Shown: positions 1 through 32,410 of the stretch, piece after piece
Layout of the letters: each line of letters starts with the position of its first letter
Position numbering within the stretch: the first letter of the stretch is position 1
DNA from: Clostridiales bacterium
GTDB lineage: Bacteria > Bacillota > Clostridia > Oscillospirales > Oscillospiraceae
Reading direction: 5' to 3'
Length of the DNA stretch: 32,410 bases
Assembly (NCBI GenBank): GCA_021205455.1
Contig: JAJPXL010000084.1
Coordinates: 12,913-45,322 of the forward strand
Program-made: the position numbers and the translations under genes
Notes under the pieces: generated by a model
What the model saw: only the letters and a program-made list of their open reading frames with translations
Databases searched by the model: none
Told to the model about the DNA's origin: nothing

Positions 1-182
1 CCGCGTCCACCAGTTCCTGGACAAAGTTGGGAGATACGACCTCCACCAGCTATACGGACACGACGGCTGTTAGCGGCATTACCTATTATTACACCGTCCG
101 GTGCATTAACAGCTCCGGCACAGGCGTCAGCGGCTACGACAATACCGGCAAATCCATCACCTACGCCCCATCTGACAGTTGA
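1..182 (+). CDS. C-terminal end of a fibronectin-III-like surface protein (5' partial)
   Basis: The reading frame enters from the left edge (first whole codon at 3) and stops with TGA at 180-182. The visible 59 residues include SWTKLGDTTSTSYTDTTA and GITYYYTVRCINSSG, the pattern of the last strands of a fibronectin type III module as found in secreted repeat proteins of gut Clostridia (family knowledge). The protein ends soon after the module (APSDS), with no sortase motif or SLH domain visible. The N-terminal part and any signal peptide lie outside the window, so the role is unknown beyond a probable extracellular location. The stop codon overlaps the -35 box of the next promoter. Confidence 0.65.
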   Translation, partial: ASTSSWTKLGDTTSTSYTDTTAVSGITYYYTVRCINSSGTGVSGYDNTGKSITYAPSDS

Positions 183-207
183 CTGCAATCGAAAGACGTG
201 CTAAAAT
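179..207 (+). promoter_or_regulatory. Sigma-A-type promoter of the ABC exporter operon
   Basis: TTGACT at 179-184 and TAAAAT at 202-207 are separated by exactly 17 bases, a strong housekeeping promoter match. It overlaps the stop codon of the preceding gene, so the exporter pair probably has its own transcription unit. The predicted start lies near 214, immediately before a large stem-loop. Confidence 0.7.
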
Positions 208-217
208 AAGCGGATAT

Positions 218-255
218 GCGGCGCTGCTGTCGGAGCGAAGCGGCAGCAGCGCCGC
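218..255 (+). promoter_or_regulatory. Stem-loop at the 5' end of the exporter mRNA
   Basis: Bases 218-229 (GCGGCGCTGCTG) pair perfectly with 244-255 (CAGCAGCGCCGC), extended by a G-U and a C-G pair, leaving a 10-base loop. No T-run follows; instead the purine-rich ribosome binding site (261-270) comes directly after. It is therefore more likely an mRNA-stabilising or regulatory 5' hairpin than a terminator. Confidence 0.6.
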
Positions 256-278
256 AAGGGAAAGAGGAGGTATCCGCG

Positions 279-2060
279 ATGATATTTGGAAAGCACGTCA
301 ACCGGTACTATTTCCGCAACGCGGGCTTTTTGCTCCTGGGCGTGCTGGCCCTGGTGCTGGTGGACTATTTCCAGCTCAAAATCCCGGAATTATACCGGAT
401 GGTAATCAACGGCATGAACACCGGCTATGTGGACGCAGGCGGGGGACAGGTTGCCTTTGACCTGGATTTCCTGCTGGACGAGATTTGCCTGCCCATGATT
501 TTCATCATCCTGGCCATGGTGGTGGGCCGCTTTCTGTGGCGGATCTGCTTCTTTGGCTCTGCGGTGCGGGTGGAGACGGACCTGCGCAACCGGATGTTTG
601 ACCACTGCAAGGATCTGTCTCAGGAGTACTACCAGGTGAACAAGGTGGGCAACCTGATGAGCCTGTTCACCAACGACCTGGAGACCATTCAGGAATGCTT
701 TGGCGACGGCGTCCTGATGTTCTTTGACGCCCTGCTGCTGGGCGTCCTCGCCATTTATAAGATGTGGCGGATGAACGTTGTCCTGACCTGCCTCTCCATG
801 ATTCCCATGGCGCTGCTGCTGGTCATCGGCACCATTGTGGGCAAGACCATGGTGACGCGGTGGGAGGTACGGCAGCAGGCTTTTTCCGACCTGTCCGACT
901 TCTCCCAGGAGGCTTTTTCCGGCATTGCCGTGGTCAAAGCCTTTGTGAAGGAGCTGAAGGAGCTGCTGGCCTTCCAAAAGCTGAACCAGCAGAATGAGGA
1001 CACCAATGTGGACTACACCAAGGTGTCCACCCTCTTGCAAATCCTGGTGACGCTGCTGACGGAATCCGTGGTCTGCGTGATTCTGGGCTACGGCGGCTAC
1101 CTGGCTTACTGCGGCCGCTTTGACGCCGGGCAGCTGGTGGAGTTCATCGGCTACTTCACCTCGGTGGTGTGGCCCATCATGGCGGTGGCCATGCTGATTG
1201 AAAAGTCCTCCCGGGGGCAGGCGTCCCTCAAGCGTATCTCACAGCTGCTGGACACCCGGCAGGACGTGGTGGACCGTCCCGACGTGACCCCCGTCGACAC
1301 GCTGCGGGGCGACATCGCTTTCCGCCACCTGACCTTCACCTACCCCGGCGGAGAGTATCCGGCCCTCCGGGATGTCTCCTTCACCATTCGGGCGGGGGAG
1401 AGCGTGGGCATCGTGGGCAAGACCGGCGCCGGCAAGACCACTTTGGTGGACCTGATTCTGCGCAGCTATAACGTGCCGGACGGCGCCATTTTTCTGGACG
1501 GGAAGGATGTCAACACCATTCCCATCCATGACGTGCGGGCGGCCTGCGCCTATGTGCCCCAGGACAATTTCCTGTTCTCCGACACCATCGCCCGGAACAT
1601 CGCGTTCTCCCAGGATGAGGCGGACCCCGAACTGGTGGCCCAGGCGGCCAAACTGGCGGGGGTCCATGAGGACATCACCGCCTTCCCGGGCGGCTATCAG
1701 ACCGTGCTGGGGGAGCGGGGCGTCACCGTGTCCGGCGGACAGAAGCAGCGCATTTCCATCGCCCGGGCCCTGCTGAAGGAAGCCCCCATCCTGATTCTGG
1801 ACGACTCCGTCTCCGCCGTGGACACCCAGACGGAGCAGGAGATTCTGGAGCATCTGCACACCAGCCGGGCCGGGCGCACCACCATCCTGATTGCCCACCG
1901 CATCTCCACCGTGGAGAAGCTGGACAAGCTCATTCTGCTGGAGGATGGCGCAGTGCTGGCGGTGGGCTCCCACGAGGAGCTGTACGCCGGGTGCGCCGCC
2001 TACCGGAAAATGGTGGACCTGCAGCGGCTTGAGGAGGAAGGAGGGGCAGACCATGCGTGA
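279..2060 (+). CDS. ABC exporter half-transporter, subunit A (degenerate catalytic site)
   Basis: 593-residue half-transporter: a six-helix membrane domain (about residues 15-320) followed by an ATPase domain. Visible motifs are Walker A GKTGAGKTT (about residue 378), ABC signature VSGGQ (about 484), Walker B LILDD (about 505) and the H-loop AHR (about 538). The residue after the Walker B Asp is Asp, not the usual catalytic Glu, the hallmark of the non-hydrolysing subunit in heterodimeric multidrug exporters of the BmrCD/LmrCD type. Start ATG 279 follows AAAGAGGAGG at 261-270; an upstream in-frame ATG at 216 lacks a ribosome site and lies in the hairpin. The gene overlaps the next by 8 bases. 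Probable drug or lipid efflux; substrate cannot be told. Confidence 0.9.
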   Translation: MIFGKHVNRYYFRNAGFLLLGVLALVLVDYFQLKIPELYRMVINGMNTGYVDAGGGQVAFDLDFLLDEICLPMIFIILAMVVGRFLWRICFFGSAVRVETDLRNRMFDHCKDLSQEYYQVNKVGNLMSLFTNDLETIQECFGDGVLMFFDALLLGVLAIYKMWRMNVVLTCLSMIPMALLLVIGTIVGKTMVTRWEVRQQAFSDLSDFSQEAFSGIAVVKAFVKELKELLAFQKLNQQNEDTNVDYTKVSTLLQILVTLLTESVVCVILGYGGYLAYCGRFDAGQLVEFIGYFTSVVWPIMAVAMLIEKSSRGQASLKRISQLLDTRQDVVDRPDVTPVDTLRGDIAFRHLTFTYPGGEYPALRDVSFTIRAGESVGIVGKTGAGKTTLVDLILRSYNVPDGAIFLDGKDVNTIPIHDVRAACAYVPQDNFLFSDTIARNIAFSQDEADPELVAQAAKLAGVHEDITAFPGGYQTVLGERGVTVSGGQKQRISIARALLKEAPILILDDSVSAVDTQTEQEILEHLHTSRAGRTTILIAHRISTVEKLDKLILLEDGAVLAVGSHEELYAGCAAYRKMVDLQRLEEEGGADHA

Positions 2061-3954
2061 ATATTACCCCCTGCTGGTGGTGGGGGCCGTTGTCGGCCTG
2101 TTCTCCATCGTCCTCAGCGTAGCCTATGCCCTGATGAAGGACAAACAGTCCGCCGTAGGCTTTGACCGCAACATGAAGGACGGAGAGATCATCCGCCGCC
2201 TGCTGGTCTACGCGAAACCCTACTGGAAGCAGTTCCTGCTGGTGGGCTTCGTCATGCTGTTCTCCATTGCCTATGACATCGCCTCCCCCCTGATCATCGG
2301 CTGGATCGAGGAGCTGATTGTGGGGGACTTTGCCCTGCGGCAGCTGTTCAGCGCCGTGGCCCTCTATGCCAGCATCCTGGTGGTTTCCATGGTGTGCAGC
2401 TATATCCAGGCCATCGTGTTGCAAAAGACCGGGCAGCGCATCATCTCCCACGTTCGGGAGGATTTGTTCGTCCACATCGAGTCCCTGTCCCACAAGCAGC
2501 TGAACGAGATTCCTGTGGGGAAGCTGGTGACCAGAATCACCAATGACACCAACGCCATCTCCCTGATGTTCACCAACCTGCTGGCAAACCTGGTGAAGAA
2601 CCTGTTCGTCATCGTGGGGGTGCTGGCGGCCATGCTGTGGGTCAACTATGAGCTGACGCTGATGGTGCTGTGCTTCGTGCCCTTCATCCTGCTGTTCACC
2701 GTGATTTTCCGGCAGTTCTCCCGCCAGGCCTACCGACGGGTCAAGGACCGAACCACCGACATCAACACCTACCTCTCCGAGAACCTGTCCGGCATCAAAA
2801 TCACCCAGGTATTCAATCGGGAGGCGGAGAAGATGGAGGAGTTCCGGGAGAAGAGCAACCTGCTGGGCCGGGCGAAGCAGCGGCAAATCTTCGTGTTCGG
2901 CATTTTCCGTCCCCTGGTCTATATGCTCTACATCAGCTCCATCCTGTGCCTGCTGTACCTGGGGGGCAAGGGGTATCTGGACGGGGCCTCCTTCCTGGGC
3001 CAGACCATCACCAGCAGCACCTGCGTCACCTTTTATATGTACATCTCCAAGTTCTACAACCCCATCCAGAACCTGGCGGAGCAGTTCAACTCCCTCCAGT
3101 CCGCCTTCGCCTCGGCAGAGAAGGTCTTTTCCGTCATGGACATCCAGCCCTCCATTGTGGACGCGCCGGACGCCATCGAGTTGACAGAGGTGCGGGGCGA
3201 GATCGAGTTCCGGGACGTTTGGTTCGCCTACGTCCCCGGCGAGTGGGTGCTGAAAGGGGTCTCCTTCCATGTGAACGCCAGGGATACGGTGGCCTTTGTG
3301 GGCTCCACCGGCTCCGGCAAGACCACCATTCTGTCCCTCCTCTGCCGGAACTACGAGGTGCAGAAGGGGCAAATTCTCCTGGACGGCATAGACATCCGCA
3401 CCATCAAGCTGGCCTCTCTCCGCCGCCACTTCGGGCAGATGCTCCAGGACGTGTTCCTGTTCTCCGGCACCATCCGCAGCAACATCCTCCTGCGGGAGGA
3501 GGGCATCTCCGATGAGGAGGTCATGGAGGTCTGCCGCTATGTGAACGCCGACCACTTCATCGACCGGCTGGAGGGCGGCCTGGACGAGCCTGTGCGGGAG
3601 CGGGGCAACAACTTCTCCGCAGGCCAGCGGCAGCTCCTGAGCTTTGCCCGCACCATCATCCACAAGCCGGACATTATGATTCTGGACGAGGCCACCGCCA
3701 ACATCGACACGGAGACCGAGCTGCTGATTCAGGACTCCCTGGAAAAGATGCGGAGCGTGGGCACCATGCTCATCGTGGCCCACCGGCTGTCCACCATTCA
3801 GCACGCGGATAATATCATTGTCCTGTCCCACGGTGAGATTCTGGAGCAGGGCACCCATCAGGAACTGCTGGCCCGGCATGGCCGGTACTATCAGCTGTAC
3901 ACTCTGCAATATCACCAGGAGCAGCTGCGCCGGGAGGACGCTCAGGCAGTCTGA
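2053..3954 (+). CDS. ABC exporter half-transporter, subunit B (canonical Walker B)
   Basis: 633-residue partner of the preceding subunit. It has Walker A GSTGSGKTT (about residue 417), signature FSAGQ (about 521, deviating from LSGGQ), Walker B IMILDEATANID with the catalytic Glu (about 541-552) and H-loop AHR (about 576). Its degenerate signature would face the Asp-variant Walker site of subunit A, so the pair predicts one active and one inactive ATP site (family knowledge). Before the six-helix domain there is an additional hydrophobic segment (about residues 6-27, PLLVVGAVVGLFSIVLSVAY), not part of the standard fold. The ATG at 2053 overlaps the upstream stop and follows GGAGGAAGGAGG, suggesting translational coupling. 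Confidence 0.9.
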   Translation: MREYYPLLVVGAVVGLFSIVLSVAYALMKDKQSAVGFDRNMKDGEIIRRLLVYAKPYWKQFLLVGFVMLFSIAYDIASPLIIGWIEELIVGDFALRQLFSAVALYASILVVSMVCSYIQAIVLQKTGQRIISHVREDLFVHIESLSHKQLNEIPVGKLVTRITNDTNAISLMFTNLLANLVKNLFVIVGVLAAMLWVNYELTLMVLCFVPFILLFTVIFRQFSRQAYRRVKDRTTDINTYLSENLSGIKITQVFNREAEKMEEFREKSNLLGRAKQRQIFVFGIFRPLVYMLYISSILCLLYLGGKGYLDGASFLGQTITSSTCVTFYMYISKFYNPIQNLAEQFNSLQSAFASAEKVFSVMDIQPSIVDAPDAIELTEVRGEIEFRDVWFAYVPGEWVLKGVSFHVNARDTVAFVGSTGSGKTTILSLLCRNYEVQKGQILLDGIDIRTIKLASLRRHFGQMLQDVFLFSGTIRSNILLREEGISDEEVMEVCRYVNADHFIDRLEGGLDEPVRERGNNFSAGQRQLLSFARTIIHKPDIMILDEATANIDTETELLIQDSLEKMRSVGTMLIVAHRLSTIQHADNIIVLSHGEILEQGTHQELLARHGRYYQLYTLQYHQEQLRREDAQAV

Positions 3955-3998
3955 GCGTTTGCGCCGCCGCAGGAACCGGAAGAAAAGAGGGATTCGCC

Positions 3999-5120
3999 AT
4001 GACGAATGAGACAAAGCGCACCTGGGCGGAGATTCACCTGGACCGCCTGGCGGGAAATTATCACAACCTGCGGGCGCTGGCCCCCCACAGCCGGTTCGCC
4101 GGGCTGGTGAAGGCCAACGCCTACGGCCACGGGGCGGTGGCCGTAGGGCGGAAGCTGGAGGCGCTGGGGGCGGACTATCTGCTGGTGGCCTGCCTGGACG
4201 AGGCCGTGGAGCTGCGGGAGGCGGGGCTGACCCGCCCCATCCTGATTCTAGGCTACACCCCCACCGCCTACACAGCCGAGCTGCTCCGGTACGACCTGAC
4301 CCAGGCGGTGTACGACGTGGACCTGGCCAGGGAGCACTCCAACCAGGCTCTGTCCGCGGGCGGGCGGCTGAAGTGCTTCCTCCAGTGTGACACCGGCATG
4401 GGCCGCCTGGGCCTCCTGTGCCAGGAGGACACCATTGACCGGGCTGCGGCGGAGGCAGAGGAGATCTGCCGCCTCCCCGGCCTGGAGCCGGTGGGGCTGA
4501 TGCAGCACTTCTCTGACGCGGACACCTGCCCCGCCTATTCCAGGCTGCAAATCGAACGGTACAACGCCCTTCTGGCGAAGCTGGCCGCTATGGGCCGCAC
4601 CTTCCCCATCCGCACCTGCTGCGCCGGTGCGGCCACCCTGAACTACCCGGAGGTGCACTATGATATGGTGCGCCCCGGCATCCTCCTCTTCGGCTACTCC
4701 CCCGACCACGCCTGTGACGGCAAGGTGGACGTGCGCCCGGTGATGGAGCTGAAAAGCCGCATCGCCTCGGTGAAGGCTATGCCTGCGGGCAGCTGCATCT
4801 CCTATGGCCGCACCTACACCCTGGCGCGGGACAGCCTGGTGGCGGTGGTGCCTGTGGGCTACGGGGACGGGCTGTTCCGGTTGCTGTCCTCTCGGCAGGA
4901 GTTTTTGCTCCGCGGCCAACGGGTGCAGCAAATCGGACGGGTGTGCATGGATATGTGCATGATCGACGTCACCGACTTGCCGGAGACGAAGGTGGGGGAC
5001 GAGGTCACTGTCTTTGGGGAGGCGCTGCCCCTGACGGAAAAATCCGACACGGTGGGCACCATCTCCTACGAGATGCTGTGCGACATCGCCCCCCGCGTCC
5101 CCCGCGTCTATGTGGAGTGA
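3999..5120 (+). CDS. alr: Alanine racemase
   Basis: 373 residues, normal length for Alr. It interconverts L- and D-alanine in the cytoplasm, feeding peptidoglycan precursors. The PLP lysine is in the N-terminal motif LVKANAYGHGAV (about residues 32-43), and the second catalytic residue is the Tyr in CISYGRTYTL (about residue 268). The start at 3999 follows AAAAGAGGG. It lies 44 bases after the exporter genes and may be cotranscribed with them. A strong hairpin terminator follows. Alr next to a MazF gene is the arrangement of Bacillus alr-ndoA. Confidence 0.95.
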   Translation: MTNETKRTWAEIHLDRLAGNYHNLRALAPHSRFAGLVKANAYGHGAVAVGRKLEALGADYLLVACLDEAVELREAGLTRPILILGYTPTAYTAELLRYDLTQAVYDVDLAREHSNQALSAGGRLKCFLQCDTGMGRLGLLCQEDTIDRAAAEAEEICRLPGLEPVGLMQHFSDADTCPAYSRLQIERYNALLAKLAAMGRTFPIRTCCAGAATLNYPEVHYDMVRPGILLFGYSPDHACDGKVDVRPVMELKSRIASVKAMPAGSCISYGRTYTLARDSLVAVVPVGYGDGLFRLLSSRQEFLLRGQRVQQIGRVCMDMCMIDVTDLPETKVGDEVTVFGEALPLTEKSDTVGTISYEMLCDIAPRVPRVYVE

Positions 5121-5141
5121 ACACAACTGAATCACGCTGTC

Positions 5142-5182
5142 CCGCCGCCGGATGCTGCAAGCGTCTGGCGGCGGTTTCTCTG
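5142..5182 (+). terminator. Intrinsic terminator after alr
   Basis: CCGCCGCC (5142-5149) pairs with GGCGGCGG (5167-5174), and the stem continues inward through 5155/5161 (with G-U pairs), giving about 14 pairs around a 5-base loop, followed by TTTCTCT. It should separate alr from mazF, so the toxin gene needs its own promoter. Confidence 0.65.
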
Positions 5183-5255
5183 TCGAAAGTTGCGGCATAG
5201 AATGTGGCAGTTCCGCCCGTCCCGGCCGGTATATTTCCGGCCAAAGGGTGGGACA

Positions 5256-5276
5256 ATGTAAGTACCCCTGTTACAT
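5256..5276. promoter_or_regulatory. Inverted repeat upstream of mazF, possible operator
   Basis: ATGTAA (5256-5261) and TTACAT (5271-5276) form a perfect dyad separated by nine bases, in the 180-base gap between the alr terminator and mazF. A second dyad (GGCCGG/CCGGCC) lies just upstream, around 5224-5242. Position suggests an operator or promoter-proximal element, but no regulator is known for it. Confidence 0.3.
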
Positions 5277-5356
5277 AAAGCGCTGCGCGTATGTGGCAGG
5301 GGAACCTGAATCTGCGGACGGCCTGCCGTCCGCCTGTACCACGGAGCGTGAACAAA

Positions 5357-5725
5357 TTGGACAGCAGTGTAAGACGAGGAGACATTTTCTATGCCGACCT
5401 GAGTCCCGTTGTGGGCAGCGAGCAGGGCGGCGTGCGGCCGGTGCTCATCATTCAGAACGACATGGGGAACCGGCACAGCCCCACAGTGATCGCGGCGGCC
5501 ATCACCAGCCAGATGAACAAGGCGAAGCTGCCCACCCACATCGAGCTGATCGACCAGGACTGCGGCCTGACCAGGGATTCCGTCGTCCTGCTGGAGCAGG
5601 TGCGCACCCTGGATAAGCGCCGCCTGCGGGAGCGGATGGGCCGCCTGGGGGAGGAGCAGATGAAGCTGGTGGATACCGCCATCGAGGTGTCCTTCGGGCT
5701 GAAGCCCCGCAGGAAGCTGGTGTAA
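5357..5725 (+). CDS. mazF: MazF/PemK-family endoribonuclease toxin (EndoA-like)
   Basis: 122 residues. The start [20 protein letters not shown] followed by RPVLIIQND is nearly the Bacillus EndoA/NdoA sequence; this family cuts mRNA at short sequences such as UACAU (family knowledge). Conserved [15 protein letters not shown] is also present. I chose TTG at 5357 because GGAG (5343-5346) is 10 bases upstream and because relatives begin just before the RGD motif. A GTG at 5348 is too close to that site, and an ATG at 5291 has no ribosome site. No mazE antitoxin is found between alr and this gene, unlike Bacillus alr-mazE-mazF. Confidence 0.88.
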
Positions 5726-5759
5726 CCCGGCCGTTCATAACAACCCCAAAACAGCAGGA

Positions 5760-5797
5760 AGGCTGCCCGCCGAGGCTTCGGCGGACAGCCTGTTTTG
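5760..5797. terminator. Bidirectional terminator between mazF and the lipoprotein gene
   Basis: Arms 5760-5773 and 5778-5791 (AGGCTG-C-CCGCCGA with TCGGCGG-A-CAGCCT) form a 13-pair stem with one mismatch and a four-base loop, followed by TGTTTT. On the left, CCAAAACA supplies a T-run for the opposite strand, so it can end both the mazF transcript and the convergent lipoprotein transcript. Confidence 0.75.
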
Positions 5798-5821
5798 TCA
5801 GCGGGTGGACCCCCGGAGGGG

Positions 5822-6259
5822 TCAGCCCCTGGCAGGGGTGGTGGAGCTGACGGTGCCCTGCTCCCTGCTGCCGGTGGCATCCTCCACCGCGTCGGCGGCA
5901 TCCTGGGCCGCGTCGCCGATGGCGTCCCCGGCGTCGTCTACGATGTCGCCCGCGCCCCGTGCCACGTCGCCTACGGCGTCTCCGGCCTCGTCCAGGGCGT
6001 CCCCGGCATCATCATCGGCCCGGTCTGTACCCGATGTGGTGCCCTCGTCCACCTGGCCGTCGGCGTCTGCGGCGTACTCGCCGGTACCGGCGTTGTCAGC
6101 GTCGCTGCCGGTCTGGGTGTCGTTTTGGGCGGTGTCGTCCCCGCTGTCCGTCACCGTGGCGGACGTGTCGCCGGCGCCGTTTCGGTCGCTGGTTCTGCTG
6201 CCGCAGCCGGTCAGCGCCAAGGCCAGCGTCAATGCCAGCGCAAGAATGGTTGCTCTCAT
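5822..6259 (-). CDS. Low-complexity acidic lipoprotein
   Basis: 145 residues. The N-terminus MRATILALALTLALALTGCGS is a lipoprotein signal peptide with an ideal lipobox LTGC, so the mature protein should be anchored by a diacylated Cys to the outer face of the membrane. The remainder is Asp/Ala/Gly/Thr-rich. Residues from about 90 show a quasi-periodic pattern (DDAGDALDEAGDAVGDVA, GAGDIVDDAGDAIGDAA), possibly an amphipathic helix or a flexible spacer. The start at 6259 follows GGAGGAAC; longer upstream extensions run into the MITE-like element and lack a signal peptide at their start. I recognise no family and assign no function. Confidence 0.75.
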   Translation of the reverse strand: MRATILALALTLALALTGCGSRTSDRNGAGDTSATVTDSGDDTAQNDTQTGSDADNAGTGEYAADADGQVDEGTTSGTDRADDDAGDALDEAGDAVGDVARGAGDIVDDAGDAIGDAAQDAADAVEDATGSREQGTVSSTTPARG

Positions 6260-6285
6260 ACTCGTTCCTCCAAACATGAAAATTG

Positions 6286-6535
6286 GGGAACCTCTGAACA
6301 AATTAACTTCGGCGCCTTGCGGTAAATTTCCGTCATAAATGCGTTGCAAAATCTTGAAATCCGTCAGGATTCCCCTTAAGGGGTATGCCCGCGCTTTTGC
6401 GCCTTTTTCTGAAGCGCAGGCCGAATGGCCGATTCCTCTTATGCGCGAATGCAGGGAGCAATGGCCGCAGGCCATGCGAGTCGCAGACGCAAATTTCCTC
6501 GCAATTCGCTCTCGTTCATTTATTCAGAGGTTCCC
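6286..6535. mobile_element. MITE-like element, 250 bp, with terminal inverted repeats
   Basis: The left end GGGAACCTCTGAACAAAT (6286-6303) is the inverted copy of the right end (6518-6535) with one mismatch, and weaker inverted similarity continues for roughly 45 bases inward (both arms contain TTGCG and AAATTT-CGTC). The ends are flanked by the trinucleotide TTG at 6283-6285 and 6536-6538, a possible 3-bp target duplication. The interior holds CCCCTTAAGGGG (6372-6383) and ATGGCC-GCA-GGCCAT, but no convincing gene. It lies 27 bases upstream of the lipoprotein start, so that gene's promoter must be in or at the edge of the element. Confidence 0.6.
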
Positions 6536-6599
6536 TTGTCCTTTGCAGACTGTGTTAGTCTGTGCGCTGGCCGGACGAATAAACCTGACAAAGCTTTCC

Positions 6600-6628
6600 T
6601 TGCAATTTATCCAAAAAGGTGCTATCAT
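6600..6628 (+). promoter_or_regulatory. Sigma-A-type promoter of the perR-TSCPD operon
   Basis: TTGCAA (6600-6605) and TATCAT (6623-6628) are 17 bases apart, 40 bases before the perR start. A small hairpin (CAGACT-GTGTT-AGTCTG, near 6548-6564) lies upstream. The rest of the 6260-6668 gap is the MITE-like element. I see no clear classical Per box. Confidence 0.65.
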
Positions 6629-6668
6629 AACCCTAAGACAGTTTGAGTAGGAGTGTGTAAGGGGACCC

Positions 6669-7160
6669 ATGAATGCCAGGCGCTATTCCAGACAGCGGGA
6701 ACTGATTTACGAATACCTGTGCGGGACGACGGAGCATCCCACGGCAGAGATGATTTACGCCCAGCTAAAGCCCCAGGCGCCCCATCTGGGCCTTGGCACG
6801 GTCTACCGCAACCTGAGCCTCCTCTGTGAGGACGGGCGGGTGCGGCGGCTGCCCTTCCCGGTGGAGCGGTATGACGGGAACCTGTCGGAGCACGCCCATT
6901 TCTGCTGTCAGCAGTGCGGCAAGGTCACGGATTTGTTTTTAGACGAGGCCGAGGCCAGCGAGACGGAGGCCGCCGTGGTTCGGCAGTATGGCCATCAGGT
7001 ACATCACCATGAATTGATTTATTACGGTGTTTGCGCGCCCTGCCTTCGTCGGCAGGAGAGCCAGGCAGAGGCGGCCCGCAGCACAGAGGAAGGGCAGGTG
7101 AAGCAGTATGAGAATCAGTTATCAGCCCAAGGGCGTTTGCTCCCGTCAGATGAATATTGA
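6669..7160 (+). CDS. perR: PerR-type Fur-family peroxide/metal regulator
   Basis: 163 residues; the Fur fold occupies about 1-130, with a winged-helix DNA-binding part (LGLGTVYRNLSLLCEDG). Structural zinc Cys pairs are CQQC (C80, C83) and CAPC (C122, C125). The regulatory-metal residues match Bacillus PerR in spacing: H23, D69, H75, H77 and D88, including the Asp typical of PerR rather than Fur. PerR represses oxidative-stress and metal genes until an Fe-bound His is oxidised by peroxide (family knowledge). Start ATG 6669 follows AAGGGGA. The roughly 35-residue C-terminal tail is longer than usual and is encoded partly by DNA that also starts the next gene. Confidence 0.85.
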   Translation: MNARRYSRQRELIYEYLCGTTEHPTAEMIYAQLKPQAPHLGLGTVYRNLSLLCEDGRVRRLPFPVERYDGNLSEHAHFCCQQCGKVTDLFLDEAEASETEAAVVRQYGHQVHHHELIYYGVCAPCLRRQESQAEAARSTEEGQVKQYENQLSAQGRLLPSDEY

Positions 7161-7350
7161 CGTGGAAGACGGCGTTATCCAGAATTTGGAGGTCATCGGC
7201 GGCTGCAACGGCAACCTGAAGGGCATTTCCGCCCTGGTGAAGGGGATGAAGGTGGAGGACGCCATCTCCCGGATGGAGGGCATCCGCTGTGGCTTTAAGT
7301 CCACCTCCTGCCCTGACCAGATCGCCCAGGCGCTGAAGCAGGCGCTGTAA
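7108..7350 (+). CDS. TSCPD-domain protein (TIGR03905 type)
   Basis: 80 residues, essentially one TSCPD domain: GVCSRQMNIDVEDGVIQNLE, GGCNGNLKGISALVKGM and the eponymous TSCPD near residue 69. Stand-alone members are common in Firmicutes; the same domain ends some B12-dependent ribonucleotide reductases. Function is unproven, but conserved Cys suggest metal or redox chemistry. It starts inside perR, overlapping its last 53 bases in another frame, with AGGTGAAG as ribosome site, so translation is probably coupled. A strong terminator follows. Confidence 0.85.
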   Translation: MRISYQPKGVCSRQMNIDVEDGVIQNLEVIGGCNGNLKGISALVKGMKVEDAISRMEGIRCGFKSTSCPDQIAQALKQAL

Positions 7351-7372
7351 TACGCGAAAATGCAAAAAAAGC

Positions 7373-7412
7373 AATGCTCCCCTTATGAGACTTCTCATAA
7401 GGGGAGCATTTT
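7373..7412. terminator. Bidirectional terminator between the TSCPD gene and copA
   Basis: AATGCTCCCCTTATGAGA and its exact complement form an almost perfect hairpin (7373-7410; 16 pairs with a 6-base loop in practice), with TTTT on the right and AAAAAAA (7364-7370) on the left. It can stop transcription from both sides of this convergent pair. Confidence 0.85.
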
Positions 7413-7432
7413 GCGCTCTTTCGGCGGCCGCC

Positions 7433-7642
7433 TTACTGCACGCCCTTGACTTCATAGCCCGCGTCGGTGACGGCGGCGGTCAGCACCTCGTCCGCCACGG
7501 GGACGTCCAGGATGACGGTGGCGGTCTTGGCCTCCAGATCGACCACTGCGGAGGTCACACCCGCCACGGCGGACAGGGCCTTCTCCACGTTGGCCTTGCA
7601 GTGGGCGCACATCATGCCCTCTACAGTCAGTACCTTTGTCAT
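7433..7642 (-). CDS. Possible internally initiated CopZ-like copper chaperone
   Basis: The last 69 codons of copA begin with ATG (codon 879, at 7642), preceded by GAGGTGA (7648-7654) at good spacing. The encoded piece [20 protein letters not shown] is a complete, self-sufficient HMA domain of CopZ size. It could be made as a separate Cu(I) carrier from the same mRNA, as well as being the C-terminal domain of the ATPase. This is inference from the ribosome site and domain boundary; the site may have survived from a gene fusion and be unused. Confidence 0.35.
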
Positions 7643-10276
7643 TGTGTTCACCTCGTTTTCTTTCCTATCTGATTCACTCCTGGGAGTGGGGACAGTACAT
7701 TCACCCGGCTCATAGCCGGCCTCCGTCACGGCGGCGGCCAGTGCCTCATCTGCCACGGTCGCGTTCAGGGTGATGGTGACGCTGTGGGCCTCCAGGTCGG
7801 CTTTGGCGGAGCGCACCTCCGGCAGCGCGGTCAGCGCCTCCTCCACCCGGCGGGTGCAGTGCTGGCACATCATGCCGTTGACGGCAAGCACACGGGTCTC
7901 CCCGTCATTCTGGGGCGCGGACAGGGGACAGGCTGGGGGTTCCTCCGGCGCTGCGGGCGCGGCAGTTGACAGGGCAGCGGCGGGGGCGCTGTGCTTCGGC
8001 CTGAAGAACCGCAGCCGCAGGGCGTTGGACACCACGGAGACGGAGCTTAAACTCATGGCCGCCGCGCCGAAGATGGGGCTGAGCTGCCAGCCCAGGATGG
8101 GGTAGAACACCCCGGCGGCCAGGGGGATGCCTATGCAGTTGTAGCAAAAGGCCCAGAACAGGTCCTGCTTGATGTTGCGGATGGTGGCCCGGCTCAGCTC
8201 CATGGCGGTGACGGCGTCAAACAGGCTGCTCTTCATCAGCACCACGTCGGCGGATTCCAGGGCAACGTCGGTGCCCGCGCCGATGGCGATGCCCACGTCC
8301 GCCCGGGTCAGGGCGGGGGCGTCGTTGATGCCGTCCCCCACCATGGCCACCTTGCGGCCCTCCTGCTGGAGGGCGGAGATCTTTGCTTCCTTCTCAGTGG
8401 GCAGCACTCCGGCGATGAAGGAGGAGATGCCCAGGGTTTTCGCCACGGCGGCGGCGGTGCGCTGATTGTCGCCGGTGAGCATGACCACGTCCACCCCCAA
8501 ATCACGGAAGGCGTCCACGGCGGCCTTGCTGTCGCTGCGGGGCACGTCCGCCACGGCGATGATGCCCAGGAGCTGGCCGTCGGCGGCGAAGTACAGCGGG
8601 GTCTTTCCGGCCTCCGCCAGGACGTCTCCCGCCCCGGCTGGGACGGCGACGCCCTCCGCCTCCATCAGCGCCTGATTGCCCGCCAGGTAGCGCTTGCCCT
8701 CCAGGGTAGCCCGCAGGCCCCGCCCCGGCTGGGCGGAGAAGTCCTCTACCGGCAGCGTTGCGACGCCCCGCTCTTTGGCGGCCCGGACGATGGCCTCCGC
8801 CAGGGGATGCTCCGACGGGGCCTCCAGCGAGGCGGCCAGCTGGAGCAGCCGCGCCTCAGAGACGCCCTCCGCCGGGACCAGGTCGGTGACTACAGGCTTG
8901 CCCTCGGTCAGGGTACCGGTTTTGTCCACCACCACGGTGTTGACGTCGTGAAGAGATTCCAGCGCCTCGGCGGATTTGAACAGTACGCCCAGCTCCGCCC
9001 CCTTGCCAGTGCCCACCATGATGGCCACTGGGGTGGCCAGCCCCAGGGCGCAGGGGCAGGAGATCACCAGCACGGCCACGGCGGAGGTCAGCGCGCTGGA
9101 GACGCTGCCGGAAACCAGCATCCACACCACGAAGGTGACCAGGGAGATGCACAGCACCACCGGCACGAACACCCCCGCCACCTTGTCGGCCAGCTTGGCG
9201 ATGGGGGCCTTGCTGGCGGAGGCGTCCTCTACCAGATGAATGATCTGGGACAGGGTGGTGTCCTCCCCCACCCGGGTGGCCCGGAAGGTGAAGGAGCCGT
9301 TCCTGTTGATGGTGGCGGCGGAGACGCTGTCGCCAACGGCCTTCTCCACGGGGATGGACTCCCCGGTCAGGGCGCTCTCGTCCACGGCGGAGGCGCCGGT
9401 CAGCACTACGCCGTCCACCGGGATGGCCTCGCCGGGGCGCACCAGCAGGGTGTCCCCCGGCTGCACCTCCTCCACCGGGACGACGCGCTCCGCGCCGTCC
9501 TCCAGCCGGGTGGCGGTCTTGGGAGCCAGGTCCATCAGCCGCTCCATGGCCTGGCTGGTCTTGCCCTTGCTGCGGGTCTCCAGGAACTTCCCTACTGTCA
9601 CCAGCGTCAGAATCATCCCCACGCTCTCCAGATAGAGGTGGTTCATGTGGTACTCCTCCGCCAGCTCCAAATCGCCGTGGCCCAGCGCCCAGCTGATGAC
9701 GAACATGGAGTAGAGGGAATACAGCAGGGAGGCGGCGGCCCCCAAGGCCACCAGCGAGTCCATGTTGGGGGCGCGCCGGAACAGGGCAGGGAAGCCCACC
9801 TTAAAATACTTGTCATTGACGTACAGGATGGGCAGCACCAGCACGAACTGGAGCAGGGCGTAGGTCATGCTGTTCTCCACCCCGGTCAGGAAGGCGGGCA
9901 GCGGCGCGCCGAACATATGCCCCATACAGACGTAGAACAGGGGCACCAGGAAGCAGACGGAGATGATGAGACGGGTCTTCATCCACCGCAGCTCCTTGTT
10001 CATCTCCTCCTTCCTGGCCTGGGCCTCCGCCTGGGCGGAGGAAGCGGCCCGGCCGCTCTGCTCCTGCCCGGCCACGGTGGCCCGATAGCCTGCCTTCTCC
10101 ACGGCGGCGCAGATGTCCTGGGGGGTCAGCGCGTCCGGGTCGTAGGTGACCACCATCGTCCCGGCCAGCAGGTTCACCGGGGCCTCCTGCACCCCCTCCA
10201 GGCCGCCCACCGCCTTCTCCACATGGGACTGGCAGGCGGCGCAGCTCATGCCGAATACGTTGAACTTTTGCTTCAT
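7433..10276 (-). CDS. copA: Copper(I)-exporting P1B-type ATPase with N- and C-terminal HMA domains
   Basis: 947 residues. Order: N-terminal metal-binding domain with GMSCAAC (about residues 9-15), eight-helix membrane domain, actuator TGES (304-307), copper-transport CPC (407-409), phosphorylation DKTGT (D451), nucleotide-binding SEHP (H490), hinge GDGINDAP (about 647-654), and helix signatures YN and MSLSS that specify Cu(I). After a Pro/Ala-rich linker come two further HMA domains, GMMCQHC (about 801-807) and GMMCAHC (about 887-893). It pumps Cu(I) out of the cytoplasm. It follows csoR by 27 bases, with AAAGGAAC before its ATG. CopA normally has its metal-binding domains only at the N-terminus; the last domain looks like a fused CopZ chaperone. 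Confidence 0.95.
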
Positions 10277-10303
10277 AACGGTTCCTTTCTAGCCTATGCC
10301 GCT

Positions 10304-10603
10304 CTATTTCAGCAGCTTTTGCAGGGTTTTCACCAGCTCCTCCACCTTTTCGTCGTTGCCGGCCCGGATGTCCTCCGCTACGCAGGTGAGGATGTGGGTG
10401 GACAGCAGCTCTTTGGTGAAGCTGTTCAGGGCGGCGGTGGTGGCGCTGACCTGGGTCAGGATGTCCACGCAGTAGCAGTCCTCGTCCACCATCCGTTTCA
10501 GCCCCCGCACCTGACCCTCGATGCGGCTCAGGCGGTTGGTCAGGTCCCGGTGCTCCTCCGGGGAGCGCTCCTTTTTGCGCTCGCAGCAGCAATGCTCCTC
10601 CAC
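10304..10603 (-). CDS. csoR: CsoR-family copper-sensing repressor
   Basis: 99 residues with the all-helical CsoR/RcnR fold (NRLSRIEGQVRGLKRMVDED). The Cu(I) ligands fit the C-H-C spacing of CsoR: C45, H70 and C74 (CYCVDIL; STHILTC). Cu(I) binding releases it from DNA (family knowledge). I chose GTG at 10603 because AAAGGAG is nine bases upstream and it gives the normal N-terminus; a longer ATG-started frame would run through the operator. Unusually, the N-terminus carries EEHCCCE, an extra His/Cys cluster. It is the first gene of the csoR-copA operon, and two CsoR-type palindromes stand at its promoter. Confidence 0.92.
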   Translation of the reverse strand: MEEHCCCERKKERSPEEHRDLTNRLSRIEGQVRGLKRMVDEDCYCVDILTQVSATTAALNSFTKELLSTHILTCVAEDIRAGNDEKVEELVKTLQKLLK

Positions 10604-10626
10604 GTGGGTCAACTCCTTTCTATCGG

Positions 10627-10643
10627 ATACCCCTTGGGGGTAT
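10627..10643. promoter_or_regulatory. CsoR operator 2 (downstream of transcription start)
   Basis: ATACCCC-TTG-GGGGTAT, centred 38 bases from operator 1 and between the predicted transcription start and the csoR ribosome site. The pair may allow cooperative binding or a roadblock. Confidence 0.7.
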
Positions 10644-10659
10644 TTCTCGGTACAACAGC

Positions 10660-10689
10660 AGTATATACCCTCCGGGGGTATCCTGTCAA
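10660..10689 (-). promoter_or_regulatory. csoR-copA promoter
   Basis: On the minus strand TTGACA (10689-10684) and TATACT (10665-10660) are separated by 18 bases, close to consensus. A CsoR-type palindrome fills the spacer, so bound CsoR should block RNA polymerase. Confidence 0.8.
10665..10681. promoter_or_regulatory. CsoR operator 1 (within promoter spacer)
   Basis: ATACCC-TCCGG-GGGTAT, a GC-core palindrome with A/T ends of the kind bound by CsoR, lies between -35 and -10 of the operon promoter. Release by Cu(I)-CsoR would allow transcription. Confidence 0.75.
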
Positions 10690-10700
10690 GGGGGAAGCGC

Positions 10701-10732
10701 AAAAAAAACTGCGCACCAGCGAAGGTGCGCAG
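10701..10732 (-). terminator. Terminator after the DUF378 gene
   Basis: Read on the minus strand, CTGCGCACC and GGTGCGCAG form a perfect nine-pair stem with a short loop, followed by eight T. It separates the DUF378 gene from the copper operon promoter. Confidence 0.9.
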
Positions 10733-10762
10733 CGGTTTGCCGGCAAAGCCCGGCGGTGAAAA

Positions 10763-10978
10763 TCAGGTGGCGTGTTCCTGCCGAACGGTATCGTTGTCCC
10801 GGAAGAGCAGCGAGATGCACCAAATCGCGGCCAGCCCTACCAGCCCATACACCAGGCGGCTGAGCACGGTTCCGGAGCCGCCGAACAGCCAGGCCACCAG
10901 GTCGAACCGGAACAGGCCGATCAGCCCCCAGTTCAGCCCGCCGATAATGGCCAGGGTCAAAGCGGTTTTATCCAACAT
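10763..10978 (-). CDS. DUF378 family small membrane protein
   Basis: 71 residues with two transmembrane helices (about 5-23 and 40-58). GGLNWGLIGLF at residues 13-23 is the signature of the DUF378 (YuzA-like) family, whose function is unknown. The start at 10978 follows GGGAGG; upstream in-frame codons give no better site. Monocistronic, bounded by a strong terminator; a short dyad (ACGGT-N6-ACCGT, 11010-11025) lies upstream. Confidence 0.85.
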   Translation of the reverse strand: MLDKTALTLAIIGGLNWGLIGLFRFDLVAWLFGGSGTVLSRLVYGLVGLAAIWCISLLFRDNDTVRQEHAT

Positions 10979-11064
10979 GGCAAATCCTCCCTCGTTTCCG
11001 CGCGGTGGCACGGTTTGTACACCGTTACTTTGCCCCGTTCTGCGGGAAAAATGCCTGTGGAAGC

Positions 11065-11274
11065 TCAGAGAGTAAAATCTTCGTCGGAAAATTTGGAAAA
11101 ATCAGGAACTGCCGGTTGGGACGGCACCCGCTTCAGCGGGTCGTACTGAAAGCGGAAGCAGTGATAGCCGGGGGAGACGATCCCCTTCTTGGTGCAGGCG
11201 ATTTGCCCGTCCTTCAGCGGCTCTCCCTTCGCGCAGTATTGGCAGCGCGGTTCAATGTCTTTGCGAAACAGCAT
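11065..11274 (-). CDS. Small conserved four-cysteine protein, possible zinc ribbon
   Basis: 69 residues, soluble. Cysteines at 11, 14, 27 and 39 (CQYC; ACTKKG; GYHCFRF) have a treble-clef or zinc-ribbon-like spacing, followed by RFQYDPLKRVPS. I recall similar short proteins as hypothetical genes in gut Clostridia, but know no function. The ATG is preceded by AGAGAGG. It lies between ylbJ and the DUF378 gene on the same strand, with 45-90-base gaps, so it could be cotranscribed or independent. Confidence 0.7.
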   Translation of the reverse strand: MLFRKDIEPRCQYCAKGEPLKDGQIACTKKGIVSPGYHCFRFQYDPLKRVPSQPAVPDFSKFSDEDFTL

Positions 11275-11318
11275 GGCAAAGGGCCTCTCTTTCTCTGGAA
11301 CTGGTTACATTTCCTCTA

Positions 11319-12464
11319 TCATACCGCTTTTTTCCGAAAAAAGCTACCTCTTTTCCGAAAAAGAACGGCGATCCCCAAAATTCCGCACCAGGCCCCCAAT
11401 CCCAGCAGGGGCGGCAGGAGGTTGGCGGAGTACCCTCCGGTCACAGCGGCGGCGGAAGTCATCGTGCTGACCGCCCAGGGGAACAGCTGCACCGCCGCCG
11501 CGGCCAGCACAAAGGAGATGCAGCCGTGGAGCAGCTGCCCCTTCAGGCACCACAGGGGGGACAGCCCGCTGGCGGCCAGCATGGAGGCGGTCTGGCAGAA
11601 AATGGACAGCCCGCCGAAGCCCAGCAGGAAAGCGGCCACCGGCGCGGCGTAATAGACGGAGGCCCCCTCCAGCAGGGCCACCCCGTTGGTCAGCTCCACC
11701 AAGCCGGACAGCAGGGCCTCGGCGCAGGCGGCGTCCACACCCAGCCCTTCCAGCAGCCGGATGCCCGGCTGGAGCAGCCCGAAGAGCCGCGCCAGCCGCA
11801 GAATCACCGCGAACAGCACCACGCAGGCGCAGACGTTCAGGGAGGACTGCACCGCGCTGCCGATGGCGTTGGTGAACGCCTGGGAAAAGCGGACGCTCCG
11901 CCCGGCAGAGGGGACATCAGGACCCCCGCCCGCCGGTTCCCCTCCCGGCCGCAGCCAGCGCGCCAGCAGGCCGCAGCACAGGGCGCTGACGATGTGGACG
12001 CCCAGCAGCAGCCACCCCGCCCGAACGCTGCCCAGCACGCTGGCCCCCGCCACGCTGAGGATGAAGGCGGGGCCGCCGTTGTTGCAGAAGAGCAGCAGCC
12101 GCTCCCCGTCCTGCCGGGAGAGCTGCCCCTGCTCGCAGAGCTGGGCCACCGTCCTGGCCCCCAGGGGATATCCTCCGATGAGGCCCAGCAGCAGCGGCGC
12201 GGCCCCTCCGCCGCTGACGCCGAAGAGCGCCCTCATCGCCGGGCCGCACCAGCGCCCCAGGGCGCCGCCCAGCCCCAGCTCCGTTACCAGCGCAGACAGC
12301 ACGAAGAAGGGGAACAGGGAGGGCAGCACCACCTCCGCGCAGAGGTTCAGACCGGTTTTCGCCCCCGCTGCCGCATCCGTCGGGCGCAGCACCAGCGCCA
12401 GGGCGAAGCCAGCCAGGCAGAGAGCCACCGTCAGCGTGCGGAACATCGGACGGCGTGCAGACAT
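11319..12464 (-). CDS. ylbJ: YlbJ-like sporulation integral membrane protein (nucleoside-recognition domain)
   Basis: 381 residues with several transmembrane segments. Family motifs are LPSLFPFFVLS (about 47-57), GLIGGYPLGARTVAQL (about 94-109) and CNNGGPAFIL (about 127-136). YlbJ is a sigma-E-dependent protein needed for forespore/coat development in Bacillus (family knowledge). I chose ATG at 12464 with GAGGTGA just upstream, rather than an in-frame TTG at 12482, which lies in a hairpin loop. The ribosome site itself is inside an 11-pair hairpin shared with the end of the nrdDG unit, and a sigma-E-like promoter overlaps that hairpin. Confidence 0.85.
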   Translation of the reverse strand: MSARRPMFRTLTVALCLAGFALALVLRPTDAAAGAKTGLNLCAEVVLPSLFPFFVLSALVTELGLGGALGRWCGPAMRALFGVSGGGAAPLLLGLIGGYPLGARTVAQLCEQGQLSRQDGERLLLFCNNGGPAFILSVAGASVLGSVRAGWLLLGVHIVSALCCGLLARWLRPGGEPAGGGPDVPSAGRSVRFSQAFTNAIGSAVQSSLNVCACVVLFAVILRLARLFGLLQPGIRLLEGLGVDAACAEALLSGLVELTNGVALLEGASVYYAAPVAAFLLGFGGLSIFCQTASMLAASGLSPLWCLKGQLLHGCISFVLAAAAVQLFPWAVSTMTSAAAVTGGYSANLLPPLLGLGAWCGILGIAVLFRKRGSFFRKKAV

Positions 12465-12470
12465 AAAAAT

Positions 12471-12503
12471 CACCTCACGCAAAGGTATGCTCTGCGTGAG
12501 GTG
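12471..12503 (-). terminator. Hairpin after nrdG that also covers the ylbJ ribosome binding site
   Basis: CACCTCACGCA (12471-12481) and TGCGTGAGGTG (12493-12503) are perfect complements around an 11-base loop; on the minus strand the stem is followed by ATTTTT. It could terminate nrdDG transcripts, and on readthrough RNA it would hide the ylbJ GAGGTGA site. Confidence 0.65.
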
Positions 12504-12510
12504 AAAATAC
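12482..12510 (-). promoter_or_regulatory. Candidate sigma-E promoter for ylbJ inside the hairpin
   Basis: On the minus strand GTATTTT (12510-12504), 14 bases, then CATACCTT (12489-12482) resembles the sigma-E pattern of a -35 like KMATATT and a -10 like CATACAMT. Transcripts starting about seven bases later would lack the upstream hairpin arm. Supported by family expectation and spacing only. Confidence 0.4.
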
Positions 12511-12527
12511 CTGCCTTGTCCGGCAAT

Positions 12528-13061
12528 TCAGGGCATGACCGTCCCGTCCCAGGGGACGACGACCCCCTGGGCCAGGCTCTGGGGCACGTCAATGATGCTC
12601 TGGTTTTCGCTGCCCCGGAACCGGAGGCGGATGTTCTTCTCCTCCAGGCGGAAGTCCCCGTCCACCAGCACGTCCAGGTAGCTCAGCAGCTCCCGGGTGA
12701 CGGCGGGGTCCCCTACATGGCCGGGGAGGAGGTCGTTCTCGTAGTTGTAGCCGGTGTAGCACCAGATGGTCTTGTCCGGCAGCTCTCGGCGCACCCGGCG
12801 CAACAGGGGGAGCAGGGCCGGCTGGTTGGCGGGCTCGAAGGGCTCGCCCCCCAGCAGGCTCAGGCCGCGGATGTAGTCCGGGCGGAGGCTCTCGATGATC
12901 TCTTCCTCCACGGCAGGGGTGAAGGGCTGGCCGTAGTGGAAGTCCCAGGCCTCCTCATTGAAGCAGCCCTCGCAGTGGCGGGTGCAGCCGGAGACGAACA
13001 GGGCCGTGCGGCAGCCGGGGCCGTTGGAGATGTTGCACTTTTTGATGGCGGCGTAATACAT
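12528..13061 (-). CDS. nrdG: Anaerobic ribonucleotide reductase activating protein (radical SAM)
   Basis: 177 residues. The CTRHCEGC motif (about residues 26-33) is the CxxxCxxC that holds the [4Fe-4S] cluster; GGEP follows near 71. NrdG uses S-adenosylmethionine to form the glycyl radical on NrdD. It is preceded by GGGAGAG and lies 25 bases after nrdD, forming an operon. The sequence reads through cleanly to WDGTVMP at the end. Confidence 0.95.
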   Translation of the reverse strand: MYYAAIKKCNISNGPGCRTALFVSGCTRHCEGCFNEEAWDFHYGQPFTPAVEEEIIESLRPDYIRGLSLLGGEPFEPANQPALLPLLRRVRRELPDKTIWCYTGYNYENDLLPGHVGDPAVTRELLSYLDVLVDGDFRLEEKNIRLRFRGSENQSIIDVPQSLAQGVVVPWDGTVMP

Positions 13062-13086
13062 AATAACTCTCCCATCCCCCGGTGGC

Positions 13087-15234
13087 TCAGGTCAAATGCA
13101 GCACCCGGCTGTTGATCTCTTTCGTCTTGCCCACGTTCCAGAAGTTCTCCCCCAGATAACCGCAGGTGCGGCGCACCACGTTCATCTTATTGTGGTCCCG
13201 GTTGCCGCAGCAGGGGCACTCCCAGACCAGCTCGCCATTGTTGTCCTCCACGATTTGAATCTCTCCGCTGTAGCCGCAGCACTGGCAGTAGTCGCTCTTG
13301 GTGTTGAACTCGGCGTACTGAATGTTGTCGTAGATGAACTTCACCAGGTCGGTCAGGGCGGTCAGGTTGTCCGCCATGTTGGGGATCTCCGCATAGCTGA
13401 TGCAGCCGCCGCTGGACAGGGCCTGGAACTTGGCCTCCAGGCGGAACTTGCTGAAGGCGTCGATCTCCTCCCGGACGTCCACATGGTAGGAGTTGGTGTA
13501 GTAGCCCTTATCGGTGACGTTGGGGACGTTGCCGTACTTCTCCTGGTCGATGCGGGCGAAGCGGTAGCACAGGCTCTCCGCCGGGGTGCCGTACAGGGCG
13601 AAGCCGATGTTGGTCTCCGCCCGCCAGCGCATGACGGAGTCCTTCAAATGCTGCATGACCTGGAGGGCGAATTCCTGTCCCTCCGGGGTGGTCTGGCTCT
13701 GGCCGGTCATCAGGTAGGTCAGCTCATACAGGCCGATGTAGCCCAGGGAGATGGAGGAGTAGCCGCCATAGAGCAGCTTGTCAATGGTCTCCCCCTTGTC
13801 CAGCCGGGCGATGGCGCCGTACTGCCAGTGAATGGGGCTGGCGTCGGAGGTGACGCCCTTCAGGGCGTTGTGGCGGCACATCAGCGCCTCCTTACACAGC
13901 TCCAGCCGCCGGTCGAACTCCGGCCAGAACTTGTCCATATTGCCGTGGACGGCCAGACCGATCTGGGGCAGGTTGATGGAGACGACGCCCTGGTTGAACC
14001 GTCCCTCGAACTGATACTCGCCCTGTTCGTTCTTCCAGGGAGCCAGGAAGGAGCGGCAGCCCATGGGGGAGAACACGTTGCCCTCATAGTTCTCCCGCAT
14101 CTTCTTGGCGGAGATGTAGTCGGGGTACATCCGCTTGGCGGAGCAGCGGATGGCAAGTTCCGTCAGGTAATCATAGGCCCCGCCGTTCAGGTTGTTGTTT
14201 TCATCCAGCACATACACCAGCTTGGGGAAGGCGGGGGTGACGTAAACGCCGCTCTCGTTCTTGATGCCCAGCAGCCGCTGGCGCAGAATCTCCTCGATGA
14301 TGAGGGCGTTCTCCTCAATGTAGGGGTCGCCGTCCCGCAGGTACAGGAACAGGGTCACGAAGGGGCTCTGGCCGTTGGTGGTCATCAGGGTGTTGATCTG
14401 GTACTGGATGGTCTGGACGCCGTTGGACAGCTCGGTGCGGAGCCGCTCCTCCACCAAATTGTTCAGCAGGGCCTCGTCCATCTCGCCCCCGGCTGCGGCG
14501 AGGATTTTCTTGCGGAACTTGTCCCGGCTGCGGCGGAGGTACTTGCCCAGGTGACTGATGTCCACGCTCTGGCCGCCGTACTGGTTGGAGGCCACGCAGG
14601 CGATGATCTGGGTGGTGACGGTGCAGGCCACCTGGAAGCTCTTGGGGCTTTCGATGAGCTTGCCGTTCATCATGGTGCCGTTGTCCAGCATATCGCCGAT
14701 GTTGATGAGGCAGCAGTTGAAGATGGGCTGCACGAAATAGTCCGCGTCGTGGAAGTGGAGGACGCCCTCGTCGTGGGCCTTGGCGATCTTCTCCGGCAGG
14801 AGGACGCGGCGGGTCAGGTCCCGGCTGACGATGCCGGCGATGTAGTCCCGCTGGGTGGAGGCCACGGTGGTGTCCTTATTGGAGTTCTCCTCCGCCATCT
14901 CCTTGTTCTGGTTGTGAATCAGCTCCAGGATGGAGTCGTCGGTGGTGTTCTGCTTCCGGGCCAGGGACCGCTTGTAGCGGTAAATCATGTAGGCCTTGGC
15001 CAGGTGGTAGTTGGCCTTCTTGGTCAGCTCCTCCTCCACCATATCCTGAATGTCCTCCACCAGGATGCGCTCCCGCCGGAAGCACTCCTCACAGACGGCA
15101 TCGGTGATGTAGTCCACCATTTCCCGGGGGATGCGATAGACGGGGGCTACGTCCTCGTTGGCATTCTGGATGGCCAGCGCGATTTTGGTGCGGTCGAAGG
15201 GCACAAAGGTGCCGTCCCTCTTGATTACTTGCAT
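13087..15234 (-). CDS. nrdD: Anaerobic (class III) ribonucleoside-triphosphate reductase
   Basis: 715 residues. An N-terminal ATP-cone (VIKRDGTFVPFDRTKI, about 3-90) gives allosteric control; the barrel follows. Near the C-terminus are paired Cys for zinc (YCQCCGYSG, WECPCCGN) and the glycyl-radical motif RTCGYLGENF, with the radical Gly at about residue 692. It reduces NTPs to dNTPs without oxygen, activated by NrdG. ATG 15234 follows AGAAGG. The promoter carries two NrdR boxes and the leader is about 180 bases. A long open frame on the opposite strand is a GC-driven shadow. Confidence 0.96.
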   Translation of the reverse strand: MQVIKRDGTFVPFDRTKIALAIQNANEDVAPVYRIPREMVDYITDAVCEECFRRERILVEDIQDMVEEELTKKANYHLAKAYMIYRYKRSLARKQNTTDDSILELIHNQNKEMAEENSNKDTTVASTQRDYIAGIVSRDLTRRVLLPEKIAKAHDEGVLHFHDADYFVQPIFNCCLINIGDMLDNGTMMNGKLIESPKSFQVACTVTTQIIACVASNQYGGQSVDISHLGKYLRRSRDKFRKKILAAAGGEMDEALLNNLVEERLRTELSNGVQTIQYQINTLMTTNGQSPFVTLFLYLRDGDPYIEENALIIEEILRQRLLGIKNESGVYVTPAFPKLVYVLDENNNLNGGAYDYLTELAIRCSAKRMYPDYISAKKMRENYEGNVFSPMGCRSFLAPWKNEQGEYQFEGRFNQGVVSINLPQIGLAVHGNMDKFWPEFDRRLELCKEALMCRHNALKGVTSDASPIHWQYGAIARLDKGETIDKLLYGGYSSISLGYIGLYELTYLMTGQSQTTPEGQEFALQVMQHLKDSVMRWRAETNIGFALYGTPAESLCYRFARIDQEKYGNVPNVTDKGYYTNSYHVDVREEIDAFSKFRLEAKFQALSSGGCISYAEIPNMADNLTALTDLVKFIYDNIQYAEFNTKSDYCQCCGYSGEIQIVEDNNGELVWECPCCGNRDHNKMNVVRRTCGYLGENFWNVGKTKEINSRVLHLT

Positions 15235-15382
15235 AGTAAACGCCTTCTTTTCCTTTTTTCTGATTTCTGATTTGATATCCGGTCTGCTGCCGTCGTGGGG
15301 TGGAGAGGCGCAAGAGGAGGCGCTTGGTCAGAAGGGCAGCCTTTGCGGGGGATGCATCCCACACGAGAAACAGGTTTCATCC

Positions 15383-15405
15383 GCGCCGCCCCGGACGGGG
15401 CGCGC
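15383..15405 (-). other. GC-rich stem-loop at the 5' end of the nrdDG leader RNA
   Basis: CGCCCCG (15387-15393) and CGGGGCG (15396-15402) pair, extended by GCG/CGC with one bulged base. It lies about 10 bases after the predicted transcription start. The rest of the leader (15235-15382) has a GAAAC/GTTTC repeat and GGGATGCATCCC (15349-15360), but no riboswitch that I recognise. Confidence 0.4.
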
Positions 15406-15422
15406 CTGGCAAGAACACAACT

Positions 15423-15451
15423 ATCATAGCAGATTTCTCAGAAAAAATCAA
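15423..15451 (-). promoter_or_regulatory. Promoter of nrdD-nrdG
   Basis: On the minus strand TTGATT (15451-15446) and TATGAT (15428-15423) have a 17-base spacer. The -35 coincides with the edge of the proximal NrdR box. Confidence 0.7.
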
Positions 15452-15461
15452 TATCTTGTGG
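15446..15461. promoter_or_regulatory. NrdR box, promoter-proximal
   Basis: AATCAATATCTTGTGG matches the 16-base NrdR pattern (ACACWATATATWGTGT-like) moderately, best in AATATCTTGTG. It overlaps the -35 of nrdD. Its partner is centred 32 bases away. Confidence 0.65.
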
Positions 15462-15477
15462 CTGACAAAAATGACGA

Positions 15478-15493
15478 ACACAAGAAGTTGTGT
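15478..15493. promoter_or_regulatory. NrdR box, distal
   Basis: ACACAA-GAAG-TTGTGT is a perfect palindrome with NrdR-box ends, centred 32 bases (three helical turns) from the proximal box. Paired boxes at this spacing are the established NrdR arrangement on ribonucleotide reductase genes. Confidence 0.7.
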
Positions 15494-15562
15494 GCGAGAA
15501 TCCGGCAAATTGCACAAAGGCGCGAAAAAGGTACCGCGATAATCCGGTTTTCCCGAAGAGTG

Positions 15563-15591
15563 ACAACATTTCCACCGTCAGCGCATAGGAT
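15563..15591 (+). promoter_or_regulatory. Candidate sigma-E promoter of yqfC
   Basis: CATAGGAT (15584-15591) resembles the sigma-E -10 (CATACAMT). ACAACAT, 14 bases upstream (15563-15569), is a weak -35. yqfCD are sigma-E genes in Bacillus. The same -10 sequence occurs before the spoIIM-like gene. Confidence 0.4.
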
Positions 15592-15611
15592 GACAGAAAG
15601 GGGGCGGTTTT

Positions 15612-15890
15612 ATGGCACGCGGGGAGCGGTGGAAAATTTTAGCGCAAACTGCGGACGCGCTTTCCCTGCCGCCGGAGCTGGCGCCGGGGACGCCGGTGCT
15701 GGAGCTGTACGGCAGCGGCCAGCTGAGGATGGAGAACCATCGGGGCATCATCGCCTACGGCAGCGAGGAGATCAGCGTCAGCGGCGGGAAGCTCCTGGTC
15801 CGGATTCAGGGGAAGAACCTGGAGCTGCGCTCCATGAGCGCGGACGCCCTTTTTATCACCGGAAGCATAGAAAACATCCGATTAGAATAA
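15612..15890 (+). CDS. yqfC: Sporulation protein YqfC (YabP/YqfC family)
   Basis: 92 residues, a YabP/YqfC beta-rich domain: LELYGSGQLRMENHRGIIAY, EEISVSGGKLLVRIQGKNLE. YqfC partners with YqfD during endospore formation in the mother cell (family knowledge). ATG 15612 follows GAAAGGGGG. It opens the long plus-strand run and is followed after 31 bases by yqfD. No membrane helix is visible. Confidence 0.88.
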   Translation: MARGERWKILAQTADALSLPPELAPGTPVLELYGSGQLRMENHRGIIAYGSEEISVSGGKLLVRIQGKNLELRSMSADALFITGSIENIRLE

Positions 15891-15921
15891 TCAAACTGCG
15901 AAAAAAGACGGTGGGTGACGT

Positions 15922-17148
15922 ATGCAAAAGTGGGTGAATTTCCTGCGGGGGAGCGCAAGGCTGGAGATTTCCGGGCCGTTTCCGGAGCGGTTTTTAAATC
16001 TGTGCAGCGTGGAGGGGTTAGGATTTTGGAAGGTGGAAGTATGCTCCCAAACGGCTTTGCGTTTGACGGTGGCCCTGTGGGATGTGCGCCGCGCCGGACG
16101 CCTGGCTGAAAAGGCGGGCTGCACCGCCAGGCGCGTCGGGGGCGGAGGGCTGCCGGTCTTTCTCTGCGCCTTCCGCCGCAGGTACGCGCTGCTGGCCGGG
16201 CTGGCCCTCAGCGCCCTGACGGCGGCTTTCTTGTCCCGCTTCATTTTGGTGGTGAAAGTGACGGGAAACGACGCTGTGCCGGATTCCGTCATTTTGACCG
16301 AACTGGAGGAGCTGGGCTTTCATTTTGGTACCTATGGGCCGACGGTAAATGAGCGGGATTTGGCCAACCGGATGCTGGAGGCGCTGCCGGAGCTGAGCTT
16401 CCTGGCCATCAACATCTCCGGGGTGTACGCGGAGGTGGTGGTGCGGGAGGCGGTGGAGGTGCCGGAGGTGCGGGACGAGGACACTCCCACCGACGTGGTG
16501 GCGGCCCGGGACGGGGTCATCGTGGACGTGAACGCCTTCTCTGGCAGCGTCTCTGTGGCGGAGGGGGACGCGGTGCTGGCCGGGGAGACGCTGATCTCCC
16601 ACCTGTCGGTGTACGAACCGGCGGAGTGGAGCGACGGGCAGACCTTCACCAGCACCACCCACGCCCGAGGGGAGGTCTGGGCGCTGACGGAGCGTACCCT
16701 GACGGCGAAAACGCCCCTCCGGGCGGCCACAGTCGGCGTTGCATCGGGCGGCAAAACCGTTTACAGCCTGCGGCTCGGGAAAAATGTCATTAAATTTCGT
16801 CAAAACAGTAGCAATTCCATGGGGAACTGTGATAAAATAAAAAAAGCGTGGCACCTGACGCTGCCCGGCGGCATTGTCCTCCCCCTGGCCTGGGAGGCGG
16901 AGACGCTGACGCCCTACAGCGAGACAGTGGCGGCCGTCTCCGCCGCCTCCGCCGAAGGGTACCTGAAAGCCCGGCTGGAAAGCCGTCTCACCGCCATCCT
17001 GGGGGATGGGCAGGTGCTGGGCAGGAGCTGGACGGTGACGAAGGACGGGGACGCCCTGACGGTGACGCTGGAGGCGTCCTGCCTGGAGGACATTGCAAAG
17101 GAAGAGACTGTGGCGGAAGAGACAGAGCCGCAGGAGGAAACGGAGTGA
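15922..17148 (+). CDS. yqfD: Sporulation protein YqfD
   Basis: 408 residues. The N-terminal cytoplasmic part begins WVNFLRGSARLEISGPFPERFLN (about 4-26 of the protein), followed by one transmembrane helix (ALLAGLALSALTAAFLSRF, about 89-107) and a large extracytoplasmic region typical of YqfD. It acts with YqfC in sporulation. GGTGGGTGACG precedes the ATG. The stretch at 16780-16850 is markedly AT-rich (Lys/Asn codons AAA, AAT) compared with the rest, but the frame is intact. The C-terminus is a Glu-rich tail. Confidence 0.9.
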   Translation: MQKWVNFLRGSARLEISGPFPERFLNLCSVEGLGFWKVEVCSQTALRLTVALWDVRRAGRLAEKAGCTARRVGGGGLPVFLCAFRRRYALLAGLALSALTAAFLSRFILVVKVTGNDAVPDSVILTELEELGFHFGTYGPTVNERDLANRMLEALPELSFLAINISGVYAEVVVREAVEVPEVRDEDTPTDVVAARDGVIVDVNAFSGSVSVAEGDAVLAGETLISHLSVYEPAEWSDGQTFTSTTHARGEVWALTERTLTAKTPLRAATVGVASGGKTVYSLRLGKNVIKFRQNSSNSMGNCDKIKKAWHLTLPGGIVLPLAWEAETLTPYSETVAAVSAASAEGYLKARLESRLTAILGDGQVLGRSWTVTKDGDALTVTLEASCLEDIAKEETVAEETEPQEETE

Positions 17149-17154
17149 ACCCAT

Positions 17155-18141
17155 TTGATAGAACAGCGGGTCAGCCTGGAGCGGATGGAGTATGCCGCCG
17201 GATTGTTTGGCAGCTTTGATGAGAACATTCGATTGATTGAGCGGGAGCTCTCCGTTCAAATCACCATCCGGGAGGAAGAATTAAAGGTCAGCGGCGAAGG
17301 GGAGCAGGTGCTGCTGGCGGTCAAGACGCTGGAGGGCCTTCTGAGCCTGCTCCAGCGGGGGGAACCGCTGAATGAGCAGACCATCCGCTATGTGATCTCC
17401 CTGGCCCGGTCGGGCCAGGAGGACAAGGTGAACGAGCTGGCGAAGGACGTGATCTGCGTCACCGCCGCCGGCAAGCCCATCAAGGCCAAGACCGCCGGAC
17501 AGAGCGCCTATGTAAGGGCGGTGATGAAGCACACCATCACCCTGGGGGTGGGCCCCGCCGGCACCGGCAAGACCTACCTGGCAGTGGCGGCGGCGGTGGC
17601 CGCCTTCAAGAGCAGGCAGGTGAACCGCATCATCCTGACCCGCCCGGCGGTGGAGGCGGGGGAGCGGCTGGGCTTCCTCCCCGGCGATTTGCAGAGCAAG
17701 GTGGACCCCTATCTCCGGCCGCTGTATGACGCCCTGTTTGAAATGCTGGGCAGCGAGACCTTTGAGAAGTACCAGGAGCGGGGGAACATCGAGGTGGCCC
17801 CTCTGGCCTATATGCGTGGCCGGACGCTGGACGACAGCTTCATCATCCTGGACGAGGCCCAGAACACCTCCAAGGAGCAGATGAAGATGTTCCTGACCCG
17901 GCTGGGCTTTGGCTCCAAAATCGTCATCACCGGCGACATCACCCAAATCGACCTGCCCAGGGAGACGGCCTCCGGCCTGAAGGAGGCCATGCGGGTGCTG
18001 CGGGGGGTGGAGGACATCGCCATCTGCCGGCTCACCGGTGAGGATGTGGTGCGCCACGCCCTGGTGCAGCGCATCATCAAGGCCTACGAGCTGGACGAGA
18101 AGCGGGCCAGTACGGAACGAAAAAAGCATCAGGAGCGGTGA
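17155..18141 (+). CDS. phoH: PhoH-family ATPase
   Basis: 328 residues. An N-terminal KH-like part precedes the P-loop ATPase with Walker A GPAGTGKTYLA (about residues 133-143) and Walker B FIILDEAQN (about 230-238). PhoH-like proteins are implicated in RNA metabolism and lie beside ybeY in many bacteria. The start is TTG at 17155, chosen for CGGAG nine bases upstream and full family length; it begins six bases after yqfD. Confidence 0.92.
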   Translation: MIEQRVSLERMEYAAGLFGSFDENIRLIERELSVQITIREEELKVSGEGEQVLLAVKTLEGLLSLLQRGEPLNEQTIRYVISLARSGQEDKVNELAKDVICVTAAGKPIKAKTAGQSAYVRAVMKHTITLGVGPAGTGKTYLAVAAAVAAFKSRQVNRIILTRPAVEAGERLGFLPGDLQSKVDPYLRPLYDALFEMLGSETFEKYQERGNIEVAPLAYMRGRTLDDSFIILDEAQNTSKEQMKMFLTRLGFGSKIVITGDITQIDLPRETASGLKEAMRVLRGVEDIAICRLTGEDVVRHALVQRIIKAYELDEKRASTERKKHQER

Positions 18142-18147
18142 GACGCG

Positions 18148-18642
18148 ATGGAACATGAAATTTTGCTGTCCTCCGACGTGGAGGGCTTCCCCTACGAGGG
18201 GCTGCTGAAGCGGTGCATCACCGCAGCGCTGGAGGCGGAGCGGGTATTCGTCCCCTGCGAGGTGGACGTGCTCATCACAGACGACGCGGGGATTCACCAA
18301 ATCAACCTGGAGCAGCGGGGGGTGGACGCCCCCACCGACGTGCTGTCCTTCCCCATGTTCTACTTCACCCCCGGCACGCCGCCGACGGAGGAGGACGCGG
18401 AGCTGGACCCGGAGACGGAGCTGCTGCCCCTGGGGGACATGGTGATCTCCTATGAGCGGGCGGCGGCCCAGGCGGAGGAGTACGGCCACAGCGTGGAGCG
18501 GGAGCTGGGATACCTCAGCGTTCACTCGGTGCTGCACCTGTTGGGCTATGACCATATGGACGGGGACGACGGCCCCATGAAGCGCCAGATGAGAGAGAGA
18601 GAAGAAGCAATCATGGCAAGCATCGGCATCCCGCGAGGATAA
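18148..18642 (+). CDS. ybeY: rRNA maturation endoribonuclease YbeY
   Basis: 164 residues. The zinc-binding HSVLHLLGYDH (HxxxHxxxxxH) is at about residues 127-137, and the PTDVLSFP motif near 64-71 is typical. YbeY acts in 16S rRNA 3' maturation and ribosome quality control (family knowledge). AGGAGCGG precedes ATG 18148, six bases after phoH. In Bacillus pgpH often lies between these genes; it is absent here. Confidence 0.95.
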   Translation: MEHEILLSSDVEGFPYEGLLKRCITAALEAERVFVPCEVDVLITDDAGIHQINLEQRGVDAPTDVLSFPMFYFTPGTPPTEEDAELDPETELLPLGDMVISYERAAAQAEEYGHSVERELGYLSVHSVLHLLGYDHMDGDDGPMKRQMREREEAIMASIGIPRG

Positions 18643-18682
18643 CTACAGACCGTGCGCAATCTCATACGAAAGGACTATTATC

Positions 18683-19408
18683 ATGGACAAGGAAACAATG
18701 CAGAAGGACGAATCCCAGCTGGAGCAGGCCGCCGTGGAGACGGAACTGGAAGCGGAAGCGGAAACGGAAGCGCTGACCGAGGAGGACGCGCCGGAGGAGG
18801 CCGGACAGGCCCTGACGGAGACCGGAGCCGGGGAAGCGCTGGCAGACGACGGGGACGATGAGGACGACGATGAGGAGGACGAGGACGAGTACGAATATGA
18901 GGATGAGGAACCCGCCCCCCTGGCCGTTACCACCAAGACGGAAATTGACGACCTGCTGCTGGACTTCATTATAATGGTACAGATGCGTCAGGCGAAGAAG
19001 AGCACCCGGCGGAACCTGCTGATCGGCATCATCGCCTCAGCGACGGTGGCCACGGTTTGCCTGCTGAACCAGCAGGACGTGGTAGGTTTCATACTGTGGG
19101 TGGTGACGCTGCTGCTGTTCCAGTCCTATTGGAACAGCAGCGAGCGCAGCGCCCGCAAGCGGCTGGCGCGGTCCAAGGGGCAGGTTTGGGCTTACACCTT
19201 TGCCGAGGACGGCATCCATGTAGGCCCCAGCCTCTCCGACGCCTGCATCGCCTGGAGTACCGTGGCCAAAGCGTGGCTGGAGGAGGGCTACTACGTCCTT
19301 GAGGTGAAGAACAGCGACGTGGTGGTGAAGGCGGCCAACCTGACGGAGAGCGAGCGCAACACCGTGGAGCTGCTGATGCTGGAGCACGTCTCCGACTGTC
19401 GGCTGTAA
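18683..19408 (+). CDS. YcxB-like membrane protein with acidic N-terminal region
   Basis: 241 residues. Residues about 2-77 are strongly acidic and probably disordered (DDEDDDEEDEDEYEYEDEE). Two transmembrane helices follow (about 113-130 and 133-149). The C-terminal domain has WAYTFAEDGIHVG and AWSTVAKAWLEEGYYVLEV, the pattern of the YcxB-like domain, whose function is unknown. AAAGGA precedes ATG 18683. The next gene is a paralogue. These two take the place of dgkA and cdd in the Bacillus order. Confidence 0.75.
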   Translation: MDKETMQKDESQLEQAAVETELEAEAETEALTEEDAPEEAGQALTETGAGEALADDGDDEDDDEEDEDEYEYEDEEPAPLAVTTKTEIDDLLLDFIIMVQMRQAKKSTRRNLLIGIIASATVATVCLLNQQDVVGFILWVVTLLLFQSYWNSSERSARKRLARSKGQVWAYTFAEDGIHVGPSLSDACIAWSTVAKAWLEEGYYVLEVKNSDVVVKAANLTESERNTVELLMLEHVSDCRL

Positions 19409-19423
19409 AAAAGGAGCGGAGCA

Positions 19424-20014
19424 ATGACCATACATTCGGAAACCGTCATTGACGAGGCGGTGGTAAAGAAGCTGGCGGAGATCTCCGTGGAGCGGGAGAA
19501 CGGCAAGTACCCCCACCGCCGCCTGCTCCTGAACCTGCTGGCCGTGGTGCTGCTGGGAATGGCGGTCTGGTATCTCTGGTCCTGGTTTGACAGCGGGAGG
19601 TCGGACGATTTGGACGGCAACCCCCTGGTGGCGATTATGCTGGTGGTGATGAGCGGTACGGTGCTGTTCTACGCCAACACCGACCCCATGAAGAACGCCA
19701 CCGTCAAGCTGCGCAAGAGCCTGGGCACCCATTGGTATTATGACTTCGCGGAGGACGGCATTCACGCCGCTTACGACGGGGAGGACGGGGTCTTTGAGTG
19801 GGACACCGTCACCAACTGGTGGGAGGAGAACGACTTCTTCTGCCTGGATGTCACCGGCAACCCCATCGTGGTGCCGAAGAAGCAATTCAACATGAAGCAG
19901 CGCAAGGCGCTGCGGGAGCTGCTGGACGCCAACGTACGCATCCGCACCGACGAAGAGGTGAAGGCGGAGCGCCGGGCCGCGAAGCGCAGCAAACGAAAGA
20001 GCAGGGAATCATAA
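19424..20014 (+). CDS. YcxB-like membrane protein, paralogue of the preceding gene
   Basis: 196 residues: a short N-terminus, two transmembrane helices (about 27-45 and 62-78), then a YcxB-like domain (WYYDFAEDGIHAAYDGEDGV, FEWDTVTNWWEENDFFCLDV, IVVPKKQFN). It ends in a very basic tail (RRAAKRSKRKSRES), in contrast to the acidic head of its neighbour; the opposite charges might let the two proteins pair. AAGGAGCGG precedes ATG 19424. Function unknown. Confidence 0.75.
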   Translation: MTIHSETVIDEAVVKKLAEISVERENGKYPHRRLLLNLLAVVLLGMAVWYLWSWFDSGRSDDLDGNPLVAIMLVVMSGTVLFYANTDPMKNATVKLRKSLGTHWYYDFAEDGIHAAYDGEDGVFEWDTVTNWWEENDFFCLDVTGNPIVVPKKQFNMKQRKALRELLDANVRIRTDEEVKAERRAAKRSKRKSRES

Positions 20015-20018
20015 CGCT

Positions 20019-20915
20019 ATGGAAATCAAAAAGTCAGGTATCATCACCATTGTCGGTCGGCCCAACGTGGGCAAGTCCACCCTATTGAACGCGCTGGTGG
20101 GGGAGAAAATCGCCATCGTCAGCCACAAGCCCCAGACCACCCGGAACCGCATTTGCGGCATCGTCACCAAAGGGGACAGGCAGTTCGTCTTTACCGACAC
20201 GCCGGGCCTGAACAAGGCCCGGAACCGCCTGGGCGAGTATATGGAGGGGGTCGTTCGGGCCTCCATCAACGATGTGGATGCGGCCGTGCTGGTGGTGGAG
20301 CCGGTGCCCACGCCGGGGGAGCAGGAGCGGGAGCTGATTCGCCGCATCCAGGCCATCGGCGTACCCGCCGTGCTGGTCATCAACAAGGTGGACACCCTGG
20401 AGCAGAAGGAGAAGGTGCTGGAGGTCATCGCCGCCTATCAGGCGCTCCATGACTTTGCGGACATCGTCCCCATCTCCGCGTTGAAGCGGGACGGGGTGGA
20501 CGAGCTGCTCCAGGTGCTGGAGCGGTTCCTGCCAGAGGGGCCGGAGCTGTTCCCCCAGGACATGACCACCGATCAGCCGGAGAAGCAGGTCATGGCGGAG
20601 ATTCTGCGGGAGAAGATGCTGATCAACCTGAACCAGGAGATCCCCCACGGCACCGCGGTGGAAATCACGAAATTCTCCGAGCGGGACAGCGGCATCATCG
20701 ACTGCGAGGCCACCATCTACTGCGAAAAGGCCAACCACAAGGGCATCATCATCGGCAAGCACGGGGATATGCTCAAGCGCATCTCCACCTCCGCCCGCAT
20801 TGACATGGAGCGGTTCATGGGTACGAAGGTGTTCCTGACCACCTGGGTGAAGGTGAAGGAGAACTGGCGGGATGACCTAATGGCCGTCCAGAACTTCGGC
20901 TATCGGGACGAGTGA
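20019..20915 (+). CDS. era: GTPase Era
   Basis: 298 residues. G1 is GRPNVGKST (about 13-21), G3 is DTPG (about 60-63), G4 is NKVD (about 123-126), with SALKRDGVDEL as G5. The C-terminal KH domain contains GIIIGKHGDMLKRI (about 243-256). Era binds the 16S rRNA 3' end during 30S assembly. It begins four bases after the YcxB paralogue, with a modest GCAGGGA site. Confidence 0.97.
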   Translation: MEIKKSGIITIVGRPNVGKSTLLNALVGEKIAIVSHKPQTTRNRICGIVTKGDRQFVFTDTPGLNKARNRLGEYMEGVVRASINDVDAAVLVVEPVPTPGEQERELIRRIQAIGVPAVLVINKVDTLEQKEKVLEVIAAYQALHDFADIVPISALKRDGVDELLQVLERFLPEGPELFPQDMTTDQPEKQVMAEILREKMLINLNQEIPHGTAVEITKFSERDSGIIDCEATIYCEKANHKGIIIGKHGDMLKRISTSARIDMERFMGTKVFLTTWVKVKENWRDDLMAVQNFGYRDE

Positions 20916-20994
20916 CGCCGTCGGCCGTCACAAAAGTTTCCAGCCATAGGCCGCTTCCCTTCTGCACATCCTAACGGCAGCGGGAGGGGTTACT

Positions 20995-21171
20995 ATGCTG
21001 GATGCGCAGCAAAGCTGGAGGCTGTTCCTGGCCACCGGCTTGCCGGAGGCCTATCTGTATGCCAAGCAGACGGAAAGGGTGGAAGGGTATGCGGCAGGTC
21101 GTACACGGAATCGTACTGAGAGAGGTTGCGTACAAGGAGTCGGACAAGATATTGACCGTTTTGACCGATAA
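20995..21171 (+). CDS. yqzL: YqzL-like small protein
   Basis: 58 residues starting MLDAQQSWRLFLATGLPEAY LYAK (shown in two parts). The W-LF--TG--EAYL-YK pattern and the position between era and recO match Bacillus YqzL, a short protein of unknown function. GGAGGGG lies seven bases before the ATG. The C-terminal half (from about residue 32) is read in a different frame from recO, overlapping it by 83 bases, and is not conserved-looking. Confidence 0.7.
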   Translation: MLDAQQSWRLFLATGLPEAYLYAKQTERVEGYAAGRTRNRTERGCVQGVGQDIDRFDR

Positions 21172-21856
21172 AAACGGTCAAATGACGGTGGCTGCCCGGG
21201 GAAGCCGGAAGAAGGGCGGCGGCGTCTCCGCCGCCGCCCAGCTGCTGATCTGGTCGGAGATGACCCTCAGCGAGTACCGGGGCCATTGGACGCTGTCCGA
21301 GGCCGCCACGGAGCGGGAGTTCCGCCGGGTGCGCAGCGACCTGGAGCGGCTGGCCCTGGGCAGCTACTTTGCGGAGCTGACCGAGCTTCTGACGGAGGAG
21401 GGCGTCCCCAACGAGGGGATGCTGGCCCTTCTGCTGAACAGCCTCTATGTGATGGAGGCCACGGACCGGCCCCTGCCCCTGGTGAAGGCCACCTTTGAGC
21501 TGCGGGCCATGTGCCTTTCCGGCTACCGGCCCCTGCTGGAGCGCTGCGCGGTCTGCGGGCGGGAGCAGCCGGAGGAACCGGCCCTCCAGCTCCGCTCCGG
21601 TCTGCTCCATTGCAGGCGCTGCCCCCTGCCCATGGAGGACGGGGTGTCTGTGGCGTTGGACGGGGCCTCCCTGGCCGCCATGCGCCATGTGGCGGACTGT
21701 GAGAAGAAAAAGCTGTTCTCCTACCGGCTCAGCCCGGAGGCCCAGGCCCGGATGAGTCGGGCCTGCGAGTCCTTCCTGCTGGCGCAGATGGAGCGCAGCT
21801 TTCGTACATTAGAATTTTATCGGCAGGTCGCCCCGGAGGATGAGACAATATCGTAG
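21089..21856 (+). CDS. recO: DNA repair protein RecO
   Basis: 255 residues. The N-terminal OB fold begins VHGIVLREVAYKESDKILTV; a zinc-finger region has CAVCGREQ and CRRC (about residues 153-180). RecO anneals single strands and loads RecA with RecR. I chose ATG 21089 because GGAAGG precedes it and the OB fold begins there; an earlier in-frame start at 21002 would overlap all of yqzL. Confidence 0.93.
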   Translation: MRQVVHGIVLREVAYKESDKILTVLTDKNGQMTVAARGSRKKGGGVSAAAQLLIWSEMTLSEYRGHWTLSEAATEREFRRVRSDLERLALGSYFAELTELLTEEGVPNEGMLALLLNSLYVMEATDRPLPLVKATFELRAMCLSGYRPLLERCAVCGREQPEEPALQLRSGLLHCRRCPLPMEDGVSVALDGASLAAMRHVADCEKKKLFSYRLSPEAQARMSRACESFLLAQMERSFRTLEFYRQVAPEDETIS

Positions 21857-21908
21857 AGAAAACGAGCGTTATATTGTACTATCCGGGCGCACACGAGGAA
21901 AAAGAGGT

Positions 21909-24284
21909 ATGACAGACTTATTTGAAAAATCCATCCGCACGCTGGAGCTGCCCAGCGTGCTGGAGCTGCTGGCGGCCCAGGCGGTCAGCACCGACGGCAA
22001 GGAGCGGTGCCGCGCCCTGCGCCCCTCGGTGGAGGAGGCGGAGGTGCTGCGCCTCCAGGCGGAGACCACGGCGGCCCGGAACATGATGGACCTGAACGGC
22101 CCGCCGGCCCTGGCCAACGTGGCGCCGGTGGCGGCCTCCCTGCAGCGGGCAGACCTGGGGGGCAGCCTGAACCCCCGGGAGCTGCTGGACATCGCGGCGG
22201 TGCTGCGCACCGCCCGGGAGGTGGCCGCCTATGACGGCGTGGGGGAGAATCCCACGGTGCTGGACGGTACATTCCGCTCCCTGCGGGTGAACCGCTACCT
22301 GGAGGACAAGATTTACGGCGCAATCCTCTCCGAGGAGGAGATTGCCGACAACGCCAGCCCGGAGCTGGCGGATATCCGCCGCCACATCCGCCTCAGCACC
22401 GGCAAGGCCCGGGAGGTCTTGCAGCGGCTGATCTCCTCCAGCGCGGCCAAGTACCTGCAGGAGCCCATCATCACCATCCGGCAGGACCGGTTCGTGGTGC
22501 CGGTGAAGGCGGAGTTTAAGAGCAGCGTGCCGGGGCTGGTACACGATGTGTCCGCCACCGGCTCCACCTACTTTATCGAACCTATGGCGGCGGTCCAGGC
22601 CAACAATGAGCTGCGGGAGCTGCTGACCAGGGAGGAGGTGGAGATTGCCCGCATCCTGGCGGCCCTCTCCGCCGAGGCCGCCTCCTTCCAGGGGGATATT
22701 TTGCTGGACTACCAGCTTCTGGTGGAGTTGGACGTGATTTTCGCCCGGGCCAAGCTCAGCACCCGGATGTGGGGCATGGAGCCGAAGCTCAGCGAGGACG
22801 GCAGCTTCTCCTTCCAAATGGCGCGGCACCCCCTGCTGGACCCCAAGACGGCGGTGCCCATCGACCTGCGGCTGGGCAGCGACTTTGACACCCTGGTCAT
22901 CACCGGACCCAACACCGGCGGCAAGACGGTGACGCTGAAAACGGCGGGGCTGCTGACCCTGATGGCCCAGTGCGGCCTCCATCTGCCGGTGTCGGACGGC
23001 AGCACCTTCGCCGTGTACCGGGAGGTGCTGGCCGACATCGGGGACGAGCAGTCCATCGAGCAGTCCCTCTCCACCTTCTCCTCCCACATCACCAACGTGG
23101 TGAAGATTCTGGAGGAGGCGGACGACCGGACGCTGCTCCTCTACGACGAACTGGGGGCGGGCACCGACCCCGTGGAGGGCGCGGCCCTGGCCGTGGCCAT
23201 CATCGAGGAATCCCGGGCCCTGGGGGCCAGGCTGATCGCCACTACCCATTACGCGGAGTTGAAACAGTACGCCATGACAACGCCTGGTGTTCAGAATGCC
23301 TCCTGCGAGTTCGATGTGGAGACCCTCCAGCCCACCTACCGGCTGCTCATCGGCCTGCCGGGGAAGTCCAACGCCTTTGCCATCTCCCGACGGCTGGGCC
23401 TGCCGGAGCACGTCATCGACCACGCCATGGAGCGGATGGACAGCCAGAACATCCAGTTTGAGGACATCCTCTCCCAGCTGGAGCAGCAGCGCCAGCAGAT
23501 GGAGGCGGAGCGCCGGGAGAGCGAGCGCCTGCGCCGCCAGATGGAGGAGGACGCCGCCGTCTCTGCCCAGTATCGGGAGAAGATCGAGCAGGAGCGGGCC
23601 AAGGTGGTGGAGAAGGCCAACGCCGAGGCCAGGCAGATTCTGGCCGATGCGCGAGCCGCCTCCAACACGGTGTTCCACGAGCTGGACAACCTGAAAAAGC
23701 GCCAGCGCCAGGGCCAGCAGGATTGGCAGAACGACAACGAGGAGCGGGCCGCCCTCCGCCGGAAGCTGAACGAGGCGGAGTCCGCCCTGGACCAGGGCGC
23801 AGCCCTGCCAGAGCTGCCTGCCAGCCGCCCGGCGGAGCAGGGGGACACGGTGGAGCTGGTCAAGACCCGCACCAGGGCCCAGGTGCTGGCGGTGAACAAG
23901 GACGGCACCCTCCAGCTCCAGGCGGGGATTCTGAACATCACCGCCAAGCAGGGGGACGTGCGTGTGGTGGAGCCACAGAAACAGGCGGGGAAGCCCAAGC
24001 GCCCCACCGGACAGGTCCACGCCGACGTTCACGCTGCCCCCAGCCGCCAGGAGCTGGATGTCCGCGGCATGACGGCGGACGAGGCTGTGGCCGTGGTGGA
24101 GCAGTACCTGGACAATGCGGTGATGGCCCACCTGACCACCGTGACTATCATCCACGGCAAGGGCACCGGCGCGCTGCGGGCCGCCGTCCAGCAGTACCTG
24201 AAGACCTGCAAGTATGTGAAGCGCTACCGCCTGGGCCGCTACGGCGAGGGGGAAAACGGCGTGACGGTGGTGGAGCTGAAATAG
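21909..24284 (+). CDS. mutS2: MutS2 (RqcU-like) ATPase/endonuclease
   Basis: 791 residues. Core and lever region, then Walker A TGPNTGGKT (about 333-341), Walker B LLLYDELGAGTDP (about 411-423), a long coiled coil rich in Gln/Arg/Glu (about 515-640), and a C-terminal Smr domain with LDVRGMTADEA and HGKGTGALR. MutS2 suppresses recombination or, in Bacillus, helps split collided ribosomes (family knowledge). ATG 21909 follows GAGGAAAAAG; it ends before a strong terminator. Confidence 0.95.
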   Translation: MTDLFEKSIRTLELPSVLELLAAQAVSTDGKERCRALRPSVEEAEVLRLQAETTAARNMMDLNGPPALANVAPVAASLQRADLGGSLNPRELLDIAAVLRTAREVAAYDGVGENPTVLDGTFRSLRVNRYLEDKIYGAILSEEEIADNASPELADIRRHIRLSTGKAREVLQRLISSSAAKYLQEPIITIRQDRFVVPVKAEFKSSVPGLVHDVSATGSTYFIEPMAAVQANNELRELLTREEVEIARILAALSAEAASFQGDILLDYQLLVELDVIFARAKLSTRMWGMEPKLSEDGSFSFQMARHPLLDPKTAVPIDLRLGSDFDTLVITGPNTGGKTVTLKTAGLLTLMAQCGLHLPVSDGSTFAVYREVLADIGDEQSIEQSLSTFSSHITNVVKILEEADDRTLLLYDELGAGTDPVEGAALAVAIIEESRALGARLIATTHYAELKQYAMTTPGVQNASCEFDVETLQPTYRLLIGLPGKSNAFAISRRLGLPEHVIDHAMERMDSQNIQFEDILSQLEQQRQQMEAERRESERLRRQMEEDAAVSAQYREKIEQERAKVVEKANAEARQILADARAASNTVFHELDNLKKRQRQGQQDWQNDNEERAALRRKLNEAESALDQGAALPELPASRPAEQGDTVELVKTRTRAQVLAVNKDGTLQLQAGILNITAKQGDVRVVEPQKQAGKPKRPTGQVHADVHAAPSRQELDVRGMTADEAVAVVEQYLDNAVMAHLTTVTIIHGKGTGALRAAVQQYLKTCKYVKRYRLGRYGEGENGVTVVELK

Positions 24285-24296
24285 GATTCGTTATTG

Positions 24297-24332
24297 AAAA
24301 ACGGGCTGTGCAGCAGTTGCACAGCCCGTTTT
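24297..24332. terminator. Bidirectional terminator after mutS2
   Basis: AACGGGCTGTGCA and TGCACAGCCCGTT form 13 perfect pairs around a five-base loop, with AAAA before and TTTT after. It can end both mutS2 and the convergent exporter operon. Confidence 0.9.
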
Positions 24333-24363
24333 CGTTGCCACAGGAACGCCATTTTTCCGCCGC

Positions 24364-24813
24364 CTAGCCCTGCCGCTTCCGGCCCAGGCCGATGACCCGC
24401 ATGGCGACGTTGGAGAAGGCTGCGCCGATCATCAGCCCCAGCGCAATGCCTCCCGCCACCAGGAGGGTCTCCACCCCCTTGCTGGCGGCCAGGGCCAGGT
24501 CCCCCTGAATCATGTAGTAGGCCGAGTAGTAAATCCCCGCGCCGGGCACCAGCGGGAAAATCCCCGGCAGCAGGAACATGGTGGATGGCGCCTTCAGCTG
24601 GATGGAAAGCACTGCCGACAGGATGGCCAGCGCCGTGGAGGCCGAAAGGGCCGCTACCGCCGGGCCGGCCTGATACTCCGTGGTGGCAATCAGGTACACC
24701 ACCCACGCCACCGCGCCGCAGAGGGCGCAGGCCCCGTAGAACCGCCTCGGGGCGTGGAACAGCACCGCGAAGCCCCACACCCCCACCATGGACACCAGAA
24801 ACTGCGCCATCAT
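24364..24813 (-). CDS. Threonine/serine exporter family, small subunit (ThrE_2/DUF3815)
   Basis: 149 residues with four to five transmembrane helices and no soluble domain. The segment MFLLPGIFPLVPGAGIYY near the middle is the conserved hallmark of the ThrE_2 half. The ATG at 24813 overlaps the stop of the upstream gene (ATGA), a translational coupling; a second ATG follows directly. It pairs with the preceding subunit like E. coli YjjB with YjjP. Substrate uncertain (threonine/serine or dicarboxylate). Confidence 0.88.
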   Translation of the reverse strand: MMAQFLVSMVGVWGFAVLFHAPRRFYGACALCGAVAWVVYLIATTEYQAGPAVAALSASTALAILSAVLSIQLKAPSTMFLLPGIFPLVPGAGIYYSAYYMIQGDLALAASKGVETLLVAGGIALGLMIGAAFSNVAMRVIGLGRKRQG

Positions 24814-25574
24814 AGGAAGCACCCCCTGACCCAGCCCGCCAGCATCAGCCCCGCCGCCACGCCGCAGGCGATGCACACGCCGCCCATCAGGGCGTCCAGC
24901 ATATGGGTGATGCCCGCCAGATAGTCCCCGTTGAAGAACTCCCGGATGGCGTTGGTGAAGGACACGCCCTGTACCAGCGGCATCAGGCGGCCGATGACGA
25001 TGAAATCCCGGCCCAGCACGGGCACAAGCTGGGCCAGCAGCTCCGCGCACACCGTAATCAGCAGCGCGCCGCCCATGCCGGACAGCCCCCGCCGCAGGTG
25101 GGGCCCTACAAACAGCAGGAAGTATTGCAGCAGCACGCCGATGGGGATGGCGGCCAGCGCGTCCTGCCAGGAGCCGCCAAACATAAAGGCGAAGGCTCCG
25201 CTCCCCACGGCGCAGGCGAACACCTGGAGCAGCGTCCGCTCCGAGGGGATGTCCAGGGACGCCACCCGCCGCAGTGCCTCCTCCGGCGTCATGGTCCCCG
25301 CCTCGATGGCCCGGGAGATCTGGTTCACCTCGTGAATATAGCCCAGATGTACGCTGCCCAGGGGGACGTGGCGGACCAGGCTGCGCTCGTCCTCCTGCCC
25401 CTCGTGGACGGTGGCGAAGATGCCGTTGGCCACCACATAGACGTTGCCGTCCTCCACGCCGCAGGCGCGCATGATGCGGAGCATGGTTTCCTGCACCCGG
25501 TAAATCTCCGCGCCGCTTTGCAGCAAAATTTTGCCGGACAGCCCGGCAAGGTCCAACACCGCTCTGCTATCCAT
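24810..25574 (-). CDS. Threonine/serine exporter family, large subunit (ThrE_1/DUF1212)
   Basis: 254 residues. The soluble N-terminal part has the conserved LSGKILLQSGAEIYRVQETM (about 11-30), followed by about five transmembrane helices from residue 120. This corresponds to the N-terminal half of Corynebacterium ThrE or to YjjP. ATG 25574 follows GGGAGAG. The longer upstream open frame is Arg/Pro/Ala-rich noise antisense to the spoIIM-like gene. An exact CATACAAT occurs on this strand at 25596-25603, but I see no good -35 for it. Confidence 0.88.
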   Translation of the reverse strand: MDSRAVLDLAGLSGKILLQSGAEIYRVQETMLRIMRACGVEDGNVYVVANGIFATVHEGQEDERSLVRHVPLGSVHLGYIHEVNQISRAIEAGTMTPEEALRRVASLDIPSERTLLQVFACAVGSGAFAFMFGGSWQDALAAIPIGVLLQYFLLFVGPHLRRGLSGMGGALLITVCAELLAQLVPVLGRDFIVIGRLMPLVQGVSFTNAIREFFNGDYLAGITHMLDALMGGVCIACGVAAGLMLAGWVRGCFL

Positions 25575-25625
25575 CTCTCTCCCACTTTCTTGACGATTGT
25601 ATGTTCCCCGGCCGCCCCGCTGCGG

Positions 25626-25654
25626 GCATATCCGCTCCGGGGCAAGCATAGGAT
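25626..25654 (+). promoter_or_regulatory. Candidate sigma-E promoter of the spoIIM-like gene
   Basis: GCATATC (25626-25632) and CATAGGAT (25647-25654) are separated by 14 bases, fitting the sigma-E pattern. Bacillus spoIIM is a sigma-E gene. Confidence 0.45.
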
Positions 25655-25699
25655 GTCCCAGCGGGGCTTCCCGCGGTTTAGGGAAAGAGGGGCGGCTCA

Positions 25700-26332
25700 G
25701 TGGCTGTAAAACAACAGGGCAGGCGGGCGCTGCGGGTCTGGCGCCTGCCGAAGCAGGGGCTGACGGAGCCGATTTTGGCGCTGGGGTGCGCCTTCCTGCT
25801 GGGGGTGCTGTCCGGCTGCTTCGCCGCCTACCACATGGACGGGGACGGACGAGCTGCCCTGCAAACCTACCTGACCGGCTACACCGGGGTGCTGCAGGCC
25901 CAGGGCGGCGGCTCCGGCTGGGGCGGGCTGCTCTGGCGGGCCGTCCGGCTGCCTGCCGCCGCCGCGCTGCTGGGGCTGTGCCCGCTGGGCTTCCCCGCAT
26001 TGCCCCTGCTGGTGGGGATGCGGGGGTTCCTCTTCTCCTTCGTGGTGTCCGCCTGCGGCAGCTGCGCGGGGCCGGAGGGGGTGCTGGCGGCGCTGCTCCT
26101 CTTTGGGCTGGCCCAGGCCGCCTCCACCGCCGCGCTGCTGTTCATCGCCATCCCCGGCTGGGGGAACGCCCGAAATCTGGCCCTGGCCCGCAGCCGCAGA
26201 GGGGCTGACTTTTCCGTCCGGAGATACCTGGCCTGGTGCGGCCTGTGCCTGGCCGGGGCGCTGGCAATGACCGCCCTGTGCCACCTGCTGAGCCTGGCTA
26301 CGGTGGACTTTACTGCGGGTCTGCTGGTTTGA
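25700..26332 (+). CDS. SpoIIM-like multi-helix membrane protein
   Basis: 210 residues with four or five hydrophobic segments (about 24-43, 84-107, 126-150, 177-200). The N-terminal helix followed by YLTGYTGVLQ and a central GFPALPLLVGMRGFLFSF recalls stage II sporulation protein M, part of the SpoIIDMP engulfment machine. Start is GTG 25700 with AGAGGGG upstream. The 3' end overlaps convergent trmO by 23 bases. Family assignment is by pattern only and could be wrong. Confidence 0.55.
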   Translation: MAVKQQGRRALRVWRLPKQGLTEPILALGCAFLLGVLSGCFAAYHMDGDGRAALQTYLTGYTGVLQAQGGGSGWGGLLWRAVRLPAAAALLGLCPLGFPALPLLVGMRGFLFSFVVSACGSCAGPEGVLAALLLFGLAQAASTAALLFIAIPGWGNARNLALARSRRGADFSVRRYLAWCGLCLAGALAMTALCHLLSLATVDFTAGLLV

Positions 26333-27014
26333 CCTCCCGGACGGTCAAAACTCCGTCCGCCACGGTGAAGCGCACCTCGTATCCGGCGAAGGTGAAGCCG
26401 TACACCCGCGCCTCGTCCTTCTGGTAAGAGGGTCGGGGGTCCTGGGCCAGCACGCCCACCAGCGCCTCCCGCTTCTCCGGGGGAAGTTCTTCCAGCAGCT
26501 CCGGCGGGAAGTCCACCGTCAGCTCCCGTTCCCACGGCTGGGCCGCGAAGCCCCCCACCGCGTCGGGCTGGCAGTCGGCGTAGGGCAGGTAGGGCTTGAT
26601 GTCAAAAATCGGGGTGCCGTCCATCAGGTCGGCCCCGGAGACGTACAGCACCGGCCCCTCCGGGGTGTCCGGCTCCACCCGCTCCAGCCGGACGCAGGAC
26701 AGGCCGATGGCGTTGGGCCGGAAGGGGGAGCGGGTGGCAAAGACGCCCATCCGCGTATTGCCCCCCAGCCGGGGCGGCCGCACCGTGGGGGACCAGCCCT
26801 CCCGCACCGCCTGGGAGAACTGCCAGATCAGCCAGATGTGGGAGAACCCCTCCAGCCCCCGGACGGCCTCCGCCACCCGGTACTCCGGGGTAAAGACGAT
26901 GCGGGCCTGCAGGGCGGGCACCAGCCCGCTCTGGCGGGGGACGCCGAACTTGGTGGCAAAGTCGGTGTGAATGTGGGCGATGATGCGCATGGTGGCGATG
27001 GCTGGCTCTGGCAT
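26310..27014 (-). CDS. trmO: tRNA m6t6A37 methyltransferase TrmO (TsaA/YaeB family)
   Basis: 234 residues. GLEGFSHIWLIWQFS (about 54-68), TRMGVFATRSPFRPNAIGLS (about 87-106) and LMDGTPIFDIKPYLPYAD (about 129-146) are the family motifs. It N6-methylates t6A37 in certain threonine tRNAs using S-adenosylmethionine. ATG 27014 is preceded by AAAGGAG. A C-terminal extension from about residue 160 is usual for the YaeB form. Confidence 0.93.
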   Translation of the reverse strand: MPEPAIATMRIIAHIHTDFATKFGVPRQSGLVPALQARIVFTPEYRVAEAVRGLEGFSHIWLIWQFSQAVREGWSPTVRPPRLGGNTRMGVFATRSPFRPNAIGLSCVRLERVEPDTPEGPVLYVSGADLMDGTPIFDIKPYLPYADCQPDAVGGFAAQPWERELTVDFPPELLEELPPEKREALVGVLAQDPRPSYQKDEARVYGFTFAGYEVRFTVADGVLTVREVKPADPQ

Positions 27015-27053
27015 GGGGAACGCTCCTTTGTCCGATTGTATATTTGCTGTTCC

Positions 27054-27082
27054 ATCATACCACCGGCGGCGGCATTTTTCAA
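27054..27082 (-). promoter_or_regulatory. Promoter of trmO
   Basis: On the minus strand TTGAAA (27082-27077), a 17-base spacer and TATGAT (27059-27054). Confidence 0.7.
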
Positions 27083-27107
27083 TCGCTTTTCCTGCCGTTG
27101 AAAGCAG

Positions 27108-27133
27108 CGCGGCGGCACATCTGTGCCGCCGCG
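27108..27133 (-). terminator. Hairpin after the polysaccharide deacetylase gene
   Basis: CGCGGCGGCAC and GTGCCGCCGCG pair perfectly around ATCT. The downstream T-content on the minus strand is weak, so termination may be inefficient. Confidence 0.5.
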
Positions 27134-27152
27134 TGCCGTTCTGATTTTGCGC

Positions 27153-28019
27153 CTATTCCAGCCCCACCCTGGCCATGAAATCCTCCGTGGTCAGGTTGGC
27201 GGGGCGGTTGAACCGCCCCAGGGAGAAGAGCTGGGCGGGGTTGCCCGTCAGGTAGTTGATCTGCTCCTCGCAGGTCAGGGCGGCGGTGAAGCCCAAATCC
27301 CGCAGCACCGGCAGGGCCTCCGGGCAGGTGGCCCCGTAGGGGTAGGCGAAGGTGGTGGGGGTGACGCCGCTGCGCTCCGTCAGCAGGGCCTGGAGGGTTT
27401 CCAGGTCTTCCTGCAAGGCGGCCTGATAGTCCGCCTCCGCCTCGCCGGGGGCCTTTCCGGCCCCCATCCGGCCGCCGTCCAGGCTGTGCAGATCGTAGGT
27501 GTGGCTGCCGATCTCCACCCGGCCGGAGGCGGACAGGGTGCGAATGTCCGCCCAGGTCAGGTAGGCGTAGTTGGGGTTGGGGTCGTCCTCCGCAACGGCC
27601 CGCTCCGTGTAGCTGCCCACCACGGAGATGACCGCCTTCATGTCATATTGCTCCAGCAGGGGCAGCACCGTGGTCAGGCCATTCAGAAAGCCGTCGTCCA
27701 GCGTCACCACCACCGGCTTCTCCGGCAGCGGCGCGCCCTCCAGAACGTAGGCCGCCAGGTCGGAGACGAATACCGTTTCATACCCGTGGGCCTTCAGCCA
27801 GGCCAGGTCGCCCTCAAACTGTTGGGCGGTCAGGCAGTAGTCGTTGTCCCGGTAGTACCCCAGAATGCTGTGATACATCAGGATAGGCACCGCCACGCCG
27901 GAGCCCTCCCCGGCCTCCCCGCCGTCTGCCAGCGCCCGCCCGGTCAGCGCCCACGCCGTCAGGCAGGCGCACAGGGCCAGCCCCAGGCGGCAGCCCCAGC
28001 GGTTTCGCTTCCTGCTCAT
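27153..28019 (-). CDS. Secreted or membrane-anchored polysaccharide deacetylase (NodB fold)
   Basis: 288 residues. An N-terminal signal or anchor (LGLALCACLTAWALTGRALA, about 13-32) is followed by a carbohydrate-esterase-4 domain: PILMYHS, VVVTLDDGF (metal/catalytic Asp pair), IGSHTYDLHSL (metal His residues, HxxxH) and FAYPYG. It probably removes acetyl groups from peptidoglycan or another surface glycan outside the cell. ATG 28019 follows GGAGGGA. It is separated from the upstream glycosyltransferase by a strong terminator. Confidence 0.9.
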   Translation of the reverse strand: MSRKRNRWGCRLGLALCACLTAWALTGRALADGGEAGEGSGVAVPILMYHSILGYYRDNDYCLTAQQFEGDLAWLKAHGYETVFVSDLAAYVLEGAPLPEKPVVVTLDDGFLNGLTTVLPLLEQYDMKAVISVVGSYTERAVAEDDPNPNYAYLTWADIRTLSASGRVEIGSHTYDLHSLDGGRMGAGKAPGEAEADYQAALQEDLETLQALLTERSGVTPTTFAYPYGATCPEALPVLRDLGFTAALTCEEQINYLTGNPAQLFSLGRFNRPANLTTEDFMARVGLE

Positions 28020-28122
28020 GCCCTTCACTCCCTCCGGTTCCGCGTTTGGCGATGATGTACCTTGTTCGGAACGCAGGAGTAGTATGCCCCATGCGGTCGG
28101 GTGCGCGCCTGGAACTATTTGC

Positions 28123-28162
28123 AAAAAAACGCATCGGCGACGGGGAACCCGTCACCGATGCG
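28123..28162 (-). terminator. Terminator after the GT8 gene
   Basis: On the minus strand GCATCGGTGACGGG and CCCGTCGCCGATGC form a stem with one G-U pair, followed by seven T (28129-28123). Confidence 0.85.
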
Positions 28163-28175
28163 CTGATGTTTAATC

Positions 28176-29063
28176 CTATTTCGCTTCACAGTATTCCTCC
28201 AGGGGAAGCTCCAATGCCTCCGATGGATGTTCTTCCCCCAGCAGCCGGTCCGCCATGACCATGTAGTGCTGATACAGCACGCCGAACCGGTGGCGGTACC
28301 TGGGCTTCCAGGGCTTGGCCTTGCCGCAGAAGTGGAGAATCGCGGTGTACCGCATCACCCACTCCACAGAGGACTCCCCGCCGCTGCGCAGATAGTAATC
28401 CCGGAACTTGCGGGCGTCGTAGTTCCAGAGGTAATCGTCCAGCTCCAGCGTCTCCCTGCCGTACAGGCAGTTCAGAATGTCCTGGTCGGGCAGCACCAGG
28501 TCGCTGGCGTGGGCCTGGGCGTACCGGAACACGTCCTCCGGCTGAACCTTCTTCCGGCACTCGTCCAGGTCAATGACCAGCACGCCGGAGTTGTAGTACT
28601 TGTGCTCCGTGCCGAGGCGGATGTTGTTCACCGTGTTGCTCAGCTCCGTCTTGTGGGTGTGGGCCGCCGCCGCAAACATCTTGCCGTGCAAATCCAGCTC
28701 CCACAGGGGGCGGACAGGGTTGATGACCAGCAGGTCCGGGTCCAGGTACAGCACCCGCTTCAGCGCCTGGGGCAGCAGCTGCCCCGCCAGCAGGCGGTAA
28801 TACATCTCCTGGGGATAGCGCCTGGACACAGGCGCCTCCGCGAACAGCGCCTCATCCACCACCACCGGGTGCAGGCGGTAGTGCAGCGGGCGAATCTGCT
28901 CCTCCAGCCGTTCCAGCGCCTCCTCCGGGATGGCGCGGTGGAGCAGGTACAGCTCCACCGGCTGCTCTGGGTCCGTCAGGTACAGCGAGGTCAGCAGCAC
29001 CCGCAGCCTGGGCAGGTAGGCCTCATCCAGCGTGACCAGGATATTCATCGATGATGGTTCCAT
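28176..29063 (-). CDS. Family 8 glycosyltransferase
   Basis: 295 residues. The N-terminus MNILVTLDEAYLPRLRVLLTS, the metal-binding DxD in VLYLDPDLLV (about 105-114), YYNSGVLVIDL, LPDQDILN and the C-terminal HFCGKAKPW are the GT8 motifs. Such enzymes add glucose or galactose from UDP-sugars to lipopolysaccharide, teichoic or capsular glycans. Start 29063 is chosen for GGAGGG five bases away; an ATG five codons later lacks a site. It lies 14 bases after the P-type-ATPase-like gene, as one operon. Confidence 0.92.
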   Translation of the reverse strand: MEPSSMNILVTLDEAYLPRLRVLLTSLYLTDPEQPVELYLLHRAIPEEALERLEEQIRPLHYRLHPVVVDEALFAEAPVSRRYPQEMYYRLLAGQLLPQALKRVLYLDPDLLVINPVRPLWELDLHGKMFAAAAHTHKTELSNTVNNIRLGTEHKYYNSGVLVIDLDECRKKVQPEDVFRYAQAHASDLVLPDQDILNCLYGRETLELDDYLWNYDARKFRDYYLRSGGESSVEWVMRYTAILHFCGKAKPWKPRYRHRFGVLYQHYMVMADRLLGEEHPSEALELPLEEYCEAK

Positions 29064-29077
29064 CCGTTCCCTCCGGT

Positions 29078-31348
29078 CTAAAATTTGTCCGCGAATCCGG
29101 CAATCAGCAGCTCCGGTACCAGCCACAGCACCAGGAAGGTCAGCAGATTGACCACTGTCAGCGACGCGAAGGCCAGCTGACTGGTCAGATAGGTGGCCAC
29201 CAGGATGCCCACCACCGAGGCCAGCAGGGCCAGGATGGTGTTGATGCGCACCAGGCTGCACAGCCGCCGTCCGCCCACCACGGCGTCGGAGAAGGCGCCC
29301 AGGCCCTCCCGCAGCAGCAGCGCGCCCAGCACCTCGTTATGGGTCTGGCCGGGCTGGGACAGCTCCCGCCGCCGCCTGATGGGGGGATACTCCATCCGGT
29401 CAGCGGGCAGGTCGTACCGCTGCAAGGTGCCGGGGGTGATGTTGAAGTCCCGGGTGGCCAGCACCGGCGATACGCCGGAGCGAATCAGCTCCCGCAGGGC
29501 GGGCTTCACATAGTGGGAGGGGGTGTATTCCAGCTTGAACATTCCGACGATCTGCCGGTTGATGGCGCAGTACACGGCGGAGCGCACCCGATAGCCCTCC
29601 AGCGGGATGCGGTTTACCGTCATAAAGCCGTCTGTGCCCACCAGCACGTTGTCGTCCCGGATGGTGGCGCTGAGGCCGCCGGCCTCGCTGCATTCCAGGT
29701 CCTTCACCGTGCGGCAGAAGCCGCCCTGCATTTTCAGCAGGTCTTCAAACAGGCCCGCCAGGCCGCTGCCCGCGCTGCGGAGCATGGAGGCGGTGCAGGC
29801 CACCACCCGCTCCTCGGACACGTCGCCAAAATACCGCACGTCGGTGATGCTGACGCAGCCCGCCGGGAACAGATCCTCGTCCTTAATCAAAATATTGGCC
29901 TGGCCGGACATACTCTCTGCGCCGTCCCAGCCCGCCAGTACCGCGCCGAAGCGGTCCAGGCGGCGGGTCACCCGCAGTAGCGGCTGCCCGTAGACCAGGA
30001 GGGAGGACATCGGTGACGCCGCCACCAGCACCGTGGATAGGCACCACAGCAGCAGGCCCCGCTCCCCGCTGACCGCCGTCGCAACGACGGCCAGCACCAC
30101 CGCCACGATCAGCAGGATGGGGACGATGATGCGGCAGAGCCGGGTGGAGCCGTCCATGCTCTGAATCTGGCTGCCGAAGCCACTGGTGGAGCCGGCCTCC
30201 TTGTCAAAGGCGGGGGTGCCGTCCCACTTGTCCTCATCCAGCGTCACGCGGTAGGGCTCCGCCGTGCCGGAGACGGTGCGGCAGGAGATGTAAAGGGCCT
30301 TCTTCCGGTCATAAGCGCCCCACATGGCGCCAAACAGGCTGAGGGCAGCCAGCCCCGCCAGCGGCAGAGGCCCGTCCCGTCCCAGCACAGCGTAGAAGAC
30401 GCCGTCCAGCAGCGTGGCGAGGACCGCCGCCGCCGTCATGGTGTGCAGGCCGGTGCAGCGCCGCACCGGGGCGCTGAGCCCCAGCCAGAGCACGTCCAGC
30501 CCCAGCACGGCGGCCAGCGCCAGCCCCCAGGTCAGGCAGCCCGCCAGCACCCTTGGGTTTTCCGCCAGCACAGCGGGCAGCGGCCAGCCCAGCTCCTGGG
30601 CCAGGGCCAGCGCCACCAGCAGAGCGGCGATGACCAGCACCGCCCAAGTCCGCCGCCCCAGGGAGTCCAGCCCGGTGCGGTACCGCTGGGCCAAATCCTC
30701 CACGTTCAGGTCGGGGGCCGCCTCCCGCTGCTTTGCCCGTCTGGGCTTCTGGGGCTTTGCAGAGGGCGTTTCCTCCTGGTCCGTGCCGGGGGTGTAGCGC
30801 TCTTCCAGGCGGGACTGCTCGTCCTGCTTCTCGCTGCGGAACATATTGTCCGCGAAGTCGTTGGCCTTGTCCTGCACCGCGTTCAGCGTCTGCTTGATGG
30901 GGTGCAGCGGGTCGGCGGGCATGGAGAGGACGTTGTCCGTGTCCTCCGTCTCATCCGGCTCCGTCGGCTGCTTCTTCCGATGGAACAGCCGCTGCCAGAA
31001 GCTGGGCTGCGCCTCCGGCTCGATGGCCTCGGAGACCTGCTGCTGAATGAACCGCCGCGTCTCGTCCGGGTCCACAGGTTCCCCCGGGCTGTCCGGCTCG
31101 CTCATCTGCTGGGGGGAGTCGTCCTGCAGCCGCTTCTCGATCTGCTCCATCCGGTTCTCGGTAGCCTCCGGGGTGACGGCGTCCGTATCGGCGTACTCCC
31201 GGATAATATCATCCAGCTCATAGGCCGTCTCATTGGGCATCGCACCGGTGTGCATCAGCTTCTCCACATCGTTCAGCTCATCCACGGTGTTCCATTTGGT
31301 CTGTTCCAGCTCCTCTTCGGGAGTTTCCGTCTCATGCTGTTCCTTCAT
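29078..31348 (-). CDS. P-type-ATPase-like membrane protein lacking catalytic motifs
   Basis: 756 residues. Residues 1-225 are acidic and probably disordered. Eight predicted helices follow (about 234-252, 268-292, 303-322, 328-346, 404-427, 429-452, 703-722, 726-752) in 4+2+2 order, as in P1B ATPases. Between helices 6 and 7 lie VLVGTDGFM (568-576), QIVGMFKLEYTP (599-610) and ALRELIRSGVSPVLATRDFN (617-636), recalling a P-type nucleotide/phosphorylation domain. However, DKTGT is replaced by IKDEDLFP (488-495), TGD by TRD, CPC by ASPMSS, the TGE actuator is reduced, and GDGxND is absent. Probably a pseudoenzyme or a distinct family; the start has a weak ribosome site. In operon with GT8. Confidence 0.7.
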   Translation of the reverse strand: MKEQHETETPEEELEQTKWNTVDELNDVEKLMHTGAMPNETAYELDDIIREYADTDAVTPEATENRMEQIEKRLQDDSPQQMSEPDSPGEPVDPDETRRFIQQQVSEAIEPEAQPSFWQRLFHRKKQPTEPDETEDTDNVLSMPADPLHPIKQTLNAVQDKANDFADNMFRSEKQDEQSRLEERYTPGTDQEETPSAKPQKPRRAKQREAAPDLNVEDLAQRYRTGLDSLGRRTWAVLVIAALLVALALAQELGWPLPAVLAENPRVLAGCLTWGLALAAVLGLDVLWLGLSAPVRRCTGLHTMTAAAVLATLLDGVFYAVLGRDGPLPLAGLAALSLFGAMWGAYDRKKALYISCRTVSGTAEPYRVTLDEDKWDGTPAFDKEAGSTSGFGSQIQSMDGSTRLCRIIVPILLIVAVVLAVVATAVSGERGLLLWCLSTVLVAASPMSSLLVYGQPLLRVTRRLDRFGAVLAGWDGAESMSGQANILIKDEDLFPAGCVSITDVRYFGDVSEERVVACTASMLRSAGSGLAGLFEDLLKMQGGFCRTVKDLECSEAGGLSATIRDDNVLVGTDGFMTVNRIPLEGYRVRSAVYCAINRQIVGMFKLEYTPSHYVKPALRELIRSGVSPVLATRDFNITPGTLQRYDLPADRMEYPPIRRRRELSQPGQTHNEVLGALLLREGLGAFSDAVVGGRRLCSLVRINTILALLASVVGILVATYLTSQLAFASLTVVNLLTFLVLWLVPELLIAGFADKF

Positions 31349-31407
31349 TCCATCAGCCCACCTTATCTCAATCTCGTTCCGGGCAGCTGCCCCGCCGGGG
31401 CGCGCCG

Positions 31408-32286
31408 TCAGCCGAGGCGCTGGCGCACCGCCTCATACAGCAGGATGGCCGCCGACGCCGATGCATTCAAAGAATTGACCTGCCCCTTCATGGGAATACT
31501 GACCGTAAAATCGCAGCACTCCCGCACAAGGCGGTTCATCCCGAAGCCCTCGCTGCCGATGACGATGGCCGCCGCCCCTTTGAAGTCCGCCTGATAGAGG
31601 GGCGTCTCCCCGTCAGCTTCCGCGCCAAAAATCCAGACGCCCTTCCGCTTCAGGTCGTTCAGCGTGGCCGTCAGGTTGGGGACCCGGGCCACCGGCACAT
31701 AGCTGACCGCTCCAGCGCTGGTCTTGGCCACCACCGCCGTCAGCCCGGCGCTCCGGCGCTTGGGGATGATGACGCCGTGGGCGCCGGCGCATTCCGCCGT
31801 CCGAATCACCGCGCCCAGGTTGTGGGGGTCGGACAGCTCGTCGCACACCACGATTAGGGGCTTCTCCCCCTTCTCCTCCGCGGCCCGGAGGATGTCGTCC
31901 ACGTCCGCATACTCCCGCACAGCGGCCAGGGCGATGACCCCCTGGTGGGAATGGGTGCGGGACATGGCGTCCAGCTTCCGGCGGTCGGCGTCCACCACCA
32001 CCGCGCCGCTCTCCCTGGCTTTGGCGGTAATATAGCTCAGGGTGGAGTCCGTCTCCCCCTTGGCGACATAAACCTTATCCAGCGGTACCCCGGCCCGCAG
32101 GGCCTCCATCACCGCGTTGCGCCCTTCAATGACGCCGTCCGCCTCCGCCTCGGAGGGCTGACGCCTGGGCTGCCCGTCCCGCCGCTCCGGCGCGCTGCGG
32201 CCGCGGTCCTCGCGCTGCTTGCGGGGCGGGCGATGCTCTGCCGCCCGCTCGTCCCGCGCCCGGGACGGGCGCTTTTCCTCGTTCAT
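31408..32286 (-). CDS. rlmB: 23S rRNA Gm2251 2'-O-methyltransferase (SpoU/TrmH family)
   Basis: 292 residues. A basic low-complexity head (about 1-52) is followed by the substrate-binding domain (VIEGRNAVMEALRAG) and the knotted SPOUT domain: motif 1 SDPHNLGAVIRTAECAGAHG, motif 2 IVIGSEGFGM, motif 3 IPMKGQVNSLNASASAAI. RlmB methylates the P-loop of 23S rRNA; family members also modify tRNA. ATG 32286 follows AAAGGAAG. It lies 59 bases upstream of the ATPase-like gene. Confidence 0.94.
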   Translation of the reverse strand: MNEEKRPSRARDERAAEHRPPRKQREDRGRSAPERRDGQPRRQPSEAEADGVIEGRNAVMEALRAGVPLDKVYVAKGETDSTLSYITAKARESGAVVVDADRRKLDAMSRTHSHQGVIALAAVREYADVDDILRAAEEKGEKPLIVVCDELSDPHNLGAVIRTAECAGAHGVIIPKRRSAGLTAVVAKTSAGAVSYVPVARVPNLTATLNDLKRKGVWIFGAEADGETPLYQADFKGAAAIVIGSEGFGMNRLVRECCDFTVSIPMKGQVNSLNASASAAILLYEAVRQRLG

Positions 32287-32352
32287 CCGGCTTCTTCCTT
32301 TCCCAAAACGCGGCCTGCCAGGCAATTTCCAAAAACAGGCCCTACAAAGCGT

Positions 32353-32381
32353 ATTATAACACAGTTTGCCCCGTGAAGAAA
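32353..32381 (-). promoter_or_regulatory. Promoter upstream of rlmB
   Basis: On the minus strand TATAAT (32358-32353), a perfect -10, with a weak -35 TTTCTT (32381-32376) 17 bases upstream. It would drive rlmB and possibly the two genes after it. Confidence 0.6.
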
Positions 32382-32410
32382 GCGTAATCTGAAAAACATT
32401 CCTCAATTTT

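Follow-up and report, generated by a model that had tools for sequence, protein, structure and literature searches.

The window, by which is meant the whole stretch of 32,410 nucleotides that was analysed, carries a ylbJ (spoVV) gene on its minus strand, with nrdG and nrdD as the immediate upstream neighbours in the same orientation. The features of the locus are listed below.

11319–12464, minus strand: ylbJ (spoVV) CDS, 381 aa, ATG start at 12464–12462; TIGR02871 E 6.5e-58, Gate domain PF07670
12465–12469, minus strand: TTTTT, the spacer between the Shine-Dalgarno sequence and the ATG; a terminator-like U run
12470–12484, minus strand: hairpin 3' arm, containing the Shine-Dalgarno sequence GAGGTGA (12476–12470)
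12475–12479, minus strand: predicted start region of a sigma-E-type RNA, placed about 7 nt downstream from the -10 position
12485–12489, minus strand: loop CATAC, core of a putative sigma-E-type -10 CATACC (12489–12484)
12490–12504, minus strand: hairpin 5' arm TCACCTCACGCAGAG, complementary to the Shine-Dalgarno sequence; in the proposed inner promoter it would separate the -35 from the -10
12507–12512, minus strand: AGGTAT, position of a candidate -35 element, invariant in 6 of 6 sequences
12515–12521, minus strand: GGACAAG, upstream limit of the sequence block retained next to ylbJ where nrdG has moved away
12528–13061, minus strand: nrdG, TIGR02491 E 1.5e-51; a possible source of read-through RNA
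13087–15234, minus strand: nrdD, NF006732 E 7.3e-279

The TIGR02871 score for ylbJ is 196.5 bits, which is under the model's curated cut-off of 304.65 bits, and the gene is therefore named YlbJ-like. None of the 44 genomes of the order passes this cut-off, so it seems too strict for this order. In the available portions of the sources, YlbJ/SpoVV of Bacillus subtilis is a DPA transporter encoded by a SigE-controlled mother-cell gene (PMC5629000), and the YlbJ-like gene of C. difficile belongs to the sigma-E regulon (PMC3789822).

Read 5' to 3' on the minus strand, positions 12512 to 12462 are AGGTATTTTCACCTCACGCAGAGCATACCTTTGCGTGAGGTGATTTTTATG. An earlier note on this DNA described an 11-pair perfect hairpin here with the ylbJ GAGGTGA in one arm. 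This is correct, and four further pairs extend the stem: the 11 Watson-Crick pairs are followed by A-U, G-U, A-U and G-C, giving 15 pairs (one of them G-U) between arms 12504–12490 and 12484–12470, with CATAC as the 5 nt loop. The predicted energy of the hairpin is -26.0 kcal/mol. The region folds better than all of its 200 shuffled versions (z -3.87), as computed on the plus strand, in which the dyad is identical. The 68 nt upstream were also put through 20000 dinucleotide shuffles: a stem of at least 11 pairs over GAGGTGA was found in 52 and one of at least 15 pairs in three. The hairpin is real and not a product of chance.

The ylbJ dyad is the sixth entry among the 52 close inverted repeats of the window. 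The longest of these is an 18 bp perfect inverted repeat with a 2 nt centre at 7373–7410, just beyond the gene for a copper P-type ATPase, which may be a terminator or an operator. The ATPase itself (7433–10276, minus strand, 947 aa) has three HMA stretches, with matches at the N-terminal end and near the C-terminus, and metallochaperone-like domains seem to be fused at its C-terminus. A 19 nt inverted repeat (84%) at 10625–10683 overlaps the start of a copper-sensing repressor-like frame of the RicR/CsoR type (10304–10702) and is a possible operator. A 15 bp perfect inverted repeat with a 5 nt centre is located at 24298–24332, past a frame ending at 24284. Rfam gave no matches at gathering score anywhere in the window.

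The ylbJ stem has 8 G-C pairs and is followed by a T run, which are features of an intrinsic terminator, and a terminator scan identified it as a terminator-like site of 15 pairs with the tail TTTTTATGTC. In the predicted read-through RNA a stable stem pairs the Shine-Dalgarno sequence, with GAGGTGA unpaired in 0.4–1.2% (0.004–0.012). Both halves of the earlier proposal, that read-through RNA would either terminate or hide the ribosome site, are therefore plausible. For RNA begun inside the hairpin, at 12479–12476, GAGGTGA is predicted to be unpaired in 24–36% (0.24–0.36). The site is thus more exposed in such an RNA, as had been supposed, but the predicted exposure is partial. The terminator score also suits a simpler explanation, in which the hairpin is a plain intrinsic terminator of nrdDG, the ylbJ Shine-Dalgarno sequence falls in its 3' arm by coincidence, and the CATAC in the loop is incidental.

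The YlbJ protein is present in 30 of the 32 genomes of the genus. The close set consists of six genomes besides the window, with ylbJ 82–90% identical, one of which (G012) was left out of the leader comparison because its contig begins inside ylbJ. The stem is kept in the window and in all five of the remaining relatives, with 90 of 90 pair cells intact. Across these six sequences 14 of the 15 pairs are invariant and one varies between A-U and G-U, the 5' arm being identical in all six save for one A/G position at which pairing is retained. Covariation in the stem is almost nil, with a single one-sided change and shuffles that score equally. The loop is CATAC in five of the sequences and CATAG in L006, with CATA present in all six. 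The leader from GGACAAG to the ATG is nearly invariant in the window and the five relatives; four-fold sites of ylbJ differ by 6–20% between genome pairs, and the last 40 bases of the leader differ at 0–3.

The distance from the end of nrdG to ylbJ is 66 nt in the window and in L003, and 67 nt in L005. It is 984 nt in L004 and 602 nt in L006, with the GGACAAG-to-ATG block kept, and in L008, where 241 nt of contig lie upstream, nrdG does not adjoin the leader. The element should therefore be seen as belonging to ylbJ rather than to nrdG. While nrdDG does lie directly upstream in the window, its read-through as the specific threat to ylbJ, as the earlier note had it, is doubtful, since the hairpin is unchanged in L004 and L006. 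The T run is TTGTT in L006 and L008, yet their stems are intact, and for this reason hiding of the ribosome site seems to be the lasting constraint. A hairpin that stays with ylbJ, survives a broken T run and retains CATA in every sequence is not what would be expected of a plain nrdDG terminator, and that explanation is considered unlikely. As the sole role of the hairpin, termination of nrdG is weakened by L004, L006 and L008.

The short distance between nrdG and ylbJ in the window, L003 and L005, together with the lack of a sigma-70-type promoter within 12300–12700, would suit a different arrangement, in which ylbJ is transcribed from a start before the hairpin, or by read-through only, and a factor or coupled translation of nrdG opens the stem, which would then act as a translational switch within one long RNA. 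This is very improbable in light of the displacement of nrdG in L004 and L006, the difficulty of opening a predicted stem of about -26 kcal/mol, and the occurrence of CATA 12–15 nt before the Shine-Dalgarno sequence at other spore genes.

A sigma-E-like -10 had been placed in the loop of the hairpin. CATAC fits such an element, but the 3' arm begins with the sixth base of CATACC, and the -10 is therefore not wholly within the loop. The -35 and -10 elements of sigma-E promoters are spaced by 16–18 nt, and a -35 candidate, GTAT, is located 17 nt upstream of CATAC. By the C. difficile motif this -35 is weak, being GTAT/ATT with no ATA at the right spacing (motif as given in the available part of PMC3789822). 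A putative sigma-E start at 12475–12479 would produce a very short leader of 11–15 nt, and the usual 7 nt distance might place it at 12475, with loss of the first G of GAGGTGA. The reading of the ylbJ leader as one with a nested promoter is thus partly supported. Pairing of the leader AGGTA with the loop TACCT, also suggested previously, was rejected because the loop base changes in L006, where CATAGC breaks the pairing, and because AGGTAT fits the position of the -35.

The expectation that the dyad would be conserved upstream of ylbJ in relatives holds in the close clade (6 of 6), but the dyad is found in only 6 of the 32 genus genomes and is absent from the other 26. Genus members with 39–48% ylbJ identity have leaders without it, many of which have GTCTAT and CATAGG spaced by about 14 nt, with the Shine-Dalgarno sequence apart from them. 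The leaders seen that lack the dyad have no such hairpin, and many carry an ordinary promoter further up. Across the order ylbJ is present in 40 of 44 genomes. Leaders were considered at 25 loci and judged at 23, L321 being without a start and L323 having a doubtful TTG. Among the 23, the same layout is clear in L300 and partial in L304, and there is none in the rest. L300, from the ylbJ of genome G843 in another family of the order, has an unrelated hairpin of C/G runs, with CATACT in the loop and a G-rich ribosome site in the arm, and would represent an independent case at the same gene. The layout at ylbJ is clade-bound and probably arose more than once.

In the window's own genome, a scan for CCTC...CATA...GAGG gave 82 hits, fewer than the 112 of the reversed control, and so no general excess. 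Examination of 30 hits and 9 further stretches found that only ylbJ and a TauE/SafE-family gene (PF01925, 1.7e-22) join a stem of at least 10 pairs with a start codon. The leader of the latter has GTATAAAA...CCCTCCCCATCCATACTGGATGGGGAGGGATTTC before a TTG start, and in the same clade this gene also has GTAT 18 nt before CATAC. Its hairpin is kept in 7 of 7 close genomes, all with CATAC in the loop, and 99% of cells are paired. A single T-A/C-G double change occurs, in three sequences; the covariation is weak, with 56 of 500 shuffles scoring as high. Ten further members of the genus all have the hairpin leader, making 17 of 17 overall (L268–L284), nine with CATA in the loop and eight without. 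In two of the 17 (L275 and L281) the hairpin is apart from the Shine-Dalgarno sequence, like a plain terminator, which counts in favour of the terminator explanation; the hairpins of the others contain it. These leaders look as if a terminator had merged with a ribosome site. The TauE hairpin is at least as likely to be a terminator.

The layout was also sought at other genes, using the pattern TCACCTCA, 5–9 nt, CATA, 6–10 nt, TGAGGTGA in a contig collection described as 84,980 species. A total of 22 stretches were found, five of them from the ylbJ clade (the window's own genome is possibly outside the collection). Eight of the 17 non-ylbJ stretches have an ATG 3–7 nt past the Shine-Dalgarno sequence and a frame of at least 67 aa. 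These genes, from other Clostridia, include matches to SpoVB (7.5e-78), SpoIIM (1.7e-4) and a SpoIIQ-like protein (1.4e-18), and two PBP2/SpoVD-like genes (one of the two scanned), the remaining three being a 98 aa protein and a 77 aa protein without a match and one, also without a match, that is cut by the contig end. The other nine stretches are without such a gene on that strand, which might be about what chance gives.

When CATA was not required, the pattern TCACCTCN{12,28}GAGGTGA matched at 77 places across the 391 class genomes scanned. The reversed pattern matched at 42, of which 8 belong to a single genome. Of the 77 places, 75 were listed and all 75 were examined with their flanks; 42 of the 150 strand-rows have a start codon 3–12 nt behind the dyad and a frame of at least 60 aa. 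About half of the start-linked dyads have 7–9 pairs and by a rough estimate match chance expectation; since these are no commoner than chance, weight is placed on the long stems. CATA is present 11–16 nt before GAGG in 14 of the 42 start-linked rows; its mirror TATG stands there in two of them (p 0.0016), and 4 of 30 control leaders have CATA at this distance (p 0.06). Behind stems of at least 11 pairs the spacer is T-rich, T making up 0.73 of it (n=20) compared with 0.27 for the 30 control leaders, and this again favours a terminator.

Of the 19 genes with stems of at least 11 pairs, counted without the antisense frame on the plus strand of the window dyad, 10 are of spore or cortex type by Pfam or NCBIfam. 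These are two GerA genes, four LysM or LysM-YkuD genes, a polysaccharide deacetylase, a PG-binding-YkuD gene, an amidase and ylbJ, where LysM, YkuD, amidase and deacetylase families are taken by us to be of this type. The other nine are a serpin, an HTH protein, an M78 protein, an IS200-type transposase (L115) and five without a match, and such hairpins are therefore also found before non-spore genes. The control consisted of GAGGTGA-N5-ATG genes, one per genome from 30 genomes, which gave 25 genes once frames shorter than 40 aa were left out. Two of the 25 are of spore or cortex type, SpoIVB and an amidase with a hairpin leader of its own (p 0.0017 for 10 of 19 against 2 of 25). Addition of a CHAP protein to the control makes this 3 of 25 (p 0.0066). 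L098, a CwlD-like fragment by eye with no Pfam match, was counted as a miss, and counting it as spore type gives 11 of 19 (p 0.0006).

The control amidase gene (L224, genome G602), apparently a homologue of L134, has a palindromic leader CTCATACCATGGTATGAGG that reaches into the Shine-Dalgarno sequence. The serpin gene (L119) and the HTH gene (L135) have 16-pair hairpins over the ribosome site, although neither is a spore gene. The arms of the L135 hairpin enclose TATAAT, so vegetative promoters may use the layout too.

In one family of the class, the LysM genes have promoters of the type AC, 17 nt, CATA, with the -10 in the loop, which appear to be sigma-K-like by the motif in the available part of PMC3789822. 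Of 18 LysM leaders folded, 10 bury the Shine-Dalgarno sequence in a long stem, L144 does so weakly and seven do not. These 10 were compared together with five hairpin leaders of a second, LysM-YkuD gene (group B: L132, which is the same place as L169, and L170–L173). Left out were L174, which was not found by the motif, L177, L179 and L180, which gave the neighbouring gene, and from group A the mis-located L156; L175, L176, L178 and L181 of group B start inside an operon and are without such a leader. The sequences of the LysM leaders have diverged and complementarity has been retained. The mean pairing energy is -24.3 kcal/mol for a leader's own arms and -16.6 kcal/mol for swapped arms, with none of 100000 permutations as good, a figure that is no strict probability because the leaders were chosen for folding and are mutually related. 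An arm's best or close to best match is its own partner, which ranked first in 9 of the 15 leaders. Four pairs have changed on both sides in five leaders of one genus (8 of 500 shuffles). This supports selection on pairing, either as RNA or as DNA symmetry, with the G-U changes favouring RNA.

The alternative of DNA symmetry has a specific form at ylbJ, in which a dimeric regulator bound to the dyad over the -10 represses the gene outside sporulation. A near-perfect 35 bp dyad centred on the -10, whose arms hardly vary across the six sequences, would be consistent with such an operator. However, none of the 32 genus genomes contains the arms a second time at up to 3 mismatches, the arms at other genes share only the Shine-Dalgarno complement and differ elsewhere while remaining complementary, and the A/G change in the ylbJ stem breaks the symmetry of the DNA while the RNA pair is kept. 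An operator is therefore improbable.

The preferred reading is that the ylbJ element is a read-through lock with an inner sporulation promoter, for which the probability is put at roughly two in three. Polymerase from upstream would copy both arms, and the RNA would fold. The folded RNA would be terminated at the hairpin and U run or, if transcription continued, would have the ylbJ Shine-Dalgarno sequence buried in the 15-pair stem. During sporulation a mother-cell sigma factor, most likely sigma-E, would read GTAT...CATAC, with the -10 in the loop. Initiation inside or just before the 3' arm would generate an RNA without the 5' arm, which would form neither terminator nor lock and would be translated. 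The YlbJ/SpoVV DPA transporter would in this way be confined to sporulating mother cells, even where the surrounding transcription unit is busy.

Many unrelated spore genes are preceded by comparable hairpins in which a sporulation-type -10 lies between the arms. This suggests that one device has been adopted convergently, and that ylbJ is not a special case. In its general form the -10 would be positioned between an anti-Shine-Dalgarno and a Shine-Dalgarno sequence, and only an RNA that begins within the hairpin, and whose 5' end coincides with the ribosome site, would be translatable. That spore-forming Clostridia have repeatedly wrapped sporulation promoters (sigma-E, sigma-K and probably sigma-F/G) in a structure serving as both terminator and ribosome-site lock, as a convergent and general insulation against stray transcription, is judged an even bet. 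Leaky sporulation genes are costly, and the sigG gene of B. subtilis already suggests a need to silence read-through. If the layout is common, it would be a mark of sporulation promoters and start sites that can be read from the genomes of unculturable bacteria, it would predict RNAs with the Shine-Dalgarno sequence as their 5' end, and the silence of spore genes inside busy operons during growth would become testable.

The leaders of IS200-type transposases are protected against outside transcription by a hairpin over the ribosome site and a terminator. They share these two features with the ylbJ element and are not known to have an inner sporulation promoter. The principle of a lock that is escaped by starting inside the hairpin is already known and is not new here, since the T4 late genes and B. 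subtilis sigG precede it. In the open-licence literature, which leaves most subscription journals outside, its wide spread over spore genes with the -10 in the loop was not found, and sigG was the only sporulation case in the texts available. The ylbJ/spoVV genes of B. subtilis and C. difficile are likewise sigma-E-controlled mother-cell genes, and no hairpin is described for them in the available portions of PMC5629000 and PMC3789822.

For sigG (spoIIIG), a hairpin of at least 20 pairs is proposed to block translation of the spoIIGA-sigE read-through RNA, and cannot form in the RNA from the gene's own sporulation promoter (PMC5942855, as far as its available text goes). By description, the two systems are alike in that a hairpin in read-through RNA would silence the gene. 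The sigG case differs in concerning one gene, another sporulation sigma factor and a second small hairpin in the leader, whereas at ylbJ the -10 is in the loop and the RNA would start at the Shine-Dalgarno sequence. In the T4 late genes e, soc, 49, I-TevI/II/III and segB, and in mobE of Aeh1, early and middle read-through RNA hides the ribosome site in a stem, and the late promoters start the RNA such that this stem cannot form (PMC2988022 and PMC3014915, in the parts available). These differ from ylbJ in belonging to phage late transcription, without a sporulation sigma factor and without homology. At ylbJ, unlike the phage genes, the T run makes the hairpin terminator-like as well.

Follow-up and report, generated by a model that had tools for sequence, protein, structure and literature searches.

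P-type ATPases are pumps defined by their catalytic motifs, and to our knowledge no conserved family keeps the P-type architecture yet drops all catalysis. A search of the open-access literature, whose coverage is incomplete, found no report of a conserved P-type-ATPase pseudoenzyme. Outside this group pseudoenzymes are familiar: pseudokinases and iRhom-type dead proteases carry an inherited fold without catalysis and are kept under selection. Here, we describe a gene from a 32,410-nucleotide stretch of Clostridiales DNA (the whole stretch analysed, hereafter the window) whose product is very probably a pseudoenzyme derived from the heavy-metal (P1B) pumps. With pseudoenzymes in general it shares a catalysis-free inherited fold under selection, and our data suggest that an old pump lost its enzymatic function and became a membrane protein with a widely retained job.

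The layout of the protein and its neighbours is given in Table 1. Hydropathy averaged over 134 homologues places helix centres near residues 244, 278, 313, 337, 417 and 442, followed by a double span at 704–746. This bears out the eight hydrophobic helices in 4+2+2 order that a preliminary description had read from the single sequence. Within the home family the core is constant at about 540–550 aa, while the tail ranges from 74 to 886 aa among homologues. The tail is of low complexity here, and across the family it is rich in Asp and Glu (D+E 0.24; K+R 0.13; disorder-promoting residues 0.63), so that its acidity, noted earlier, holds generally; its disorder is predicted from composition alone. 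No Pfam domain was found in six of the longest tails. The extremes are represented by two loci with tails of almost 900 aa (L149 and L150) and by family f9, including L141 (G227; 545 aa), in which the tail is entirely lost and the proteins measure 545–554 aa.

Table 1. Features of the pseudo-ATPase gene and its neighbours (window coordinates)
Feature	Position	Strand	Basis or remark
Pseudo-P1B-ATPase, 756 aa	29078..31348	(-)	real ORF and homology
N-terminal tail, variable and acidic, residues 1-210	30719..31348	(-)	tail length varies, core length constant
Conserved short peptide LDDIIREY, residues 45-52	31193..31216	(-)	common family form [SV][LIV][DE][DE]ILAE[FY]
Membrane helices 1-4 (equivalents of MA, MB, M1, M2), residues 235-347	30308..30646	(-)	hydropathy and profile alignment
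A (actuator) domain remnant, residues 348-404, TGE loop deleted	30137..30307	(-)	alignment gap; ~57 aa
Membrane helices 5-6 (M3, M4), CPC replaced by S445-P446-M447	29984..30136	(-)	hydropathy and alignment
Cytoplasmic P/N headpiece, residues 456-695	29264..29983	(-)	AlphaFold model matching CopA P and N domains, HMA6 N domain
Former DKTGT site, K489-D490-E491-D492-L493-F494-P495-A496-G497	29858..29884	(-)	profile alignment and column counts
Former TGD motif, T632-R633-D634-F635-N636	29441..29455	(-)	profile alignment and column counts
Membrane helices 7-8 (M5, M6) with conserved Trp742; preceding GDGxND segment deleted	29099..29260	(-)	hydropathy and alignment
rlmB (23S rRNA 2'-O-methyltransferase), conserved operon partner	31408..32286	(-)	TIGR00186, E 9e-70
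GT8 glycosyltransferase, downstream neighbour, not conserved, outside the system	28176..29063	(-)	neighbourhood comparison

As a single sequence, the 756-aa protein has no significant Pfam match and only a weak one to the NCBIfam heavy-metal P-type ATPase model TIGR01525 (E 3.5e-5, residues 403–634); neither collection holds a dedicated family for it. A family profile built from 48 members retrieved only P1B ATPases from the PDB (HMA4, 3.5e-12; LpCopA, 8e-10). When 25 true P1B pumps were compared with the order-wide alignment by hhalign, 520 columns aligned colinearly at a probability of 99.95% (E 5.5e-38). This comparison set included a control pump from the same window (7433–10276, minus strand). 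This 947-aa protein is a true P1B ATPase of the copper type; it carries three HMA stretches, and its DKTGT, CPC and GDGxND motifs are intact. Structural modelling agrees with the profiles. The AlphaFold model of the headpiece, the only usable one (mean pLDDT 62.6; 70–90 in the centre), has LpCopA, CopB, HMA4 and CopA as its top structural matches, and it matches the P and N domains of CopA, in keeping with the earlier view that the soluble region resembles them. A model of the whole core from 11 sequences was poor (pLDDT 46), yet Foldseek still returned the HMA6 N domain (TM 0.76). The family thus has the overall P1B fold and helix order, sharing with CopA/ZntA/HMA-type pumps (TIGR01525, TIGR01511) the colinear helices MA, MB and M1–M6, the N domain and half of the P domain, and finding its best PDB and Foldseek matches among them. 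Judged from these alignments, the resemblance is one of homology and not of chance. A tree splits the P1B pumps from the pseudo-ATPase family with a support of 1.0; its midpoint root falls inside the family, which leaves the root unplaced.

Where the family departs from these pumps is in everything needed for the catalytic cycle: the phosphorylated Asp, TGE, CPC, HP and GDGxND are all missing, the A domain is reduced to a remnant, and an acidic, peptide-bearing tail stands where P1B pumps have HMA domains. Lys489 aligns to the phosphorylated Asp, so that the first Asp of KDEDLFP stands, as a correction, one residue after that position. Asp occupies the Lys489 column in 18 of the 134 homologues, never within DKTGT. 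None of the 134 aligned cores contains DKTG[TS], TGE[SP] or GDGxND, and the DKTG strings that were detected in homologues lie in long N-terminal tails, outside the aligned core. The TGE loop falls in the deleted part of the A domain, as the Mg2+-binding hinge of GDGxND does in the deleted segment before helix 7. In place of the CPC/SPC/TPC metal site of M4, the second position is variable across the family and the third is mostly F, L or V. HP has become S528-G529, in a His column dominated by S, C and G, with His not among the common residues. By profile alignment, Arg replaces the central Gly of TGD as well as the Lys of motif III. The absences first noted in this one gene therefore extend to the whole set, no family member with an intact DKTGT was found, and the proposal of a pseudo-ATPase is strongly supported. 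The family has instead acquired a signature of its own, with F494 in 128, P495 in 123, G558 in 133, G571 in 134, D634 in 129 and W742 in 125 of the 134 homologues, and G473 also among its fixed residues. Tyr608, present in 127 of 134, takes the place of a headpiece Asp that is near-invariant in pumps (D457 in the fragment of the window's own CopA); this codon (29525–29527) thus records a fixed Asp-to-Tyr substitution. From the motif losses, ATP hydrolysis by this protein appears very unlikely, and we infer that it would no longer form a phosphoenzyme, hydrolyse ATP or export metal.

Purifying selection and broad retention accompany this loss of catalytic motifs. Against five close relatives, dN/dS is 0.13–0.24 in the core and 0.17–0.34 in the tail. 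Of 200 genomes of the home family, 183 carry the gene, including 127 of the 129 that are near-complete. Across the order, 228 of 247 genomes carry it at E<=1e-25, almost always in single copy. An order-wide profile adds 13 of the 19 missed genomes, and G221, where rlmB is followed at a contig end by a truncated N-terminus carrying the family peptide, adds one more. This brings the total to 242 of 247 genomes and all 22 sampled families, in single copy. About 600 sampled genomes outside the order contained none. A sample of 293 genomes from the class gave 14 matches, every one of them within the order. Among 348 genomes drawn from the phylum, order members matched the full profile at 1.9e-112 or better, and matches outside the order were genuine pumps only, typically covering columns 196–473 (best 8e-39). 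The host order is presumably Oscillospirales of GTDB. The pseudo-ATPase reading is much broader, being order-wide, than a single-sequence description could show. Since nearly every member of this major order of gut-associated Clostridia carries the protein, locked to rlmB, its gene is a candidate marker for the order. Sporulation was excluded as the reason for retention because, of the 16 order genomes that lack SpoIVA, 15 still carry the protein; genomes without the protein mostly have SpoIVA. At one locus (L247, G218:C38), from the one genome that represents family f20 in the sample, a single in-frame TGA separates open stretches of 376 and 425 aa; it may reflect an error in sequencing, a gene copy that is broken, or stop-codon recoding.

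The second constant of the family is its neighbour. In 88 of the 89 loci with flanking sequence, which come from 22 families, the gene immediately upstream is rlmB, on the same strand; the single exception is a contig end. The two genes are 59 bp apart in the window and typically tens of bases apart elsewhere, which suggests one transcription unit, and they are probably expressed together. With its curated cut-off, rlmB is detected in 241 of 247 genomes, which leaves six without it. Five of these six (G131, G249, G270, G281 and G302) are also the only genomes that lack the pseudo-ATPase; in the remaining one (G289), the reading frame of the pseudo-ATPase begins at a contig end. Absence of both adjacent genes may partly reflect missing contigs. 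Two of these genomes, G249 and G302, which are 97% and 95% complete, belong to one genus (g143), and the absence of both genes from both points to joint loss of the two-gene unit, which we consider likely in this genus.

That the gene is a decaying relic of a metal pump, as the loss of every catalytic motif might suggest, has a negligible chance of being correct: the low dN/dS (0.13–0.34), reading frames that are open in almost all genomes, single-copy occurrence throughout 22 families and a conserved signature of its own all contradict it, and selection together with distribution rules out a decayed copy. Another explanation is a working enzyme of a different kind, a HAD-type phosphatase. The P domain is of the Rossmann lineage of HAD-superfamily phosphatases. 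D490 and D492, beginning one residue after the lost phospho-Asp, could form a new DxD pair of nucleophile and acid-base residue; T632 and D634 of motif II are often kept, as is Arg for the motif III Lys. Of the stretch IKDEDLFP, however, which the preliminary description had singled out, it is F494 and P495 that are conserved, and both Asp residues occur together in only 97 of 134 homologues (72%; D492 alone in 111). In 13 homologues Asp is absent from both 489 and 490, families f21 and f22 have Ala or Ser at 490, LFP sits where G-T/V is usual, and the motif IV segment with its acidic Mg2+ ligands is deleted. Column counts therefore do not support an active phosphatase across the order, and we regard a working HAD-type enzyme as highly improbable.

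Two further explanations were considered. If the helix bundle were the working part, the protein might be a passive channel, a carrier or a lipid-handling protein for which ATP is no longer needed. All eight helices are retained and core length is constant; in the home family, conserved residues within or close to helices include W742, P456 and D315. Against this, the metal-binding CPC has been lost, its Pro persisting in only 69 of 134 homologues; the headpiece, which a mere pore would not need, is among the better conserved parts; and the neighbour is an rRNA methyltransferase, so that we think this explanation unlikely. Alternatively, the protein could regulate the cell's true P1B pumps, either by joining them in a hetero-oligomer as a dead paralogue or by sensing metal. 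Such pumps do occur in 247 of 248 order genomes, and one lies 19 kb away in the window. Pumps are nevertheless so nearly universal that co-occurrence is uninformative, and in G311, a genome that is 97% complete, the protein is present although no P1B pump reaches E<=1e-60. No linkage to pump genes is seen in the conserved neighbourhoods, and the loss of the CPC site again counts against a metal-related role, making pump regulation rather improbable.

Taken as a whole, the explanation that we favour, with moderate confidence, is a pseudo-P1B-ATPase fixed throughout the order that acts as a non-catalytic membrane scaffold or regulator and is probably expressed with rlmB. The role assigned to it is the tentative part, to which we would give slightly less than an even chance. 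A regulatory or scaffolding role had been proposed for the single gene; order-wide fixation and strict linkage to rlmB make it more likely, and it stays a matter of interpretation. Under this explanation, the ancestor would have been a heavy-metal (P1B) ATPase whose non-catalytic form became fixed in the common ancestor of the order. The helix bundle would tether the P/N headpiece, inherited from the pump, to the cytoplasmic side of the membrane, and headpiece and N-terminal peptide would bind cytoplasmic partners there. Such a non-cycling, membrane-anchored headpiece with a tail peptide is the most economical mechanism, and we consider it the most likely. The peptide, of the form LxxILxE[FY], is found close to the N-terminus in 69 of 88 homologues, compared with 1.1% of shuffled tails. 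It is better conserved than any other part of the tail, the rest of which cannot be aligned, and this makes it a likely, if putative, binding motif. As a counterpoint, one family lacks the tail, which is thus dispensable there and not needed everywhere. A DNA pattern scan of 12 genomes for the peptide as a widespread genome-wide tag gave 15 matches against 3 in the reversed control, several of them the pseudo-ATPase gene itself, and this idea was rejected.

The link to rlmB points to ribosome biogenesis, although operon membership is no proof of function. In a more specific version of the favoured explanation, the protein would be a receptor or scaffold in the membrane, devoid of catalysis, whose function is tied to rlmB and to ribosome biogenesis; it would, for example, place or sense ribosome-related factors at the membrane through the LxxILxE[FY] peptide. 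This version seems to us a long shot. The family offers a tractable case for asking what use a transporter fold has after pumping stops, and why it resides in an rRNA-modification operon. The suggestion of an envelope role, drawn from the adjoining GT8 gene, did not hold: this adjacency is confined to a same-species cluster of 8 loci whose proteins are at least 87% identical and is absent at the other loci, the conserved neighbour being rlmB upstream. Elsewhere in the neighbourhood, a second EF-G gene (FusA-like, ~690 aa) lies downstream of the pseudo-ATPase in 40 of the 89 loci (L045–L074 and L125–L128 among them), and in about 31 loci ftsH stands divergently upstream of rlmB.
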